A DNA stretch of 64,000 nucleotides, from NCBI RefSeq assembly GCF_030413175.1, contig NZ_CP129212.1, positions 1,116,001-1,180,000 on the forward strand, written 5' to 3'. Below are positions 1 to 64,000 of the stretch, piece by piece. The DNA comes from Bradyrhizobium roseum. Its GTDB lineage: Bacteria; Pseudomonadota; Alphaproteobacteria; Rhizobiales; Xanthobacteraceae. Within the stretch, counting starts at the first letter, position 1. Every line of letters starts with the position of its first letter. Below the pieces are notes generated by a model. The model saw only the letters and a program-made list of their open reading frames with translations, made no database searches and was not told where the DNA came from. A program made the translations under genes and the position numbers.

Positions 1-150
1 TTTTTGATTTCGGTGGTGCTGGCGCTGATCGCGCTCCTGATCCGGTATGCCCACCTTTCCATCCCGATCATCAGCTCGGCACGGGTCTTCGACGTTCTGG
101 CGATCGCCTATGTCGTGCTGGTGATCGGCGTGCTGTTCCGGCGGATATGA
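1..150 (+). CDS. C-terminal end of a membrane protein (partial)
   Basis: An open frame enters from the left edge and stops with TGA at 148-150. The 49 visible residues are almost entirely hydrophobic and form two likely membrane spans, separated by a short polar stretch around HLSIPIISSARVFD, and end in FRRI. It is the tail of an integral membrane protein whose family cannot be read from this fragment. It is convergent with the OmpA-type gene that follows, which ends at 187. Confidence 0.6.
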   Translation, partial: FLISVVLALIALLIRYAHLSIPIISSARVFDVLAIAYVVLVIGVLFRRI

Positions 151-186
151 CGCGTTGAGTGGCTGGCGGCGCGAAATTCGCGGCCG

Positions 187-1215
187 CTACTTCTCCGTCA
201 GCTTCAGTTCGATGCGGCGGTTGCGCCTGTAGGCGTCTTCGTTGGGGGACGGGTCCAGCGGCTGGAATTCGGCAAAGCCGGCGGCGACCAGCCGCTGCGC
301 GGGGACGCCGAGGAAAGCCAGATATTGCACCACCGAGATGGCGCGTGCCGACGACAATTCCCAGTTCGACTTGAACAGCGGCGAGTTGATCGGCCGCATG
401 TCGGTGTGGCCGTCGACGCGCAGCACCCAGCCGATCTCGTTCGGAATCTGCTTGTCCAGATCGATCAGCGCGGTGGCGAGCTTGTCCAGTTCGGATCGGC
501 CTTCGGGCAGCAATAGTGCCTGACCGCTGTCGAAAAACACTTCCGACTGGAACACGAACCGGTCGCCGACGACGCGGATATCGGGGCGGTTGCCCAGGAT
601 GGCGCGCAGGCGGCCGAAGAATTCCGAACGGTAGCGCGACAGTTCCTGCACGCGTTGCGCCAGCGCGACGTTGAGGCGCGAGCCGAGATCGGCGATCCGC
701 CCCTGCGATTCCTTGTCGCGCTTTTCGGACGCCTCGAGCGCCTCCTCGAGCGCTGCGAGCTGGCGGCGCAACGCGCTGATCTGCTGGTTCAGCACCTCGA
801 TCTGGGCGAGCGCGCGCGCGTTCACCGTCTTTTCGGATTCGAGCGCCTTGTTGAGCTCGTTGGCCCGGCCTTGCGCATCTCCGCCGGCGCCAGCCAGCCC
901 CTCGTACAGTCCCTTGATGCGGTCGCGCTCGCTCTCCGCAGCGGAGAGGCCGGCGCGCAGCTGGCCGACCTGGTCGTCGAGCGCGAGCTTGCCGAGCTTT
1001 TCCAGCGACAGCAGGTCGTTGAGCTGCGCGATCTTGGCGTTGAGCTGCTCCAGCGCCTTGTCCTTGCCCGTGACTTCCTGCGACAAGAAGAACTGCACCA
1101 CCAGAAACACCGAGAGCAGGAATACGATCGACAGCACCAGCGTCGACAGCGCGTCGACGAAACCGGGCCAGTAGTTGAGACCGGCTTCGCTGCGGCGTGC
1201 ACGGGCTAGGGCCAT
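187..1215 (-). CDS. OmpA/MotB-like peptidoglycan-binding membrane protein
   Basis: 342 aa. The N-terminus is MotB-like, with a YWPGFVDALSTLVL segment leading into one transmembrane helix (about residues 15-43). A long charged coiled coil (about 48-190) follows, then an OmpA-type peptidoglycan-binding domain (about 220-340) with VDGHTDMRPI and an RRNRRIEL end. The start ATG has a good ribosome site (GGAGAAAAATAG). The upstream gene on the same strand is a MotA/TolQ-like protein, so the two probably form an ion-driven stator-like complex anchored to the cell wall. The process it powers is unknown. It resembles ZorB in architecture but lacks Zorya partners. Confidence 0.85.
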   Translation of the reverse strand: MALARARRSEAGLNYWPGFVDALSTLVLSIVFLLSVFLVVQFFLSQEVTGKDKALEQLNAKIAQLNDLLSLEKLGKLALDDQVGQLRAGLSAAESERDRIKGLYEGLAGAGGDAQGRANELNKALESEKTVNARALAQIEVLNQQISALRRQLAALEEALEASEKRDKESQGRIADLGSRLNVALAQRVQELSRYRSEFFGRLRAILGNRPDIRVVGDRFVFQSEVFFDSGQALLLPEGRSELDKLATALIDLDKQIPNEIGWVLRVDGHTDMRPINSPLFKSNWELSSARAISVVQYLAFLGVPAQRLVAAGFAEFQPLDPSPNEDAYRRNRRIELKLTEK

Positions 1216-1296
1216 CTATTTTTCTCCGGTATCGGGTCGCGGACACGGAGCGGCGTTGCACGTCGCAGCGCGTCCGGGACGCGGAACACTTTGCCT

Positions 1297-2292
1297 TCAG
1301 CCTTTCTCGGGCTGTTTCGCGATCCGCTCCAGCAGCTTCTTGATCTCGCGATTCTGCTCGCCCTGGCCGTCGGCCCATTCGCGGATCATCTGCTGCTCGG
1401 TGCGCATATGCGCGACCAGTCCCTGGATGGCCTCGGCGAGGTTGGCCATCGCGGCGGTGGTGCTTCGCCCGCCGCCGCTGTCCTCGAGCACCGTGCGGAT
1501 CCGGTCCAGCGCATGTTGCAGTTCGCCGCCGAGGGCGGCGCCGCCATCGCCATACTCGCGCACGGTGGAGGCGAGCCAGTCCTCCAGATCGGTGTAGAAG
1601 CGGTTCTGCGCCTGGCTCGACTGCAGGTCGAGAAAGCCCAGGATCAGGGAGCCGGCGAGGCCGAACAGCGAGGACGAGAACGAAATGCCCATGCCGCCGA
1701 GCGGCGCGGCCAGGCCGTCTTTCAGGGTATCGAACAGGGCGCCGGAATCGCCGCCGACCTTCAAGCCGTCGATCACCTTGCCGACGGAGCCGACGGTTTC
1801 GATCAGGCCCCAGAAGGTGCCGAGCAGGCCGAGAAAGACCAGCAGGCCCGTCATGTAGCGGGAAATATCACGCGCTTCGTCAAGTCGCGTCGCGATCGAA
1901 TCGAGCAGATGCCGCATGGTCTGCTGGGAGATCGACATCCGCCCCGAGCGCTCGACGCCGAGGATCGCGGCCATCGGCGCCAGCAGGGTGGGCCGCCGCT
2001 CGATCGCCAGCCCGGGGTCGGCGATACGGAAATTGTTCACCCAGGCCACTTCCGGATAAAGCCGGACCACCTGCCGGAACGACAGGATGATGCCGATCAG
2101 AAGCACCGCGCCGATCAGGGCGTTGAGGCCCGGATTGGCAAAGAACGCCGCGATGATCTGCTTGTAGAGCACGACCGTGATCAGCGTGCACAGCACCAGG
2201 AACACCAGCATTCGCACCAGGAAAATCCGGGGCGAGGACAGTTTGCTCAGTTCGATCTCCATGTCGGAGCGGGAGGAGGGGCCTGAGGGCAT
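1297..2292 (-). CDS. MotA/TolQ/ExbB-family proton channel protein
   Basis: 331 aa with two N-terminal hydrophobic helices (about residues 25-45 and 55-75) and a later helix pair (about 145-165 and 200-220) around the conserved GLLVFLGLLGTFWGLIETV segment typical of MotA/TolQ/ExbB channels. The C-terminus is a soluble helical tail. An alternative start at Met11 (2262) is possible; neither start has a clear Shine-Dalgarno site. It lies just upstream of the OmpA-type gene on the same strand and is likely its membrane partner, converting proton or sodium flow into mechanical work. The task is not evident from the context. Confidence 0.85.
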   Translation of the reverse strand: MPSGPSSRSDMEIELSKLSSPRIFLVRMLVFLVLCTLITVVLYKQIIAAFFANPGLNALIGAVLLIGIILSFRQVVRLYPEVAWVNNFRIADPGLAIERRPTLLAPMAAILGVERSGRMSISQQTMRHLLDSIATRLDEARDISRYMTGLLVFLGLLGTFWGLIETVGSVGKVIDGLKVGGDSGALFDTLKDGLAAPLGGMGISFSSSLFGLAGSLILGFLDLQSSQAQNRFYTDLEDWLASTVREYGDGGAALGGELQHALDRIRTVLEDSGGGRSTTAAMANLAEAIQGLVAHMRTEQQMIREWADGQGEQNREIKKLLERIAKQPEKG

Positions 2293-2464
2293 TTGCGGGT
2301 GTCATCCGTTACGAAAAGCCGCGCTGGGAACCAATATGGCACAGCGGGCTGGAGAAAAAAGCTGGGAAGCTGCGATTTCAGGTGGACGGTGGGGAACCTC
2401 TGCCTGAAACCCAGCTTTGACATCAACGTATTTTGCAACGGTTCAATGTCCAAACGGGATCTTC

Positions 2465-3277
2465 ATGACGATCTTATATCTGGAAGCGCTGGTGGTGATT
2501 GCCGCGTCGCTTTCGGCCCTGATGGCAGGCGCCTGGCTGGTGCAGCAGCGGACCGGCAATTCGGGCTGGGTTGACACGATCTGGACCTTTTCGCTCGGCC
2601 TGGTTGGCGCCGGAAGCGCCTTGTGGCCGATCGAAGGCGCCCCGCAAACCGACCGGCAGTGGCTGGTGGCGGTGCTGGTTGCCGTCTGGTCGCTGCGGCT
2701 CGGGGTTCATATTGCAATTCGCAGCGCGGGGATATCGGACGACCCACGTTATGCCGATTTTGCCCGCGAATGGGGCGCCAATTCGCCGCGAAGGATGTTC
2801 ATCTTTCTGCAGAATCAGGGGCTCGGATCGATTCCGCTGGTATTCGCCATCTTTGTCGCGGCGCACATGCCCGGCGACGGCCTGCGGCCCGCGGACTATC
2901 TGGGCGCGCTGATCCTCCTCATTGGCATTGCCGGCGAGGCGCTGGCCGATGCGCAGCTCCAGGCGTTCCGCACGAATCCAGCCAATAAGGGCAGGGTCTG
3001 CGATGCAGGGTTGTGGCGCTGGTCGCGCCATCCCAACTACTTCTTCGAATGGTTCGGGTGGCTGGCCTATCCCGTGATCGGCATCTCGTACGCCGATCCA
3101 TTGTCCTATCCGTGGGGCTTCGCGGCGCTGCTGGCGCCGATCTTCATGTACTGGATACTGGTCCACGTCACCGGCATCCCGCCGCTGGAAGCGCAGATGC
3201 TGCGCTCGCGCGGCGATCGCTATCGCGACTACCAGGCGCGCACCAGCCGGTTCTTTCCGTGGCTGCCGCAAGCATGA
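2465..3277 (+). CDS. DUF1295 / steroid 5-alpha-reductase-like membrane protein
   Basis: 270 aa polytopic protein. The C-terminal signature (WRWSRHPNYFFEWFGW, then PPLEAQMLRSRGDRYRDYQ) is that of DUF1295 proteins, related to the steroid 5-alpha-reductase and isoprenylcysteine methyltransferase fold. About six membrane spans are visible. I chose the ATG at 2465 because the protein then begins directly with the first hydrophobic helix. It is followed after 40 bases by a cyclopropane fatty acid synthase-type methyltransferase, and DUF1295 genes often sit beside such lipid methyltransferases, so a role in membrane lipid modification is likely. The reaction is unproven. Confidence 0.85.
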   Translation: MTILYLEALVVIAASLSALMAGAWLVQQRTGNSGWVDTIWTFSLGLVGAGSALWPIEGAPQTDRQWLVAVLVAVWSLRLGVHIAIRSAGISDDPRYADFAREWGANSPRRMFIFLQNQGLGSIPLVFAIFVAAHMPGDGLRPADYLGALILLIGIAGEALADAQLQAFRTNPANKGRVCDAGLWRWSRHPNYFFEWFGWLAYPVIGISYADPLSYPWGFAALLAPIFMYWILVHVTGIPPLEAQMLRSRGDRYRDYQARTSRFFPWLPQA

Positions 3278-3317
3278 TCCCGGCCCCGCGGGCCGTATCA
3301 GCGAAGGGAGTGGTCGC

Positions 3318-4346
3318 ATGAGCTTCACCTCCACCGTCATCGCCACCGCCGAGCGCGTGCCGTTGCCCGATGTCATCGTCCGCGCCGCGATTCACCGGTT
3401 GTGCTCGCGCACCGCCCTGCGGCTCGCCACCGGGAATGCGGAAAGCGATGCCGTGTTTGCCGACGCCATGGCAGCGCGCGCCATCGCCGAACATGCCGAC
3501 GCGGCCAACGCCCAGCATTACGAGGTGCCGGCGGCGTTCTTCGCCCTTGTCCTCGGCCCCAACCGCAAATATTCCGCTTGCTTCTACAACGAACCGGCCT
3601 CGACCTTGCAGGAGGCCGAGGAAGAGGCGCTGCGCCAGACCGTTGAGCATGCCGATCTGGCCGACGGGCAATCGATCCTCGAACTGGGCTGCGGCTGGGG
3701 ATCCCTGTCGCTCTGGATGGCGCGGCAGTTTCCGCACTCGCTGATAACAGCGGTTTCCAATTCGAACTCGCAGCGAAAATATATCGAAGAAGAGGCCCGA
3801 TGGCGCGGCCTCTCGAATTTGCGGGTCATTACGCAGGACATGAACGTGTTCGCGCCCGAGGCGCGCTTCGACCGCATCGTTTCGGTCGAGATGTTCGAGC
3901 ACATGATGAACTGGCGCGAATTGCTGACCCGCGTCGTCGCGTGGCTGAAGCCCGATGGCCGCTTCTTCATGCACATCTTCACCCATCGTTCCGGCGCCTA
4001 TCTGTTCGATCGCACCGACGCCGAGGACTGGATCGCGCAGCATTTCTTCACCGGCGGCGTGATGCCGAGCCATCACCTGATCCGGCAATATTCCGATCTG
4101 TTCGAGGTCGAAAAGGAATGGCGCTGGAGCGGCGTGCACTATCGGCGCACCGCGCAGGACTGGCTCGACAATTTTGATGCCAATCGCGACGAGATCGAGC
4201 GGGTTCTCCGTGAGGTCTATGGCAGCGACGCCGCGTTGTGGATGCGACGCTGGCGCTGGTTCTTCCTCGCCACCGCGGGCCTGTTTGGATACGCCGGGGG
4301 GAGCGAGTGGGGCGTAAGCCATTACCGGCTGAAAGCCGCTGGCTGA
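3318..4346 (+). CDS. Cyclopropane-fatty-acyl-phospholipid synthase family methyltransferase
   Basis: 342 aa. The SAM-binding motif LELGCGWGSLSLWMA lies near residues 118-132, followed by AVSNSNSQRKYIE and SVEMFEHM, all typical of the cyclopropane fatty acid synthase superfamily. Members transfer a methylene or methyl group from SAM to unsaturated acyl chains of phospholipids. It is somewhat shorter than E. coli Cfa (about 380 aa) and lacks part of its N-terminal domain, so a related activity rather than classical ring formation is possible. The upstream DUF1295 gene points to a joint lipid-modification pathway. Confidence 0.85.
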   Translation: MSFTSTVIATAERVPLPDVIVRAAIHRLCSRTALRLATGNAESDAVFADAMAARAIAEHADAANAQHYEVPAAFFALVLGPNRKYSACFYNEPASTLQEAEEEALRQTVEHADLADGQSILELGCGWGSLSLWMARQFPHSLITAVSNSNSQRKYIEEEARWRGLSNLRVITQDMNVFAPEARFDRIVSVEMFEHMMNWRELLTRVVAWLKPDGRFFMHIFTHRSGAYLFDRTDAEDWIAQHFFTGGVMPSHHLIRQYSDLFEVEKEWRWSGVHYRRTAQDWLDNFDANRDEIERVLREVYGSDAALWMRRWRWFFLATAGLFGYAGGSEWGVSHYRLKAAG

Positions 4347-4660
4347 CGCTTCGATTCGCGGGGGATACCTCATTTTGGCAGTTATCCCGGCGCGAGGACG
4401 CGGTTCCCGATTCGCCGTAAACCTTAACGTGAGAACGGAACCCGACTCACAATCGAGTGACCCCGGGAAACAGCCGCGAATTCAGCACGATAGCGTTGTG
4501 TGACATTGGGCCGCCGCGCGATCGTATTGCATCGCAGCAGGTGCGGTTTATCCTCTGTTCATCAACTGAGTTCCAGGAGCTTCGGCCGTCGCCTTTCGGG
4601 GATGCCCTCCTGAACAACGTTGCGAATGATCAATTCGCGCTTTCAACCTGAACTGGGGCA
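4347..4660. other. Intergenic region before the RND pump operon
   Basis: This 314-bp gap has no convincing gene; the one short open frame (from 4457) lacks family character. It presumably holds the promoter of the efflux operon. I saw no clear operator palindrome and there is no adjacent regulator gene. Confidence 0.5.
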
Positions 4661-5878
4661 ATGCTTTCAATGTCCGGACTTCGAACGCGATCGGCATGCA
4701 TCGTTGTGATGTTGGCTGCGATGGCGCCGCTATTGGCTGGCTGTAACGAACCCACGGCGGTGGCCGCGGCAGCGACGGCTCCGGCCGAACCTGAAGTCGG
4801 CACCTTTACGGTGCGGCCGCAGTCCCGCGCCATCATCCGTGAATTGCCGGGCCGGATCGCGCCCACCCGGGTTTCGGAAGTGCGCGCGCGGGTCTCCGGC
4901 ATCGTCGTCGAACGCCTGTTCCAGCAAGGTACCGAAGTGACGGCCGGCCAGCCGCTGTACCGCATCGACCCCAAGCCGTTCGAAGTGGAACTGCAGGCGA
5001 GCGAAGCCGCGCTGGACAAGGCGGTGGCGGCGTTCGATCTCGCGTCCCAGCATGCTCGGCGCATCGCGACGCTGACCAGCCAGCGCGCGGCGCCCGAGGC
5101 CGAGAACGAAAAGGCGATCGGCGCCCAGCGCCAGGCCGAGGCCGAAGTCAGCAGCCGCAAGGCCGAAGTGGCGCGCGCCAAGCTCAACCTCGATTACGCG
5201 ACGATCCGCGCGCCGATCAACGGCGTGGTCGGCGCGGCGCTGGTGAGCGAAGGCGCGCTGGTGGTTCAGAACGAAAGCACCAGCCTCGCCACGATCCAGC
5301 AACTCGATCCGATCTATGCGGACTTCACCCAGTCCGTCTCCGAGATGAACAAGCTGCGTCGCGCGCTCGATAGCGGCGATCTCGACCGCATTGCGCCCGA
5401 CGCCGCCAAGGTCCGTCTGGTGCTCGATGACGGAACGGTCTATCCGATCCCCGGTAAGCTGCTGTTTTCCGAAGCCAAGGTGGACGCCTTTACCGGGCAG
5501 GTCACGTTGCGCGGCCAGTTTCCCAACCCGAAGCGCGAATTGCTGCCGGGCATGTATGTGCGCGTCCTGATCGAGCAGGGCATCGATTCCGATTCCATCG
5601 CCGTGCCGCAGCAGGCCATCCAGCGCGATGCCGGCGGCGGCAGCGAGGTGTTCGTGGTCAAGGAAGACGGCCGCGTCGCGATGCAGCCGGTTCGCACCGG
5701 CGCGGTGCAGGACGGTGTCTGGCTGATCAGCGAGGGCCTGAAGGATGGCGATCAGGTCGTTGTCGACGGGTTTCAGAAATTTGTTCCCGGCGACAAGGTC
5801 AAGGCGAAGGCGTGGATCGACGCGGATGCCTCGGTTGGGTCGGTATCGGGCGCACCGGCGACGCAAGCTGCGCGCTGA
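4661..5878 (+). CDS. RND efflux periplasmic adaptor (AcrA/MexA family lipoprotein)
   Basis: 405 aa. The N-terminus is a lipoprotein signal with lipobox LLAGC (Cys28), so the mature protein is likely anchored in the inner membrane and reaches into the periplasm. The rest follows the membrane-fusion-protein plan: biotinyl-lipoyl half (GRIAPTRVSEVRARVSG), helical hairpin (about residues 100-170), second lipoyl half (LDYATIRAPINGVVG) and beta-barrel. It bridges the inner-membrane pump and an outer-membrane channel. The pump gene follows 3 bases later; no outer-membrane factor is in the cluster, so a shared TolC-type channel is expected. Confidence 0.93.
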   Translation: MLSMSGLRTRSACIVVMLAAMAPLLAGCNEPTAVAAAATAPAEPEVGTFTVRPQSRAIIRELPGRIAPTRVSEVRARVSGIVVERLFQQGTEVTAGQPLYRIDPKPFEVELQASEAALDKAVAAFDLASQHARRIATLTSQRAAPEAENEKAIGAQRQAEAEVSSRKAEVARAKLNLDYATIRAPINGVVGAALVSEGALVVQNESTSLATIQQLDPIYADFTQSVSEMNKLRRALDSGDLDRIAPDAAKVRLVLDDGTVYPIPGKLLFSEAKVDAFTGQVTLRGQFPNPKRELLPGMYVRVLIEQGIDSDSIAVPQQAIQRDAGGGSEVFVVKEDGRVAMQPVRTGAVQDGVWLISEGLKDGDQVVVDGFQKFVPGDKVKAKAWIDADASVGSVSGAPATQAAR

Positions 5879-5881
5879 TCG

Positions 5882-8800
5882 ATGCCCAGTTTCTTCATCG
5901 ACAGGCCGATCTTCGCCTGGGTGGTCGCGCTTTTTATCTGTCTGATCGGCGCGATCTCGATTCCGCTGCTGGCGGTCGCGCAATATCCGATCATCGCGCC
6001 GCCCTCGATCTCGATCTCGACCAGCTATCCCGGCGCCTCGCCGGAAAACCTCTACAACAGCGTCACGCGGCTGATCGAGGAGGAACTCAACGGCGCCTCC
6101 GGCATCCTCAATTTCGAATCGACCTCCGACTCGCTGGGCCAGGTCGAGATCATCGCCAATTTCGTGCCGGGCACCGAGACCGGCGCGGCCTCGGTGGAAG
6201 TTCAGAACCGTCTCAAGCGCGTCGAGGCGCGGCTGCCGCGCGCGGTGATCCAGCAGGGCATCCTGGTCGAGGAAGCGTCTTCTGCCGTTCTGCAGATCAT
6301 CACGCTGAATTCGTCCGACGGCTCGCTCGACGAAATCGGCCTTGGCGATTTCATGATCCGCAACGTGCTCGGCGAGATCCGGCGGATCCCCGGCGTCGGA
6401 CGCGCCACGCTCTATTCCACCGAGCGCTCGCTGCGGATCTGGGTCGATCCCGCAAAACTCGTCGGCTACGGCCTCACCGCTGACGACGTCAACAAGGCCA
6501 TTACAGCCCAGAACGCGCAGGTCGCTTCCGGCAGCGTCGGCGCCGAGCCGAGCACGCCGGAGCAGAAGATTTCCGCGCTGGTGCTGGTCAAAGGGCAGCT
6601 CTCCTCGCCTGAAGAATTCGGCGCGATCACGCTGCGCGCCAATGCCGACGGCTCCACGGTGCGGCTGCGCGACGTCGCGCGCATCGAGATCGGCGGCCTC
6701 AGCTACCAGTTCAACACCCGCCTGGACGGCAAGCCGACCGCGGGTCTTTCCGTGCTGCTGTCGCCGACCGGCAACGCCCTGGCGACCGCGAGCGCCGTCG
6801 AAGCCAAGATGAAGGAACTGTCGAAGTTCTTTCCGACCAATATCGGCTATGAAATTCCCTACAACATTACGCCCGTCGTCAAGGCCTCGATCAACAAGGT
6901 GCTGATGACGCTGGTCGAAGCCATCGTGCTGGTCTTCATCGTGATGTTCCTGTTCCTGCAGAACATCCGCTACACCATCATCCCGACCATCGTGGTGCCG
7001 GTGGCGCTGCTCGGCACCTGCGCGATGCTGATGGCGGTCGGCTATTCCATCAACATGCTCACCATGTTCGGCATGGTGCTGGCGGTCGGCATTCTCGTCG
7101 ACGACGCCATCGTCGTGGTGGAAAACGTCGAGCGCATCATGGCCGAGGAAGGCCTGCCGCCCAAGGAAGCCACCCGCAAGGCGATGTCGCAGATATCGAG
7201 CGCCATCATCGGCATCACGCTGGTGCTGATGGCGGTGTTCGTGCCGATGGCGTTCTTCCCGGGATCGGTCGGCATCATCTATCGCCAGTTCTCCGTCACC
7301 ATGGTGTCCGCGATCGCCTTCTCGGCGCTGCTGGCGCTGTCGCTGACGCCGGCGTTGTGCGCAACGCTGCTGAAGCCGGTCGAGGCCGGCCACGCCCATG
7401 CGCGCAAGGGCGTGTTCGGCTGGTTCAACCGCGTGCTGGAGTCGACCCGCGGCGGCTATACGCGCACCGTCCAGGGTTCGCTGAAGCGCACCGGACGGCT
7501 GATGCTGATCTACGCCGTGCTGCTGATCGGCCTCGGCTGGGCGTTCGTACGGCTGCCCGGCGGCTTCCTGCCGGTCGACGACCAGGGCTTTATCACCACC
7601 GACGTGCAGACGCCGTCCGACTCCTCCTATGCCCGCACCCAGGCCGCGGTCGAGCAGGTCGAAAAATATCTGCTCAAGCGCGAAGGCGTCGAGAACGTGA
7701 CGTTCCTGACCGGCTTCAGCTTCCTCGGCCAGGGCGTCAACACCGCGCAGGCCTTCATCTCGCTGAAGGACTGGTCGGAGCGCGGCAAGAAGGAGTCGGC
7801 AGCCGCGATCGTCGCCGACATCAACCGCGACCTGTCGTCGATCCGCGATGCGAAGATCTCCGCGCTGCAGCCGCCGCCGATCGACAACCTCGGCAATTCC
7901 AGCGGCTTCTCGTTCCGCCTGCAGGACCGCGGCCAGAAGGGTTATGCGGCGTTGATCGCCGCCTCCGACCGCCTGATCGCGGAAGCCAATGCCAGCCGCG
8001 TGCTGCAAAAAGTCTATGTCGAGGGCCTGCCGCCGGCGCCGCAGGTCAATCTGATGATCGACCGCGAAAAGGCCGGCGCGTTCGGCGTCACCTTCGAGGA
8101 CATCAACCAGACCATCTCGACCAATCTTGGCTCGAACTACATCAACGACTTCCCGAACCGCGGGCGCATGCAGCGCGTGATCGTGCAGGCCGACCGCGCC
8201 AGCCGCATGAACGCCGACGACATCCTCAACTACAACGTCAAGAACAGCCGCGGCCAACTGGTGCCGTTCTCGGCGTTCGCCACCGTGCAGTGGCAGAAGG
8301 GCCCGACCCAGATCGCGGGCTTCAACTATTATCCAGCCGTGCGCATCTCCGGCGAGGCCAAGCCCGGCTTCACCTCCGGCGACGCCATCGCCGAAATGGA
8401 GCGGCTCGCGGGCAAATTGCCGCGCGGTTTCGGTTACGAATGGACCGGGCAATCTCTGCAGGAAAAACTGTCCGGCTCGCAGGCGCCGTTCCTGCTCGGT
8501 CTCTCGGTATTCGTCGTGTTCCTGCTGCTCGCCGCGCTCTACGAAAGCTGGACCATCCCGCTCGCCGTGCTGCTGACGATCCCGCTCGGCATCTGCGGCG
8601 CGGTCATCGCCGCCACCATGCGCGGCCTGTCGAACGACGTTTATTTCACCGTCGGCCTGATCACCATCATCGGCCTGGCGGCAAAAGACGCCATCCTCAT
8701 CATCGAATTCGCCAAGGATTTGCGCGCGCAGGGCAAGCCGCTGGTCGAGGCCACGATCGAAGCGTGTTCGCTCCGCTTCCGCCCGATCCTGATGACCGGC

Positions 8801-9046
8801 CTCGCCTTCGTCTGCGGCGTGCTGCCGATGGCGATTGCGACCGGCGCCGGCGGCGCCAGCCAGCAGGCGCTCGGCACCAGCGTGATGGGCGGCATGATCG
8901 CGGTCGTGATCCTGGCACTGCTGCTGGTGCCGGTGTTTTTCGTCAGCGTGCAGCGCGTGCTGGCGGGGGACCGGGAGAAGGTGGTGGAGACGGCGGCCGT
9001 TGCTGCGAGCGAGCCGCGAGCGCCATCGGCACAGCCAACGAAATAG
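5882..9046 (+). CDS. RND multidrug efflux pump, HAE-1 family (AcrB-like)
   Basis: 1054 aa, full length for AcrB/MexB transporters. It opens with FFIDRPIFAWVVALFICLIG, carries the proton-relay pair in GILVDDAIVVVENV on TM4 and the essential lysine in AAKDAILIIEFAKD on TM10, and has the two large periplasmic loops. It exports drugs, detergents or solvents using the proton gradient, as a trimer with the preceding adaptor. The start ATG is 3 bases after the adaptor stop, so the pair is translationally coupled. Substrate range cannot be read from the sequence. Confidence 0.95.
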   Translation: MPSFFIDRPIFAWVVALFICLIGAISIPLLAVAQYPIIAPPSISISTSYPGASPENLYNSVTRLIEEELNGASGILNFESTSDSLGQVEIIANFVPGTETGAASVEVQNRLKRVEARLPRAVIQQGILVEEASSAVLQIITLNSSDGSLDEIGLGDFMIRNVLGEIRRIPGVGRATLYSTERSLRIWVDPAKLVGYGLTADDVNKAITAQNAQVASGSVGAEPSTPEQKISALVLVKGQLSSPEEFGAITLRANADGSTVRLRDVARIEIGGLSYQFNTRLDGKPTAGLSVLLSPTGNALATASAVEAKMKELSKFFPTNIGYEIPYNITPVVKASINKVLMTLVEAIVLVFIVMFLFLQNIRYTIIPTIVVPVALLGTCAMLMAVGYSINMLTMFGMVLAVGILVDDAIVVVENVERIMAEEGLPPKEATRKAMSQISSAIIGITLVLMAVFVPMAFFPGSVGIIYRQFSVTMVSAIAFSALLALSLTPALCATLLKPVEAGHAHARKGVFGWFNRVLESTRGGYTRTVQGSLKRTGRLMLIYAVLLIGLGWAFVRLPGGFLPVDDQGFITTDVQTPSDSSYARTQAAVEQVEKYLLKREGVENVTFLTGFSFLGQGVNTAQAFISLKDWSERGKKESAAAIVADINRDLSSIRDAKISALQPPPIDNLGNSSGFSFRLQDRGQKGYAALIAASDRLIAEANASRVLQKVYVEGLPPAPQVNLMIDREKAGAFGVTFEDINQTISTNLGSNYINDFPNRGRMQRVIVQADRASRMNADDILNYNVKNSRGQLVPFSAFATVQWQKGPTQIAGFNYYPAVRISGEAKPGFTSGDAIAEMERLAGKLPRGFGYEWTGQSLQEKLSGSQAPFLLGLSVFVVFLLLAALYESWTIPLAVLLTIPLGICGAVIAATMRGLSNDVYFTVGLITIIGLAAKDAILIIEFAKDLRAQGKPLVEATIEACSLRFRPILMTGLAFVCGVLPMAIATGAGGASQQALGTSVMGGMIAVVILALLLVPVFFVSVQRVLAGDREKVVETAAVAASEPRAPSAQPTK

Positions 9047-9207
9047 GACTTCCTTAACCGAACGCGCCTTTTAGTCGCGCCAAAGTTGGAAGAGGGCGAT
9101 GCTACAATTACTAACCCTCTTGCTAACTCATACGGTCAGGGCGTAGCTCAGGTCAGGCATCTCAGTCACACATTCGGGATCGGAGTATCCGGAGTGCGAC
9201 GATTGAT

Positions 9208-10119
9208 ATGAATATCGGCAAGCAAATCACGCTATTCCTGAACTATTGCAGGCTCGAACGACAACTGTCAGAAAATACGCTGCAAGCGTATGCCTATGAC
9301 TTGGCTGATTTTCGCAAATGGTTGCCGGCGCGGAACTCTCTCGCTGCCATCAAGACAGAAACACTACGCGACTATCTGGAAGAGATGAGAACGCGTGAAT
9401 TCTCTCCCGCCACCATCCGCCGGCATCTCGCCTGTCTCCGTTCGTTCTTCCGGTTCATGGAATATGAGGGCAAGTGCACCAACCCGTTCACGGGATGGCG
9501 ACTGAAACTGCCGCGACGCAAGCGTTTGCCAAGAGCCTTGTCGCGCAAGGAGACGTCAAGCCTTCTAAGTCTGGCTCGCGGGTCCCGTCGCGGAAGGAAG
9601 GCCGCGGGTCATTCGCATATTCTCGATATCGAGATACGGCTGATGATTGCCACCGGAATTCGAGTCGGGGAGATGTGCAAGATTCAGATCGGGGACGTTT
9701 CGGCCGACGGCTCCACTCTTCGCATACACGGCAAGGGTTCGCGTGACCGCATCGTCTACGTTGCGGATTCGGCTCTCCAAAATGATCTGCAAAAGCTGAC
9801 CTCTTTCCGCCGACGCCTGATCATGGCCGACGGCCCGTTGTTTATCAATCGCAGCGGCAAGAAATTGCGGCCGCACTCCTTCCGTTCGAAGTTGCGTAGC
9901 TTTGCAGGTCAGGCCGGCATCGAGCGACGCGTGACGCCGCACATGTTGCGGCATACGGCGGCGACATTGCTGATCGAAAGCGGCGTCGATATCAGGATCG
10001 TACAGCGGTTGCTTGGGCATTCGAGTATCGCAACGACGGAAATTTATACTCACGTCACCGATCAGGCGCTTCGGACGACGCTTGAGCGTGTGAATATCGT
10101 TGGTGGGCTTGCGGCGTAG
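9208..10119 (+). CDS. Tyrosine recombinase / integrase (XerC/D-like)
   Basis: 303 aa, with an N-terminal SAM-like core-binding domain (about residues 5-90) and a C-terminal catalytic domain. The catalytic set is present: Arg in ATGIRVGEM, Lys in IHGKGSRD, H-x-x-R in TPHMLRHTAATLL, His in LLGHSS and the nucleophile Tyr in TTEIYTHV. It performs site-specific DNA breakage and joining. Its base composition is less GC-rich than the flanking core genes. It sits 60 bases upstream of the left member of a 19-bp inverted repeat pair, making it the obvious candidate to act on those repeats or to have mobilised the insert. Housekeeping XerC/XerD is less likely given the neighbours. Confidence 0.9.
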   Translation: MNIGKQITLFLNYCRLERQLSENTLQAYAYDLADFRKWLPARNSLAAIKTETLRDYLEEMRTREFSPATIRRHLACLRSFFRFMEYEGKCTNPFTGWRLKLPRRKRLPRALSRKETSSLLSLARGSRRGRKAAGHSHILDIEIRLMIATGIRVGEMCKIQIGDVSADGSTLRIHGKGSRDRIVYVADSALQNDLQKLTSFRRRLIMADGPLFINRSGKKLRPHSFRSKLRSFAGQAGIERRVTPHMLRHTAATLLIESGVDIRIVQRLLGHSSIATTEIYTHVTDQALRTTLERVNIVGGLAA

Positions 10120-10178
10120 TTATTCCAGGCTTCGAAAACGCTTCGCCGCACCTTGAAAACTAGAAGGGTTGCCGAATC

Positions 10179-10197
10179 CACATAACTCCGGATTATG
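10179..10197 (+). repeat. Left 19-bp inverted repeat overlapping the ATPase start codon
   Basis: CACATAACTCCGGATTATG ends exactly with the ATG of the ATPase gene. It is identical to the reverse complement of 13780-13798, which ends with the ATG of the ATP-grasp gene. Internally it is nearly a palindrome (CATAA, TCCGGA, TTATG with one extra C), as expected for a recombinase core or a dimeric operator. The identity stops right after the start codons and one base upstream of the repeat. Confidence 0.85.
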
Positions 10198-12675
10198 CGT
10201 CTGCTTTTAGAAGCCCTCGACCGAATCGAGTTGGCCGACGAACTTGCCCGAACACTCGCTGACGGACAGTCGTGTTGGCTGAGTGGTCCGTCCGGTAGCG
10301 GCAAAACAGAGCTATCTCGCTATGTTGGATCTCAGCGGTCTGGCGTCGCCGGGGAGGTGCACTGGATCGTCGGCGATAAAGATCAGTCTGGGACGACGTG
10401 TCTTGCCGCGCACCGCATGCTGGCAGCGACGCGACCCCGGCGAGCTGCACGGGAGGCTGACAGGGAGATTCCAACTGCAGCTCTGCGTGGTATTCCTTGG
10501 GTCGGCGGTCCTATTTCGGCATTGGCCAAAGCGTTTCTCGCCAGGATGGAAGTGACAGGTCCCGACTTTCTGCCATCCGAAATGCAAGATCTCCTGTCCG
10601 GCTTCCAAAGAATCTGCATCAGCGAGCGAGTTCTCTTCATCGTTGATAATGTGCATTGGCTCGACACTGGCACGGCAGAACTGCTTGTACGGATGAAATC
10701 ACCTGAGGTAATTGAAAGTTACCCCTTCGCGGCACGCTCATCCTTCCTCTTCATCGAAACCACCGATCAGGAAGCGCTGCCGTCAACCGCTGCAGATGTT
10801 GCAACGTTAAAGTCGCTAACGTTTAAGACTTTCGCTTTGCCGTTTCCCTCGCGCGCACAGTTTCCTATTATCTTGAAGATGTTCGGGCTGGCACGTGCGC
10901 CTGATCCGGATATCTGCGATCGCCTTTACGACGTTACTCGTGGGCACCTAAGGCTCGCCAAGGAGATTGTTCGCCTGCTGAATACCGACGGTCCAGAGGC
11001 GGAGTTGGGGCGAGAGAATGCCACGACGCCAACAGAAATGGCAAAGCGATTGCTTGGACTCCGGCTACAGACCCTCGCCCCCTCAACACCGCATATTCAA
11101 AAGCTTCTCGGGATTGCTTCTTGTATTGGACAGACGTTCTCTAGGCGCGAGTTAGAATGCGCTTTTGCTGACCCACTTGATTTTGCCTCGGCCCTCGATT
11201 TAGCCCGCCGGGAAGAATTTCTTTCTGGCGAGGACGACTCTCTCCAATTTGCTCACGATATAGTGCAGAGCGCCTTGAAGGCACTTGTGGAGTCTGATGC
11301 TGCGCCGTTTCATGACAAGCTGGCTGAGTGCATCCGTCATATTCGACCCGGCGACTATCGCGCACGTCTGCGCCACTCAACCCTTACTAACAATTCGCAT
11401 CGGACGGCGTCATTGGCATTCGCACTATTGATGCAGGAACGTAGGGGAGAAATAGTTCTCGATGAAGATGTTGATCGCCCATCTGACGAGATGACGCGAG
11501 AATACAACGGCGCACTCCGTGCAACCTCGTCAGCCTTACGTGCAATGGACAACGGGCGTCACACAGAGGCCATCAATGAGCTCGTCCTGCACTATGACGG
11601 CACCAACGCCCTCGTTCAAGGTGAGATCGCCTATCTCATTTCACTCAACTACTATAAGAAACGCGGCCGATCCGATTACCAGAACGCTCGCGTTGTACTT
11701 GAGCCGTGGGTTGCGCGACGCGACGAAGGCGAGCTTTGGTATCGTCTTATGCTAACCCTTGCAGTCGTCAATGCCTCTCTCGGCGACCAGCGTGCTAGCA
11801 GTGAGGTGCTCACCCGCGTGCGAACGCACCTTGAGCGTTCCGCTTTCCACGACCCACACGCCCGGACAAAAATTCAGATACTCAACAGAAAGGCCGACGT
11901 CTTTTACCCGCTAGAGGTTGCCGGCGCCCTTATCGAAAAGGCAGTAAAGTACTTTGCGGCGCCGCAAGGTGGTGGAATGCCACGCAACGCCTTTCAGTAT
12001 AGCGCCGCGCTCATTAATTTGGCGGGCAATGCATATTTTCGCGGTGAATTCTCCGCCAGTGTCACCAATGCTGATGCGGCGGTCAGGTTTATCAGCACGT
12101 TTTCGGATCGGATCCGATTGCCTGAAGCGTACAAAGCTTTCAACAATTACGTCATTGCAGCGGTTCGTGCCGCACACATCACGCCGCGCGAGGGATTGGA
12201 TATTTTAGATTCGATTGCACAAACCACCGGCGGTTCTGATCGATTTGATTACGCGCTACTCTCAGCAAATCGTGGCGCCTTGGCTATCTTGGATGGGGGC
12301 ATCACAGAGGGCGATGCTCTGTTAGGACGAACATTCGAGCGCTGTAAGATTGACGGCGTCGAGGGATACTATCTTCTGTTTGTCGCAAGTAATTTCGCGG
12401 CGTCACGATACCTTCTGGGTGCATCGGAACGCGCTCTGGAGCTTTTGGACGAGGTAGACAGGTGCATGTGGGAAATTCCAAGCGAGCTCCGCCGCTCAAT
12501 CGAGTTGAGGCAAGCCTGCATGCGTCACGCGATCGAGAACGGAATTGCAAAAGAACCCGAAAGTTGGGACGGCTATCCAAAGACTGTGCATGGCGGCGAC
12601 GGGCCCCACATATCGTGGCGCGCAGTTGGCTACGGCATTATCATGTCTGACATTCAAGTGTGGTCCGAAAGTTAG
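10195..12675 (+). CDS. STAND-like P-loop ATPase with C-terminal helical repeats
   Basis: 826 aa. Walker A is GPSGSGKT at residues 31-38 and Walker B is LFIVDNVHWLD at 147-157; the latter style is typical of the AAA_16/STAND group that includes MalT-like proteins. From about residue 400 the protein is alpha-helical and resembles TPR-type repeats (for example AYLISLNYYKKRGR and ANRGALAILDGGITEGDALL). No helix-turn-helix, nuclease or toxin domain is obvious. STAND proteins are usually sensor switches in signalling or anti-phage defence. The start codon is embedded in a 19-bp repeat shared with the facing ATP-grasp gene, whose stop is only 18 bases beyond this stop. Function unknown. Confidence 0.8.
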   Translation: MRLLLEALDRIELADELARTLADGQSCWLSGPSGSGKTELSRYVGSQRSGVAGEVHWIVGDKDQSGTTCLAAHRMLAATRPRRAAREADREIPTAALRGIPWVGGPISALAKAFLARMEVTGPDFLPSEMQDLLSGFQRICISERVLFIVDNVHWLDTGTAELLVRMKSPEVIESYPFAARSSFLFIETTDQEALPSTAADVATLKSLTFKTFALPFPSRAQFPIILKMFGLARAPDPDICDRLYDVTRGHLRLAKEIVRLLNTDGPEAELGRENATTPTEMAKRLLGLRLQTLAPSTPHIQKLLGIASCIGQTFSRRELECAFADPLDFASALDLARREEFLSGEDDSLQFAHDIVQSALKALVESDAAPFHDKLAECIRHIRPGDYRARLRHSTLTNNSHRTASLAFALLMQERRGEIVLDEDVDRPSDEMTREYNGALRATSSALRAMDNGRHTEAINELVLHYDGTNALVQGEIAYLISLNYYKKRGRSDYQNARVVLEPWVARRDEGELWYRLMLTLAVVNASLGDQRASSEVLTRVRTHLERSAFHDPHARTKIQILNRKADVFYPLEVAGALIEKAVKYFAAPQGGGMPRNAFQYSAALINLAGNAYFRGEFSASVTNADAAVRFISTFSDRIRLPEAYKAFNNYVIAAVRAAHITPREGLDILDSIAQTTGGSDRFDYALLSANRGALAILDGGITEGDALLGRTFERCKIDGVEGYYLLFVASNFAASRYLLGASERALELLDEVDRCMWEIPSELRRSIELRQACMRHAIENGIAKEPESWDGYPKTVHGGDGPHISWRAVGYGIIMSDIQVWSES

Positions 12676-12693
12676 AATCTACGAATTTCAAAT

Positions 12694-13782
12694 TCAATAC
12701 CAACCAAGACGTTGAGCGTTAGCCGCCACTACAGCCCCTAGCACGTCGGCATGTCGAAAACCCGCCTGATCGAACCAGAAGGCAAACGCGCTATGCCTCA
12801 CAAGATGCGGGGTCGTCGCTACATCTGTAATGAAAAACCGATTGTCTGGTCCAATCCTGAAATCGACGCGTCCGATCGCGGTCATCCCTAGCGCACGAAA
12901 AACCCGCTTGGACGTCTCTCTCATTTCTTCACATGTTCTCTGGTCAAGGTGCGTGCACATTGCAAACCCTCCGAGATCGTCCGCCACGATGTCATAGTCG
13001 AGAATTCGGTCGCCAAGAATAGGGCTGCCATCCAGTGTCATCGCTACGGGATCCAATGAGAACGCCTCGCCAAAAAGGTCTATGACTGGAACCTCCGCTT
13101 CGCTGCCCGCGATGAATCGCTGCACGATAAACGGTTGCCGCAACGCGGCCACCTTACGCGCCAGCGACGTTTCATATGCATAAGATAGCTCGCCAATGCA
13201 CTCGTGGTCCAAGCCAATACTTGCCGACTCATGGCAGGCCTTTGCTATAAGCTTGAGTTCATGAGGCGGCTTTTGATCAAAAAGCCAGCCCTGCTCATCG
13301 AAAAGCCAAGACTCGGTTGCCGGAAGACCCAGCGCTCGTAAGATTAAAGAAACATGAAATTTGTGGCGCGCCAATGAAAGGACGTATGCGTTCGAGTTAC
13401 AAACGGGAATGTTATGTAGGGTGCAAAATGCTGGAATCAGTGACTTACGACCTGCCCCTGTGCCGCTCTGCGAGGTGTTGTAGACTAGCTTCCGCGGCCT
13501 CGGCAGATTGCTGAACGAGCCCTCGAGAATCGCAGTGATGAATTCCAATTCGCCGACATAGAGTTTGGTATAAAAACCGCATTCTTGCAGACCGAGAAGA
13601 ATCTGGCTGGCTTCGTTCTCCGAGAAGTACTCGGTCACGACGGAAGAGACGTCGTAGTCGCCCGCTTTTACATCCGATGACTTTAGGTTTGCCACGAGAG
13701 GAACCGTGAGTGTATCTGCAATGGATGTGATCGCATGCAGTGCGCGTGCAATAGTCTCCACTGCTTGTGCATTCACGGCCAT
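12694..13782 (-). CDS. ATP-grasp ligase, D-Ala-D-Ala ligase-like
   Basis: 362 aa. The middle follows the Ddl/ATP-grasp pattern: KLVYNTSQSGTGAGRKSLIPA, HNIPVCNSNA, a small-residue/basic stretch, LRALGLPATESW, then QRFIAGSEAEVPVI and GRVDFRIGPDNRFFITDVATTP, where metal and ATP ligands lie in this fold. Such enzymes join a carboxylate to an amine through an acyl phosphate. The usual Ddl ending (EINTMPG) is replaced by DVATTPHL, so it is probably not a cell wall ligase but may make or modify a small peptide or amino acid conjugate. It is convergent with the ATPase gene, and its ATG lies in the second copy of the 19-bp repeat. Confidence 0.78.
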   Translation of the reverse strand: MAVNAQAVETIARALHAITSIADTLTVPLVANLKSSDVKAGDYDVSSVVTEYFSENEASQILLGLQECGFYTKLYVGELEFITAILEGSFSNLPRPRKLVYNTSQSGTGAGRKSLIPAFCTLHNIPVCNSNAYVLSLARHKFHVSLILRALGLPATESWLFDEQGWLFDQKPPHELKLIAKACHESASIGLDHECIGELSYAYETSLARKVAALRQPFIVQRFIAGSEAEVPVIDLFGEAFSLDPVAMTLDGSPILGDRILDYDIVADDLGGFAMCTHLDQRTCEEMRETSKRVFRALGMTAIGRVDFRIGPDNRFFITDVATTPHLVRHSAFAFWFDQAGFRHADVLGAVVAANAQRLGWY

Positions 13783-13798
13783 AATCCGGAGTTATGTG
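13780..13798 (-). repeat. Right 19-bp inverted repeat overlapping the ATP-grasp start codon
   Basis: Read on the minus strand this is CACATAACTCCGGATTATG, identical to 10179-10197, and it ends with the ATG of the ATP-grasp gene. Together the two copies bracket the ATPase and ATP-grasp genes as perfect inverted repeats about 3.6 kb apart. Confidence 0.85.
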
Positions 13799-13942
13799 CT
13801 AGTTGCTCGCATAGGTAGAGACTGTATCTAAAATCCACCGTCTGGCTAGCCATCTGTTGGACGGTGCTGGTGTAATTAGTTGGCCTTGGGTGCTTGTGCC
13901 GGCAGAGAATAATCTGTACATTCGCCGCATAGAGTGCGGAGA

Positions 13943-15061
13943 ATGGCTGGACAAATCTATCAACGGCCTGATTGGCCCAGCTTTCATTGCGATCAGGGGG
14001 CGCTTGCCCACCAACTCGGCGCCGTACGGTACCGGCAAGGACGGCTGATCGGCCGCATGCAGGCGCTTGGCTTCCCTCTGCAGGAACAGGCCGTCCTCAA
14101 AACCCTCACCGAGGACGTTCTCAAGTCCAGCGAGATCGAAGGCGAAATTCTCGACAGGAATCAGGTGCGCTCGTCCATCGCCCGGCGTCTCGGGATTGAT
14201 GCGGGGGCATTGCTTCCGGCCGATCGCAACGTCGAGGGCATCGTCGAGATGATGCTGGATGCGACCCAAAGGTTCGACCAGCCTCTCAGCTCTGCAAGAC
14301 TATTCGGTTGGCATGGAGCGCTGTTTCCGACGGGCCGCAGCGGTCTGGACAAGATCAAGGTCGCCCAGTGGCGCGACGAGGAATCGGGGCCGATGCGCGT
14401 CAGTTCCGGCACGTATGGTCGCGAGAGGGTTCACTACGAAGCACCGGCGGCCGATCGGCTCGATCATGAAATGCGGGGCTTTCTCATCTGGTTCAATCGC
14501 GAAGAAGAGCTTGATCCGGTCGTCAAAGCCGCGCTCGCGCATGTCTGGTTCGTCACCATCCATCCATTCGACGACGGCAATGGCCGCATCGCGCGCGCCA
14601 TCGCCGACATGTCGCTTGCACGGTCGGAAGCCAGCCCGCAGCGCTTCTACAGCATGTCGGCGCAGATTCAGCTGGAGCGGCAGGCCTATTACGAGGCGCT
14701 GGAAGCGACGCAGAAAGGCGGTCTCGATATCACCCATTGGCTCGAATGGTTTTTGGCGTGCCTGGACCGCGCATTCGATGGCGCCGAAGCGATCCTGTCG
14801 AGCGTCTTCCGAAAAGCAGAATTCTGGAGAGCAAATGCCGCGACGCAGCTCAATGAGCGTCAGCGCGACATCCTCAATCGCCTGCTCGATAGATTCGAAG
14901 GCAAGTTGACGACGTCGAAATGGGCAAAGATCGAGAAGTGTTCGGCGGACACTGCGCTGCGCGACATCAACGAACTCGTCGCGCTCGGCATTCTTGCGAG
15001 AGACGAAGCGGGTGGCCGCAGCACCAGCTATTCGCTCGCGGAGATCAAGGCCGATCGCTGA
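13943..15061 (+). CDS. Fic family protein (AMP transferase-type)
   Basis: 372 aa from this ATG; an in-frame GTG at 13934 is an alternative. The N-terminus (QIYQRPDWPSF) is of the DUF4172 type, the inhibitory helix motif S-x-x-x-E-G is seen in KSSEIEGE, and the catalytic Fic motif HPFDDGNGRIAR begins at about residue 207. A winged-helix-like C-terminus (LTTSKWAKIEKCSADTALRDINELVALGIL) follows. These proteins usually transfer AMP from ATP to a protein side chain and are held inactive by the N-terminal glutamate. It lies just outside the right inverted repeat and may be part of the same insert or a neighbour; no antitoxin gene is needed because the inhibitor is built in. Confidence 0.9.
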   Translation: MAGQIYQRPDWPSFHCDQGALAHQLGAVRYRQGRLIGRMQALGFPLQEQAVLKTLTEDVLKSSEIEGEILDRNQVRSSIARRLGIDAGALLPADRNVEGIVEMMLDATQRFDQPLSSARLFGWHGALFPTGRSGLDKIKVAQWRDEESGPMRVSSGTYGRERVHYEAPAADRLDHEMRGFLIWFNREEELDPVVKAALAHVWFVTIHPFDDGNGRIARAIADMSLARSEASPQRFYSMSAQIQLERQAYYEALEATQKGGLDITHWLEWFLACLDRAFDGAEAILSSVFRKAEFWRANAATQLNERQRDILNRLLDRFEGKLTTSKWAKIEKCSADTALRDINELVALGILARDEAGGRSTSYSLAEIKADR

Positions 15062-15212
15062 CCGGCAGGTCCGTCTGATGATGGCCTTATGCCGCTGATT
15101 TGCCCGACGTGTCAAACATGCGCTTCGTCACAGAGCCAAGCGTCCGGCTACTGTGCATGGGGTTGTTTTCGATGTTTTAGTTTGGAGGCCGCGGACGTCG
15201 GCAACCGTCGCT

Positions 15213-16007
15213 CTACTTGTCGAGCGCCTTCAATATCTTCACCAGTTCCCCGTGCACGAACTCATTCCCGCACACCACGTGCCCGGTCTTCAGCGCATCG
15301 TCCTTGCCGCCGACGTCCGTGATCGTTCCCCCGGCTTCCCGCACCATGATCTGCCCCGCCGCGATGTCCCAGGGCTGCAGGTTGCGTTCCCAGTAGCCGT
15401 CGAGGCGGCCGGCGGCGACGAAGGCTAAGTCGAGGGAGGCGGCGCCGAAGCGGCGGAAGCCGGCGACCTTGTTTTGCAGCGCGGCCATTTCCTTTTGCGC
15501 CAGCGCATGGTCGCCGCGGCCGATATGCGGCAGGCCGCAGGCCACCACGCATTCGTCGAGCTGGCGGCGGCCGGCAACGCGGAGCCGCTGGTCGTTGAGG
15601 AAGGCGCCCTTGCCGCGTTCGGCGATGTACAGCTCGTCATTGGCGGGGTTGTAGATCACGCCGGCGATGATCGTATCGTCGCGGCGCAGCCCGATCGAGA
15701 TCGCGAATTGCGGGATGCCGTGCAGGAAGTTGGTGGTGCCGTCGAGCGGATCGACGATCCAGGTGTGGCTCTTGTCGGAGCCCTCGCGGTTGCCGCCTTC
15801 CTCGCCGATGAAGCCGTAGCCGGGGCGGGCCTTGGCGAGGTCCTCGTACAGCATTTCCTCGGCGCGCTTGTCGGCCTTGGTGACGAAGTTTGCCGGTCCC
15901 TTGAGCGATACCTGCAGGTGCTCGATCTCGCCGAGGTCGCGCTTGAGGTTGCGGCCGGCGCGGCGCGCGGCTTTCACCATGACGTTGATTAGGGCTGAAT
16001 GCAGCAT
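15213..16007 (-). CDS. Inositol monophosphatase family protein
   Basis: 264 aa, the normal length of the SuhB/IMPase family. Metal-binding motifs are present: GEEGG (about residue 70), the signature WIVDPLDGTTNFLHGIP, and WDIAAGQIMVREAGG near the C-terminus. Members hydrolyse inositol phosphates or related sugar phosphates with magnesium; SuhB also acts in rRNA transcription. It is the last gene of a minus-strand series that begins with transketolase, though the gap before it suggests it may be transcribed separately. Confidence 0.92.
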   Translation of the reverse strand: MLHSALINVMVKAARRAGRNLKRDLGEIEHLQVSLKGPANFVTKADKRAEEMLYEDLAKARPGYGFIGEEGGNREGSDKSHTWIVDPLDGTTNFLHGIPQFAISIGLRRDDTIIAGVIYNPANDELYIAERGKGAFLNDQRLRVAGRRQLDECVVACGLPHIGRGDHALAQKEMAALQNKVAGFRRFGAASLDLAFVAAGRLDGYWERNLQPWDIAAGQIMVREAGGTITDVGGKDDALKTGHVVCGNEFVHGELVKILKALDK

Positions 16008-16095
16008 GATGCGCGCTTACGGTGTGAGGGAACGGCCCAATGCCGTCAGGGGTTTAGGGACTGGGTTGCCCTGCAGATGTGCCGCCGTCAAGGCG

Positions 16096-17220
16096 TCATT
16101 TATTGGCCGCGGCACCAATGGTCCCGGTCCATTTGCGCGCCGCCGCATCGACCTTGGCGCGGTCCTCGGGGCTGAGCTCGGAGAGGCGCTCGTCGAGTTC
16201 GGGGTCGCCCTTGCCGGCGGTTTTGGCGACGAGATGCCACTTCAGGCCCTCGATCTTGTCCACCGGCACCCCCAGCCCGCTCACCAGCACGCGGGCGAGA
16301 CGGTTCTGCGCGATCGGCGAGTTCTGCCGCGCCGCCTTGCGCAACAGCGCCACCGCGGCCGGCTGGTTCTTCGGCGTGCCGGTGCCGTTGAACAGCGCGA
16401 TGGCATATTCGACCTCTGCGTCGACATTGTCGGCCAGCGCCGCCGCCTGCAGCAGGCGTACCGCCTTGTCGAGATCCTTCGGCACGCCGTTGCCTTCCTT
16501 GTAGAAGGTCGCCAGCGCGTATTGCGCTTCCGGGTTGCCGGCGTCGGCCGCGACGCGCAGCAGCTCGGCCGCGCGCCTGACGTCCTGCGGCAGCGTGTTG
16601 CCGTCGAGATAGAGCAGCGCCAGATTATAGGCCGCCTTGGCGTTGCCGAGCTTGGCGGAGGAGGCGAGCAGCTTGACCGCCTGGTCGCGGTTGGTGGCGC
16701 CGCCGCGGCCGGACAGCCGCATCATGGCGAGTGCGAACATGCCTTCGCGGTCGCCTGCATCCGCGGCGCGCTGATACCATTCGGCAGCCTTGGCGTAATC
16801 GCGCTTGATGCCGAGCCCGTTGGCATAGAGCTCGCCCAGCATCGTCATTGCCTTCGGGTCGCGGGCGTATTGCGCGCGCGTGGTCGCGAGATCGAAGGTG
16901 GTCTTGTAGAGGCCGCGCTGATAGGCGGCGTAGACGTTGTCGACGTTGGGATCGTCAAACGTCGGCATTTGCGGGTCCGGCTGCCCCAACACGGGTTTGG
17001 TCGCCGTAGGCTTGGGTGTCGTCGCGGGGGCAGGCGCCGGTGTCGCGGCAGGCTTTTTCGCCGGCGCAGCAGGCGCTTTTGCTTTCGGTGGGGCCTGCTT
17101 TGCAGCCGGAGCAGCTGCGGGCGGCGGCGCGGCGGGCGGCGCCAGCGAGGTCTGTGCTGTGGCACCGGCCGTCGTCATCACGAGGCCCGTGAGCAGCGAT
17201 ATGGGACGTAGCAGTTTCAT
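16096..17220 (-). CDS. Secreted Sel1-repeat protein
   Basis: 374 aa. A signal peptide (MKLLRPISLLTGLVMTTAGATAQ) precedes a Pro/Ala/Lys-rich linker (about residues 25-90) and then a run of Sel1-like repeats of about 36 residues (for example LYANGLGIKRDYAKAAEWYQRAAD, continuing to about residue 330). Sel1 repeats form a superhelical protein-binding scaffold, here in the periplasm. Ten bases separate it from the ThiE-like gene, so they are probably co-transcribed. The partner is unknown. Confidence 0.87.
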   Translation of the reverse strand: MKLLRPISLLTGLVMTTAGATAQTSLAPPAAPPPAAAPAAKQAPPKAKAPAAPAKKPAATPAPAPATTPKPTATKPVLGQPDPQMPTFDDPNVDNVYAAYQRGLYKTTFDLATTRAQYARDPKAMTMLGELYANGLGIKRDYAKAAEWYQRAADAGDREGMFALAMMRLSGRGGATNRDQAVKLLASSAKLGNAKAAYNLALLYLDGNTLPQDVRRAAELLRVAADAGNPEAQYALATFYKEGNGVPKDLDKAVRLLQAAALADNVDAEVEYAIALFNGTGTPKNQPAAVALLRKAARQNSPIAQNRLARVLVSGLGVPVDKIEGLKWHLVAKTAGKGDPELDERLSELSPEDRAKVDAAARKWTGTIGAAANK

Positions 17221-17229
17221 GGTCCGGCG

Positions 17230-17940
17230 TTATCCGTGTCCGGCCTTGTCAGGGCTGGTCCTGGTTTTTCCGAACGCGGCTTCATACGCCTGCAGGACAG
17301 CCTGGGCGACATCGGTCAGCGCGGCCTCGGCGCCGCGCGGATCGGCCCAGATGAAATCGCCGACCAGCACGAAATCCGCGCCGGCGCGCGCGAACTCGGC
17401 GGCCTCCTCGCGCGAGGCGGCAAAGCCGACACAGGGCGGCTCGAACAGCTCGTCCCACCATTGCAGGCGTTCGGCAATCGCTTCCACCGAAGGCCGCTGG
17501 CCGTTTGCATCGGGCTCGCCGAACAGCACGTAGTCGGCGCCACTTTCGCCTGCGGCCATCGAATCGTGTCGCGTCGTGAGCCCGCCGACGCCGGCAATGC
17601 GGTCCGGCTTCAGCGAGGGCAGGGCGTCCTCCAGCGCGGCGAGGCTGTTCAGATGCGCGCCGTCGGCGCCCGCGCGCGCCACCAGTTCGACATGGCCGTC
17701 GAGCAGCAGCGCCGCGCCGGCATTCTGGATCACGGGCGCCAGCGTCTTCACGCGCGAGATCATGGTGCGCTGGTCCGTGGGCTTAAGCCGCAGCAGCACT
17801 GCCGCGACGTCGGCCGCAGCCAACAGCGTCGGAAGTTCGCTCGCGAGTTGCGCGGGATCATCCACCTCCGGCGTCGCGAGATAGAGACGCGGCGCCGGGC
17901 GGGGCGGAAGAGTTTTGCCAGCCGAGTCTTTATTGGCCAA
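17230..17940 (-). CDS. Thiamine phosphate synthase-like protein (ThiE/TenI fold)
   Basis: 236 aa TIM-barrel protein. LYLATPEVDDP at the N-terminus, a barrel strand ALLLDGHVELVARAGADGAHL and a phosphate-binding end (ARAGADFVLVGDFIWADPRG) match the thiamine monophosphate synthase/TenI family. True ThiE joins the pyrimidine and thiazole halves of thiamine. Here the usual motif with Gly-Gln-x-Asp after HVE is altered to GADGAHLNS, so catalytic activity is uncertain. It begins 2 bases after the class I aldolase stop, a clear operon arrangement. No TPP riboswitch was recognised. Confidence 0.8.
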   Translation of the reverse strand: MANKDSAGKTLPPRPAPRLYLATPEVDDPAQLASELPTLLAAADVAAVLLRLKPTDQRTMISRVKTLAPVIQNAGAALLLDGHVELVARAGADGAHLNSLAALEDALPSLKPDRIAGVGGLTTRHDSMAAGESGADYVLFGEPDANGQRPSVEAIAERLQWWDELFEPPCVGFAASREEAAEFARAGADFVLVGDFIWADPRGAEAALTDVAQAVLQAYEAAFGKTRTSPDKAGHG

Positions 17941-17942
17941 AT

Positions 17943-18983
17943 CTAGGCGACCTTCTTTTCAAGGCCGGCTTCCCACGCGCCCTTGCTCGCCAGCGCGTTC
18001 ATTTTCGCGCGGTGGGTGAAGGCGCGCTGGCCGGCAGCGACGTTCTCGGCCTTGCCCGACCACGCCTTTTGCGGCGCTGCCTGCAGCGCGCGGCCATAGG
18101 AGAAGGTGAGCTTCCAGGGCAGGTTGCGGATCCTGTTCATGGCGTCCAGATGCGCGGTCGCTTCCTCGTCGGATTGCCCGCCGGAGAGGAAGGCGATGCC
18201 CGGCACGGCGGCGGGCACGCAGGCTTTCAGCAGCCGCACGGTTTTCTCCGCGACCTCTTCGACGGAAGCCTGCTGTGCGCACTTCTTGCCCGAAATGACC
18301 ATGTTGGGCTTCAGCACCATGCCCTCGAGTTCGACGCGCTGGATGCGCAATTCCTGAAAGGTCTTGTTCAGCACGCGCTGGGTCACGTCGTAGCAGCGGT
18401 CGATGTCGTGATCGCCATCCATCAGCACTTCCGGCTCCACGATCGGCACGATCTGCGCCGCCTGGCACAGCGCCGCATAGCGCGCCAGCGCGTGCGCGTT
18501 GACGCTGATCGCGGTCATGGTTGGAATGCCCCGGCCGCCAGTGCCGCTGCCGATATCGATCACCGCGCGCCATTTGGCGAAGCGCGCGCCGCGCTCGTAA
18601 TACTTCTTCAATCGCTCGGCGAGCTTGTCGAGGCCGACGGTGACCAGCTCGCCCGGGCATTGCGGCAGCGCCTGCGTTCCCTCGTCGACCTTGATGCCGG
18701 GGATCGCGCCGGCCTGCTCGATCAGCTTGACCAGCGGCGTGCCATCCTTCGCGTTCTGCCAGATCGTCTCGTCGTACAGGATGACGCCGGAGACGTATTG
18801 GCTCATCGCCTCGGAGGAGCGGAACAGCATCTCGCGGTAGTCGCGGCGGCTCTCCTCGGTCGATTCGACCTTGATGGCGTCAAAGCGCTTCTTGATCGTC
18901 CCGGAGGATTCATCGGCGGCGAGGATGCCCTTGCCCGGGGTGACCATGGCGAGGGCAACCTTGTTGAGGTCGGCGAGATTCAT
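17943..18983 (-). CDS. Fructose-bisphosphate aldolase, class I
   Basis: 346 aa, typical of the metal-independent class I enzyme. Visible motifs are KGILAADESSGTIKKRF, the sugar-phosphate region IVPIVEPEVLMDGDHD, and VLKPNMVISGKK, where the Schiff-base lysine (in LKPNM) lies. It cleaves fructose 1,6-bisphosphate to dihydroxyacetone phosphate and glyceraldehyde 3-phosphate. It is placed directly downstream of a class II aldolase gene, so the organism carries both mechanistic types side by side in the same cluster. Confidence 0.95.
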   Translation of the reverse strand: MNLADLNKVALAMVTPGKGILAADESSGTIKKRFDAIKVESTEESRRDYREMLFRSSEAMSQYVSGVILYDETIWQNAKDGTPLVKLIEQAGAIPGIKVDEGTQALPQCPGELVTVGLDKLAERLKKYYERGARFAKWRAVIDIGSGTGGRGIPTMTAISVNAHALARYAALCQAAQIVPIVEPEVLMDGDHDIDRCYDVTQRVLNKTFQELRIQRVELEGMVLKPNMVISGKKCAQQASVEEVAEKTVRLLKACVPAAVPGIAFLSGGQSDEEATAHLDAMNRIRNLPWKLTFSYGRALQAAPQKAWSGKAENVAAGQRAFTHRAKMNALASKGAWEAGLEKKVA

Positions 18984-19107
18984 CGAAGTTCTCCAAGAAC
19001 ATCATGCCCTTGCGCACCAAAATAGGCGGTTCTCGGGCAATTGCCTAGAAAACGTTCGTCGCACCCTAGGTGTTTGCGGGGCGCGGGCGGCCCTTCAGGC
19101 AACCTTG

Positions 19108-20175
19108 TCAGGCAACCTTGGGATCGAGCTCACCCTTGGTGTAACGCTTCGCCATTTCGGCCGTGGTCAGCACCTTCTTGATCTTGCTGGCCTGGCCTGC
19201 GGTGTTGAATTCCTGCAGCCGCTGCTTGCACAGCTTGGCCATCGCTTCCATCGCCGGCTTGAGATATTTGCGCGGATCGAACTCTTCCGGATTTTCCTTC
19301 AGGACCTTGCGGATCTGACCGGTCATCGCCATGCGGTTGTCGGTGTCGATGTTGATCTTGCGCACGCCGTTCTTGATGCCGCGCTGGATCTCGGACACCG
19401 GCACGCCCCAGGTCGGCTTCATCTTGCCGCCATTGGCGTTGATGATCTCCTGGAGATCCTGCGGCACCGAGGACGAGCCATGCATCACCAGATGCGTGTT
19501 CGGCAGCTTGCGATGGATTTCCTCGATCACGTTCATGGCGAGGATGTCGCCGTCGGGCTTGCGGGTGAACTTGTAGGCGCCGTGCGAGGTGCCCATCGCG
19601 ATCGCCAGCGCGTCGACCTTTGTCTCGCGGACGAACTTCACGGCTTCGTCGGGATTGGTCAGCAACTGGTCGTGCGACAGCTTGCCTTCGGCGCCGTGGC
19701 CGTCTTCCTTGTCGCCCATGCCGGTTTCCAGCGAACCGAGTACGCCGAGTTCGCCTTCCACCGAGATGCCGCCGAGATGCGCCATGTCGGTGACGGTCTT
19801 GGTCACCCCGACATTGTAATCCCAGTCGCCGGGCGTCTTGCCGTCAGCTTTCAGCGAACCGTCCATCATCACAGAGGTGAAGCCGGCCTGGATCGCGGTC
19901 ATGCAGGTGGCGGGTTCGTTGCCATGGTCGAGATGCACGCAGACCGGAATCTGCGGATAGATCTCGGTGACGGCGTCCATCATGTGCTTGAGCATGATGT
20001 CGTTGGCGTAGGAGCGCGCGCCGCGCGAGGCCTGGATGATGACGGGGGCATCGAGCGAGGACGCGGCCTCCATGATGGCCAGCGCCTGCTCCATGTTGTT
20101 GATGTTGAACGCCGGCACCCCGTAATCGTGCTCGGCCGCATAATCGAGCAGTTGACGCAAGGTGATGCGAGCCAT
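19108..20175 (-). CDS. fba: Fructose-bisphosphate aldolase, class II (CbbA type)
   Basis: 355 aa zinc-dependent aldolase. Motifs are [12 protein letters not shown], the zinc and catalytic region [24 protein letters not shown], and [19 protein letters not shown]. The length and the insert region ([10 protein letters not shown]) fit the Calvin-cycle-type subgroup. It works in glycolysis, gluconeogenesis or the Calvin cycle. The upstream genes on the same strand are phosphoglycerate kinase and GAPDH, and the class I aldolase follows after 124 bases. Confidence 0.95.
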
Positions 20176-20222
20176 TCAAATTCTCCTGTATTTGCCGCGC
20201 CTCTGGCGCTCCACTAATTGGT

Positions 20223-21419
20223 TTATCGCAGTTTCAGAACTTCGACCCCGGGCAGCGGCTTGCCTTCCATCCATTCGAGGAATGCGCCGCCGGCCGTCGA
20301 GACATAGGAAAAATCGTCGGCCACGCCGGCCTGGTTCAGCGCCGCGACGGTGTCGCCGCCGCCGGCGACCGAGATCAGCTTGTTGGCCTTGGTGCGCTCT
20401 GCAGCATGCTTGGCCGCGACCATGGTGCCGCGGTCGAACGGCGTCATCTCGAACGCGCCGAGCGGGCCGTTCCACACCAGCGTCTTGGCGTCGTCGATCG
20501 CGGCGTGAATCCGCGCGGTTGATTGCGGGCCGACGTCGAGGATCATGCCGTCCGCCGGGATCGCATCGAGTCCATAGGCATGCGAGGGTGAGTTGGCTGC
20601 GAAATGATAGGCGACCACGGCATCGACGGGCAGGATGATGGCGCAGTTCGCGGCCTCGGCCTTCTCCATGATGCGCAGCGCCGTGGCGGCGAGATCCTTC
20701 TCCGCCAGCGACTTGCCGATGCCGACGCCCTGCGCATGCAGGAAGGTGTTGGCCATGCCGCCGCCGATCACCAGCGCATCAACCTTTTTCACAAGGTTTT
20801 CCAAGAGGTCGATCTTGGTCGAGACTTTTGCGCCGCCGATGATCGCGATCACCGGCTTGGTCGGCGCGTCCAGCGCCTTCTCAAGCGCAGTGAGTTCGGC
20901 CTGCATGGTGCGCCCGGCGTAGGCGGGAAGCTTATGGCCGAGGCCTTCGGTGGTGGCGTGCGCGCGGTGCGCGGCCGAGAACGCATCGTTGACCCAGATG
21001 TCGCCGAGTTTTGCCAGCTCCGCCACGAACGCCGGATCGTTCTTCTCTTCCTCTTTGTGGAAGCGGGTGTTTTCCAGGCAGAGAATATCGCCGTCCTTCA
21101 TCGCCGCCACCGCCTTGGCTGCGGCGTCGCCAATGCAATCGTCGGCGAAGGCGACCGGCTTCTTGATCACCTTCGACAGCGCCTCGGCGACCGGCTTCAG
21201 CGAATCCTTGGCGTCGCGTCCCTTCGGCCGGCCGAAATGGGCAAGCAGGATGACCTTGCCGCCCTTGTCCGAGATTTCGGTGATGGTCGGCGCGACGCGC
21301 TCGAGCCGCGTTGCATCGGTGACGCGGCCGTTCTCCATGGGCACGTTGAGGTCGACGCGCAGCAGCACGCGCTTGGCTTTCACGTCGATGTCATCGAGAG
21401 TACGGAAGCTTCCTGCCAT
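20223..21419 (-). CDS. pgk: Phosphoglycerate kinase
   Basis: 398 aa, the standard bacterial length. The family signature [18 protein letters not shown] is at the N-terminus, [10 protein letters not shown] follows, and the nucleotide-binding C-domain has [13 protein letters not shown] and [12 protein letters not shown]. It interconverts 1,3-bisphosphoglycerate and 3-phosphoglycerate with ADP/ATP. A 50-residue membrane protein gene lies between it and GAPDH; all run in the same direction. Confidence 0.97.
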
Positions 21420-21445
21420 TGATCACCATCGTTTCAAGCGAATTA

Positions 21446-21598
21446 CTATTGATGGTCCGGTGGCGGCGAGTGGCCATGGTCGCCACTTCCGCCGCCATCG
21501 TCAGGGTCGTTGACCTTCATGCCTCGCAGGAAACCGTACGCGATCAAGCCGATCAGCAAGATTACTCCGGGGATTCCGAGCCAGTGCGGAAGGCTCAT
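21446..21598 (-). CDS. Small membrane protein, 50 aa
   Basis: An ATG at 21598 opens a 50-codon frame ending with TAG at 21446-21448. The protein starts MSLPHWLGIPGVILLIGLIA, one transmembrane helix, followed by YGFLRGMKVNDPDD and a Gly/His/Pro-rich tail (GHSPPPDHQ). A purine-rich site (AAGAGAACAG) precedes the ATG at a reasonable distance. It sits 12 bases after the GAPDH stop and 26 bases before pgk, inside the glycolytic operon. No function is known to me; it could be an accessory membrane peptide. Confidence 0.72.
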   Translation of the reverse strand: MSLPHWLGIPGVILLIGLIAYGFLRGMKVNDPDDGGGSGDHGHSPPPDHQ

Positions 21599-21610
21599 CG
21601 ATCTGTTCTC

Positions 21611-22618
21611 TTACAGCAGCTTCCCCATCGCCACGGCGGTGTCGCCCATGCGGTTGGAGAAACCCCATTCATTGTCGTACCAGGACATCACCCGCACCAG
21701 CGTCCCGTTCTGAACCTTGGTCTGGTCCTCGTGGAACGTCGAGGAATGAGGATCGTGGTTGAAGTCGATCGAGACGTTCGGCGCCGTGGTGTAGCCGAGG
21801 ATGCCCTTGAGCTGCTGCTCGGAGGCGCGCTTCATCGCCGCGTTGATTTCCTTCACGTCGGTGGCGCGCTTGGCGACGATCTTGAGATCGACCACCGAAA
21901 CGTTGGGCGTAGGCACCCGGATCGCGACGCCGTCGAGCTTGCCCTTCAGCTCCGGCAGCACCAGGCCGATCGCCTTGGCAGCACCGGTGGAAGTCGGGAT
22001 CATCGACATCGCCGCCGCGCGGCCGCGATAGAGATCCTTGTGCATGGTATCGAGCGTCGGCTGGTCGCCGGTATAGGCGTGGATGGTGGTCATGAAGCCG
22101 GTCTCGATGCCCACCGTGTCGTTCAGCACCTTGGCGACCGGCGCCAGGCAGTTGGTGGTGCAGGAGCCGTTGGAGACGATCAGGTGATCCTTCGTCAGGG
22201 TGTCGTGATTGACGCCGAACACAATGGTCGCATCGGCATTCTCGCCGGGCGCCGATATCAGGACGCGCTTGGCGCCGGCGGTGAGATGGGCTGAAGCCTT
22301 GTCCTTGGCGGTGAAGATGCCCACGCACTCCATCGCGATGTCGACCCCGAGTTCCTTCCAGGGCAGCTTGGACGGATCGCGCTCGGTGGACACTTTGATC
22401 TTGCCGTTGCCGACGCTGATCGAGTCGCCGTCGACGGTGACGATGCCGGGGAAGCGGCCATGCACGGAGTCGAAACGCAGCAGGTGGGCATTGGTCTCGA
22501 CCGGGCCGAGATCGTTGATGCCGACCACCTCGATATCCTTGCGGCCGGATTCCGCGATGGCCCGCAAGATATTGCGGCCGATGCGGCCAAACCCGTTGAT
22601 CCCAACGCGGATTGCCAT
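21611..22618 (-). CDS. gap: Glyceraldehyde-3-phosphate dehydrogenase, type I
   Basis: 335 aa from the ATG at 22618, which has a strong AGGAGA ribosome site; the open frame extends further upstream but [16 protein letters not shown] is the true family N-terminus. The catalytic motif [13 protein letters not shown] contains the nucleophilic cysteine, and [13 protein letters not shown] is at the C-terminus. It oxidises glyceraldehyde 3-phosphate with NAD(P) and phosphate. It is part of the tkt-gap-pgk-fba series. Confidence 0.97.
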
Positions 22619-22755
22619 GCTCGTTTCTCCTCTGATAGCTGGCGCCACCCCGCGGATCCGTTCCACGAGGAGCTTACGGCGGAACGCCCGGTTCGGCCGG
22701 GCGGGAACGGTCAAGATGGCGTTTAGGTAGCGCCTTTTCCCGGCAATCTCAACCG

Positions 22756-24741
22756 TCAGCCCAAGCGCTTCAGGGCAGCGTTAACGGCAGCCTCGGCCGT
22801 AATTCCGAAGTGCTTGAAAAGGTCCTTGGCGGGGGCGCTGGCACCAAAACCGTGCATGCCCACGAATTCACCATCCCGGCCGATCACGGCATCCCAGCCC
22901 CAGCGCACCGCGGCCTCGATGGCGATCTTGACCGGGGCGTTGCCGATGATGGCCTTCTGGCGGTCCGCCGGTTGCGCCAGCAGCAGTTCGAGCGAGGGCA
23001 CCGAGACCACCCGCGACGCGATGCCACGCTCAGCGAGCTGTTTCTGGGCGGCCACGGCGATCTCGACCTCGGAGCCCGAGGCGAACAGCGACACTTTGGC
23101 CTCGCCCTGTGCCGCGACCAGCTCATAGGCGCCATGCGCGCAAGGATTGTCGTTCGGCGCACTGGTTCGAAGCTGCGGCAGGTTCTGGCGGGTCAACGCC
23201 AGCACGGTCGGGCCGTCGATCCGGTTGAGCGCCAGCTCCCAGCACTCGGTCACCTCAATGGCATCGCAGGGCCGGAACACGCGCATGTTGGGGATCGCAC
23301 GGAGTGCCGCGAGGTGTTCCACCGGCTGGTGCGTCGGGCCGTCTTCACCGAGCCCGATGGAATCATGGGTCATCACATAGACGACGCCGGCGCCCATCAG
23401 CGCGGCCAGCCGCATCGCCGGGCGGGCGTAGTCGGTGAACACCAGGAAGGTCGCGCCGTTCGGCGCAAAGCCGCCGTGCAGGAAGATGCCGTTCATGGCA
23501 GCCGCCATGCCGTGCTCGCGGATGCCGTAATGGATGAAGCGGCCCTTCGGCGTCTTGGCTGAGAACGCCACGGCCGATTTCGCCTTGTTGTTGTTGGAGC
23601 CGGTGAGGTCGGCGGAACCGGCAAGAAATTCCATCGGCATCGCAGATGCAATTGCTTCGATTGCAGATTCGGAAGATTTCCGCGTGGCGATATTCTGTGG
23701 CGATTCCAGTAGCGCCTTCTTGTGCGCCCGCAGCGCTTTCGAGAGCGTGGCCGGCCGCTCGTGCCGCATCCGCCGCTCGAATTCGGCGCGCTTGCGCGGG
23801 CCGAGCTCGGCAAAAACGCCTTCCCATTCCTGGCGGGCGGCGGCGCCGCGGCTGCCGGCTTCACGCCACGCCTTCAGCACATCGTCGGGTACCGAGAAAG
23901 CTTCCTGCGAGATTCCGAGCTTTTCCTTGGCGCCCTTCAGTTCGTCGGCGCCGAGCGCCTCGCCATGGGCTTTTGCGGTGCCAGCCCGCGTCGGCGCGCC
24001 GTAGCCGATCGTGGTCTTGCAGGCGATCAGCGACGGCTTGCTGGATTTCTGCGCGCGGGCGATGGCGGCCGCGATCGCCTTCTGGTCATGACCGTCGATC
24101 AGCTCGGCCGCCCAGCCTGCGGACTTGAAGCGCTTCACCTGGTCGACCGAATCGGCGATCGAGGTCGGGCCGTCGATCGAGATGCCGTTGTCGTCATACA
24201 GCACGATCATCTTGTTCAGCTTCCAGTGTCCGGCCATCGCGATCGCTTCCTGCGACACGCCTTCCATCAGGTCGCCGTCGGAGGCGAGCACGTAAGTGTG
24301 ATGGCCGACCACCTTCTTGCCGAATTCGGCGGCTAGCATCTTCTCCGCCAGCGCCATGCCGACGGCGGTGGCGATGCCCTGTCCGAGCGGACCGGTGGTG
24401 GTCTCGATACCCTTGGTGTGAAAATTCTCGGGGTGTCCCGGGGTCAGTGATCCGAGCTGGCGGAAGTTTTTGAGATGGTCGAGCGTCATGTCCTTGTTGC
24501 CGGTAAGGTACAACAAGGCATAGAGCAGCATCGATCCGTGTCCGGCCGAGAGCACGAAGCGGTCGCGATCGGGCCAGGCCGGCGCCGCGGCGTCGAATTT
24601 CAGAAACTGTGTGAACAGCACGGTGGCGATGTCGGCGGCGCCCATCGGCAGGCCGGGATGACCGGATTTCGCCTTCTCGACGGCATCCATGGCAAGCCCG
24701 CGAATCGCATTGGCCATACGGGTGTGATCGACCTGCGTCAT
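22756..24741 (-). CDS. tkt: Transketolase
   Basis: 661 aa from ATG 24741; the frame extends upstream but homology starts at [21 protein letters not shown]. Thiamine diphosphate signature [13 protein letters not shown] is replaced here by [13 protein letters not shown], the usual bacterial form, and the second signature [13 protein letters not shown] is present. It transfers two-carbon ketol units in the pentose phosphate and Calvin pathways. First gene of the minus-strand carbon cluster; the promoter should lie in the 288-bp gap shared with the divergent DUF4164 gene. Confidence 0.96.
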
Positions 24742-25029
24742 GATGAAAATCCGCCTGAATTGAGGTGCTTGGTTACGGGTAACGTACCGGGCAAAGCCGG
24801 AATACGGGCGTGGGCCTAAGGGAGTTAAGGGCTGGATAGCACCACAATCCCCGTGAGTCCAAGGCACGGAAACGCGCCTGCGGTGCGAAAAGTTGCTTAG
24901 CAGTGCATAGCTTCGCGTCGGCGTTGCGCTTGCCTCGCTTGCCACGTAAATTTCGTGCTCTAACCGCTTGCCGAACCGCGGATTTTGCTGCCGCGCGGCG
25001 GGCCTACGCGAAGGTGCGCGCTGCTTCCC

Positions 25030-25350
25030 ATGAGCGATCGTCTCACCAACGGGGCCGGCAATGCCGAGCCGATCCAGGTCGACATCGACGCCGCCACGCG
25101 GCGGCTGATGATGGCGCTCGACGCGCTTGAGGCTGCCGCGGAACGACGGCGCGATGCCGATCGCGACGAGAACGAGCTGGCGAGCCGTATCCAGGCGCTC
25201 GGCGCCGATCGTTCGCGGCTCGCCGACGAACTCGACGGCTCGCTGGTGAAGACACGGCGGCTGGAACGCACCAACCGCGAGATCGCCGAAAGACTGGATA
25301 TCGCGATCGGTACCATCCGCGCGGTGCTCGATGCCGGAGAGGATGAATGA
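25030..25350 (+). CDS. DUF4164 family coiled-coil protein
   Basis: 106 aa, highly charged and predicted to be one long coiled coil ([20 protein letters not shown], then [19 protein letters not shown]). This matches the small DUF4164 proteins that precede ZapA in alphaproteobacteria. The start at 25030 is the Met of MSDRLTNG. Its stop overlaps the zapA start by 4 bases (ATGA), so the two are translationally coupled. A role beside ZapA in Z-ring organisation is likely but unproven. Confidence 0.82.
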
Positions 25351-25730
25351 GCCACATCAACGTCACCATCAATGGCCGGCAGTACCGCATGGCCTGCGAG
25401 GAAGGGCAGGAGGTGCGGCTGCTGAAACTTGCCGAAAGCCTGGAAACGCGGGTCGGCGAATTGCGCGGCAAGTTCGGAGAGATCGGCGACGCGCGCCTCA
25501 CCGTGATGGCCGCGCTCACCGTGTGCGACGAACTGGTCGACGCCAACGCGCGCATCCGCGCGCTGGAGGGCGAACTCGAAACCCTGCGCAATGTCCGCGT
25601 CGCCGCCGCCGACCGCGCCAAGGCGACGCAAGCCGCCGTCGCCAATGCCCTCAACGCCGCCGCCGAACGGATCGAAAAGACCACGCAAGTCATTAACCGC
25701 ACGATAGGTAATGGTGTGGCGATAGGCTGA
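25347..25730 (+). CDS. zapA: Cell division protein ZapA
   Basis: 127 aa. The N-terminus [20 protein letters not shown] forms the ZapA globular head, followed by a long C-terminal coiled coil (about residues 60-115). ZapA crosslinks FtsZ filaments at the division site. It overlaps the DUF4164 gene and is followed by the 6S RNA and 5-FCL genes, the classical zapA-ssrS-fau order, interrupted here by a DUF559 cassette on the other strand. Confidence 0.92.
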
Positions 25731-25751
25731 GGTGGGGGCGGTGTTTTTCCC

Positions 25752-25818
25752 ACCCGCCCCTCGAGGGGGCGGGTCGGCTCACATGACGCGTAGCGCCATG
25801 TGAGCCGGGGCGGGGTGA
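25752..25818. repeat. Left palindromic border of the DUF559 cassette
   Basis: Two hairpins in tandem: ACCCGCCCC (25752-25760) with GGGGCGGGT (25766-25774), then GGCTCACATG (25776-25785) with CATGTGAGCC (25797-25806), both with perfect arms. They are followed by GGGGCGGGGTGA (25807-25818), which matches 11 of 12 bases of the inverted sequence at 26241-26252 on the other side of the gene. Confidence 0.75.
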
Positions 25819-25822
25819 CAGA

Positions 25823-26218
25823 CTATCCGCGCCGGTGGCGTCTCAGTGGAAGCGCGTCAGCATCCAACGCACCGTGTACCTCTGCATAGACCCGTTCCAT
25901 CACCGCGTTGAGGTCACCGGTCACATCCGAATTCCAGAAGCGGATGACGCGATACCCTTCCTTCTCCAGCCACGCTTGCCGTTCGTTATCGCGCTGAGCC
26001 GTCGCGTCTTCGTTATGATGCCCGCCATCGAGTTCGACGATTAGGCGCTTCGCTGGACAGAAGAAATCCACGACATAGGGACCGATCGGCGCTTGTCGTC
26101 GAAAGTGCGTGCCTTCGATTGGCAGTTCTTTCAGTGCGCGCCAGAGGATACGCTCATGCGGCGTTGTGTTCGCGCGGAGTTTCTTGGCCACGGCGCGGCG
26201 GATTGCTGGTGAAACCAT
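25823..26218 (-). CDS. DUF559 domain endonuclease-like protein
   Basis: 131 aa from MVSPAIRRAVAKKLR; the frame runs further upstream but through the palindromic border, so this start is preferred. It has the DUF559 plan related to Vsr/restriction-type endonucleases: TPHERILWRALKE, FRRQAPIGPYVVDFFCPAKRLIVELDGGHH (split core with Asp and Glu metal ligands) and RVIRFWNSDV. The protein probably nicks or cuts DNA; its biological role is unknown. It lies on the opposite strand between zapA and the 6S RNA gene and is bounded by matching palindromes and short inverted repeats, which suggests that gene and borders moved as a unit. Confidence 0.85.
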   Translation of the reverse strand: MVSPAIRRAVAKKLRANTTPHERILWRALKELPIEGTHFRRQAPIGPYVVDFFCPAKRLIVELDGGHHNEDATAQRDNERQAWLEKEGYRVIRFWNSDVTGDLNAVMERVYAEVHGALDADALPLRRHRRG

Positions 26219-26240
26219 TTCTATCTCGCTCGCGGAGAGA

Positions 26241-26306
26241 TCACCCCACCCCGTTTGAAGTCGGCCATGCCGACCTTCAAACGACCCTCCCCCTCCAGGG
26301 GAGGGT
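26241..26306. repeat. Right palindromic border of the DUF559 cassette
   Basis: TCACCCCACCCC (26241-26252) is the inverted partner of 25807-25818. Then come GTTTGAAG..CTTCAAAC (26253-26282, one bulged base) and ACCCTCCCC..GGGGAGGGT (26284-26306, perfect 9-bp arms). The order mirrors the left border: terminal repeat, palindrome, outer GC-rich hairpin. Confidence 0.75.
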
Positions 26307-26361
26307 AAAGTAAAACGCAATCTTAAGATGTTCGCAATCGGTACCGCTGGCGGTTTCCTTC

Positions 26362-26545
26362 TATAACCCTTACATTGCTCCTGCGAAGCTGCGTCGTGCG
26401 TCAGGAGCCATAATATCCCCGGGGCCTTATCGATCCTTTAGGGAACTGTCCCTGGCCGGGTCCGTGGACCCGGACATATGGTGCCCACCTACTTTCGTAG
26501 GGAACTCCGGGATCGAGTGCTTCAACGGCGTTCGCGGCTTCGTAC
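26362..26545 (+). ncRNA. ssrS: 6S RNA with its promoter -10 element
   Basis: It lies between zapA and the 5-FCL gene, the classical 6S RNA locus. TATAAC at 26362-26367 fits a -10 element, giving a start near 26374. A 10-bp terminal stem pairs 26384-26393 (CGAAGCTGCG) with 26533-26542 (CGCGGCTTCG). Inside are hairpins CCGGGTCC/GGACCCGG (about 26456-26473), AGGGA/TCCCT, and CTAC-tttc-GTAG in the 3' arm beside GTGCCCACC, leaving a large central bubble. 6S RNA mimics an open promoter and sequesters sigma70 RNA polymerase. The length of about 165-170 nt suits alphaproteobacterial forms. The exact ends are estimates. Confidence 0.78.
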
Positions 26546-26589
26546 TTGTTAATTGGGTTGCTTGCGGCGTTGTGCTACGCGCGCGTCCC

Positions 26590-26690
26590 GTCATACCCCG
26601 CGAATGCGGGTATCCAGTACGCCGCGGCGTCTCGGTTGAATCACTGAAGTCTCTGGATTACTGGATCAGCCGCATTCGCGGGTGATGACA
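26590..26690. repeat. Dispersed palindromic intergenic repeat, copy 1
   Basis: A long imperfect palindrome. The left arm GTCATACCCCGCGAATGCGG then ATCCAGTA pairs with the right arm TACTGGATcag then CCGCATTCGCGGGTGATGAC. Related elements occur at 35513-35614 and 41503-41656. It is REP/BIME-like and has no coding potential. Confidence 0.75.
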
Positions 26691-26705
26691 GCGGAAAGAT
26701 ACTGC

Positions 26706-27281
26706 ATGACCGCAACCTTGTCGAAAGCCGATCTTCGCGCTGCTGCGCTCGCCAAGCGCGATGCGTTGAATGACGAGCAGCGCGCGGCTGCAGCGCTTGC
26801 GATGGCCAAGCGCGGCGTGCCGTTTGCGATCCAACCCGGCATGATCGTGTCGGGTTACTCGCCGATCCGCAGCGAGATCGATCCCGCGCCGTTGATGCGC
26901 AAGCTCGCGGAGCGGGGCGCCAGGCTGGCGCTGCCGGCCGTTCTCTCGCGCGGAAAGTCGCTGGCGTTTCGCGCGTGGTCGCCCGACGACCGGCTGATGC
27001 TGGGGCCGCTCGGCATCCTCGAGCCGTCGCCGGCGGCGGAAGAACTGATTCCCGATGTCATGCTGATCCCGCTGGCGGCGTTCGACCGTCAGGGCCACCG
27101 CATCGGCTATGGCGCCGGTCACTACGACTATACCCTCGCGCATCTGCGGAAGGCGAAAGCCATCATCGCCGCCGGTACCGCCTTTTCCGTGCAGGAAATA
27201 AAAGCCGTTCCTGCGCTGCCGCACGACGTGGCGCTGGATTATGTGCTAACGGAAAAGAAAGTGTTCGATTTCCGGAGCTGA
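26706..27281 (+). CDS. fau: 5-formyltetrahydrofolate cyclo-ligase
   Basis: 191 aa from ATG 26706. Family motifs are GYSPIRSEIDP near residue 50 and the ATP/metal signature RIGYGAGHYDYTLA near residue 140. It converts 5-formyl-THF to 5,10-methenyl-THF with ATP. Downstream of 6S RNA, as in many proteobacteria, and 3 bases upstream of a YmdB-like gene that starts with TTG, so they form an operon, possibly processed from a 6S RNA read-through transcript. Confidence 0.93.
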   Translation: MTATLSKADLRAAALAKRDALNDEQRAAAALAMAKRGVPFAIQPGMIVSGYSPIRSEIDPAPLMRKLAERGARLALPAVLSRGKSLAFRAWSPDDRLMLGPLGILEPSPAAEELIPDVMLIPLAAFDRQGHRIGYGAGHYDYTLAHLRKAKAIIAAGTAFSVQEIKAVPALPHDVALDYVLTEKKVFDFRS

Positions 27282-27284
27282 ACT

Positions 27285-28106
27285 TTGCGCATTCTCTTCG
27301 TCGGCGACGTAGTCGGCCGTGCCGGCCGCACCGCGATCGCGGAATATTTGCCCGGCATGGTCAGGGACTGGGCGCTCGACCTGGTCGTCGTCAATGGCGA
27401 AAATTCCGCGGGCGGTTTCGGCATTACCGAGGCGATCTACCAGGAATTCCTCGATGCCGGCGCCGATGCGATCACGCTCGGCAATCACGCCTGGGATCAG
27501 CGCGAGGCGCTGGTGTTCATCGAGCGCGCGCCAAAACTGGTCCGTCCTGCGAACTTCCCGAAAGGCACGCCCGGCCGCGGCGCGGCGCTGATCGATACCA
27601 AGAACGGCAAGCGCGCGCTCGTCATCAACGCCATCGGCCGCGTCTTCATGACGCCGTTCGACGATCCCTTTGCCACGCTCAATCGCGAGCTTGAAGCCTG
27701 TCCGCTGCGCGAGGCGGCGGACGCCATCGTGGTCGATTTCCACGGCGAGGCGACCAGCGAGAAGCAGGGCATCGGCTATTTCTGCGACGGCCGCGCCAGC
27801 CTCGTCGTCGGCACCCACACCCACGTGCCGACCGCCGATCACCAGATCCTGGCCGGCGGCACCGCCTATATGACCGACGCCGGCATGACCGGCGATTATG
27901 ATTCCGTCATCGGCATGCAGAAGGAAGAGCCGCTGCGGCGTTTCACGACCGGCATTCCCTCAGGCCGGTTCGAACCGGCGGCGGGCGCTGCGACACTCAG
28001 TGGTGTGGCGGTCGAGACCGACGACGCCACCGGCCTGGCGCGGCGCGTCGCACCGGTGCGGGCCGGCGGCAGGCTGGAGCCGGCCATGCCCGGCTTCTGG
28101 GCTTGA
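27285..28106 (+). CDS. YmdB-family metallophosphoesterase
   Basis: 273 aa starting at a TTG codon 3 bases after the preceding stop. It matches the TIGR00282 phosphoesterase group: ILFVGDVVGRAGR, NGENSAGGFGIT, TLGNHAWDQRE, VDFHGEATSEK, VGTHTHVPTAD and TDAGMTGDYDSVIG, which supply the two-metal site. The Bacillus homologue YmdB hydrolyses cyclic nucleotides and influences developmental and RNA processes. The role here is unknown but the fold assignment is firm. Confidence 0.92.
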   Translation: MRILFVGDVVGRAGRTAIAEYLPGMVRDWALDLVVVNGENSAGGFGITEAIYQEFLDAGADAITLGNHAWDQREALVFIERAPKLVRPANFPKGTPGRGAALIDTKNGKRALVINAIGRVFMTPFDDPFATLNRELEACPLREAADAIVVDFHGEATSEKQGIGYFCDGRASLVVGTHTHVPTADHQILAGGTAYMTDAGMTGDYDSVIGMQKEEPLRRFTTGIPSGRFEPAAGAATLSGVAVETDDATGLARRVAPVRAGGRLEPAMPGFWA

Positions 28107-28125
28107 AAATCCCAACGCGGAAAGA

Positions 28126-28773
28126 ATGACGATGCGCAGGCTGCTGATCGTCGCGCTGGCGCTGTTCGTTTCCGCCACGGCCGGCGCGCAGACGCTGACG
28201 AAGCGGCCGGTCTCCCAAGGCGCGGTGACACCTGCCGACATGACGGAGCGGCTCGAGAAGGCTGCTCTCCGAACCAAGGAGCAGGCGCCGAAAGGCGCCG
28301 CGCGTGGATCGTCGATTGATTTCTGCTGGCCGTCGAGTGCCGCTGAATATCAGGCGATCGGCAAATACGTGCTGGTGCTGGTCAGCGTCGTCACCCAGGA
28401 CGCAGCCGAACTGCCGCTGCGGCGGGTCTACGTCACCGTCAACGGCGAGCAGACCGAGCTCGTGAGGCTTTCGAGCCAGCGCCGCGACGTCGGCAAGGGA
28501 TCGACCACGTTCTCGATCCTTGGCCCGTTTCGCGAGGATAGTTTCTACGTCGCGCCCGCCGGCCTGATGATGCGCGACGGCTATCTGCAGGCCGACTTCG
28601 CGATCCGACGCAGCAATTTCAATCTCTACAAGCTGCCGGGCACACCGCCCGATTTCATCAAGGCGGACAGTAACCCGATGCCTTCAAAGGATGCGACGCC
28701 GAACATGCCGGTGCTGAAGGCGTTGCTGACGCGGGAGTATCAAGGGTTTGAACTCCCGACGGGACTGCGCTAG
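28126..28773 (+). CDS. Secreted hypothetical protein
   Basis: 215 aa with signal peptide MTMRRLLIVALALFVSATAGA. The mature part contains beta-rich segments (VLVLVSVVTQDAAELPLRRVYVTVNGEQTEL, shown in part, and SFYVAPAGLMMRDGYLQADF) and ends FELPTGLR. I do not recognise the family. It starts 19 bases after the YmdB-like gene, with a GGAAAG ribosome site, and could be the last gene of that operon. It converges with and overlaps by 4 bases the molybdenum hydroxylase large subunit gene. Confidence 0.75.
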   Translation: MTMRRLLIVALALFVSATAGAQTLTKRPVSQGAVTPADMTERLEKAALRTKEQAPKGAARGSSIDFCWPSSAAEYQAIGKYVLVLVSVVTQDAAELPLRRVYVTVNGEQTELVRLSSQRRDVGKGSTTFSILGPFREDSFYVAPAGLMMRDGYLQADFAIRRSNFNLYKLPGTPPDFIKADSNPMPSKDATPNMPVLKALLTREYQGFELPTGLR

Positions 28774-30998
28774 CGCAGGCCCGCGACGGTGGGTTCGAAT
28801 TGAACCACCTTGTCCAGCGTGATCGGCAGGTCACGCACGCGCTTACCCGTGGCGTGATAGACCGCATTGGCAATCGCCGCCGCAACGCCGACGATACCGA
28901 TTTCACCGAGGCCCTTGATGCCGAGCGGATTGACGAGTGTGTCCTGCTCATCGACGAAAATGACCTCGATGTCGTGAATGTCGGCATTCACGGGCACATG
29001 ATACTCGGCGATATTGGCGTTCATGACGCGCCCGAAGCGGTGGTCGTAGAGCGTCTCTTCGTGCAGCGCCATGCCGATGCCCCAGACCACGCCGCCCATG
29101 ATCTGGCTTCGCGCTGTCTTTAAATTGAGGATGCGGCCTGCCGCCACGGCGTCGACGATGCGGGTGACGCGGACGACGCCCAGTTCCTCGTCGACCTTGA
29201 CCTCGGCGAAGACGGCAGAGTGGACGTTGCGCGCGTGAGACTTGTCCTCGTCGGGCTTGTTGGTTTCCTCGCGCGTGATGCGCTCGGCGTTGTCCGACTG
29301 CATGACGCTGGCGATCGAAACCGAGCGGCTGGCGTCGCGCTTGCTGGCGATCTTGCCGTCGACCAGCGCAACGTCGTCCACGGTTTCGTCCGCGAGCGGT
29401 GAATCCTTCATCGCCTGGGCAAGCCTCAGAATGTCGCCGCGAACGGCGTTCGCCGTATTGGCGATCGCGTTGCACACCGAGGATGCGATCCAAGAACCGC
29501 CCTCCAGCGGACATTGAGGCAGCGTCGAATCGCCGAGCTTGACGCTGATGTTCTCGATCGGCAGGCCGAGCATGTCGGCCGTGACCTGCGCCATGATTGT
29601 GTAGGTGCCTGTGCCGATGTCGGAGGCTGCTGTCGCCACTTCGGCATGGCCGTTGGCGGTCAGCACGATGCGGACGGTGGCGGGCATCTGCAGGGCTTCC
29701 CATACGCCCGTCGCCATGCCCCAGCCCACCAGTTCACGTCCGTCCCGCATCGAGCGCGGCTCGGCGCTGCGCTTGTCCCAGCCGAACGCCGCAGCGCCTT
29801 GCTGGTAGCATTCGCGCAACCGTTTGCTGGTGTAGGGGACGTCTTCGCCCTGATCACGATCGGAATAACATTGCAGCCGCAATTGCACCGGATCGGTCTT
29901 GAGCGCGACGGCGAGTTCATCCATGGCGCATTCCAGCGCATAGACGCCGGTGGCGGCGCCCGGCGCACGCATGTCGCACGATGTCGGCAGATCGAGCTTG
30001 ACGAGCTTGTGCTCGAACTTTGCGTTCGGGGTTTTGTAGAGCAAATTGCCCCAGCCGATATCGTTGCGGGAAAATTCTTCATACTGCGATGTGATGGAGA
30101 CGGCTTCATGCTGCATCGACTCCAGCGTCCCGTCGCGGTTGGCGCCGATCGCCACACGCTCGATGGTCGCTGGCCGATAGCCAAGCGCGTACATCTGTGC
30201 GCGGGTCAACATCACGCGCACCGGACGTTTCAGCGCGAGCGCCCCGAGCACCGCCAGCACGACTTGGTATTGCGGCCGAAGGCCAGACCCGAAGCCGCCA
30301 CCCATGTAGGGCGACATCACGCTGATGGCGTCCGCCTTCATCTTGAACACACCGCAGAGATATTGCTGCACGTTCTGCACGCCCTGCGTCTTGTCGTGGA
30401 CCGTCAGGTGGCCGTTGTCCCAGACGGCCGTGGAGGCGAACAACTCCATCGGATTATGGTATTCGCTGGGGATGAAATATTCGGCGTCATGGCGAACGGC
30501 TGCGGCGGCAAATGCTTTTGCCGCATCGCCCCGCGGCTTTTCCGGCTTCTCGACAACGAAGGCTTCCGAGCGCTGCGCATACAGGTCGGTGACGTGGGGC
30601 TCGCGCTGGTATTCGATCTTCACCATCGACGCGGCGATGCGGGCGGTCTCCCAATCCTCCGCCAGCACGAGCGCGAGCGGCTGCCCGCTGAAACGGATTA
30701 CATCGTCGAACAACGGCCGATAGGGCGAGCCATTTTCGGGCGCGGTTTCGTCCTTGTAGGCTTTATCATCGTCAGCCATCTCCGGCCGGTTCTGATAAGT
30801 GAGCACGTCGATCACGCCGCTGACGCCGAGCGCCTCTGAGGCATCGATACGGGCCACGCGCCCTTTGGGAATCGTGGACTCCACGATATAGCCATGGACG
30901 AGGCCGTCGACGCTGAATTCGCCGGCATATCTGGCCCCGCCCGTGACTTTCGCCCGGCCGTCGACGCGGGATGTCGCTGTTCCGATATAGCTAGCCAT
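28770..30998 (-). CDS. Xanthine/aldehyde oxidase family, molybdopterin-binding subunit
   Basis: 742 aa from ATG 30998. Features of the PaoC/YagR-type large subunit: DGRAKVTGGARYAGEF at the N-terminus, PYMGGGFGSGLRPQY for molybdenum cofactor contact, and GIKGLGEIGIVGVAAAIANA near the C-terminus with the catalytic glutamate. It oxidises aldehydes or heterocycles by hydroxylation. It is third of a three-gene operon (iron-sulfur, FAD, molybdopterin subunits in order). No dedicated cofactor-insertion chaperone gene is adjacent. Confidence 0.93.
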   Translation of the reverse strand: MASYIGTATSRVDGRAKVTGGARYAGEFSVDGLVHGYIVESTIPKGRVARIDASEALGVSGVIDVLTYQNRPEMADDDKAYKDETAPENGSPYRPLFDDVIRFSGQPLALVLAEDWETARIAASMVKIEYQREPHVTDLYAQRSEAFVVEKPEKPRGDAAKAFAAAAVRHDAEYFIPSEYHNPMELFASTAVWDNGHLTVHDKTQGVQNVQQYLCGVFKMKADAISVMSPYMGGGFGSGLRPQYQVVLAVLGALALKRPVRVMLTRAQMYALGYRPATIERVAIGANRDGTLESMQHEAVSITSQYEEFSRNDIGWGNLLYKTPNAKFEHKLVKLDLPTSCDMRAPGAATGVYALECAMDELAVALKTDPVQLRLQCYSDRDQGEDVPYTSKRLRECYQQGAAAFGWDKRSAEPRSMRDGRELVGWGMATGVWEALQMPATVRIVLTANGHAEVATAASDIGTGTYTIMAQVTADMLGLPIENISVKLGDSTLPQCPLEGGSWIASSVCNAIANTANAVRGDILRLAQAMKDSPLADETVDDVALVDGKIASKRDASRSVSIASVMQSDNAERITREETNKPDEDKSHARNVHSAVFAEVKVDEELGVVRVTRIVDAVAAGRILNLKTARSQIMGGVVWGIGMALHEETLYDHRFGRVMNANIAEYHVPVNADIHDIEVIFVDEQDTLVNPLGIKGLGEIGIVGVAAAIANAVYHATGKRVRDLPITLDKVVQFEPTVAGLR

Positions 30999-31003
30999 GG
31001 CGA

Positions 31004-32020
31004 TCACCGTATCCTCTTGTCTGATATCGACTGCGGCGTTCCCCGCGCAGCCTGACCGAGCGTCCGGATGATCGCGCGTCGCGCCAGGCCGATCTTGAAG
31101 TCGTTGTGTCCAAAACCCTTGGCGCCGCGCAGCAGCACGTCGGCGGCGGACTCGAACGCGCCGGCCTCGGCGCGCTGGCCGCGCAGGACGGTTTCCGCCG
31201 CCGGGCTGCGCCACGGCCTGTGGGCGACGCCGCCGAGTGCAATGCGGACATCCTTGATCGTGTCGCCCTCAAACTCCATCGCAGCCGCGACCGATACCAG
31301 CGCGAACGCATAGGACAGACGGTCGCGAATCTTCACGTAAGAATAGTTCGCGCTGAAACCGTTGGCCGGAAGCTCGATCCGCGTGATGATTTCGTCCGGG
31401 TCGAGGTTGGTATCGCGCTGCGGGGTGTCGCCGGGCAGCCGATGGAAATCCGCAAACGCGATGGTGCGCGTTCCGGCGGGGCCGGCGACATGAACGGTGG
31501 CTTCGAGTGCGGCCATCGCCACGCACATGTCGGAAGGGTGCGTGGCGATGCAGGATTCGCTCGTGCCGAGGATCGCATTGACGCGGTTGACGCCGTCGAT
31601 GGCTGAGCAGCCGCTGCCCGGCGCGCGCTTGTTGCAGGGTGTCGTTGCATCGTAAAAATAAAAGCAGCGCGTCCGCTGAAGGAGATTGCCGCCGGTCGAC
31701 GCCATGTTGCGCAATTGCTGGGAGGCGCCCGCCAGGATTGCCCGCGACAGCAGCGGATAGCGCTTTTCGATCAGCGGGTGATAGGCGAGATCGGCGTTCG
31801 GCACCATCGCCCCGACCATGACGCCGCCGTCATCTGTCTCCTCAACTCTGCCAAGCGGAAGGTGCGAGATATCGATCAACCGGGCAGGGCCCTCGACGTC
31901 GTATTTGATGAGGTCGAGCAGATTGGTGCCGCCGGCAATGAATTTCGCGGAAGGTTCGGCGGTGATCTGCTTGATGGCGTCGGCGACGTCATTGGCCCGC
32001 GTATATTGGAAAGGGGTCAT
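31004..32020 (-). CDS. Xanthine/aldehyde oxidase family, FAD-binding subunit
   Basis: 338 aa. FAD-binding signature KFIAGGTNLLDLIKYDV at residues 28-45, a conserved RNMASTGGNLLQRTRCFYFYD stretch (shown in part) as in PaoB/YagS with extra cysteines for a [4Fe-4S] cluster (TRCFYF, CNKRAPGSGCSA), and a CO dehydrogenase flavoprotein C-domain. It passes electrons between the iron-sulfur subunit and the final acceptor. It overlaps the upstream small-subunit gene by 4 bases. Confidence 0.93.
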   Translation of the reverse strand: MTPFQYTRANDVADAIKQITAEPSAKFIAGGTNLLDLIKYDVEGPARLIDISHLPLGRVEETDDGGVMVGAMVPNADLAYHPLIEKRYPLLSRAILAGASQQLRNMASTGGNLLQRTRCFYFYDATTPCNKRAPGSGCSAIDGVNRVNAILGTSESCIATHPSDMCVAMAALEATVHVAGPAGTRTIAFADFHRLPGDTPQRDTNLDPDEIITRIELPANGFSANYSYVKIRDRLSYAFALVSVAAAMEFEGDTIKDVRIALGGVAHRPWRSPAAETVLRGQRAEAGAFESAADVLLRGAKGFGHNDFKIGLARRAIIRTLGQAARGTPQSISDKRIR

Positions 32021-32532
32021 GATCGCTCCATCGCCTGCTGGATCGCCGCCACGATGTTCGGATAGGCGCCGCAACGGCAGATGTTGCCGCTCATCAGTTC
32101 CCGGATCTCATCGGGTGTTTTGGCTTTGCCTTCGCTGATCAAGCCGACCCCCGAGCAGATCTGCCCCGAGGTGCAGTATCCGCATTGGAACGCGTCGTGA
32201 TCGATGAAGGCCTGCTGCAGCGGATGCAGCGCGCCGTTGCTGGACAGACCCTCGACCGTGGTTATCTCCGCGCCTTGTTTCATCACGGCGAGCGTCAGGC
32301 ACGAATTGATCCGCCGCCCGTCGACGAGCACCGTGCACGCGCCGCACTGGCCGTGGTCGCAGCCCTTCTTGGTGCCGGTGAGATCGAGGTGATCGCGCAG
32401 CGCGTCGAGCAGCGTTGTCCACGGCGCGACCGTAAGGTCCAGCTGATTGCCGTTGACGTTCAGCCGGACCGGAATCTTCTCCGGGATCTCTGCGGTTCGG
32501 GTAACGCGCGTTGCCGTGCCAGGTTGTGTCAT
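32017..32532 (-). CDS. Xanthine/aldehyde oxidase family, [2Fe-2S] subunit
   Basis: 171 aa from MTQPGTATR. Two iron-sulfur sites are clear: plant-type CDHGQCGACTVLVDG and the C-terminal CGYCTSGQICS with CRCGAY. It relays electrons from the molybdenum centre. E. coli PaoA carries a twin-arginine signal, which is absent here, so this enzyme is probably cytoplasmic. First gene of the three-gene operon. Confidence 0.92.
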   Translation of the reverse strand: MTQPGTATRVTRTAEIPEKIPVRLNVNGNQLDLTVAPWTTLLDALRDHLDLTGTKKGCDHGQCGACTVLVDGRRINSCLTLAVMKQGAEITTVEGLSSNGALHPLQQAFIDHDAFQCGYCTSGQICSGVGLISEGKAKTPDEIRELMSGNICRCGAYPNIVAAIQQAMERS

Positions 32533-32782
32533 TTCGATCTCCGCGGGCGTGGCTGGTGCGCGCAAAATTGCGCGCGGAGGACGATCCAGCCTGTCTGACT
32601 TCGCGCCAACGGGCTTGTCGGCAGCGGGTTCCAGGGCCGCCTGTCAACGAGTTCGAACGAGGAAAGTTCACGTCAAGAACGCCACGCTTGTGGGCTTGCG
32701 CAGCCCATCTTCTGGGCAGCTATCGCTTCCCGCGATGCCGTGGCGCGCGCGATGGAGGAGTGCGGTTCTTCAGAAAACGCGG

Positions 32783-34540
32783 CTACAGCCGGTACGCCGT
32801 GCGAAAGCCGCCCCAATGGCGGCCCTTGACACTGACGGGCACGTCGATCTCGCGCATCATCACGGTGTTGCCGTTGCCCATGTCGCGGGCGTAGCTCTGG
32901 ATCAGATAGGCGCGCTGGTTGCGGCCGGCGGCAAGGCCTGCCGGATCGTTGAAGATGCGGCGGTTGCGGCTGTTAGCGGTGTTCCAGGTGACGTCGCCCG
33001 GCCGCTGCGGGTGCGAGTAGATCCTGTTGTGAACCGGCAGATAGCCGTTGGCGTCGATCATTGCGCAGAATGCCATCCGCTTGTCCCTGGCCAGGAAGGC
33101 TTCCTGGAACGGGGGCAGGACGCGATCGGCCCAGTCCAGTATCTTGGTGCGATACTGCGTCGGGTTGGTGCCGGGTATCTCGACATAGTTGGTGTCAAAC
33201 ATGTCCTCGATCGAGATGGCCCCGCTGTCGATGGCATCATTGAAAATCTTCTTCAGCGCCGCGCCGGCTTCCATCGCGCGGGTCACCGCCTCGGTGTTGT
33301 CGTCCTGGATCGACCACAGCTTGTCTTCGATCTTCTCGGCCAGCGCGGCGTTGACGCGCTCGAAGCGGGCCTGCGTGCCGGTCTGGGTGCGGTCACCGAC
33401 GTGAATGCGGCAGACGCCGACATCTTGCAGCGTCGCATCGAAACTCTGACCCTGCGTCAGCCGTTCGGCGTTGGGCCCGCCAATCAGGATGCCATCCATC
33501 GAAATCTCGTGGACCGGCGCAGATAGCTGTCCGCCCGGTGCCTGGATCTCGAGCGCGAGGCTGCACGGCCATTTTTGCTGTTCGCGGCGCTCGGCGCGCT
33601 CGCCTTGCCGCAGCAATACCGTGCAACGCGACTTGAGCTTCTGCGCGAACGTCGTGACGGCGCGCCCGGCCTTGGCGACGCTTTCGCCATGCAACTCGGC
33701 TTCCTTGGTCGCCTGATCGATTTCGGTGGCGCTGTCGCCGACCGAAACGATGAAGCTGGAGGCGGTGGCGGCGTTGTCGGCAATTTCTCCGGTCGTGGCG
33801 TTCTGCTCGGCGACGGCGCCGTTGACGTTCTCGAATACCGGGCGGATCGCCTCGATCGCCTGCGAAATGCGATGCACGGCATCGACCGAGCCCGCGGCGT
33901 CGCGCTGCAGCGCCTCGATCTTCTTGGTGATCTCTTCCGTCGCGTTCTGCGTCTGCACCGCAAGCGCCTTCACCTCGGTGGCGACCACCGCAAAGCCACG
34001 CCCCGCCTCGCCGGCGCGCGCCGCTTCGATGGTGGAATTGAGCGCCAGCAGCGTGGTCTGGCGCGCGATCTGCGCGATCAGGTTGACGACATTGCCGATT
34101 GCGGCTGAGGATTCCCGCAGGCGGTCGACATTGGTGCTGGCCTCGCGGGCGGCGTCGCTGGCCTGGTCGGCGAGCTTGCCGGCGTCGCGGACCTGGGAGC
34201 CGATCCCCTGCGCCGACCGGGTGAACTTGTCGGCGGCGTGCGAAAAGGTCGTGGCCGTGCCCTGCGCGGCGCTGGTGTGGCTTGTCAGGGCATCAGTGCG
34301 CTGGCGGATGGTCGACAGCGTGGCAGCCGTTGCCTCCGCACCCCCGGCCACCGAAGTGGCAGCACGTTCGAGCTGGCGGATCATGGCGCCGAGTTCGAGT
34401 TCCAGGAGTTCAAGGATGGCCCTGGCCGAATCGCCCTCAGCGGACACGGCTTCCGTTGAAGTGGCGGCCCGCTGAGCCTTGGGCTGGACAGCAGGCAACG
34501 CCGGTTCCGGCACCCGCCTTTTGAAGAAACCGAAGGCCAT
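32783..34540 (-). CDS. Soluble methyl-accepting chemotaxis protein with PilZ-like and Cache-like C-terminus
   Basis: 585 aa from MAFGFFKRR with no membrane segment. The N-terminal half is an MCP signalling domain with the hairpin tip around QTTLLALNSTIEAARAGEAG (about residues 155-190). About residues 290-390 resemble a PilZ domain, with RAERR (RxxxR) and EISMDG close to the D/N-x-S-x-x-G motif, suggesting cyclic di-GMP binding. The last 190 residues (MIDANGYLPVHN, GRHWGGFRTAY) resemble a Cache-type sensor. Signalling domain before sensor is the reverse of membrane receptors. It likely joins a cytoplasmic chemosensory array. No che genes are nearby. Confidence 0.85.
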   Translation of the reverse strand: MAFGFFKRRVPEPALPAVQPKAQRAATSTEAVSAEGDSARAILELLELELGAMIRQLERAATSVAGGAEATAATLSTIRQRTDALTSHTSAAQGTATTFSHAADKFTRSAQGIGSQVRDAGKLADQASDAAREASTNVDRLRESSAAIGNVVNLIAQIARQTTLLALNSTIEAARAGEAGRGFAVVATEVKALAVQTQNATEEITKKIEALQRDAAGSVDAVHRISQAIEAIRPVFENVNGAVAEQNATTGEIADNAATASSFIVSVGDSATEIDQATKEAELHGESVAKAGRAVTTFAQKLKSRCTVLLRQGERAERREQQKWPCSLALEIQAPGGQLSAPVHEISMDGILIGGPNAERLTQGQSFDATLQDVGVCRIHVGDRTQTGTQARFERVNAALAEKIEDKLWSIQDDNTEAVTRAMEAGAALKKIFNDAIDSGAISIEDMFDTNYVEIPGTNPTQYRTKILDWADRVLPPFQEAFLARDKRMAFCAMIDANGYLPVHNRIYSHPQRPGDVTWNTANSRNRRIFNDPAGLAAGRNQRAYLIQSYARDMGNGNTVMMREIDVPVSVKGRHWGGFRTAYRL

Positions 34541-34743
34541 AGCGTCTCGTAAAAGTTGAGGGTCGGTGGGAAATCCTCTCATCCGAGCATGAAATCATGG
34601 TTAACAACTGCCTGATATTTTGGTGGGCGGGCACTACTTTAGTCGCCGACTCCGTCCCAAATCTTTGATTTTGCCTGATTGTCGGCCTATAAGGCCGCGC
34701 TTTCACCCCACATTCCCACCGGACGAATCCAAGAGAGCCCTGC

Positions 34744-35490
34744 ATGGCCGGCCATTCCCAGTTCAAGAACATCATGCACCGCAAGGGCAAGCAGGATGCC
34801 CAGAAGTCGAAACTGTTCGGCAAGCTGGCGCGGGAAATCACGGTGGCGGCCAAATTGGGCACCCCGGACCCGGCCATGAACCCGCGGCTGCGCGCGGCCG
34901 TGATCGCGGCGCGCCAGGAGAACATGCCGAAGGACAATATCGAGCGCGCCATCAAGAAGGCGACCGGCGGCGACAGCGAGAGCTACGACGAAATCCGCTA
35001 CGAGGGCTACGGCCCCGGCGGCGTTGCCGTGATCGTCGAGGCGCTGACCGACAACCGCAACCGCGCCGCCTCCGACATCCGCTCCTTCTTCACCAAGTCC
35101 GGCGGCAATCTCGGCGAAACCGGCTCGGTCGCCTTCATGTTCGACCGCACCGGCATCATCGAATATGATTCCAGCAAGGCCTCCGACGACGCGATGCTGG
35201 ATGCCGCGATCGAGGCCGGCGCCGACGACGTGATCTCGAGCGAGAGCGGCCACGAGATCTACGCCTCGCAGGAAACTTTTCGCGAGGTGGCCAAGGCGCT
35301 GGAAGCGAAATTCGGCGAAGCCCGCAAAGCGGCGCTGACCTGGAAGCCGCAGAACACGGTCGCCGTCGACGACGAGACCGGCGAGAAGCTGTTGAAGCTG
35401 ATGGACCTCTTGAACGAGCACGACGACGTCCAGAACGTCTACGCGAACTTCGAGATTTCGGATGCGCTGGTCGCGAAGATGGGCGGATAG
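34744..35490 (+). CDS. yebC: YebC/PmpR family protein
   Basis: 248 aa, full length. It begins with the signature [20 protein letters not shown] and contains [18 protein letters not shown]. YebC-family proteins bind DNA or the ribosome; in bacteria they have been linked to regulation near ruvABC and to relief of ribosome stalling at proline stretches. It lies upstream of ruvC in the same orientation, the usual neighbourhood, here separated by a palindromic repeat. Confidence 0.95.
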
Positions 35491-35512
35491 TACCCGGCGT
35501 TACTCCCACGCC

Positions 35513-35614
35513 GTCGTCATCACCCAGCTCGACGGGCGATCCAGTATTCCAGAGACGTCCGTTATCGACCGAAAAGCCTCGGCGTACTGGATCCCCGCCT
35601 TCGCGGGGACGACG
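35513..35614. repeat. Dispersed palindromic intergenic repeat, copy 2
   Basis: The left arm starts GTCGTCATCACC and continues GGCGATCCAGTA; the right arm is TACTGGATCCCCGCC then TTCGCGGGGACGAC. Same family as 26590-26690. It fills most of the yebC-ruvC gap. Confidence 0.75.
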
Positions 35615-35699
35615 AGCGAAAGTGGGGCGAGCTCTAGAGGCAGGGGATTTCCGTTCTCTTTATGTTTCGTTCATCCCCCTCTGGCGTTATCACTACGCC

Positions 35700-36227
35700 A
35701 TGACACCCCCACCGATTCGCCAACCCGTCCGGATCATCGGCATCGACCCCGGCCTGCGCCGCACCGGCTGGGGCGTGATCGAGACCGAGGGCAACCGCCT
35801 CGTGTTCATCGGCTGCGGCTCTGTGGAGCCGCCGGACGATCTGCCGCTGGCCAGCCGCCTGCTGGCGATCCATGAGGGGCTTGCCGCCGTGCTCGGCGAT
35901 TTCCGCCCGGCGGAGGCCGCGGTCGAGCAGACTTTTGTCAACAAGGACGGCGTCGCCACGCTGAAACTCGGCCAGGCCCGCGGGGTTGCCATGCTGGCGC
36001 CCGCGATGTTCGGGATATCGGTTGCCGAATACGCGCCCAACCAGGTGAAGAAGACGGTGGTCGGCGCCGGCCACGCCGACAAGAACCAGATCGCCGTCAT
36101 GCTGAAGATCCTGCTGCCGAAGGCAGACCCGAAATCCGCCGATGCCGCCGATGCGCTGGCGATCGCCATCACGCACGCCCATCATCGCGGAGGCATAGCG
36201 CTTCGGCTGAAGGTGGCGAGCCTATGA
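35700..36227 (+). CDS. ruvC: Holliday junction resolvase RuvC
   Basis: 175 aa from [18 protein letters not shown]. Catalytic acidic residues are in [23 protein letters not shown] and [17 protein letters not shown]. It cuts four-way junctions during recombinational repair. The gene overlaps ruvA by 4 bases, forming the ruvCA part of a ruv operon that is completed by ruvB. Confidence 0.96.
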
Positions 36228-36841
36228 TCGGCAAGCTCAAAGGCCTGATCGATTCCTACGGCGAGGACTATGTGATCCTCGATGTCGGCGGAGTCGGCTA
36301 TCAGGTGCATTGCTCGTCGCGAACGCTGCAGGCGCTGCCGTCGTCCGGCGAGGCCGCCGTGCTCTCGATCGAGACGTACGTGCGCGAGGACCAGATCAAG
36401 CTGTTCGGCTTCCGCACGGATACCGAGCGTGAATGGTTTCGCCTGCTGCAGACCGTGCAGGGTGTCGGCGCCAAGGTCGCGCTTGCCGTGCTCTCGACGC
36501 TGCCGCCGGCCGAACTTGCGAACGCGATTGCGCTGCGCGACAAGGCCGCGGTATCGCGGACGCCCGGGGTCGGCCCGAAAGTCGCCGAGCGCATCGTGAG
36601 CGAATTGAAGGACAAGGCGCCGGCCTTCGCCAATGTCGATCCGGCCGTGGTGCATCTCGCCGGCGCGCTCGACGACCAGCGCGCGCCGCGCCCCGTGACG
36701 GACGCGATTTCCGCGCTGGTCAATCTCGGCTACGGCCAGCCGCAGGCGGCCGCCGCGATCGCCGCGGCGTCGCGCAGCGCGGGCGAGAAGGCCGAGACGG
36801 CACAGCTGATCCGGCTGGGCCTGAAGGAATTGTCGAAATAG
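36224..36841 (+). CDS. ruvA: Holliday junction branch migration protein RuvA
   Basis: 205 aa. OB-fold start [20 protein letters not shown], helix-hairpin-helix motifs ([18 protein letters not shown] and [20 protein letters not shown]) and a C-terminal domain III that contacts RuvB. It holds the junction square for branch migration. Overlaps ruvC by 4 bases. Confidence 0.96.
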
Positions 36842-36885
36842 ACTGGCGTCGGGTAGCCGCCGACCGAAGGAACGCACTCACCACC

Positions 36886-37305
36886 ATGCCGAGCAAAAAA
36901 GACCAGGAACTGATCGATGCCGCCACCAAGGCCATCAGCCGGCGCTATCGCAACGATTGGCAGGAGGTCGGCGCTGCCATGCGCACGCGCGACGGCCGTA
37001 TCGTCACCGGCGTCAATATCGACGCCTATATCGGCCGGATCGCGGTCTGCGCCGAGGCGATCGCCATCGGCCGTGCCATCACCGAGAAAGGCGACCACGG
37101 CATTGAGACGATCGTCGCCGTGCGCCATCCCAAGCCCGGCGAGCCCGGCAAGATCGCGGTGGTTTCGCCGTGCGGCATCTGCCGCGAACTGATCCACGAC
37201 TATGACGCCAAGGCGCGCGTCATCGTCCCAGACAACGGCAAGGCGCCGAAAGTCGTGACCATCGGCGAACTCCTGCCCAACAAATACAAGCGGGGCAGCG
37301 AGTGA
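36886..37305 (+). CDS. Cytidine deaminase-like zinc hydrolase
   Basis: 139 aa. Zinc motifs of the cytidine deaminase superfamily: [10 protein letters not shown] (Cys in place of the more common His, with catalytic Glu) and [24 protein letters not shown] resembles the substrate region. The length fits tetrameric cytidine deaminases or blasticidin-S-deaminase-like enzymes. It is inserted between ruvA and ruvB, and its stop overlaps the ruvB GTG start, so it is translationally coupled to a DNA repair gene. The substrate is not certain. Confidence 0.85.
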
Positions 37306-38351
37306 ACACGCCCTCGCGCATCGTCACACCCGAGCGCCGTTCCGACGATGTCGGCGACACCGTGCTGCGCCCGCAATTGCTGTCGGAGTTCGTCGGCCAG
37401 GCGCAGGCGCGGAAAAATCTCTCGATCTTCATCGAGGCGGCGCGCAAGCGGGGCGAGGCGCTGGATCACGTGTTGTTCGTCGGTCCGCCCGGCCTCGGCA
37501 AGACCACGCTGGCGCAGATCGTGGCGCGCGAACTCGGCGTCGGCTTTCGCGCAACGTCAGGTCCCGTCATAGCGAAGGCCGGCGATCTCGCCGCGCTGCT
37601 GACCAATCTCGAAGAGCGCGACGTGCTGTTCATCGACGAGATCCATCGGCTCAGCCCGGCGGTCGAGGAAGTTCTCTATCCCGCGATGGAGGATTTTCAG
37701 CTCGACCTGATCATCGGCGAGGGACCGGCGGCGCGTTCGGTCAAGATCGATCTGGCAAAATTCACGCTCGTCGGCGCCACCACGCGCGCCGGGCTTTTGA
37801 CCAATCCGCTGCGTGATCGCTTTGGCATTCCGGTGCGGCTGAATTTCTACACCGAGGAAGAGCTGGAAAAGATCGTCAGCCGCGGCGCCCGCGTGCTCAA
37901 CGTCGGCATGACGCCCGACGGCGCCAACGAGATCGCGCGCCGCGCCCGCGGCACGCCGCGCATCGCCGGCCGCCTGCTGCGCCGCGTGCGGGATTTTGCA
38001 TCCGCTGCGGATGCCAGCTCGATCGACCGCGCCATCGCCGACCACGCGCTGAGCGCGCTGGAGGTCGATGCCGCCGGCCTCGACGCGATGGACCGGCGTT
38101 ATCTCACGACCATTGCGATGAACTACGGCGGTGGGCCGGTCGGCGTCGAGACCATGGCGGCGGCACTGTCGGAGCCGCGCGACGCCATCGAGGACATCAT
38201 CGAGCCGTTCCTGATCCAGTGCGGCTACCTGCAGCGCACGCCGCGCGGCCGGCTGCTGACCTCGCACGCCTTCCGCCATCTCGGTCTTGCCGAGCCGGCG
38301 CGCGATCCAGCACAGTTTGGGCTGTTCGGCAACGGCGACAGCGACGACTGA
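37302..38351 (+). CDS. ruvB: Holliday junction branch migration ATPase RuvB
   Basis: 349 aa starting at GTG 37302. Walker [10 protein letters not shown], Walker [10 protein letters not shown], sensor 1 GATTRAG and the winged-helix C-terminus ([19 protein letters not shown]) are all present. It drives branch migration with RuvA. The start overlaps the deaminase stop by 4 bases. Confidence 0.97.
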
Positions 38352-38440
38352 TCGCTTCGAACCCGATCGTTGCCGCGATGCACTAACGGCCAAATGCCAG
38401 GCGCGCTTCAGCGTCGGGTTTGCTGCCGTGGGGTGCGAGT

Positions 38441-38842
38441 ATGGGTTCAATCGAAGACGCTGACATGCTCGTCTTCATCGCGGCGGTGCCGGAACGGGCG
38501 ACGTCCGACGAGACGGAAGCCTTTTTTGACGCCATGCCGATCGTCGAACTTGCCTCGATGTGGGCCGAACTGCAGCGTCCGGGCCAGCGCGCGCAGAATG
38601 GCGCCGTCTGGCCGGCGGTTCTCTATTTCGACCGGCTGCCGCACAGGCAGCCGGATCGCGCGCTCGATCTTGTGCGCGAAGTACTGCGTTCCCAGCTCGA
38701 CAAGCGCGACGACCAGTTCATGCGGTCGCTGCTTTATGCCTATGGCGTCGCTGCGATCGGCCAGATCGGCGGCGCCTCGCAAACCCGCGCGCCCGACGAA
38801 TTGAAGGCACGGCTGGATCCGCTGGTGGGACAGGACGGCTGA
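38441..38842 (+). CDS. Hypothetical protein, 133 aa
   Basis: Starts MGSIEDADMLVFIAAVP; an upstream TTG (38420) is an alternative. Acidic and helical, with WAELQRPGQRAQNGAVWP and LYFDRLPHRQPDRALDLV, and no signal peptide. The pattern resembles small DUF6869-like proteins, but that is a weak impression. It is in the same orientation as ruvB, 90 bases downstream. Function unknown. Confidence 0.65.
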   Translation: MGSIEDADMLVFIAAVPERATSDETEAFFDAMPIVELASMWAELQRPGQRAQNGAVWPAVLYFDRLPHRQPDRALDLVREVLRSQLDKRDDQFMRSLLYAYGVAAIGQIGGASQTRAPDELKARLDPLVGQDG

Positions 38843-38939
38843 TGAGAAGCTGCTGGAGCTCTGCTGGCGATCTGCACAAGCGCACCGCAATTCAGGCTCA
38901 ATCCGTCACCATCCTTGCGATGCATCACGAGCGGATCAA

Positions 38940-39851
38940 ATGTTAACACGCCGTCATTTTCTGCAAGGCATCGGTGGGCTGGGTGCGGTGGGCGTCTCGA
39001 CCGCTGCGTATGGGTTTAGTGCACCGGTCGTGCGGCTTCGGGTTGCGCGCTACCATATCTCGCCGCCGCAATGGCCGGTAGGCTTCAAGCTCCGGATCGC
39101 CGCGATCGCCGATCTCCATGCCTGCGATCCCTGGATGTCGCTCGATCGTGTCCAGGCGATCGTCGAGCGCACCAATGCGCTCAAGCCCGATATCGTCGTC
39201 ATGCTCGGCGACTACGTGGCCGGGCATCGCAAGGTGACGCGGTTCATTCCGGATGCCGAATGGGCCGCCGTGCTGGCCGGCCTGAAGGCGCCGCTTGGCG
39301 TGCATGCGGTGCTCGGCAATCACGACTGGTGGGAAGACAAGGAAGTGCAGCGGACGGGGCATGGATTGCCGTTAGCGGGCCGTGCGCTGCAGGCGGCCGG
39401 TATTCCGGTTTACGAGAACGATGCGAAGAAGCTCAGCAAGGACGGCCATTCGTTCTGGCTCGCCGGTCTCGGCGATCAACTGGCCTACATCCCGGCGCGC
39501 CGCTTCCGGCCGCTCAAGCGCATCGGCGTCGACGATCTCGGCGCGACGCTGGCGAAGATCACCGACGATGCCCCCGTCGTTCTGATGGCGCATGAGCCCG
39601 ATATCGCGCGGCGCGTGCCTTCGCGCGTCGCGCTGCAGCTTTCCGGGCATACCCATGGCGGCCAGGTGCGGATGCTGGGCTGGTCGCCGGTCTCGCCGTC
39701 CGGGCAGCAGCTCGCCTATGGCCATATCAAGATGAACTGCGACGTCGTCGTCTCCGGCGGCCTCGGCTGCAGCATCATGCCGTTCCGCCTCGGCGTTCCC
39801 CCGGAAATCGTGCTGGTGACGCTGGGCGCGCCACGGCCGGCGGTGGCGTAA
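38940..39851 (+). CDS. Tat-exported metallophosphoesterase (YaeI-like)
   Basis: 303 aa. The N-terminus has a twin-arginine signal (TRRHFLQGIGGLGAVGVSTA). The calcineurin-like motifs follow in order: AAIADLHACDP, VMLGDYVAGH, VLGNHDWW, LMAHEPDIA and SGHTHGGQVRM. It is a two-metal phosphodiesterase acting outside the cytoplasm or at the membrane; YaeI relatives are linked to UDP-2,3-diacylglucosamine or other phospholipid substrates. The substrate is not established here. Confidence 0.92.
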   Translation: MLTRRHFLQGIGGLGAVGVSTAAYGFSAPVVRLRVARYHISPPQWPVGFKLRIAAIADLHACDPWMSLDRVQAIVERTNALKPDIVVMLGDYVAGHRKVTRFIPDAEWAAVLAGLKAPLGVHAVLGNHDWWEDKEVQRTGHGLPLAGRALQAAGIPVYENDAKKLSKDGHSFWLAGLGDQLAYIPARRFRPLKRIGVDDLGATLAKITDDAPVVLMAHEPDIARRVPSRVALQLSGHTHGGQVRMLGWSPVSPSGQQLAYGHIKMNCDVVVSGGLGCSIMPFRLGVPPEIVLVTLGAPRPAVA

Positions 39852-39927
39852 CGGAACCTTGCCGCGCTTGCGTGCCGGGCTGATTTTGCGCAAAAGCGGG
39901 GCTTTCCAGCGCGATCAGGGACCGCAA

Positions 39928-40383
39928 GTGACATCACCTATTCTCGACGGCGAGATCCGCGACGGCCGCCATCACATGCAGGTCCGTGTCTATTACGAGG
40001 ACACGGACTTCTCCGGCATCGTCTATCACGCCAACTACCTGCGCTTCATGGAGCGCGGCCGCACCAATCATCTGCGGCTGATGGGCGCGTCGCAGCATGC
40101 GCTGTTCGAACAGGCGCTGGAGGAGACGCCGGGCTTTGCCTTCGTCGTGCGCTCGATGGAACTCGATTTTCTGCGGCCAGCGCGCATGGACGACGTGCTC
40201 GACGTGGTGACATGGCCGGTCGCGGTGAAGGGCGCTTCGATCACGCTTGCGCAGGAAGTACGGCGCGGCGACGAGGTTCTGGTCAAGGCCGCGGTGCGGG
40301 TCGCCTTCATCAGCGAGGGGCGGGCAAAGCCGATCCCGAAATCGTTGCGGCTGCTGATGAAGGCCGATCTCGCGCCGGAGTAA
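39928..40383 (+). CDS. ybgC: Acyl-CoA thioesterase YbgC (Tol-Pal associated)
   Basis: 151 aa from GTG 39928; an in-frame ATG at 39859 would add 23 poorly conserved residues. The hot-dog signature VRVYYEDTDFSGIVYHANYL contains the catalytic Asp. YbgC hydrolyses acyl-CoA and usually begins the tol-pal operon, directly before tolQ. Here tolQ is at 63656, about 23 kb away, with unrelated genes between. Confidence 0.9.
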   Translation: MTSPILDGEIRDGRHHMQVRVYYEDTDFSGIVYHANYLRFMERGRTNHLRLMGASQHALFEQALEETPGFAFVVRSMELDFLRPARMDDVLDVVTWPVAVKGASITLAQEVRRGDEVLVKAAVRVAFISEGRAKPIPKSLRLLMKADLAPE

Positions 40384-40390
40384 TTACCGA

Positions 40391-40416
40391 TTGACTCTTT
40401 GTACCGATCGGTACAA
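40391..40416 (+). promoter_or_regulatory. Promoter with perfect 18-bp operator palindrome
   Basis: TTGACT at 40391-40396 is a good -35 element, and TTGTACCGATCGGTACAA at 40399-40416 is a perfect palindrome in the expected spacer. Its position suggests that the TetR protein of the following two-gene operon represses this promoter. Confidence 0.75.
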
Positions 40417-40449
40417 CTTCCGGAAGTTGCCCACTCCCGGAGAAGCCAC

Positions 40450-40917
40450 ATGTCGCGTCCGCCGCTGCCGCCCTTCACCCGCGAAACCGCCGCCCAGAAG
40501 GCGCGCATGGCGGAAGATGCCTGGAATTCGCGCGATCCGGTCAAGGTTTCGCTGGCTTATACCGAGGACAGCCGGTGGCGTAACCGCTCCGAATTCTTTC
40601 AGGGCCGCGAGGCGATCGTCGCCTTCCTCACCCGGAAATGGCAAAAGGAGCATGACTATCGGCTGATCAAGGATCTATGGGCGTTCGACCAGAACCGCAT
40701 CGCCGTGCGTTTCCAGTACGAATGGCACGACGATGCCGGGCAGTGGCATCGCTCCTACGGCAACGAGCAGTGGGAGTTCGACGAGCACGGCCTGATGCGG
40801 CGGCGCGAGGCCAGCATCAACGATTTAGCCATCAAGGACAGTGAGCGCCGCTTCCTCTGGCCGGCGCCGGGTCCGCGCCCGGCCGATGTCGCAGGCCTCG
40901 GCGAAAGCCCGCTGTGA
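40450..40917 (+). CDS. DUF1348 / SnoaL-like protein
   Basis: 155 aa. The pattern [27 protein letters not shown] (in part) and [18 protein letters not shown] matches DUF1348 proteins of the NTF2/SnoaL cone fold, which bind small hydrophobic molecules. Its upstream region holds a palindromic operator, and a TetR gene follows 4 bases after its stop. It is likely part of a self-regulated response to a small compound. Reaction unknown. Confidence 0.85.
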
Positions 40918-40921
40918 CGCC

Positions 40922-41488
40922 ATGCTGAAGCGGGGCGCCGAGCGCAGGGATGTGTTGCGCGCGCTGGGCGAGGTGTTTCGCGCGCACGGCTATGAGGGCG
41001 CCTCGCTGACGCTGATCACGGACGCCACCGGGCTCGGCAAGGGCAGTCTCTACAATTTGTTCCCCGGCGGCAAGGAGCAGATGGCGGCCGAGGTGCTGGC
41101 CGATATCGACACCTGGTTCGAACTCAACATCTATGCGCCGCTGCGCGAGGCGGAGAATCCCGCGCGGGCCATCGCCGCGATGATCGCGGGCGTCGACCAG
41201 TACTTTCATTCCGGCAATCGCGTCTGTCTGGTCGGGTTAGTGGCGCTTGGCGCGGCGCGCGACACCTTTGCCGAAGCGGTCGATGGCTATTTTGCGCGCT
41301 GGCACGCTGCGCTGGCGCAGCTCCTGCGCCGATCCGGCTTGAGCCGAAGCCAGGCGCAGCGGCGCACGGAAGACGCGCTGTTGACGATCCAGGGAGCACT
41401 GGTGCTGGCGCGGGCGCGCGACGACACCGGAATCTTTCGCCGGGCACTGAACGACCTGACGGCGCGATTGCTCGCGCCGCCGGAGTGA
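40922..41488 (+). CDS. TetR family transcriptional regulator
   Basis: 188 aa from ATG 40922; ATG 40886 is an alternative that would overlap the DUF1348 gene. The N-terminal helix-turn-helix is ASLTLITDATGLGKGSLYNLFPGGKEQM, resembling the YxxF-type TetR recognition helix, and a C-terminal ligand domain follows. It probably binds the 18-bp palindrome at 40399-40416 and represses its own operon until an inducer binds. Confidence 0.88.
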   Translation: MLKRGAERRDVLRALGEVFRAHGYEGASLTLITDATGLGKGSLYNLFPGGKEQMAAEVLADIDTWFELNIYAPLREAENPARAIAAMIAGVDQYFHSGNRVCLVGLVALGAARDTFAEAVDGYFARWHAALAQLLRRSGLSRSQAQRRTEDALLTIQGALVLARARDDTGIFRRALNDLTARLLAPPE

Positions 41489-41502
41489 TGGCTGCGATCA
41501 CG

Positions 41503-41656
41503 ATGTCGCCCCTGCGAACGCAGGGGCCCATACCGCGCGATCTATCGATGAAGCGCCGGAGCTGACGCTACGCCGTGTTCAACACTGCTGTCGCGCGCAG
41601 TAGCGTGCCCTGCCGATCCGGCGCGCCGTATGGGTCCCCGCGTTCGCGGGGACGAC
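41503..41656. repeat. Dispersed palindromic intergenic repeat, copy 3
   Basis: It begins GTCGCCCCTGCGAACGCAGG then GGCCCATAC and ends GTATGGGTCCCCGCG then TTCGCGGGGACGAC. The outer arms are inverted copies. It is longer than copies 1 and 2 and fills the gap between the convergent TetR and GST genes. Confidence 0.7.
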
Positions 41657-41673
41657 GTGTTGAGAGATACGGG

Positions 41674-42318
41674 CTACGCCGCCGCTTTGTGGCGGGCGAG
41701 TTCGGCCTTGTACAGTTCGAACTCCTCGGCGACCGCTTTGGCGATGCTGGGGCGGGTGCGCAGTCGCTCGTGATAGGCCTTCACATTGGGCCATTTCGCC
41801 AGTTCGATCGGCGGCGTCGCCATCGTCCAGTTGATGATGGTGACGAGGTAGGCGTCGGCCACGCTGAAATGATCGAGCAGGAATTCACGGCCTTTCAGGT
41901 AGTTTTCGAGATAATCGAGCCGCGAGAAATTCTTGCCGAGCGCATAAGTCTTCGCCTCCGGCGGCGCGGTCTTGTCGAGCAGCGGCACGAACAGCGCCTT
42001 GTGCAATTCAGTGCCGATGAAGCAGAGCCATTGATGCAGGCGGCTGCGTTCCTCGGCCGAGGCAGCCGAGATGCCGGCTTTCGGAAAGCGGTCGGCGACA
42101 TATTGCAGGATCGCCGCGTTCTCCGTCAGCACCGTGCCGTCGTCGGTGCGCAGCGTCGGCACCAGGCCGAGCGGATTGACCTGGCGAAAATCCGAGCCGT
42201 CCTTTCGCACCAGCTTGGTCTTGGGATCGACTTCGAGATAATTGGCCTCGGCGCCGGCTTCATACAGCGCAATCCGTGTCGCCAGCGAGCAGGCGAGCGG
42301 CGAGAAATAAAGATCCAT
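41674..42318 (-). CDS. Glutathione S-transferase family protein
   Basis: 214 aa. Thioredoxin-like N-domain MDLYFSPLACSLATRIALYE with the catalytic Ser/Cys region of beta-class GSTs, NPLGLVPTLRTDDGTVLTENAAI with the cis-Pro and the glutathione gamma-glutamyl contact, and an all-helical C-domain (DHFSVADAYLVTIINW). It conjugates or reduces electrophiles with glutathione. It has a very strong ribosome site (AAGGAGGT) and is divergent from a TetR gene. Confidence 0.92.
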   Translation of the reverse strand: MDLYFSPLACSLATRIALYEAGAEANYLEVDPKTKLVRKDGSDFRQVNPLGLVPTLRTDDGTVLTENAAILQYVADRFPKAGISAASAEERSRLHQWLCFIGTELHKALFVPLLDKTAPPEAKTYALGKNFSRLDYLENYLKGREFLLDHFSVADAYLVTIINWTMATPPIELAKWPNVKAYHERLRTRPSIAKAVAEEFELYKAELARHKAAA

Positions 42319-42338
42319 GGGTTACCTCCTTGGCGGTT

Positions 42339-42395
42339 AATCAATCCTGCCGCGCAGGCCGTGCGGGATTGATTATTATACTGTTCCGCATAATA
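42339..42395. promoter_or_regulatory. Divergent promoter region with two inverted repeats
   Basis: AATCAATCC (42339-42347) pairs with GGATTGATT (42366-42374), and TATTAT (42374-42379) with ATAATA (42390-42395). They lie between the divergent GST and TetR genes and are the likely operators of the TetR protein. The AT-rich stretch after them likely includes its promoter. Confidence 0.6.
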
Positions 42396-42423
42396 TAAAT
42401 CGGGTCAAGGAATTTATTGCGAT

Positions 42424-43083
42424 ATGGTACAAAAAAGTAAAAAGCCGCCCGTGCCGAGGATCGACGATCCCGTGCCGCCAAAGCGCCGCGGCCGGCCGCG
42501 CGCCTACCAGCCGGAGGTCGCGCTCGGCAAGGCGCTCGACCTGTTCCGCAAGGACGGCTTTGCGGCGACCTCGCTCGACGATCTTTCCGCTGCGACCGGC
42601 ATGAACCGGCCGAGCCTTTACGGCGCGTTCGGCGACAAGCGCGCGCTGTTCATCAAGAGCTACCGGCGCTATCGCGAGGACGCGCGCGCCGCCATGGGCA
42701 AGATTTTTCTCGACGAACTTCCGATCCGTCGCCGGCTGGAGCGGATTTATTCGGTGGCGCTCGATATCTACCTGTCCGGCGAGTCCGGCCCGCGCGGCTG
42801 CTTTACGGTCATGACGGCAGCGTCCGAGGCGGTGCACGATCCCGATATCCGCGCCATGGTGATGGAAGGTTTTACCGAACTCGACAAGGCCTTCGCGGCC
42901 TGCTTCCGGCGGGCCAAAGAGAACGGCGAATTGCCCGACAGCGCCGATCCGGCCGTGTTGGCCCAGCTCGCTTCCGCCACCCTCCACACCATCGCCATCC
43001 GCGCCCGCGCGCAGACGCCGCGCAAGGAGCTGGAATCGATCGTCAAGGGCGCGCTCGACGTGATGCTCGGCGCGGTGAAATAA
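42424..43083 (+). CDS. TetR/AcrR family transcriptional regulator
   Basis: 219 aa. A basic N-tail (KKPPVPRIDDPVPPKRRGRPRAY) precedes the helix-turn-helix FAATSLDDLSAATGMNRPSLYGAFGDKRALF. The AcrR-like C-domain includes GPRGCFTVMTAASEAVHDPDI, as in regulators with a cysteine at the effector site. Divergent from the GST gene, so likely its repressor, sensing an electrophile or xenobiotic. Confidence 0.9.
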   Translation: MVQKSKKPPVPRIDDPVPPKRRGRPRAYQPEVALGKALDLFRKDGFAATSLDDLSAATGMNRPSLYGAFGDKRALFIKSYRRYREDARAAMGKIFLDELPIRRRLERIYSVALDIYLSGESGPRGCFTVMTAASEAVHDPDIRAMVMEGFTELDKAFAACFRRAKENGELPDSADPAVLAQLASATLHTIAIRARAQTPRKELESIVKGALDVMLGAVK

Positions 43084-43098
43084 GCCGCGGACGCGACC

Positions 43099-44361
43099 TT
43101 AATGCGCAGCGCTTAACGTCGGACGCTGGTAGCGCAGCCACAACACGGCGCAGGCCGCGGCCAGCATCAGCAGCATCGAAAACCAGTTGAGCGGCTGCCA
43201 GCCCCAGCGCTCCTGCAGAAAACCCGCCATGAAGCTCGATGTCGCGGTCGTGCTGAACACCAGCAGGTCGTTGAGCGCCTGGGTCTTGCCGCGTTCGTTC
43301 GGGCGGTAGCACGTCGTCACCAGCGTGGTAGCGCCGACGAACAGGAAATTCCAGCCGACGCCGTTGACGGTCAGCGCAATCCTGAAATTCCATTCGGTCA
43401 TGCCCGACAGCGCCGCGACCACGCCGGCCAGCATCAGCGCCACGCCCCAGGCCATGACCGTCGTGGCGCCGAACCGGTTGATCAGATTGCCGGTGAAGAA
43501 CGACGGCACGAACATGCCGAGCACATGCACGAAGATGACCCAGTGGGCCTCTGAATGCGGAAATCCACAGCCGACGATGGCCAGCGGCGACGCGCTCATG
43601 ATGAAGGACATCGTGCCGAACGCCAGCATGCCGGCCATCGCCGATGCGACGAAGCGCGGTTGGCTGGCGATCTCCAGCAGCGGCCGCGGCGGCGCGATGG
43701 CCTCAGCCGGGCTCGCCGTCGGCGGGGCGGCGGCGACCGATGGGAAGCTGATGAAGGACATGATCGTGAAAACGATCAGATGCAACCCGAGAATGGCGGC
43801 ATAGGTCGCGACGTACAACGGCATCGCCAGATCATGCGTCACGCGCACCAGGCTCGGCCCGATCACGGCGGCGGCGACGCCGCCCGCGGTCACCCATGAG
43901 ATCGCCTTGGCGCGGTAGTGGATCGGGACCAGCTCCGCCGCGGCAAACCGATACATCTGCAGACAGGCGACCGCGTAGCCGAGGACGAGCCCGCCGCCGC
44001 ACATGACGAGGAAGTTGGCGGTGTACAGACCGATGCACATCACGGTGGCGCCGGCCATGCCGAACAGCGAGCCGACGCGGAAGCCGATGCTGCGGCCGAT
44101 GCGCTGCATCAGCAATGCGGCCGGGAACACCCAGATCATCACGCCAAGATGCTGCATCGTCACCGGCAGATTGGCGAACTCGGGATGATGATAGAAGGTG
44201 ATGACCGACAGCCCGGTGGCCGCGAACATCATGGTGTTGCAGGATTGGCCGACGGCCTGGCAGCAGGTGAGCAGCAGGAGATTGCGGCGGGTGCGCCGGT
44301 CGAGCCCCGGTTCCGGATCGGTTTCAGGCTTGAGCCCGGATTCTGGATTCAGCGCATCCAT
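43099..44361 (-). CDS. MFS transporter
   Basis: 420 aa from ATG 44361 with about 12 membrane spans (for example VMIWVFPAALLMQRIGRSIG, where an MFS loop 2-3 motif is visible as GRSIGFRVG). It is a secondary exporter of the major facilitator superfamily. It converges with the TetR gene, leaving 15 bases, and diverges from the MBL-fold gene. Substrate not evident. Confidence 0.87.
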   Translation of the reverse strand: MDALNPESGLKPETDPEPGLDRRTRRNLLLLTCCQAVGQSCNTMMFAATGLSVITFYHHPEFANLPVTMQHLGVMIWVFPAALLMQRIGRSIGFRVGSLFGMAGATVMCIGLYTANFLVMCGGGLVLGYAVACLQMYRFAAAELVPIHYRAKAISWVTAGGVAAAVIGPSLVRVTHDLAMPLYVATYAAILGLHLIVFTIMSFISFPSVAAAPPTASPAEAIAPPRPLLEIASQPRFVASAMAGMLAFGTMSFIMSASPLAIVGCGFPHSEAHWVIFVHVLGMFVPSFFTGNLINRFGATTVMAWGVALMLAGVVAALSGMTEWNFRIALTVNGVGWNFLFVGATTLVTTCYRPNERGKTQALNDLLVFSTTATSSFMAGFLQERWGWQPLNWFSMLLMLAAACAVLWLRYQRPTLSAAH

Positions 44362-44605
44362 TATTGTTCTTGCCCAATCGCTCCGGGATGCCGCGCGGCG
44401 CAGAGTGCGCGAGGCGGCGCCCGACCTTGTCGGGGAAAAGCGGCTGCCGCTCAAGGAAAAAGAGGAATATTTTTGCTGCCGGGGCCTGCGTGGAAAGCAT
44501 AACAGTCTCTCCGGCGTTGATGGGTCGCTCAAATCGCGTAAGCTCGCCAAAATGTTCGCGCCGGACGCCGGCCCAAAAGCATGAAAAGCAGGACAGGGGA
44601 CAGCG

Positions 44606-45628
44606 ATGGCCGATGATCTGAAATTCACGGTCCAGCGCCCGCCAGCCTATGGCGAATTGACGGATGTGCTGCCGGGATTGTTCTGGGTACGGCTGCCGAT
44701 GCCGAACGCGCCCAATCACGTCAATTGCTGGCTGCTCGACAACGGGCCTGATTGGACGATGGTCGACTGCGGCTACAATACCGACGACACGTTCGAGATG
44801 TGGGACAAGCTGTGGCGCGGTCTGCTGCGCAGCCGTCCATTGCAAAACCTCGTCTTCACGCATGCGCATCTCGATCATTTCGGCTTGGCCAGTTTCTTTG
44901 TGAAGGAAACGAAATGCGCGGTGCGCCTGCCATTGGCCGAATGGCTCAACGCATGGAAGCTGTGGCACGAGCGCGAGGAGGGGCCGGACGAGCAATTTGC
45001 GGTCTTCATGAAGCGCAACGGGGCCTCCGACGACGACGCGACGAGGATCGTGGGAACCCAGCGCCCGTCGAAATATCTCGGCCTGCGGCCGCCGCGCGAA
45101 TTCATTCGGATTCGCGACGGCGATGTTGTCGCGATGGGAAAGCGCGAGTGGCGGGTGATCACGGCCGGCGGCCACTCGGTCGAACACGCGCTGTTCTATT
45201 GCGAAAGCGACAAGATCCTGATCGCGGGCGATCAGGTCCTGTCGCATATGACGCCCTCGGTGATCACGCCATCGGCGCAGCCGGAGGCCAATCCGATGAA
45301 GGAATATCTGGATTCGCTGGCGCGGCTCGAGACGCTGCCGCCGGATACGCTGGTGCTGCCGTCGCACGGCCTGCCGTTTCGCGGGCTTCATGACCGCCTG
45401 GCGCAGTTGCGTGAACATCATCAGGCACGGCTCGACGACGTGGCCTCCGTCATCAGCGGTAAGACCCATGCGTTTGCGATAGCGCAGGAGGTATTCCCGC
45501 GGGTGCTGTACGCCAATCCGCGTCAGGCATTCGGCGAATCGCTGGCGCATCTGAACATGCTGGCCTCGCTCGGGCGGCTGTCGCGCGATGTCGACGCCGA
45601 TGGCGCGATCACGTTTGCGCCGGCGTGA
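44606..45628 (+). CDS. MBL-fold metallohydrolase
   Basis: 340 aa. The zinc site motif THAHLDHFG is present, with NCWLLDNGPDWTMVDCGYN ahead of it, AGGHSVEHALFYCES and a later IAGDQVLSH for further ligands. Members include lactonases, glyoxalase II and thioesterases. The long C-terminus (LREHHQARLDDVASVISG) resembles the helical cap of MBL-fold enzymes with a winged-helix end. It overlaps the following MFS exporter gene by 4 bases, so degradation and export of the same compound may be linked. Confidence 0.9.
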   Translation: MADDLKFTVQRPPAYGELTDVLPGLFWVRLPMPNAPNHVNCWLLDNGPDWTMVDCGYNTDDTFEMWDKLWRGLLRSRPLQNLVFTHAHLDHFGLASFFVKETKCAVRLPLAEWLNAWKLWHEREEGPDEQFAVFMKRNGASDDDATRIVGTQRPSKYLGLRPPREFIRIRDGDVVAMGKREWRVITAGGHSVEHALFYCESDKILIAGDQVLSHMTPSVITPSAQPEANPMKEYLDSLARLETLPPDTLVLPSHGLPFRGLHDRLAQLREHHQARLDDVASVISGKTHAFAIAQEVFPRVLYANPRQAFGESLAHLNMLASLGRLSRDVDADGAITFAPA

Positions 45629-47007
45629 TTACCGAACCTGGTCTTCCCAAGGCGCCGGCCGGCCTGTTTCGCTCCAGGGGCTGGCAGGTCGCCATGATCG
45701 GGCTGGGGACGGCGACGGCGCAGCTCGATACGTCGGTGAATATCGCGTTCCCCGCCATCACCCGTGGCTTCGATCTCGGCATCGCCGACATCCAGTGGGT
45801 GGTCATCTGTTACGTGCTGACCTACGCCAGCCTGCTGCTGACACTCGGGCGCGTCGGCGACACCGTCGGCCATGCGATCGTCTTTCGTGTCGGCCTGGTC
45901 TGGAGCGCGGCGGCGTTGCTGTTCGTCGGTGGCTCGCCGAGCTACGGGGCGGTGCTGGTTTTCCGCTGCCTGCAAGGTGTCGGTGCGGCGCTGGTCTTGA
46001 GTTGCGGCGCGGCGTTGGTGACATCGCTCTATGGCGAGGAGCGGCGGAGCCGGGCGCTCGGTGTCTATACCATGATGATGGCGTTCGGATGGATGCTGGG
46101 TCCGCTGCTGGGCGGTGCGTTGACGGCCGTTTGGGATTGGCCCGCGGTATTCTGGTTCCGGATTCCCATCGCCGTCGGTGCACTGCTGTTGTTGCGCGGG
46201 CTGCCGGTATCGCCGCTGCAACGCGCCGGCGATCGCCTCGATATTGTGGGCGGCATCGCGCTGGTTCTGGGCCTGGTGACAATGCTGCTGGCGATCAACC
46301 GCGTGCGTGAATTTTCCGCCGTCTGGTTCGCGTTGCTATCCGCGGCTGCTTTCGCCGCCTTCATCGTCCGCGAGAGGCGCGCGGCGCATCCCATCATCGC
46401 GATCGACATTCTCCGGCTGCCGGGATTCGCGCTGCTCAATATTGTGAGCGTGCTGGCCAATCTTGCGGCCTTCTCGGTCTGGCTGCTGGTGCCGTATTTT
46501 CTGGCGCGCGCTCCCGGCTATGCGCTGGCCGCGAACGGCGCGATTCTGGCTGCGGCTGCTGCGGGGGCGGTGCTGGCCGCGCCGATCGCCGGCCGCCTCG
46601 TTGGGCGAACCATTTCAGCCGAGCAGCTCGCGGTCTTGGGGGCGCTAGCCATCGGCGCAGGTCTCGTACTCATCAGCACGTGGACGGAGCAAACGCCGAC
46701 CGCGCTGCGGGTCGCCGGGCTCATCGTGCAGGGCGTCGGCCTTGGCCTGTTCCAGCTTGCCTATTCGGATATCGTCACGGCCGCGCTGCCGCTGCGGGAT
46801 CGCGGCGTCGCCGGCAGTCTCGTCCTCCTGACGCGAACGCTGGGAACGGTGACCGCTGCCTCGATCGTGCTGATGGTGTTCGAAATCCTGCAGCAGCACG
46901 ACAGCTTCCTCGAAGCCTTCCAGCAGACCTTTCAACTGGCGGCCTTGCTGGCATTTGCCGCTGCGGGTTTGTTGGCGTTGTCGCCCCGCAGGACCGGAAC
47001 TTCCTAA
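45625..47007 (+). CDS. MFS transporter, DHA2 (14-span) type
   Basis: 460 aa starting at GTG 45625, overlapping the MBL-fold gene. ATAQLDTSVNIAFPAITRGF (TM1) and DIQWVVICYVLTYASLLL (TM2) are typical of the EmrB/QacA drug:proton group, with GRVGDTVGHAIVFRVG as motif A and about 14 spans in total. It exports drugs or metabolites. The stop overlaps the end of the convergent dehydrogenase gene. Confidence 0.88.
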   Translation: MITEPGLPKAPAGLFRSRGWQVAMIGLGTATAQLDTSVNIAFPAITRGFDLGIADIQWVVICYVLTYASLLLTLGRVGDTVGHAIVFRVGLVWSAAALLFVGGSPSYGAVLVFRCLQGVGAALVLSCGAALVTSLYGEERRSRALGVYTMMMAFGWMLGPLLGGALTAVWDWPAVFWFRIPIAVGALLLLRGLPVSPLQRAGDRLDIVGGIALVLGLVTMLLAINRVREFSAVWFALLSAAAFAAFIVRERRAAHPIIAIDILRLPGFALLNIVSVLANLAAFSVWLLVPYFLARAPGYALAANGAILAAAAAGAVLAAPIAGRLVGRTISAEQLAVLGALAIGAGLVLISTWTEQTPTALRVAGLIVQGVGLGLFQLAYSDIVTAALPLRDRGVAGSLVLLTRTLGTVTAASIVLMVFEILQQHDSFLEAFQQTFQLAALLAFAAAGLLALSPRRTGTS

Positions 47008-47975
47008 TACCCCCGTCCGCGGTCCACCACATTCTCCAGCGCGCCGCCGGCCTCGAAGCGCGCGATCTGCTCCGCGACGTATTTCGATATTTCGTCGGCA
47101 TCGGTATCGGCGGCATTGTGCGGGGTCAGCACTACCTTCGGGTGGGTCCAGAACGGACTGTCCGTGGGCAACGGCTCGGTGGCGTAGACGTCGAGCGAGG
47201 CGCCGCCCAGCGTGCCGTCGTTCAGGCTTTGCAGAATGTCGGCTTCGTTCTGCAGGCCGCCGCGGCCGGCATTGATCAGGACCGGCGCGCCGAGCGGGCT
47301 GCTGCGATTGAGTTTTTCGAACAGCGTGCGGTTGAGGACGTGGCGGGTCCCGGGCGTCAGCGGCAGCAGGCAAACAAGAATATCGGTCCGTCGGAGGAAG
47401 GTGTCGAACTGCGCTTCGCCGTGAAAGCAATCGATGCCGGTAAGCGTCTTCGGGCTGCGGCTCCAGCCCGCGACGCGAAAGCCGATACGCTTCAGCGCAT
47501 CGGCTGCATCCGCCCCTAGCGTGCCGAGCCCCATGACGCCGACCGAGATCGCGCCCGCCGCCCATTGGAGTTTGGGCGCCCAGCGCTTGGCGCGCTGTGA
47601 CTCCCGCAAATAGAGTTCCTGCCGGTGGTGCATCAGCACGTGCAGCACGACATACTCCGTCATCCGCGCGGTGAGGTCGGTGACGGCCACGCGCACCAGC
47701 GGCACGTCGGGCAGGGAGCGGTCCGCCATCAGCGCGTCGACGCCGGCGCCGAGGTTGAAGATGACACGCAGGTTGGGAAAGGCGGCCAGCTCGCCCGGCT
47801 GCGGCTTCCACACTGCAGCGTAATGCACCTCGGCCGGATCGAACGAGTCGCCAGGCAGCAGGCGTACGGGGCGATCCGGGCAGACGCCCTCGAACCGGCC
47901 TTTCCAGCGCTGCGGCGACCAGTTGTCGGTCCCGCCATGCACCAGAATGGCGAGCGCACCTTTGTTCTCTGTCAT
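47004..47975 (-). CDS. D-2-hydroxyacid dehydrogenase (glyoxylate/hydroxypyruvate reductase A-like)
   Basis: 323 aa from MTENKGALAILVHGG. NAD(P) site GVMGLGTLGADAADALKRIG, catalytic Arg in NAGRGGLQNEADI, the downstream Glu region (LDVYATEPLP) and the His in TPHNAADTDADE. The sequence style matches GhrA enzymes that reduce glyoxylate and hydroxypyruvate. Alone on this strand between two plus-strand groups. Confidence 0.88.
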   Translation of the reverse strand: MTENKGALAILVHGGTDNWSPQRWKGRFEGVCPDRPVRLLPGDSFDPAEVHYAAVWKPQPGELAAFPNLRVIFNLGAGVDALMADRSLPDVPLVRVAVTDLTARMTEYVVLHVLMHHRQELYLRESQRAKRWAPKLQWAAGAISVGVMGLGTLGADAADALKRIGFRVAGWSRSPKTLTGIDCFHGEAQFDTFLRRTDILVCLLPLTPGTRHVLNRTLFEKLNRSSPLGAPVLINAGRGGLQNEADILQSLNDGTLGGASLDVYATEPLPTDSPFWTHPKVVLTPHNAADTDADEISKYVAEQIARFEAGGALENVVDRGRGY

Positions 47976-48145
47976 TTTCTTGGCCGTCCCTTTCGTGCCG
48001 TCACGGGCGTGACCCGTCTCACATCGTCGATCGAACCGCTTCTCTAGCCTCCTTTCGGTGAACAAGGGAGACGCCAGGTGCGCGGAATGACCCCGGCCGA
48101 CGAGCAAATTGCACGCCAGATTGCCGCGCGACGCGGCTTGATCGG

Positions 48146-48358
48146 ATGATACCGGCCTTCTTCACCGCGGTCGCAGTGGTGTCGCTGGCGGTTTGCTGGC
48201 GCAACGACCGATGCAAGGGCATGACCCGGATCGAAATCTTCCGGATGCGGATGAAGACCCTGTTTCTGGTTCTCGTCCTGTGCAGCCTTTGTTCCAAGGT
48301 CGCCGTCCACACCTACCGGCATTTCAATCCGCCGCCGGCTGCGATCGTCGGCCCCTGA
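48146..48358 (+). CDS. Small hypothetical membrane protein, 70 aa
   Basis: MIPAFFTAVAVVSLAVCWRN followed by a basic loop and a second hydrophobic helix (TLFLVLVLCSLCSKV) give a two-span hairpin. The start overlaps the TGA of a 20-codon frame (ATG at 48088) preceded by purines, which could be a leader peptide. Family not recognised; coding status is plausible but not certain. Confidence 0.45.
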   Translation: MIPAFFTAVAVVSLAVCWRNDRCKGMTRIEIFRMRMKTLFLVLVLCSLCSKVAVHTYRHFNPPPAAIVGP

Positions 48359-48448
48359 ACGTCTGCGGAACCTCCGATAATTTCTTCGACCCACCTGTCG
48401 GCGACAGGCATAATCGTTCGTCATCATGACAATGGAGATGCCGGCCCC

Positions 48449-48817
48449 ATGCTATATGCCATCCTTTGCTATCACGACGAAGATACCGTCGGCTCCTGGA
48501 CCAAGGAGCAGGACGCCGCGGTCATGCAGAAGCTTTCCGTCGTGCAGGACAAGCTCACCCAGCAAGGCCGGCTCGGCCCGGTCGCCCGCCTGCTGCCGAC
48601 GACGGCGGCGACCACGCTGCGCAAGGAAGACCCGCCGCTGGTGCTGGACGGCCCGTTCGCCGAAACCAAGGAGCAATTGCTTGGCTTCTATGTGGTCGAC
48701 TGCAAAAACCTCGACGAGGCACTGGATGTCGCGCGCGATCTCAGCAGGGTCAATCCCGGCGGCGCCTATGAAATCCGCCCGGTCGGTCACTTCACACCCG
48801 GGAGCGTCAAGCCGTGA
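48449..48817 (+). CDS. YciI/DGPF-domain protein
   Basis: 122 aa. MLYAILCYHDEDTVGSWTKE and the motif LDGPFAETKEQLLGFYVVDC define the YCII-related DGPF family, small ferredoxin-like-fold proteins found next to ECF sigma factors. The following gene is such a sigma factor and overlaps by 4 bases. In ECF42 systems the DGPF protein is the conserved partner, though its biochemical role is unclear. Confidence 0.9.
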   Translation: MLYAILCYHDEDTVGSWTKEQDAAVMQKLSVVQDKLTQQGRLGPVARLLPTTAATTLRKEDPPLVLDGPFAETKEQLLGFYVVDCKNLDEALDVARDLSRVNPGGAYEIRPVGHFTPGSVKP

Positions 48818-50085
48818 CCGATACCGCCTGGATCGATGCCGCCCTGACCTCGGCACGCCCCCAGGCTGTCGGCGCGCTCTTGCGCTATTTCCGCAATCTC
48901 GACACCGCCGAGGAGGCGTACCAGAACGCCTGTTTGCGGGCGCTGAAGAGCTGGCCGCAGAACGGCCCGCCGCGCGATCCCGCGGCGTGGCTGATCATGG
49001 TCGGCCGCAACGTCGCGATCGACGACATCAGGCGCAGCAAGAAGCAGGAGGCGTTGCCCGACGACGCGGCGATCTCTGACCTCGACGACGCCGAGGAGCA
49101 ACTCGCCGAACGGCTCGACGGCTCGCACTACCGGGACGATATTTTGCGGCTGTTGTTCATTTGCTGTCATCCGGACCTGCCGGCGACGCAGCAGATCGCG
49201 CTGGCGTTGCGCATCGTCTCGGGGCTGACCGTGAAGCAGATCGCGCGCGCCTTTCTTGTATCGGACGCCGCGATGGAGCAGCGCATCACCCGCGCCAAGG
49301 CACGGGTCGCCGACGCCGAGGTGCCGTTCGAAACGCCCGGCGCAGTGGAGCGTTCCGAGCGCCTCACCTCCGTCGCCGCCATGATCTATCTGATCTTCAA
49401 CGAGGGCTATTCGGCCTCGGGTGATACCGCCGAGATCCGCAGTCCGCTGTGCGAGGAGGCCATTCGCCTGGCCCGGCTGCTGCTGCGGCTGTTCCAGAGC
49501 GAACCCGAGATCATGGGGCTGACCGCGCTGCTGCTGATCCAGCATGCGCGCGCAGCCGCCCGCTTCGACGCGGGCGGCGCGGTGATCCTGCTCGACGATC
49601 AGGATCGCTCGCTGTGGAACAAGTCGCTCATCGCCGAGGGGTTGGCGCTGATCGACAAGGCGATGCGTCATCGCCGCAGCGGGCCCTATCAGGTTCAGGC
49701 CGCGATCGCCGCACTGCATGCGCGCGCCGAAACCCCTGCGGATACCGACTGGACCCAGATCGACCTGCTCTATGGCGCGCTCGAGATCATGCAGCCGTCG
49801 CCGGTGGTGACGCTGAATCGCGCGGTCGCGGTGTCAAAGGTGAAGGGACCGCAGGCCGCGCTCGACATGATCGAGCCGCTGGCACAACGGCTGTCGAACT
49901 ATTTTCATTTCTTCGGCGTGCGCGGTGCCTTCCTGATGCAGCTCGGCCGCAACGACGAAGCCCGCACCGCCTTCGACCGTGCCATTGCCTTGGCGAACAC
50001 CTCGGCCGAAGCCGCCCACATCCGCATGCACCTTGATCGCCTGCAGCGCGACAGCCAGCCCCGCGGCAAGAAGTCGGGGAAGTAG
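48814..50085 (+). CDS. ECF sigma factor with C-terminal extension (ECF42 type)
   Basis: 423 aa, much longer than ordinary ECF sigmas. Sigma region 2 spans about residues 10-75 (TAEEAYQNACLRALKSW, AAWLIMVGRNVAIDDIR) and region 4 about 110-165 (VKQIARAFLVSDAAMEQRI). The rest is a DUF6596/TPR-like extension (NEGYSASGDTAEIRSPLCEE, FGVRGAFLMQLGRNDEARTA). No anti-sigma factor is adjacent; activity in ECF42 proteins is thought to be controlled by the extension itself. Starts at GTG overlapping the DGPF gene, so the two are co-translated. Confidence 0.92.
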   Translation: MTDTAWIDAALTSARPQAVGALLRYFRNLDTAEEAYQNACLRALKSWPQNGPPRDPAAWLIMVGRNVAIDDIRRSKKQEALPDDAAISDLDDAEEQLAERLDGSHYRDDILRLLFICCHPDLPATQQIALALRIVSGLTVKQIARAFLVSDAAMEQRITRAKARVADAEVPFETPGAVERSERLTSVAAMIYLIFNEGYSASGDTAEIRSPLCEEAIRLARLLLRLFQSEPEIMGLTALLLIQHARAAARFDAGGAVILLDDQDRSLWNKSLIAEGLALIDKAMRHRRSGPYQVQAAIAALHARAETPADTDWTQIDLLYGALEIMQPSPVVTLNRAVAVSKVKGPQAALDMIEPLAQRLSNYFHFFGVRGAFLMQLGRNDEARTAFDRAIALANTSAEAAHIRMHLDRLQRDSQPRGKKSGK

Positions 50086-50397
50086 GCTATCGTCGCGCAC
50101 GACGGACGCTAAATCCCAAAATTTTTCGCTCTTCCTGTCGGCCCCCGCCCGCCCCGTTCGTCTTCAATCCGAACCGCCATTCACGACACGGAGAACCAGT
50201 CATGACCGTCATCGCTGACACACCTTCTGGGCCGCGATGGCTTCGCATGTGCGGATCGGCAGTCCCTTGTTTACGCACACGCTGTTCGGACTTTATCTCG
50301 GCCGATGGTATGGGGTGGGCTGTGGCTGCGCGACCGGAATCTGCAAACCTTGATCCCGTTTCGCCGCTGACGCGCGGCAACATGTGTGGAGCTCGTC
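50086..50397. other. Gene-poor stretch after the ECF sigma gene
   Basis: 312 bases with no convincing gene. An open frame from 50202 has no family character, and another frame (MASHVRIGSPLFTHTLFGLYLG) looks protein-like but stops soon. This could be a decayed gene fragment. It likely also contains the promoter of the SRPBCC gene. Confidence 0.4.
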
Positions 50398-50934
50398 ATG
50401 TTTGATGTCGTCGTCATCATCGCCGTCATCCTGGCGGTCGCCATCGCCGCGGTTCTCGTTCTCGCAGCGACCAAGCCGGATACGCTGCGTGTGCAGCGTT
50501 CGATCGATATCAAGGCGCCGCCGGAACGGATATTTCCGATGGTTGCGGACTTTCATCAATGGCTGAACTGGTCGCCTTACGAGCAGAAGGATCCGGCGAT
50601 GAAGCGCAGCTATGACGGCGCGGAGCGCGGCGAGGGCGCGGTTTATGCCTGGAATGGCGACAAGAACGTCGGTTCAGGACGCATGGAAATTCTCGAGGCC
50701 GCCGAGCCGCAAAAGATCGTCATCAAGCTCGATTTCTTCACGCCGTTCGAAGGCCACAATACCGCCGAGTTCACAATGCTGCCGCAGGGCGATGTCACCC
50801 ACGTCACGTGGCTGATGCATGGTCCTGCGCGCTTCGTGACCAAATTGGTTCAGGTGTTCTTGAACCTGGACAACATGATCGGCAAGGATTTCGAGGCCGG
50901 TCTCGCCAATCTGAAGCGGATCACCGAAAAATGA
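50398..50934 (+). CDS. SRPBCC/polyketide cyclase-like protein with N-terminal membrane anchor
   Basis: 178 aa. An N-terminal hydrophobic helix (FDVVVIIAVILAVAIAAVLV) is followed by a START/SRPBCC fold: RVQRSIDIKAPPERIFPMVADFHQWLNWSPYE (in part) and FTPFEGHNTAEFTML. SRPBCC proteins bind hydrophobic ligands in a deep cavity. The position after the ECF42/DGPF pair and before a VOC protein suggests membership in a stress-detoxification group. Confidence 0.88.
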   Translation: MFDVVVIIAVILAVAIAAVLVLAATKPDTLRVQRSIDIKAPPERIFPMVADFHQWLNWSPYEQKDPAMKRSYDGAERGEGAVYAWNGDKNVGSGRMEILEAAEPQKIVIKLDFFTPFEGHNTAEFTMLPQGDVTHVTWLMHGPARFVTKLVQVFLNLDNMIGKDFEAGLANLKRITEK

Positions 50935-51032
50935 GTTTCGCCGCAATGACCCCGGAGCAGCAGCGCATCGCTCTATGATGTGCTGCATCCGGGAATGCAA
51001 TACACACTGATTGACAACCCAAGGAGCCCCCG

Positions 51033-51446
51033 ATGCAAGTCAACCCCTATATCTTCTTCAACGGCAATTGCGAGGAAGCTCTCAGCTTTTACCAGAAGGT
51101 GCTCGGTGCGCTGATCGAGGCCAAGATGCCGTTCGGCGACGGGCCTGCCGACATGCCGGTCGCGGCGGATTGGAAGGACAAGATCATGCACGCCCACGTC
51201 ACCATCGACGGCGAGGTGCTGATGGCGTCAGATGGCATGCCGGGCGACTATCAGCAGCCGCAGGGTTTCCGCATCGCGCTCCAGGTCGAGGACCCGGCGG
51301 AAGCCGAGCGCCGCTTCAAGGCGCTCTCCGAAGGCGGCTCGGTGCAGATGCCGTTCGGCGTGACGTTCTTCTCCAACGGCTTTGGCATGTGCGTCGACAA
51401 GTTCGGCATCCCCTGGATGGTGAACAGCCCGAAGGACTTGATGTAG
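51033..51446 (+). CDS. VOC family protein (PhnB-like)
   Basis: 137 aa. MQVNPYIFFNGNCEEALSFY and the close FGMCVDKFGIPWMVN match PhnB/3-demethylubiquinone-9 methyltransferase-like VOC proteins (glyoxalase/bleomycin resistance fold). These bind small ligands or metals; no catalytic function is proven for this subgroup. Frequently found with DGPF and SRPBCC genes, as here. Confidence 0.9.
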   Translation: MQVNPYIFFNGNCEEALSFYQKVLGALIEAKMPFGDGPADMPVAADWKDKIMHAHVTIDGEVLMASDGMPGDYQQPQGFRIALQVEDPAEAERRFKALSEGGSVQMPFGVTFFSNGFGMCVDKFGIPWMVNSPKDLM

Positions 51447-51479
51447 CGGCAGATCGGCAGCGCGCGGCAGATTGCGTAT

Positions 51480-51558
51480 GGGGTTGGGTCGGGCGAAGCC
51501 GTAACCCACCCCTGGGGCGGGGAAGTTGGCGGGGTACGCTGCGCCAGCCCACCCTGCA
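51480..51558. repeat. Palindromic intergenic repeat
   Basis: GGGGTTGGGTCGGGCGAAGC then CGTAACCCACCCC, followed by another GC-rich arm ending in CAGCCCACCCTGC. It looks like a degenerate member of the intergenic palindromes in this genome, between convergent genes. Confidence 0.5.
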
Positions 51559-51565
51559 CGAAATC

Positions 51566-51997
51566 TCACCTGCACCTTGGGTACATCGCCGCGAGTTCGC
51601 GCCCGCGCAGCAGCAGCAGCCGCGAGGTCAATCCGCCGCGGCGGGCGATCCACCGTCGCACTGGCTCCGGATAAGCGGCCTCCACCTCGCGCGAGGCTTC
51701 CGGCTCCGCGTACATCCGGCCGCGGCGGTCGATCGAGCGTGCGGCGTGAAATCCCAGCACCGCGCGGCGGGTCACGCAGATTCGCTCTTCCGGTATCGTC
51801 ATCAGCACCAGCGTGCACGCCGACAGGCAGGGCCCGTCGATCACCACGCGCTCGCCGGACTGACGAACGCGCTCGAACATTTCAAGAAACGGCCCGACCG
51901 CGCCGCCGGGGCTCGCCAGAATGCGAATTTCGGCCCGCGCAGGCAGGATCGCCGCCAACAGCGCGGCGGACCCAACGACACCTCTGATGAACGCCAT
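51566..51997 (-). CDS. Secreted ClpP/crotonase-like hypothetical protein
   Basis: 143 aa with signal peptide MAFIRGVVGSAALLAAILPARA. ILASPGGAVGPFLEMFERVR and VIDGPCLSACTLVLMTIP resemble the oxyanion and catalytic-serine regions of ClpP-like periplasmic proteins, where a Ser lies in S-A-C-T. The remaining ARRWIARRGGL-like part is short. It may be an inactive or minimal member. Follows cobT on the same strand by 71 bases but is probably unrelated to it. Confidence 0.7.
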   Translation of the reverse strand: MAFIRGVVGSAALLAAILPARAEIRILASPGGAVGPFLEMFERVRQSGERVVIDGPCLSACTLVLMTIPEERICVTRRAVLGFHAARSIDRRGRMYAEPEASREVEAAYPEPVRRWIARRGGLTSRLLLLRGRELAAMYPRCR

Positions 51998-52068
51998 TCG
52001 CACGCGCGGCTCCCTTGTCAGACGGAATGCCCTTGCCCAGTTACGCTGAGGTATGTGGCAAGGTTTCG

Positions 52069-53085
52069 TCAATCCCCCGCGCCGGCGACGCCGGCTTCGG
52101 CGAAAGTCGCCATCCCGGCGTGACAGGCGAGCGCGGCGCGGGCCAGCAGGATTGCCACGCCGGCTCCCGAGGCCTCGCCGAGCCGCATGCCGAGGTCGAG
52201 CAGCGGATCGAGCTTCAACTCGCGCAGCAGGTCGCCGTGGCCGGATTCGGCCGAAACGTGCCCGGCGCGGCAATGATCGAGCGCACGGACGTCGAGACGC
52301 GCGAGCGGCAGCACTGCCGACGTTGCGACGAAGCCGTCGAGTATCACCGGAATGTGACGCCGCCGCGCGGCGAGCACGGCGCCCGCGATCGCCGCGAGTT
52401 CACGGCCGCCGAGGTTTACCGCCGCCGCCAACGGGTCGCCAAGGACGTCGCGGTGGAAATTCAGCGCGGCCTCGATTGCCGCGCGCTTGCGGGCCAGCCC
52501 TTCGTCGTCGACGCCGGTGCCGCGGCCGGTCCAGCGCGCCGCGCCGCCGCCGAGCAGGGCCGCGCACAGCGTCGCCGCCGTCGTGGTGTTCGCAATCCCC
52601 ATCTCGCCGACCGCCAGCAGGTCGCAATCGTCGGGTAGAGTGCGGAAGCCGATATCGACCGCTGCGAGAAACTCGTCCACGCTCATCGCCGCGGCCTCCG
52701 TGAAATCGCGCGTCGGACGTTCGAGCTCGATCGGCACCACATGGAGTTCGGCGGCCGCAGCTTTTGCGATCTGGTTGATGGCTGCGCCGCCGGCAGCAAA
52801 ATTCGCCACCATCTGCGCGGTGACAGCCTGCGGATAGGCGGATACGCCGCGCGAAGCGACGCCGTGATTGCCGGCGAACACGGCGATCGCGACGCGGTCC
52901 AGCCGCGGATTCTCGCGTGCCTGCCATTGCGCGAGCCAGATCGCGAGTTCTTCGAGGCGGCCGAGGCTGCCCGGCGGCTTTGTCAGATTCTGCTGGCGCT
53001 GGGCTGCTAAATCGGCGAACCGCTGTTCGCCGCCGGGCAGGTCGCGACAGAAGGCGCGGATGTCGTCTAGACTGGCGAAGCGCAT
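52069..53085 (-). CDS. cobT: Nicotinate-nucleotide-dimethylbenzimidazole phosphoribosyltransferase
   Basis: 338 aa. CobT/CobU motifs: PPGSLGRLEELAIWLAQWQ, FAGNHGVASRGVSAYP, VGEMGIANTTTAATL and LDGFVATSAVLPLARL; a catalytic Glu lies near the C-terminus in GMRLGEASGAGVAI. It makes alpha-ribazole phosphate for the lower ligand of cobalamin. Divergent from cobS, with only 61 bases between, so regulation is shared; no cobalamin riboswitch is visible in that gap. Confidence 0.95.
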   Translation of the reverse strand: MRFASLDDIRAFCRDLPGGEQRFADLAAQRQQNLTKPPGSLGRLEELAIWLAQWQARENPRLDRVAIAVFAGNHGVASRGVSAYPQAVTAQMVANFAAGGAAINQIAKAAAAELHVVPIELERPTRDFTEAAAMSVDEFLAAVDIGFRTLPDDCDLLAVGEMGIANTTTAATLCAALLGGGAARWTGRGTGVDDEGLARKRAAIEAALNFHRDVLGDPLAAAVNLGGRELAAIAGAVLAARRRHIPVILDGFVATSAVLPLARLDVRALDHCRAGHVSAESGHGDLLRELKLDPLLDLGMRLGEASGAGVAILLARAALACHAGMATFAEAGVAGAGD

Positions 53086-53146
53086 GCGATTCCTTCGGAG
53101 GCATCGTGAGGGGCGCGCAAGCTAGACCAATTCTCCGGACATCTCC

Positions 53147-53905
53147 ATGAATGAATGGTTCGACGATCTCAAAACCGCCGTCGCGTTCCTGACGCGGCTG
53201 CCGATGCCGCATCCGGACGGCGCGGTCCCTGCGAATTTCGTGCGCGCGCACCGGATGTTTCCGGTGGTCGGCGCGCTGATCGGCGCGGCAGTTGGATTGC
53301 TATGTATCGGCCTGCGATCCATTGGCGTGCCGGATCTGGCAGCGGCTGCGCTTGCGCTGGGCGCCAGCGCGCTTCTGACAGGCGCGTTGCACGAGGATGG
53401 GCTGGCCGACATTGCCGACGGATTCGGCGGTGGCCGCACGCGCGAATCCAAGCTGGAGATCATGCGCGACAGCCGGCTCGGCACCTATGGCGCCATGATT
53501 TTGCTGGTGAGCTTTGCCGCGAAATCGTCGGCGCTGGCGGCCATCCCGAGCGGCTACGTCGTGCCGAGCCTGATTGCCGCACATGCGTTGGGCCGCGGCG
53601 TCCTGCCGGCGATGTCGCTGAATCTGCCCTATGCGCGCAAGGATGGATTGGCCCGCAACGCCGGTCAGCCCGATACGGCGACGGCGGCCATCGCCGGCGG
53701 ATTGTCGCTGCTGATCGCGCTCTCGTCGCTGTCGTGGAGCAACGCGCTGTTCGCGGCGCTGCTGGCCGGCGCGAGCGCGCTCGTGATGTCGTGGCTGGCG
53801 CTGCGGCAGATCGGCGGCCAGACCGGCGACGTGCTCGGTGGCGCCGAACAGGTCGCCGAGACGGCGATTCTCGTCCTGCTTGCCGCGAGATTGGCGCAGC
53901 CATGA
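53147..53905 (+). CDS. cobS: Adenosylcobinamide-GDP ribazoletransferase (cobalamin synthase)
   Basis: 252 aa, polytopic. The signature LHEDGLADIADGFGGGRTRE with metal-binding Asp residues and IMRDSRLGTYGAMILL are diagnostic of CobS/CobV. It joins adenosylcobinamide-GDP with alpha-ribazole in the membrane. It overlaps the following phosphatase by 4 bases. Confidence 0.95.
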   Translation: MNEWFDDLKTAVAFLTRLPMPHPDGAVPANFVRAHRMFPVVGALIGAAVGLLCIGLRSIGVPDLAAAALALGASALLTGALHEDGLADIADGFGGGRTRESKLEIMRDSRLGTYGAMILLVSFAAKSSALAAIPSGYVVPSLIAAHALGRGVLPAMSLNLPYARKDGLARNAGQPDTATAAIAGGLSLLIALSSLSWSNALFAALLAGASALVMSWLALRQIGGQTGDVLGGAEQVAETAILVLLAARLAQP

Positions 53906-54468
53906 ACGGGCCGACGCATCTCTGGCTGATCCGCCATGCGCCGGTCGATGGGCCGCGCGGCGTGATTCACGGACCCGACGCGCCGGCCGATCTCGGCGAT
54001 GCCGCGCGCTTCGCCGCGCTCGAGGCAAGGCTGCCGGCAAACGCATGGGCCGTATGCAGCCCTGCGCGCCGCACGCGGGAGACGGCCGATCGGCTGGGCC
54101 TCGTTGCAGCCGAGCAACCCGCCTTTCGCGAGCAGGATTTTGGCGCCTGGACCGGACAGCGTCACGAGGAACTCGAACGTGAGCTCGGCCCGGCCTATCG
54201 CGAGTTCTGGAAATCGGCCGCCAGCAACCGGCCGCCCGGCGGCGAAAGTTTTGTCGATCAGATCGCGCGCGCCGGCGATGGGCTTGCGCTGCTGCCGGCG
54301 GGCGAGGCGATCCTGGTCGTGCATTCCGGCACCATCCGCGCCGTGCTCGCCATCGCGCTCGATCTCGCGCCCGAGCACGCGCTGCGCTTCGTGATCGACC
54401 CGCTGTCGTTGACGCGTATCGACAGGCTCGAGAACGGCTGGCGCGTGGTGGCGGTCAATACTGCGTAG
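53902..54468 (+). CDS. Histidine phosphatase, alpha-ribazole phosphatase-like
   Basis: 188 aa. The catalytic LIRHAPVDG motif is at the N-terminus, with VHSGTIRAVLAIAL containing the second histidine. Its position in the cobT-cobS cluster suggests dephosphorylation of alpha-ribazole phosphate or cobalamin phosphate (CobC role). Its stop codon (TAG 54466-54468) lies inside a palindromic repeat that begins at 54464. Confidence 0.88.
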   Translation: MNGPTHLWLIRHAPVDGPRGVIHGPDAPADLGDAARFAALEARLPANAWAVCSPARRTRETADRLGLVAAEQPAFREQDFGAWTGQRHEELERELGPAYREFWKSAASNRPPGGESFVDQIARAGDGLALLPAGEAILVVHSGTIRAVLAIALDLAPEHALRFVIDPLSLTRIDRLENGWRVVAVNTA

Positions 54469-54553
54469 GGTGGGCAGAGCGAAGCGTGCCCACCATTCAG
54501 TCGTCATCAGATAGATGGTGGGCACGTCGCTCCGCGCCTTTGCCCACCCTACG
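54464..54553. repeat. 90-bp palindromic repeat overlapping a stop codon
   Basis: The left arm CGTAGGGTGGGCAGAGCGAA then GCGTGCCCACCAT pairs with the right arm ATGGTGGGCACGTCGCTCCG then CGCCTTTGCCCACCCTACG. It lies at the end of the phosphatase gene and provides its TAG. A partial relative is at 61727-61768. It may also serve as a bidirectional terminator. Confidence 0.8.
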
Positions 54554-54558
54554 AAGTC

Positions 54559-55347
54559 CTACCCGTTTCGCCGCGCGCCGCGCAGCGTCGGGAGGCCGAT
54601 GCCGGCGGCATCAAAGCCACCGTCGACGGCGAGGATCTGCCCGGTGATGTAGCTGGAGCGATCGCTGCACAAGAAGAAGATCGCTTCCGCCAGTTCCTCT
54701 TCCAGGCCGTAACGATTGAGCGGAATCGCGTCGTGATAGTCGGCGCGGATTTCCGGGGTATGGACCTGTTTGGCCATCGCGGTTTCGACCGGGCCGGGCG
54801 CCACAGCGTTGACGCGGATGCCGAGCGAAGCAAGTTCGACGGCGAGTTGCTTGGTGAGATGGGCCAGCCCGGCCTTGCTGGTGCCGTAGGCCGATCGCAG
54901 CGTCGAGGCGCGCACCGCCGATATCGAGGTGATGTTGACGATCGCGCCGCCACCGTGCTCGCGCATCAGCGGCGCCGCCGCCTTGGTGCAGAGGAACGGC
55001 CCGGTGAGGTTGACCTGCAGGATGCGGCTCCAGTCTTGATCGGAGGTTTCGAGGATCGGCGCGAACACCGCGACGCCCGCATTGTTGACCAGTGCGTCAA
55101 GCCGGCCGAAGCGCGCGCCGACCGATGCCACGGCGTTCGCCACCGCCTTGGCATCGGAGACATCGCAGTGCAGTTCCAGCGTATTGTCCGAATCGGCAAT
55201 GCCGGCGATCGCGCCACGCAGCAGTTCGCCCTCGATGTCGAACAGCGCCACCTGCCAGCCCTCGGCGAGAAAGCGCCTCGCGGTCGCGAGCCCGATGCCG
55301 CGCGCGGCGCCGGTGACGAGAGCAACTTTTTTGGGAGAGGAGGGCAT
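54559..55347 (-). CDS. SDR family oxidoreductase
   Basis: 262 aa from MPSSPKKVALVTG. Cofactor motif TGAARGIGLATAR, NNAGVAVFAP, the catalytic Ser in ITSISAVRAS and YGTSK. The acidic residue in FDIEGE suggests NAD preference. It is a short-chain dehydrogenase of unknown substrate, alone on its strand. Confidence 0.92.
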   Translation of the reverse strand: MPSSPKKVALVTGAARGIGLATARRFLAEGWQVALFDIEGELLRGAIAGIADSDNTLELHCDVSDAKAVANAVASVGARFGRLDALVNNAGVAVFAPILETSDQDWSRILQVNLTGPFLCTKAAAPLMREHGGGAIVNITSISAVRASTLRSAYGTSKAGLAHLTKQLAVELASLGIRVNAVAPGPVETAMAKQVHTPEIRADYHDAIPLNRYGLEEELAEAIFFLCSDRSSYITGQILAVDGGFDAAGIGLPTLRGARRNG

Positions 55348-55530
55348 GAGCGGGTCCGTGGGCGAGAGAAAGAATTCCCGCACCTATAACCCAAGCCCTG
55401 TACGGTGTCCCGGCGGCAATGATGCGGGAATTTGGCGCGTCCCCCGGGCAGCCGCTGTGATGCGTGCCCTGGATTTCGCCGAGCGGGTCGCCGAGGGCCT
55501 TGAGGCAATGGTTGTTGGCGCGAAGCGAAG

Positions 55531-56028
55531 CTATCGTCCGTTCACAACGCTTTCATAGGCCGCCTGCAGGCGCGCACCGACCGACGGGCCCGGCCGCTTG
55601 CTCCGCTTCGCGCCGAGATGGCTCTCGCGCAGTTCGTCCATGAACTCGGCCCATAATTTCGGTCCGCCATCGCGCAGCAGCCGCGCGCGAATGCCGAGTT
55701 CCTTGCTGACCGGAAGATATTTGTAACCCCAGGCCGCCATCTGCGCGAGAACGGGCAACAGCTCGATGCCCTGTTCGGTCAGCGAATAGATTCCCTTCTG
55801 CTTGTGCGTGGGATCGTCCTCGCGGGTGATGATGTTTTCATCGAGCAAAGTCTTCAGCCGGTCGGCGAGAATGTTGGAGGAGATGCCTTCCTCCGATTTG
55901 GTCAGAAGTTCGCGAAAATGCCGCCGGTTGCCGAACATCATGTCGCGGATGATGAGCAGGCTCCATCTGTCGCCGAGCACTTCCAGCGAGAGGTTGATCG
56001 GGCAGCCGGAGCGGGTGGTGTCGGCCAT
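55531..56028 (-). CDS. HxlR family transcriptional regulator
   Basis: 165 aa from MADTTRSGCPINLSLEVLG; an upstream in-frame ATG (56082) would add 18 residues but lies in a palindrome. The winged helix has DRWSLLIIRDMMFGNRRHF and KSEEGISSNILADRLKTLL, with the effector Cys in the SGCPIN part typical of MarR/DUF24 regulators that sense electrophiles. It is divergent from a GST gene and likely controls it. Confidence 0.88.
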   Translation of the reverse strand: MADTTRSGCPINLSLEVLGDRWSLLIIRDMMFGNRRHFRELLTKSEEGISSNILADRLKTLLDENIITREDDPTHKQKGIYSLTEQGIELLPVLAQMAAWGYKYLPVSKELGIRARLLRDGGPKLWAEFMDELRESHLGAKRSKRPGPSVGARLQAAYESVVNGR

Positions 56029-56069
56029 TGATGGTTCCAGGCGGGGCAGGACACCCTCGGAAAACTGCT

Positions 56070-56108
56070 TGCAATATTGCATCGGTTATCTCAAGATACA
56101 ACCGGTTG
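56070..56108. promoter_or_regulatory. Palindromes between hxlR-type and GST genes
   Basis: Two palindromes in the divergent gap: TGCAATATTGCA (56070-56081) and CAACCGGTTG (56099-56108), plus GCAAAATGCAATCGG just beyond. They are the likely operator of the HxlR protein and may control both genes. Confidence 0.6.
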
Positions 56109-56212
56109 CAAAATGCAATCGGTATGAAGAGATGCTGGCATCCGCGACCAATGTCGGCGTGCCCGCCCGTCGATCGTCTTGCTGGTAAGGCCTGTCAAAA
56201 CCGGAGATTTTC

Positions 56213-56866
56213 ATGTCGCTGACGCTGCACTTCCACCCGCTGGCCTCGTACTGCTGGAAGGTGCTGATCGCGCTGTACGAGAACGACATTCCGTTCACGC
56301 CGAACCTCGTCGATCTCGGCAACCCGGCCGAGCGCGCCGCGCTGGTGAAGCTGTGGGGGATCGGAAAGTTTCCTGTGCTGTGCGACGAGGCGCGGAACGA
56401 GACCGTGCCGGAATCGAGCATCATCGTCGAATATCTGGACCGCCACTATCGCGGTGCCACCCGGTTCATTCCGGACGATACCGGACGTGCCTTGCAGGCG
56501 CGGCTGCGCGACCGCTTCTATGATCTCTACGTGCATCTGCCGATGCAGAAGATCATGATCGACCGGATGCGGCCTGCCGACAAGCGGGATCCGCTCGGTG
56601 TCGAGGAAGCCCGCGCGCAGTTGCGGACATCCTACGCGATGATCGAGCGACAGATGGCAACGGGCGGTTGGGCGGCTGGCCAGGATTTTGGCCTCGCCGA
56701 CTGCGCCGCGGCGCCGTCGCTGTTCTACGGCAGCATGGTGGTGCCGTTCGAGCAGACGCAGACACATCTCACGGGCTATTTCGAACGGCTGAAAGCGCGC
56801 CCCTCGTTCGCGCGGGTGGTGCGGGAGGCGGAGCCGTATTTCAACATGGTGCCCAAAGAGTCATGA
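56213..56866 (+). CDS. Glutathione S-transferase family protein
   Basis: 217 aa. MSLTLHFHPLASYCWKVLIA contains a catalytic Ser/Cys in the first thioredoxin-like strand-loop, IGKFPVLCDEARNETVPESS the cis-Pro and Glu-Ser glutathione contacts, and a helical C-domain. It probably detoxifies electrophiles. Divergent from the HxlR regulator and followed 12 bases later by an NTF2-like gene. Confidence 0.92.
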   Translation: MSLTLHFHPLASYCWKVLIALYENDIPFTPNLVDLGNPAERAALVKLWGIGKFPVLCDEARNETVPESSIIVEYLDRHYRGATRFIPDDTGRALQARLRDRFYDLYVHLPMQKIMIDRMRPADKRDPLGVEEARAQLRTSYAMIERQMATGGWAAGQDFGLADCAAAPSLFYGSMVVPFEQTQTHLTGYFERLKARPSFARVVREAEPYFNMVPKES

Positions 56867-56878
56867 CCGGGGGCTGAT

Positions 56879-57247
56879 ATGACCGAAGCAGACCGGGCAG
56901 AGACGATCCGCGCGATCTTTGCAGCCTATCTCGCCAACGATCGTGCGTTCGTCGAGAACGCGCTCAGCGACGATCTCCGCTTCACCAGCCCCTATGACGA
57001 CGGCATCGACAAACCGACCTATTTCGAGCGGTGCTGGAGGAACAGCGACTGGATCGAACGGCACGAATTGGAGCGGATTGTCGTCAGAGGCGATGAAGCG
57101 TTTGTCACCTATCGTTGCGTCGCCAAGGGCGGAAAGACGTTTCGCAATACCGAGTTCTTCACCTTCGACGGTGACAAGGTGAAGCAAATCGACGTCTATT
57201 TCGGCGCGACCTACGACAATGGCAAATTCGTCAGCCAGCCCAGGTAG
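56879..57247 (+). CDS. NTF2/SnoaL-like protein
   Basis: 122 aa. IRAIFAAYLANDRAFVENAL, FTSPYDDGIDKPTYFERCW and RNTEFFTFDGDKVKQIDVYF match the SnoaL_2/NTF2-like cone fold that binds small molecules. It is co-directional with the GST gene with 12 bases between. Function unknown beyond the fold. Confidence 0.88.
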   Translation: MTEADRAETIRAIFAAYLANDRAFVENALSDDLRFTSPYDDGIDKPTYFERCWRNSDWIERHELERIVVRGDEAFVTYRCVAKGGKTFRNTEFFTFDGDKVKQIDVYFGATYDNGKFVSQPR

Positions 57248-57398
57248 CCCGCGGACTGCCCCGCGCCTGCGGGCGGCAGCACAATTGCCCGCGAAATAAT
57301 TTTTCCCGATATGTCGGCGGGGTAAAGCCCCGCTCGTCTTGTTGACGAAGGCGGGCGCTGCGGTAGCCGGCCCAAAGATATCCAACCGGGGAACGACG

Positions 57399-57815
57399 AT
57401 GCGATTCATGGTGATTGTGAAGGCCAGCAAGGATTCGGAAGCCGGGGTCATGCCGAGCACGGAAATGCTGGCCACGATGGGCAAGTTCAACGAGGGAATG
57501 TGCAAGGCCGGCGTGATGGAGGCGGGCGAGGGCCTGCATCCCACCGCCAAGGGCGTGCGGATCAGATATGAAAACGGGCAAAGCAGCGTCAGGCGCGGGC
57601 CGTTCGCGCTCTCCGGCGATCTCATTGCCGGGTTCTGGCTGATCAACACCAAATCGCTCGATGAAGCGATCGAATGGATGAGCCGGGCGCCCTTCACCAA
57701 TGGTGAGGAGATCGAAATCCGCCAAGTGTTCGCGACGGAAGACTTTGGCGAAGCCTTGACCCCCGAACTGCGCGAGAAAGAAGCGTTGATGCGCGCGCAA
57801 ACTGCGAAGAAATAG
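57399..57815 (+). CDS. YciI family protein lacking the DGPF motif
   Basis: 138 aa from MRFMVIVKASKDSEAGVMP. It aligns by eye with the next gene: the YciI core, GLHPTAKGVRI, GFWLINTKSLDEAIEW, but the DGPF stretch is changed to RRGPFALSGD. Adjacent paralogue 57842-58267 keeps DGPF. Probably arose by duplication; role unknown. Confidence 0.88.
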   Translation: MRFMVIVKASKDSEAGVMPSTEMLATMGKFNEGMCKAGVMEAGEGLHPTAKGVRIRYENGQSSVRRGPFALSGDLIAGFWLINTKSLDEAIEWMSRAPFTNGEEIEIRQVFATEDFGEALTPELREKEALMRAQTAKK

Positions 57816-57841
57816 CTCTCTCCGAGACGAAGGAAACCCCC

Positions 57842-58267
57842 ATGCGCTTCATGATGCTGATGATTCCCCTGGGCTATGAGACCGCGTCACCCGACGTCCA
57901 GCTCGATCCCGAGAGGGTCAAGGCGATGATGAAATACAACGAGGCGCTGCAGGAGGCGGGCGTGCTGATCGCGCTCGACGGGCTGCATCCGCCCTCGATG
58001 GGCGCGCGGGTTTCCTTCGCCACCGGCAAGCCGGTCGTGACCGACGGCCCCTTCACCGAGGCCAAGGAAGTGCTCGGCGGCTACTGGATGATCAACGTCG
58101 CGTCGCGCGAGGAGGCGATTGCCTGGGCGAAGAAATGCCCGGCTTCCGAGAACGAGATCATCGAGATCCGCCAGGTACAGGAAATCGCCGATTTCTCCGA
58201 TGAAGTGCAGCAGGCGGCCAAGGGTTTCGAGGAACTGCAGCAGGGTAATGCGCACAAGGCGCGGTGA
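57842..58267 (+). CDS. YciI/DGPF-domain protein
   Basis: 141 aa. MRFMMLMIPLGYETASPDVQ, GLHPPSMGARVSFATGKPVV and the intact TDGPFTEAKEVLGGYWMI. Starts 26 bases after its paralogue with a good AAGGAAAC site, so the two are one operon. No ECF sigma gene is adjacent, unlike the copy at 48449. Confidence 0.9.
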   Translation: MRFMMLMIPLGYETASPDVQLDPERVKAMMKYNEALQEAGVLIALDGLHPPSMGARVSFATGKPVVTDGPFTEAKEVLGGYWMINVASREEAIAWAKKCPASENEIIEIRQVQEIADFSDEVQQAAKGFEELQQGNAHKAR

Positions 58268-58335
58268 GAGGCTGCCACCTGTTCCACCGTTAACCTTCCT
58301 GAACGCGTAAAATAAGTGACCTTTTCATCCACCTC

Positions 58336-58354
58336 ATGTAAAAGCCGTTCACAT
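58336..58354 (+). promoter_or_regulatory. Operator ATGTAAA-N5-TTCACAT at the tetR start
   Basis: ATGTAAA (58336-58342), 5-base spacer, TTCACAT (58348-58354), which overlaps the TetR ATG. The same arrangement (ATGTAAA-N5-TTTACAT) lies before the DUF2852 gene at 59144-59162. It is best explained as the autoregulatory site of this TetR. Confidence 0.7.
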
Positions 58355-59087
58355 GAGCTGGCGCAAGGAACGAGGCCGCGCCGAGCGCGGCTATCATCAC
58401 GGCAATCTGAAAGAGGCGTTGCTGCAGGCGGCGCTCGGCCTGATCGCCGAGAAGGGCGCGGCCGGCTTCACCTTTGCCGATGCCGCGCGGATGGCCGGGG
58501 TCAGCCCCGCCGCGCCCTACCGGCATTTCCGCGACCGCGATGAATTGCTGTCCTCGATCGCCCAGCGCGGTTTCGAGCAGTTCGAGGCGCTGCTGACGCA
58601 GGCCTGGGACGACGGCCGTCCGGACACGGTCACCGCCTTCGAGCGCGTCGGCAAGGCCTATCTGGCGTTCGCCCGCAACGAGCCCGCCTTCTATTCGGCG
58701 ATGTTCGAGTCGGGTCTGCCGATCGACGCCAACCCGACGCTGATGGCGGCCAGCGAGCGCGCTTTTGCGATCATTCGCGCCGCCGCCGAGCGGCTTGCGG
58801 CGATGGCACCACCCGGCATACCGCGACCGCCGGCGATGATGATGGCATTGCACATCTGGTCGATGTCGCACGGGGTCGCCTCGCTGTTCGGCCGGGGCGA
58901 TGCCGCGCGGCGCAAGCTGCCGATGTCGCCGGAAGAGCTGCTGGAAGCCGAAGTGCTGATCTACCTGCGCGGCCTCGGCTTCCCGACCGACCGCCGGCCC
59001 GGTCAGAAGCCGTCCGGCCCGCCGCCGGTGCCGCCCGGCAGCGCACCACCCGGCGCGCCATCAGGCCCCTGGGGCACCCCCAAATAA
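58353..59087 (+). CDS. TetR family regulator with WHG-type C-domain
   Basis: 244 aa. The N-terminus GYHHGNLKEALLQAALGLIA and HTH FTFADAARMAGVSPAAPYRHF (shown in part) are typical of the TetR_C_WHG subgroup (IWSMSHGVASLF is the WHG-like motif). A proline-rich tail of about 30 residues (SGPPPVPPGSAPPGAPSG) is unusual. Operators at its own start and upstream of the next gene suggest that it represses both. Confidence 0.9.
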   Translation: MSWRKERGRAERGYHHGNLKEALLQAALGLIAEKGAAGFTFADAARMAGVSPAAPYRHFRDRDELLSSIAQRGFEQFEALLTQAWDDGRPDTVTAFERVGKAYLAFARNEPAFYSAMFESGLPIDANPTLMAASERAFAIIRAAAERLAAMAPPGIPRPPAMMMALHIWSMSHGVASLFGRGDAARRKLPMSPEELLEAEVLIYLRGLGFPTDRRPGQKPSGPPPVPPGSAPPGAPSGPWGTPK

Positions 59088-59116
59088 TTTTTTGAGAGGC
59101 GCGGCGGGCCGCCCGC

Positions 59117-59162
59117 TTGACAAAACCGCTGGATGGTTTAGGTATGTAAATGTTATTTACAT
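59117..59162 (+). promoter_or_regulatory. Promoter and operator of the DUF2852 gene
   Basis: TTGACA at 59117-59122 is a consensus -35. TAGGTA (59139-59144) or TATGTA (59143-59148) can serve as -10. ATGTAAAT (59144-59151), GTT and ATTTACAT (59155-59162) form a perfect palindrome over the -10/start region, ideal for repression. Confidence 0.75.
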
Positions 59163-59196
59163 TCACAACGGCGTGATCGCCGTCATGGAGAGGGAA

Positions 59197-59691
59197 ATGG
59201 CCTACACCGCAGATGTCAATCGATGGCGCGGCCCGACGACGGACGAGAACTACCGCCCACGCCCGCATATGCTTGAGAGCCCGTGGCATCCCGGCTGGAT
59301 CGCCGTGACCATCCTGGGCTTCATCATCTGGTGGCCGATCGGCCTCGCCCTTCTCTTTTTCACACTCGGGAGCAGAAAAATGGGTTGCTGGAGCAACGGA
59401 GACCGCTGGCAGAACAAGATGGAGCGGATGCAGTACAAGATGGACCGGATGCGCGGCCGCATGGAAAGCCGCGGCTTTGGCGGCTTCGGCTTCGGCCAGC
59501 CCACCAGCGGCAACCGCGCCTTCGACGAGTACCGCATGGAAACCCTGCGCCGGCTCGAGGAAGAGCAGGTCGAGTTCAGGAATTTCCTCGATCGGCTGCG
59601 CCACGCCAAGGACAAGGAAGAGTTCGACGCCTTCATGGCGCAGCACAAGCCGCGCCCGACCCCGCCGAACGACCAGCCGCAGCAGGGCTGA
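59197..59691 (+). CDS. DUF2852 membrane protein
   Basis: 164 aa from ATG 59197 with site GGAGAGGG; ATG 59185 is an alternative. One or two membrane helices (WIAVTILGFIIWWPIGLALLFF, in part) are followed by a Met/Arg-rich charged region (KMERMQYKMDRMRGRMESRG) and a coiled-coil helix EYRMETLRRLEEEQVEFRN. This is the DUF2852 pattern. Function unknown. Probably repressed by the TetR encoded upstream. Confidence 0.9.
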   Translation: MAYTADVNRWRGPTTDENYRPRPHMLESPWHPGWIAVTILGFIIWWPIGLALLFFTLGSRKMGCWSNGDRWQNKMERMQYKMDRMRGRMESRGFGGFGFGQPTSGNRAFDEYRMETLRRLEEEQVEFRNFLDRLRHAKDKEEFDAFMAQHKPRPTPPNDQPQQG

Positions 59692-59788
59692 TCGAACGTG
59701 AGAGTTCAGCCGCGGGTGTGATGCCCCCATGACGCCCGGTGGCGGATACAGCCGCCCATCTGCGAAAGCAGGTGGGCGGTTTGTTTTG

Positions 59789-59900
59789 GTGCGCCCAGCA
59801 TGAGCGCACTTTTATGGGTGCAAGTCCCATCGTGAGTTACCCTGGCCGGTGGCCGGCGCGGGCGTACGAACCAGCGTAAGCCTGGGAGTGCCAGGGTATG
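59789..59900 (+). mobile_element. Group II intron 5' fragment
   Basis: It begins GTGCGCCCAGCATGAGCGCA and continues TTATGGGTGCAAGTCCCAT, which matches the 5' end and domain I start of bacterial group II introns. GAACCAGCGTAAGC follows near 59867. No reverse transcriptase frame and no domain V was found, so this is a truncated remnant. The right end is an estimate. Confidence 0.55.
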
Positions 59901-60141
59901 GTGGATTTTGCTTGCTGCAACCCGGCATTCCGACTGCCCGCTGTCGTGGTCCGATTATGTGTCCGGATACACCCGCGCGCCCGGCGGTCACAGCAAGGAA
60001 TTTTCGGCTGGACCGCTGACCTTTGCCGCCTCCGCATCGGACCTCAAGCCGGGAACCCTGTGAAGTTCAGGCCACGGGCCGGTGCGGGCGTAACATTTGC
60101 GGTTTCCAAACGAAGCTCATCTGAAGCAACAAGGAGGGCAC

Positions 60142-60307
60142 ATGCTGACCCGGCGCGGCCGGTTGCCGGCTGCGGGAATGAATCAGCGCTCGGTCTTTTC
60201 TCCTTGTCGTCGGCATCCTCATCATCTCCGGAGCGGACAAGGCGCTTGAGGCCTTCCTGGTCGATGCTTCGCCGGAATGGCTGACCAACCTGACGACGCG
60301 CTTCTAG
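60142..60307 (+). pseudogene. Frameshifted remnant of a ccdA-like C-terminus
   Basis: An AAGGAGGGCAC ribosome site precedes an ATG at 60142 that opens MLTRRGRLPAAGMNQRSVF. A shift of frame is then needed to read LLVVGILIISGADKALEAFL and VDASPEWLTNLTTRF up to the TAG at 60305-60307. That C-terminus resembles the last helix of cytochrome c biogenesis protein CcdA. The rest of such a protein is missing. Family assignment is from memory of the tail only. Confidence 0.45.
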
Positions 60308-60382
60308 ATTCCCTGGCGGCAGGATGAATCCGGCCACGCCAGTTACTCGCTTTAAGATTTTGAAACCAGCAGGAGAAGTCCG

Positions 60383-60844
60383 ATGAAGTTCATATTCGTT
60401 TTGGCGGCACTGGTCATGGCAACGCCGGCTCTTGCAAGCGACGGCATCATTACAAGGCCCAGCAATTTTTCGGTGAAGGATACGATTTCGCGCTTTGAGG
60501 CGGCCGTCAAATCAAGGGAGGGCGCCGGCTTCATCGTGTTCACCGAAATCGACCACGCCGCCGCCGGAAAGAAATTCGGCATCGATATGCGGCCGCGCAC
60601 GGTGGTCGTCTTCGGCAATCCGAAACTCGGCACGCCGGTAATGGCCAAGACGCCGTTGCTGGCGATCGATAATCCTCCGAAGGCTCTGGTCTGGGAGGAT
60701 GATCAGGGCAAGGTATGGCTGTCCTACAATTCGGCTGACTACCTGTACAAGACGATATACCCGCGGCATGGATTGGAAACCCCGCCCAACTACGCGGCGT
60801 TCGCAAAGACCTTGAGCGACATCGTCGACGAGGCGACAAAGTAA
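60383..60844 (+). CDS. Secreted DUF302 protein
   Basis: 153 aa with signal peptide MKFIFVLAALVMATPALA. The DUF302 core is FSVKDTISRFEAAVKSREGA then GFIVFTEIDHAAAGKKFGID, RPRTVVVFGNPKLGTPVM and NPPKALVWEDDQGKVWLSYN. These proteins have a TT1751-like fold; function unknown, sometimes linked to metal or sulfur stress. Confidence 0.9.
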   Translation: MKFIFVLAALVMATPALASDGIITRPSNFSVKDTISRFEAAVKSREGAGFIVFTEIDHAAAGKKFGIDMRPRTVVVFGNPKLGTPVMAKTPLLAIDNPPKALVWEDDQGKVWLSYNSADYLYKTIYPRHGLETPPNYAAFAKTLSDIVDEATK

Positions 60845-60955
60845 AGCCGCTGGCTTAACCGGAAGCTCAAAAATAGGCTGACGTCGAGCACGCAGGTTGG
60901 CGCGCTTTGGCGGCCAGGTTATATTGGGTGGACGCACTGAGCCGGAGCGGTCGTC

Positions 60956-61717
60956 ATGAACGGAATATTGTCGCTCGATCGGCTCTGGCAATCGATCCGG
61001 GATGAAGCGGAAAGCGCCGCGTCGCGAGATCCGTTGTTCGGTACGGCGCTGTCATCGGCCATTCTTGACCACCCCGACTTCGCACGCGCGCTGGCGCACC
61101 AGATCGGTGCACGGCTCGGCAAAAGCCCCGCGGATCGCGAGCGGTTTGCGCGCATGGCCGGCGAGGCATTTGCGGCTTCATCCGATCTGGTCGAGGCGGC
61201 GAGCCGCGACCTGCAGAGCATCGCTATTCACGATCCCGCCGTGACGACGCTGCTGCCGCCGCTGTTGAACTTCAAGGGCTACGTCGCGCTGCAGGCCTGG
61301 CGGGTGTCCCACTGGCTGTGGGGCCAGCGCCGCCACGATCTCGCGCTGCTGCTGCAAAGCCTGTCGTCGGATCAACTTTCCGTCAGCATTCACCCCACCG
61401 CGTCGATCGGCACGCAGGTTTTTCTGGATCATGCCACTGGCATCATCATCGGCGCCCACGCCGTGATTGGTGACGAGGTGACGATCCTGCAAGACGTCAC
61501 CGTCGGCCGCAAGCAGTCCGAGCCAGACCGCGCGCCGAAGATCGGCCGCGGCGTCTTGCTCAGCGCCGGATCGAGTGTCATTGGCGATGTCAGCGTCGGA
61601 GACTTCGCCAAGATCGGCGCCGGCGCGCTCGTCGAGCATGACGTGCCCGCAGGCTGCACCGTCGTTGGCGTGCCGGGGCGGCTGACGAATTGCCCGGAGC
61701 CTGCGCTGCTGTTGTAG
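60956..61717 (+). CDS. cysE: Serine O-acetyltransferase
   Basis: 253 aa. N-terminal helical domain (WQSIRDEAESAASRDPLFG) and C-terminal left-handed beta-helix with hexapeptide repeats, including the active-site segment IHPTASIGTQVFLDHATG and IGDEVTILQDVTVG. It acetylates serine to begin cysteine synthesis. The C-terminus (CPEPALLL) lacks the Ile-type end that docks CysK, but ends in hydrophobic residues. Confidence 0.93.
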   Translation: MNGILSLDRLWQSIRDEAESAASRDPLFGTALSSAILDHPDFARALAHQIGARLGKSPADRERFARMAGEAFAASSDLVEAASRDLQSIAIHDPAVTTLLPPLLNFKGYVALQAWRVSHWLWGQRRHDLALLLQSLSSDQLSVSIHPTASIGTQVFLDHATGIIIGAHAVIGDEVTILQDVTVGRKQSEPDRAPKIGRGVLLSAGSSVIGDVSVGDFAKIGAGALVEHDVPAGCTVVGVPGRLTNCPEPALLL

Positions 61718-61726
61718 TTGCCACCG

Positions 61727-61768
61727 GATGGGCACGTCGCTTTGCGCCTTACCCGCCCCTTGAGGGGC
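61727..61768. repeat. Partial copy of the 54464 palindrome with a GC hairpin
   Basis: GATGGGCACGTCGCTTTGCG then CCTTACCCGCCCC resembles the right arm of the 54464-54553 repeat. GCCCCT-TG-AGGGGC (61755-61768) forms a perfect hairpin. It lies between convergent genes and may act as a terminator. Confidence 0.6.
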
Positions 61769-61824
61769 GAGGCGGCAACGAATCGCAAGATGCGTGACGG
61801 GGACGGGTGAGGCGTGCGCTCGCG

Positions 61825-63090
61825 CTACTTCACCATCGCGCCGTAGACGATGTCCTGCACCTGCTCGCGATAATATTTGCGAAGCTCGCCGGGCGCCGCC
61901 GTGCCGACGACCACGACGAGGCGCTCTTTCGGATCGCAGAAGAACTGCGTGCCATAGGCGCCGTTCCACGAAAACTCGCCGGGATTGCCCGGTACCGCCG
62001 AAAGGCCCTCATGCGTGCGGACCGCGACACTCAGCCCGAAGCTGAATCCGCCGCGGTGCGGCTCGACATTGGCGACTTTGTTCCTGATCTCCGGCCCAAG
62101 GTGGTTGGAGATCATGTGATGCACCGTCTTGGGCCCGAGCACGCGCTGGCCGTCGAGTTCGCCGCCGTTGAGCAGCATCTGTCCAAAGCGCACATAGTCG
62201 CCCACGGTGGCAAACGCGCAGGCGCCGCCGCAGTCGGATTTGGTTGGTGTATCGAGAAGCTTGATCGCCTGCGGCTTGCCGGTCAGCGGATCATTGGGAA
62301 ACGGCCGGGCCAGGCGCGCGCGCTGCGCCTCGGTGGGGCGGAACGTGGCGTCGGTCATGCCGAGCGGCTGCCATACGTTGCTCGCGAGGTATTCCCCGAG
62401 CCGCTGCTCGCTCACCTTCTCGACGACGGCGCCGAGCACGTCGATCGAAAAGCCGTATTCGAAAACCGTGGACGGCTGGTGCGCCAGCGGCAGCTTTGTG
62501 ATGCGGTCGATGAACGCCTGCGTATCGCCCTCGATCGCCGGCGCGGTGCCGTCAGGATACTGGCGCGCCACCGGGCTCGAACTGTCCGGGCGGCCGCCAT
62601 ACATCAGGCCGGATGTGTGCCGGTAGAGATCGTGGATGTAGATCGGCGAGGCCTGCGCATCGAGCTTAAGGGATCCATCCGCCTGCGGGACGCCGACCTT
62701 CATGTCGGCGAATGCCGGATAGTAGTCCGAAAGCTTGGCCTTGAGCGGCAGCCGGCCATTTTCCATCAAGGTCAGACCGGCAACGGCGGCCATCGGCTTG
62801 GTCATGGAAGCCAGCGCGAACACCGCATCGAGCGGCATCGTGGTGCCTTTGGTCGGATCGAGCTGGCCGTAGGCCTTGTATTGAACGAGCTTGCCGTCGC
62901 GGGCGACCGCGATCACCGCTCCGGGGACACGCTTGGCGGCGATCTCACGGGCGAAAAAATCGTCCAGGCGGGCCAGTCCCTGCTGCGAAAATCCGACGTC
63001 ATCCGGCTTGGCTTCGGGCAGTGGCGCGGCATTCGCCGCCTGCGCTGCGATGCCGGCGACGATCACGGCGGCCATCATGATCGGCTTCAT
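61825..63090 (-). CDS. Serine hydrolase of the beta-lactamase (class C/EstB) fold
   Basis: 421 aa with signal peptide MKPIMMAAVIVAGIAAQAANA. The catalytic S-x-x-K is in LASMTKPMAA, the Tyr in FEYGFSIDVLG, and the C-terminus has GAYGTQFFCDPKERLVVV. These penicillin-binding-protein-like enzymes are esterases, peptidases or lactamases in the periplasm. Esterase is as likely as beta-lactamase. Confidence 0.9.
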   Translation of the reverse strand: MKPIMMAAVIVAGIAAQAANAAPLPEAKPDDVGFSQQGLARLDDFFAREIAAKRVPGAVIAVARDGKLVQYKAYGQLDPTKGTTMPLDAVFALASMTKPMAAVAGLTLMENGRLPLKAKLSDYYPAFADMKVGVPQADGSLKLDAQASPIYIHDLYRHTSGLMYGGRPDSSSPVARQYPDGTAPAIEGDTQAFIDRITKLPLAHQPSTVFEYGFSIDVLGAVVEKVSEQRLGEYLASNVWQPLGMTDATFRPTEAQRARLARPFPNDPLTGKPQAIKLLDTPTKSDCGGACAFATVGDYVRFGQMLLNGGELDGQRVLGPKTVHHMISNHLGPEIRNKVANVEPHRGGFSFGLSVAVRTHEGLSAVPGNPGEFSWNGAYGTQFFCDPKERLVVVVGTAAPGELRKYYREQVQDIVYGAMVK

Positions 63091-63655
63091 GCATTTCTCC
63101 CTGCAGATGCGGTTCAGACCCGCACGATTATTTTTGGTTTCGAATGTCATGTGTAGGGCTGGCGAACCCGGGGCGCAATGCACCGCCCTTTTCGTGGCAT
63201 GGTGAGAATGGGTAGGGCGCGGAAGCGGACGATCGGCTTTGTGCCGCTATTGATGGGTGCTCCATCCATCCTTTGAGACGCCGCTTCGCGGTGCAGCGAA
63301 GTCGGGCGGCCGAAGGGCGAGCATCCCCGCCAAGACTACCTGTCCGGGCATGGAACCGGGACGACCAGCCCTTGTAACCGCCCGGTCAGCCTCCATTTCC
63401 GGCACTCGGATTCCCCTTTGGTAACCTAAAGTTAACCGAGCTTAGCGTTTGGTTAGGGACGGAATGACGCGCGGACAGCCCTCGTTTTGACACGTTGGCA
63501 GGGGAAGCAGGGCCCGGCTTTCGGCGGGCCCCCCATGCGACACAAGAGCGGCTTTCGCGCTGGCGCATATTGCCGCGCCCGACGCGCGGCTGTGGAACCG
63601 GCAGCCGTTTGCTCCCGGAGGAAATAGGGACACTTTCGTTGAGAGGATACCGCTC
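63091..63655. other. Intergenic region upstream of tolQ
   Basis: 565 bases with no convincing gene on either strand. It contains a strong hairpin GGGCCCG (63510-63516) with CGGGCCC (63525-63531) with no T run after it, and a GAGAGG ribosome site for tolQ. The tol-pal promoter probably lies here. Confidence 0.55.
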
Positions 63656-64000
63656 ATGAATCCCGCCGACGTGGCTTCGACAGCCTTGCCGTTGGTCTCC
63701 GCCGATGTCTCGCTGATTGCCCTGTTCATGCAGGCCCACTGGGTCGTGAAAGCGGTCATGCTTGGGCTGCTGGCCTGCTCGGTCTGGGTCTGGGCGATCG
63801 CGATCGACAAGATTTTCCTGTACGGCCGCACCAAGCGCGCCATGGACCGTTTCGAGCAGGCGTTCTGGTCCGGTCAGTCGATCGAGGAACTCTACCGCGC
63901 GCTGTCGGCCAAACCGACGCAGTCGATGGCGGCGTGCTTCGTCGCCGCCATGCGCGAGTGGAAGCGCTCGTTCGAGAGCCAGTCGCGCTCCTTTGCCGGC
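63656..64000 (+). CDS. tolQ: Protein TolQ (partial)
   Basis: The first 115 residues are in the window. A membrane helix (HWVVKAVMLGLLACSVWVWAIA, in part) is followed by the KIFLYGRTKRAMDRFEQAFW region, typical of TolQ. TolQ forms the proton channel of the Tol-Pal system with TolR. The gene continues to the right. The usual upstream partner ybgC is 23 kb away. Confidence 0.92.
   Translation, partial: MNPADVASTALPLVSADVSLIALFMQAHWVVKAVMLGLLACSVWVWAIAIDKIFLYGRTKRAMDRFEQAFWSGQSIEELYRALSAKPTQSMAACFVAAMREWKRSFESQSRSFAG

What the first reader, a model, noticed from the sequence alone, without database searches (positions are those of the whole stretch)
10179..13798. ATPase and ATP-grasp genes bracketed by 19-bp inverted repeats that contain both start codons: candidate invertible gene switch
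CACATAACTCCGGATTATG occurs at 10179-10197 and, inverted, at 13780-13798. Each copy ends in the start codon of the gene that follows it inward. The identity ends directly after the ATG. Inversion between the copies would therefore swap the ATPase and ATP-grasp genes without altering either reading frame, and would place one or the other behind whatever promoter lies outside the left repeat. A tyrosine recombinase gene ends 59 bases before the left repeat. The repeat itself is nearly palindromic, as in recombinase core sites. Alternative: the repeats are a shared operator or leader that regulates both genes together.
Basis: partly seen in the sequence, partly recalled or inferred. Interest (0 to 1): 0.85.

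Follow-up and report, generated by a model that had tools for sequence, protein, structure and literature searches.

The report
Flipping, swappable two-gene immune-like cassette
Two head-on genes, each starting inside one of a pair of mirror-image DNA sites beside a recombinase gene, form a block that related bacteria carry in either direction and that is replaced at the same place by other gene pairs, including a known anti-virus system.

Summary
In detail: a 19-bp perfect inverted repeat (10179-10197, 13780-13798) holds both start codons of a convergent ATPase/ATP-grasp pair, 59 bases behind a tyrosine recombinase gene. The 7.3-Mb genome has no other copy within 3 mismatches. The switch reading is supported and is larger than proposed. 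Relatives from Alphaproteobacteria to Bacillota carry the same layout, with sites NATAAY-N5-RTTATN. Three pairs of related genomes have collinear flanks but an inverted segment with breakpoints at the sites (flanks 93-95%, 85-86%, 90-99%; segments 99.1%, 96.2%, 97.1%); one pair is in the window's genus. Draft assemblies repeatedly break at the sites. At conserved recombinase loci the whole segment is also exchanged: one chromosomal slot holds two ATPase/ATP-grasp types, a Thoeris ThsA/TIR pair, or an aminotransferase/pentapeptide pair. So this is a recombinase platform that flips and swaps convergent two-gene, defence-like cassettes. The window's pair is an NLR-like STAND-TPR ATPase and a D-Ala-D-Ala-ligase-type ATP-grasp. 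In the Paenibacillus family an outer anti-Shine-Dalgarno arm seals the ribosome site of the recombinase-side gene, a plausible toggle not seen in the window. Inversion in the window strain, and defence by its pair, remain untested.

The parts
10179..13798 (.). Invertible cassette, 3620 bp from outer end to outer end of the inverted repeats
   Evidence: segments of the same kind found inverted in relatives; 28 of the 120 listed ATP-grasp homologues have a longest contig of 3550-3690 bases, the cassette length (my count)
10179..10197 (+). Left recombination site; holds the ATPase start codon (10195-10197)
   Evidence: same layout in relatives
13780..13798 (-). Right recombination site, inverted; holds the ATP-grasp start codon (13780-13782)
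9208..10119 (+). Tyrosine recombinase, 303 aa, XerC/XerD-like but below the XerC/D equivalog cut-offs; motifs GIRVGE, GKG, HMLRH, LGH and IYTH present
   Evidence: a recombinase of this kind adjoins the pair in 19 of the 31 relative loci that hold the ATP-grasp (and in the flank contigs of two more, L103 and L104); 9 of the other 10 are segment-only or short contigs or end near the pair, while L075 and L077 have about 8 kb on the ATP-grasp side without it (their ATPase side is cut off)
10195..12675 (+). STAND-type ATPase with TPR-like C-terminal part, 826 aa; Walker A GPSGSGKT at residue 31
12694..13782 (-). ATP-grasp ligase of the D-Ala-D-Ala ligase fold, 362 aa, convergent with the ATPase
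9000..15205 (.). Approximate extent of the insertion (recombinase, cassette and a Fic gene) between an RND efflux gene and an inositol-monophosphatase gene; absent from relatives
   Evidence: in 7 of 23 same-genus loci examined the alignments to the two flanking genes end 96-212 bp apart

Best explanation
The segment is an exchangeable, invertible two-gene cassette. The tyrosine recombinase encoded beside it acts on the two inverted sites. Recombination between them flips the convergent pair, so that the ATPase or the ATP-grasp gene comes to lie on the recombinase side; both frames survive because each start codon travels with its gene. Double recombination with a second cassette bearing compatible sites replaces the pair, as in recombinase-mediated cassette exchange. 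SHOWN by comparison: inversion at the sites in three pairs of related genomes, and replacement of the segment at conserved recombinase loci. INFERRED: that the neighbouring recombinase is the enzyme; that replacement runs through the sites; that the two sides give different expression (in the Paenibacillus family the recombinase side carries an anti-Shine-Dalgarno arm that seals the ribosome site of the near gene, perhaps opened when the recombinase gene is translated; in the window the cause of any asymmetry is unknown); and that the cassettes are immune modules pairing a small-molecule enzyme with a sensor or effector. For the window: an NLR-like STAND ATPase with a Ddl-type ligase.
For: Inversions: L117 against L118 (flanks 94.9% and 93.5%, segment 99.1% inverted) and L121 against L122 (85.8%, 85.0%; 96.2% inverted); L205 against L206 in the window's genus (98.6-99.5%, 90.5%; 97.1% inverted). 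Perfect inverted repeats that differ between loci but match within a locus. Orientation among 22 ATPase/ATP-grasp cassettes with a linked recombinase: ATP-grasp next to the recombinase in 12, ATPase in 10; at least 9 changes on the recombinase tree. Assembly breaks: the segment is its own contig, bounded by the repeats, in genomes G594, G595, G622, G673 and in L073, L076, L081; in G594 the flanking contigs overlap it by 99 bp while the repeat has 28, so the repeat alone is a poor explanation of the break. Exchange: recombinase 93-99% but ATP-grasp 27% and ATPase 24-26% between L117/L118 and L121/L122; 89/29/23 for L119/L123; 88/37/25 for L064/L069; Thoeris pair (L149) and aminotransferase/pentapeptide pair (L150) in the same slot as L117 (families); L207/L208 flanks 96.3% and 91.8% with different cassettes. 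Of the 25 recombinase relatives found in 290 genomes of one family, 17 have a complete site-bounded convergent cassette and 8 run out of contig. Ribosome-site sealing: recombinase side 0.00-0.03 unpaired in 16 of 16, distal side 0.16-0.81 in 13 of 16.
Against: No reads were available, so mixed orientation in the window strain is not shown. Of 17 same-genus genomes with a recombinase relative, 4 (G149, G171, G064, G070) show no such repeat, two of them with the closest recombinases (62%), though those two contigs end 0.8-0.9 kb before the recombinase. For L073 and L080 the repeat on the contig is 55 bp, long enough to break an assembly by itself. The ribosome-site asymmetry fails in 3 of 16 loci (L064, L069, L155) and is not consistent in Alphaproteobacteria, window included. 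The ATPase/ATP-grasp pair has no PADLOC match in the window and only weak ones in relatives, so a defence role rests on company and fold. Cassette type is somewhat clustered on the recombinase tree (14 changes, shuffled mean 16.5, as low in 2 of 200), as expected of inheritance between exchanges.
Confidence: 0.87

Rival explanations
1. The repeats are a shared operator or leader that regulates both genes together; nothing inverts.
For: Both start codons lie in a near-palindrome; in the Paenibacillus family the same DNA forms a hairpin over the ribosome site; the window strain is seen in one orientation only.
Against: Segments are inverted with breakpoints at the sites in three pairs of related genomes; whole segments differ between the sites at conserved loci; assemblies break there. 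An operator role on top of recombination is not excluded.
Confidence: 0.05
2. The 3.6-kb unit is a transposon-like element with terminal inverted repeats that moves as such.
For: It has perfect terminal inverted repeats, a standard length, and often sits alone on contigs of that length.
Against: It holds no transposase; a recombinase of the same kind stays outside it; flanks on both sides of orthologous loci are conserved while the segment is inverted or replaced; no target duplication was seen at the ends by eye; one match per genome in the searches (one pair of repeats).
Confidence: 0.04
3. The cassette flips and swaps as described, but its two genes serve metabolism, cell-wall modification or signalling rather than defence.
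For: The ATP-grasp is of the D-Ala-D-Ala ligase fold; some cassettes add GNAT or methyltransferase genes; other cassettes hold an aminotransferase, a polyprenyl synthetase or a methyltransferase; no PADLOC match for this pair in the window.
Against: Thoeris (ThsA/TIR) cassettes sit on the same kind of platform, one of them in the same chromosomal slot; the ATPase model is closest to STAND proteins, among them Avs3 and plant NLRs; rapid replacement at conserved loci is typical of conflict genes (general knowledge).
Confidence: 0.35

Closest known systems
Ureaplasma mba / UU172 phase-variable elements (PMC3047005; title, abstract and section list seen)
   Same: Site-specific inversion at short inverted repeats gives alternating expression of two genes; tyrosine recombinases (RipX, XerC, CodV) have been proposed as the enzymes (PMC3599477, start of abstract seen).
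   Different: Surface antigens, no exchangeable cassettes in what I read; here the content is two-gene defence-like modules, replaced wholesale, over several phyla.
Phage Mu G segment and phage P1 C segment (recalled; the P1 C segment was seen only in a reference title)
   Same: Two alternative gene sets in opposite directions, switched by inversion.
   Different: Serine recombinase, tail-fibre content; no cassette exchange of unrelated pairs (recalled).
Integron gene cassettes (recalled)
   Same: A tyrosine recombinase beside a place where unrelated gene cassettes are exchanged.
   Different: Integron cassettes are mostly single-gene circles joined at attC in direct order; here the cassette is bounded by inverted sites, holds two convergent genes and flips.
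Thoeris (ThsA SIR2-STALD plus ThsB TIR)
   Same: Cassettes L149 and L154 encode a ThsA (PADLOC E 4.9e-145 and 3.3e-97) and a TIR protein.
   Different: Genes convergent inside a site-bounded segment with a recombinase beside it; the Thoeris searches listed no report of that.
Type I restriction hsdS inversion systems such as PsrA of Streptococcus pneumoniae (PMC7096588, PMC4948785; starts of abstracts seen)
   Same: Tyrosine recombinase inverts part of a defence-related locus.
   Different: Shuffles specificity genes of one enzyme; no replacement by unrelated gene pairs in what I read.

Membership tests
Site-specific invertible gene switch (tyrosine recombinase) | Inverted recombination sites flank the segment, identical within a locus | tested here: met
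   Window; relatives
Site-specific invertible gene switch (tyrosine recombinase) | Both orientations occur in otherwise collinear DNA | tested here: met
   Three pairs of related genomes; for the family, not for the window strain
Site-specific invertible gene switch (tyrosine recombinase) | Recombinase with the catalytic R-K-H-R-H-Y set | tested here: met
   Motifs between residues 150 and 282 of the window protein, (residue roles recalled)
Site-specific invertible gene switch (tyrosine recombinase) | Orientation changes expression | not testable with these tools
   Only leader folding and promoter-like scores were computed
Thoeris (for cassettes L149 and L154, not for the window) | ThsA and a TIR partner | tested here: met
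   ThsA strong; TIR domain clear, but the ThsB models score weakly (E 4.3e-6, 3.1e-8)
Thoeris (window cassette) | ThsA and TIR proteins | tested here: not met
D-Ala-D-Ala ligase (window ATP-grasp) | Score above the NCBIfam cut-offs | tested here: not met
   Best model 57.6 bits against 243; fold and Pfam C-terminal domain shared
STAND NTPase (window ATPase) | P-loop STAND module with repeat sensor | tested here: inconclusive
   AAA_16 above its cut-off; nearest structures by Foldseek 6mfv STAND-TPR, Avs3 and MalT, with low overall TM; pTM 0.58
Integron | IntI-type integrase and attC cassettes | tested here: not met
   Integron integrase model 114.2 bits against cut-off 265; the sites are inverted, not direct; attC folding was not tested

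The most novel reading that the evidence does not exclude
A widespread new class of immune locus: a resident tyrosine recombinase keeps one docking place for convergent signal-maker/effector pairs, flips the pair to decide which partner is made at high level (bet-hedging against the cost of immunity), and swaps pairs with incoming DNA, so that NLR-like, Thoeris and unknown systems rotate through one slot. The ATPase/ATP-grasp pair would be an undescribed anti-phage system whose ligase makes a peptide-like signal.
Probability: 0.4. Interest if true: 0.95.

Novelty: new variant of a known kind. Interest (0 to 1): 0.88.

Why it matters
It joins two things known apart, phase-variable inversion and cassette exchange, in one small locus whose cargo includes a proven class of anti-phage system. 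It may explain why such pairs are convergent, offers a genetic way to find unknown immune pairs (read what lies between the sites), and makes directly testable whether bacteria bet-hedge immunity by flipping it.

Tried and rejected

Rows dropped: of the 21 loci, L085 is a 61-residue match and L078 a short contig; neither was tested for repeats. L075, L077 and L083 were tested and gave no repeat pair (L077 only an 11-bp chance match), because one end or part of the pair is missing; they are in the 21 of that call, not in the orientation count. L104/L071 (P. algorifonticola) is not in the orientation count because its contigs do not tell the direction. L152 had no ribosome site by the pattern and L156 was not given. 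L151 and L156 cassette proteins were named by their DNA similarity to L150 and L154, not scanned.

Not-in-print statement: six searches looked for a link between invertible or exchangeable cassettes and defence and two for the ATP-grasp/recombinase pair, in the open PMC library only. Listings and starts of abstracts were read, and several listings were capped (20 of 213, 20 of 361, 20 of 53, 12 of 129). Also seen: passages of PMC12529663, the outline of PMC3047005 and a term search in PMC5903667 without a hit. Absence there is no proof.
Full report
1. The observation. The whole genome (one contig, 7,319,411 bp) has no third copy within 3 mismatches. The genes are a tyrosine recombinase (9208-10119), an AAA_16 ATPase (10195-12675) and, convergent with it, an ATP-grasp protein (13782-12694), followed by a Fic gene. 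The genus is probably Bradyrhizobium: a contig of same-genus genome G070 has the length, 456,902, and the recombinase position of a Bradyrhizobium septentrionale plasmid; this is inference.

2. It is an accessory insertion. In 7 of 23 same-genus loci examined, the alignments to the RND gene and the inositol-monophosphatase gene that flank the region end only 96-212 bp apart; 4 more have 0.96-1.43 kb between them, and the other 12 show no RND end within reach. The ATPase/ATP-grasp pair is rare: at E 1e-40 the ATP-grasp profile matches 2 of 385 genomes of the class, one of them the window's own, and 11 of 295 of the Paenibacillus family.

3. The first clue. In the protein search (226 proteins found, 120 listed), 28 of the 120 listed ATP-grasp homologues have a longest contig of 3550-3690 bases; the neighbouring bins of equal width hold 0 and 1 (my count). 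The window's repeat-to-repeat unit is 3620 bases. Something breaks assemblies at the repeats.

4. Same layout elsewhere. Relatives in a Methylobacterium plasmid, a Paenibacillus plasmid, and genomes of Reyranella, Ruegeria, Enterococcus, Paenibacillus, Lachnospiraceae and an acidobacterium carry the convergent pair with a tyrosine recombinase next to it, in Enterococcus on the flanking contig. Perfect inverted repeats bracket it in 17 of the 21 loci tested, and in L084, L106, L107 and L117-L123. They differ between loci and agree within a locus; the common core, read by eye, is NATAAY-N5-RTTATN.

5. Inversion. L117 and L118, two genomes of the Paenibacillus family, are collinear outside (94.9%, 93.5%) and inverted between the repeats (99.1%). 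L121 and L122 are the same (85.8%, 85.0%; 96.2%). L205 and L206, in the window's own genus, are the same (98.6-99.5%, 90.5%; 97.1%); there the crossover must fall within about 17 bases, because the outer and inner neighbours of the core stay with flank and gene. Over 22 ATPase/ATP-grasp cassettes with a linked recombinase, the ATP-grasp is next to the recombinase in 12 and the ATPase in 10 (orientations read), with at least 9 changes on the recombinase tree.

6. Assembly evidence in isolates. In Enterococcus termitis the segment is a contig of 3987 bases that begins and ends with the 28-bp repeat; the two flanking contigs each run 71 bases past the repeat, giving 99-bp overlaps. A k-mer of 99 (inferred) would pass a 28-bp repeat unless both joins exist. 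P. algorifonticola shows the segment (3651) and both flanks ending at the 35-bp repeat. Segment-only contigs also occur in G622 (3622) and G673 (3569); G301 has a 3726-base contig with 79 bases of flank before the 20-bp repeat. Of 25 recombinase-bearing genomes in the family, 7 have a contig end within 100 bp of the site (G595, G622, G673, G770, G783, G800, and G696, whose contig ends where the site should be), as do G180, G034 and G151 of 17 same-genus genomes. The pattern has no match away from the locus in the four genomes and one plasmid searched (one genome has none at all, its site being different). Caution: where the repeat is 55 bp or more (L073, L080) it may break an assembly by itself.

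7. Cassette exchange. Between L117/L118 and L121/L122 the recombinase is 93-99% identical while ATP-grasp and ATPase are 27% and 24-26%; L119/L123 give 89/29/23 and L064/L069 give 88/37/25. The same chromosomal slot (before glgC-like and glgD-like genes, my reading of the sequences) holds in L149 a TIR gene and a ThsA gene (SIR2 plus STALD; PADLOC ThsA E 4.9e-145), and in L150, whose right flank is 96.0% identical to L117, an aminotransferase and a pentapeptide-repeat gene. Further cassettes: ThsA/TIR in L154, and by similarity twice, in opposite directions and 100% identical, in L156; polyprenyl synthetase with an unknown protein in L153 and L159; methyltransferase with an unknown protein in L158; an AAA_16-type ATPase with ATP-grasp in L152 and L155. 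In the window's genus, with a core close to CATAACTCGGAATTATG, there are methyltransferase-type pairs (clear in L203 and L210, weak in L202), a 2OG-oxygenase pair, and a pentapeptide pair whose partner has no Pfam match; L207 and L208 have flanks of 96.3% and 91.8% and different cassettes. On the recombinase tree of 40 rows cassette type changes at least 14 times (6 is the minimum; shuffled mean 16.5, as low in 2 of 200; the type labels are mine). Of the 25 recombinase relatives in the Paenibacillus family 17 bracket a complete convergent cassette and 8 run out of contig. Of the 17 same-genus genomes 9 do (10 loci, the window included), 3 end at the site, 1 (G055) ends before it, and 4 show no repeat. 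Plasmid L064 has the same 17-bp core as chromosomal loci of the family, so a plasmid could deliver cassettes; this is inference.

8. How expression might switch. In the Paenibacillus family the ribosome site GGAGG lies inside the repeat and moves with the gene, while the outer arm stays. On the recombinase side the outer arm reads ACCTCC and the predicted hairpin seals the ribosome site (unpaired 0.00-0.03 in 16 of 16 loci). On the distal side it is open in 13 of 16 (0.16-0.81; 0.00 in L064, L069, L155); Enterococcus gives 0.00 and 0.20. The loci are related, so the counts are not independent, and the full palindrome may serve recombinase binding. The recombinase stop codon lies in or up to 17 bases before the site in the Paenibacillus-family loci, so translation of the recombinase could open the hairpin (inference). 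The window and its genus show no such consistent asymmetry. Promoter-like scores are weak evidence for a distal promoter.

9. The two proteins. The ATP-grasp model is confident (pLDDT 89.8) and matches D-Ala-D-Ala ligases over most of its length (best 21% identity, TM 0.67); in place of the ligase motif E-x-N the family has D-x-A or D-x-S (motif recalled). Some cassettes add GNAT or methyltransferase genes. The ATPase model (pLDDT 80.4, pTM 0.58) is closest by Foldseek to a STAND-TPR protein, Avs3 and MalT, with plant NLRs below, at low overall TM. The window's pair has no PADLOC match; relatives have only weak ones. With Thoeris cassettes on the same kind of platform, an immune role is the best guess, at about 0.6.

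10. Verdict. Works like: inversion switches (Ureaplasma UU172) plus cassette exchange. Member of: site-specific invertible gene switches, by comparison; not an integron; the window pair is not Thoeris.

Noticed in passing
L156 (G763), both cassettes: Two 100% identical 2263-bp ThsA/TIR-like cassettes in opposite directions, with about 130 bp of duplicated flank; a real array or an assembly trace of both orientations.
   Followed up: partly
L149 3753-6080, L154: Thoeris ThsA/TIR genes convergent inside site-bounded segments beside a tyrosine recombinase.
   Followed up: yes
L187 (G180), L188 (G151), L189 (G064): Recombinase relatives beside an RND gene like the window's; L187 starts 6 bases before a site identical in its 17-bp core to the window's. 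The slot looks like a hotspot.
   Followed up: partly
L185, L186, L211, L212: Recombinase relatives without any inverted repeat nearby; perhaps a different function or lost cassettes.
   Followed up: no
window 12640-12675: The ATPase family ends in a conserved SDIQVWSES-like tail in the alphaproteobacterial group; possible substrate or docking tail.
   Followed up: no
L066, L070, L079, L084: Extra GNAT or methyltransferase genes beside the ATP-grasp inside the cassette, suggesting a modified small-molecule product.
   Followed up: no
window 13934-15061: Fic gene (DUF4172 plus Fic, SoFic-like) directly outside the right site, in the same insertion.
   Followed up: no
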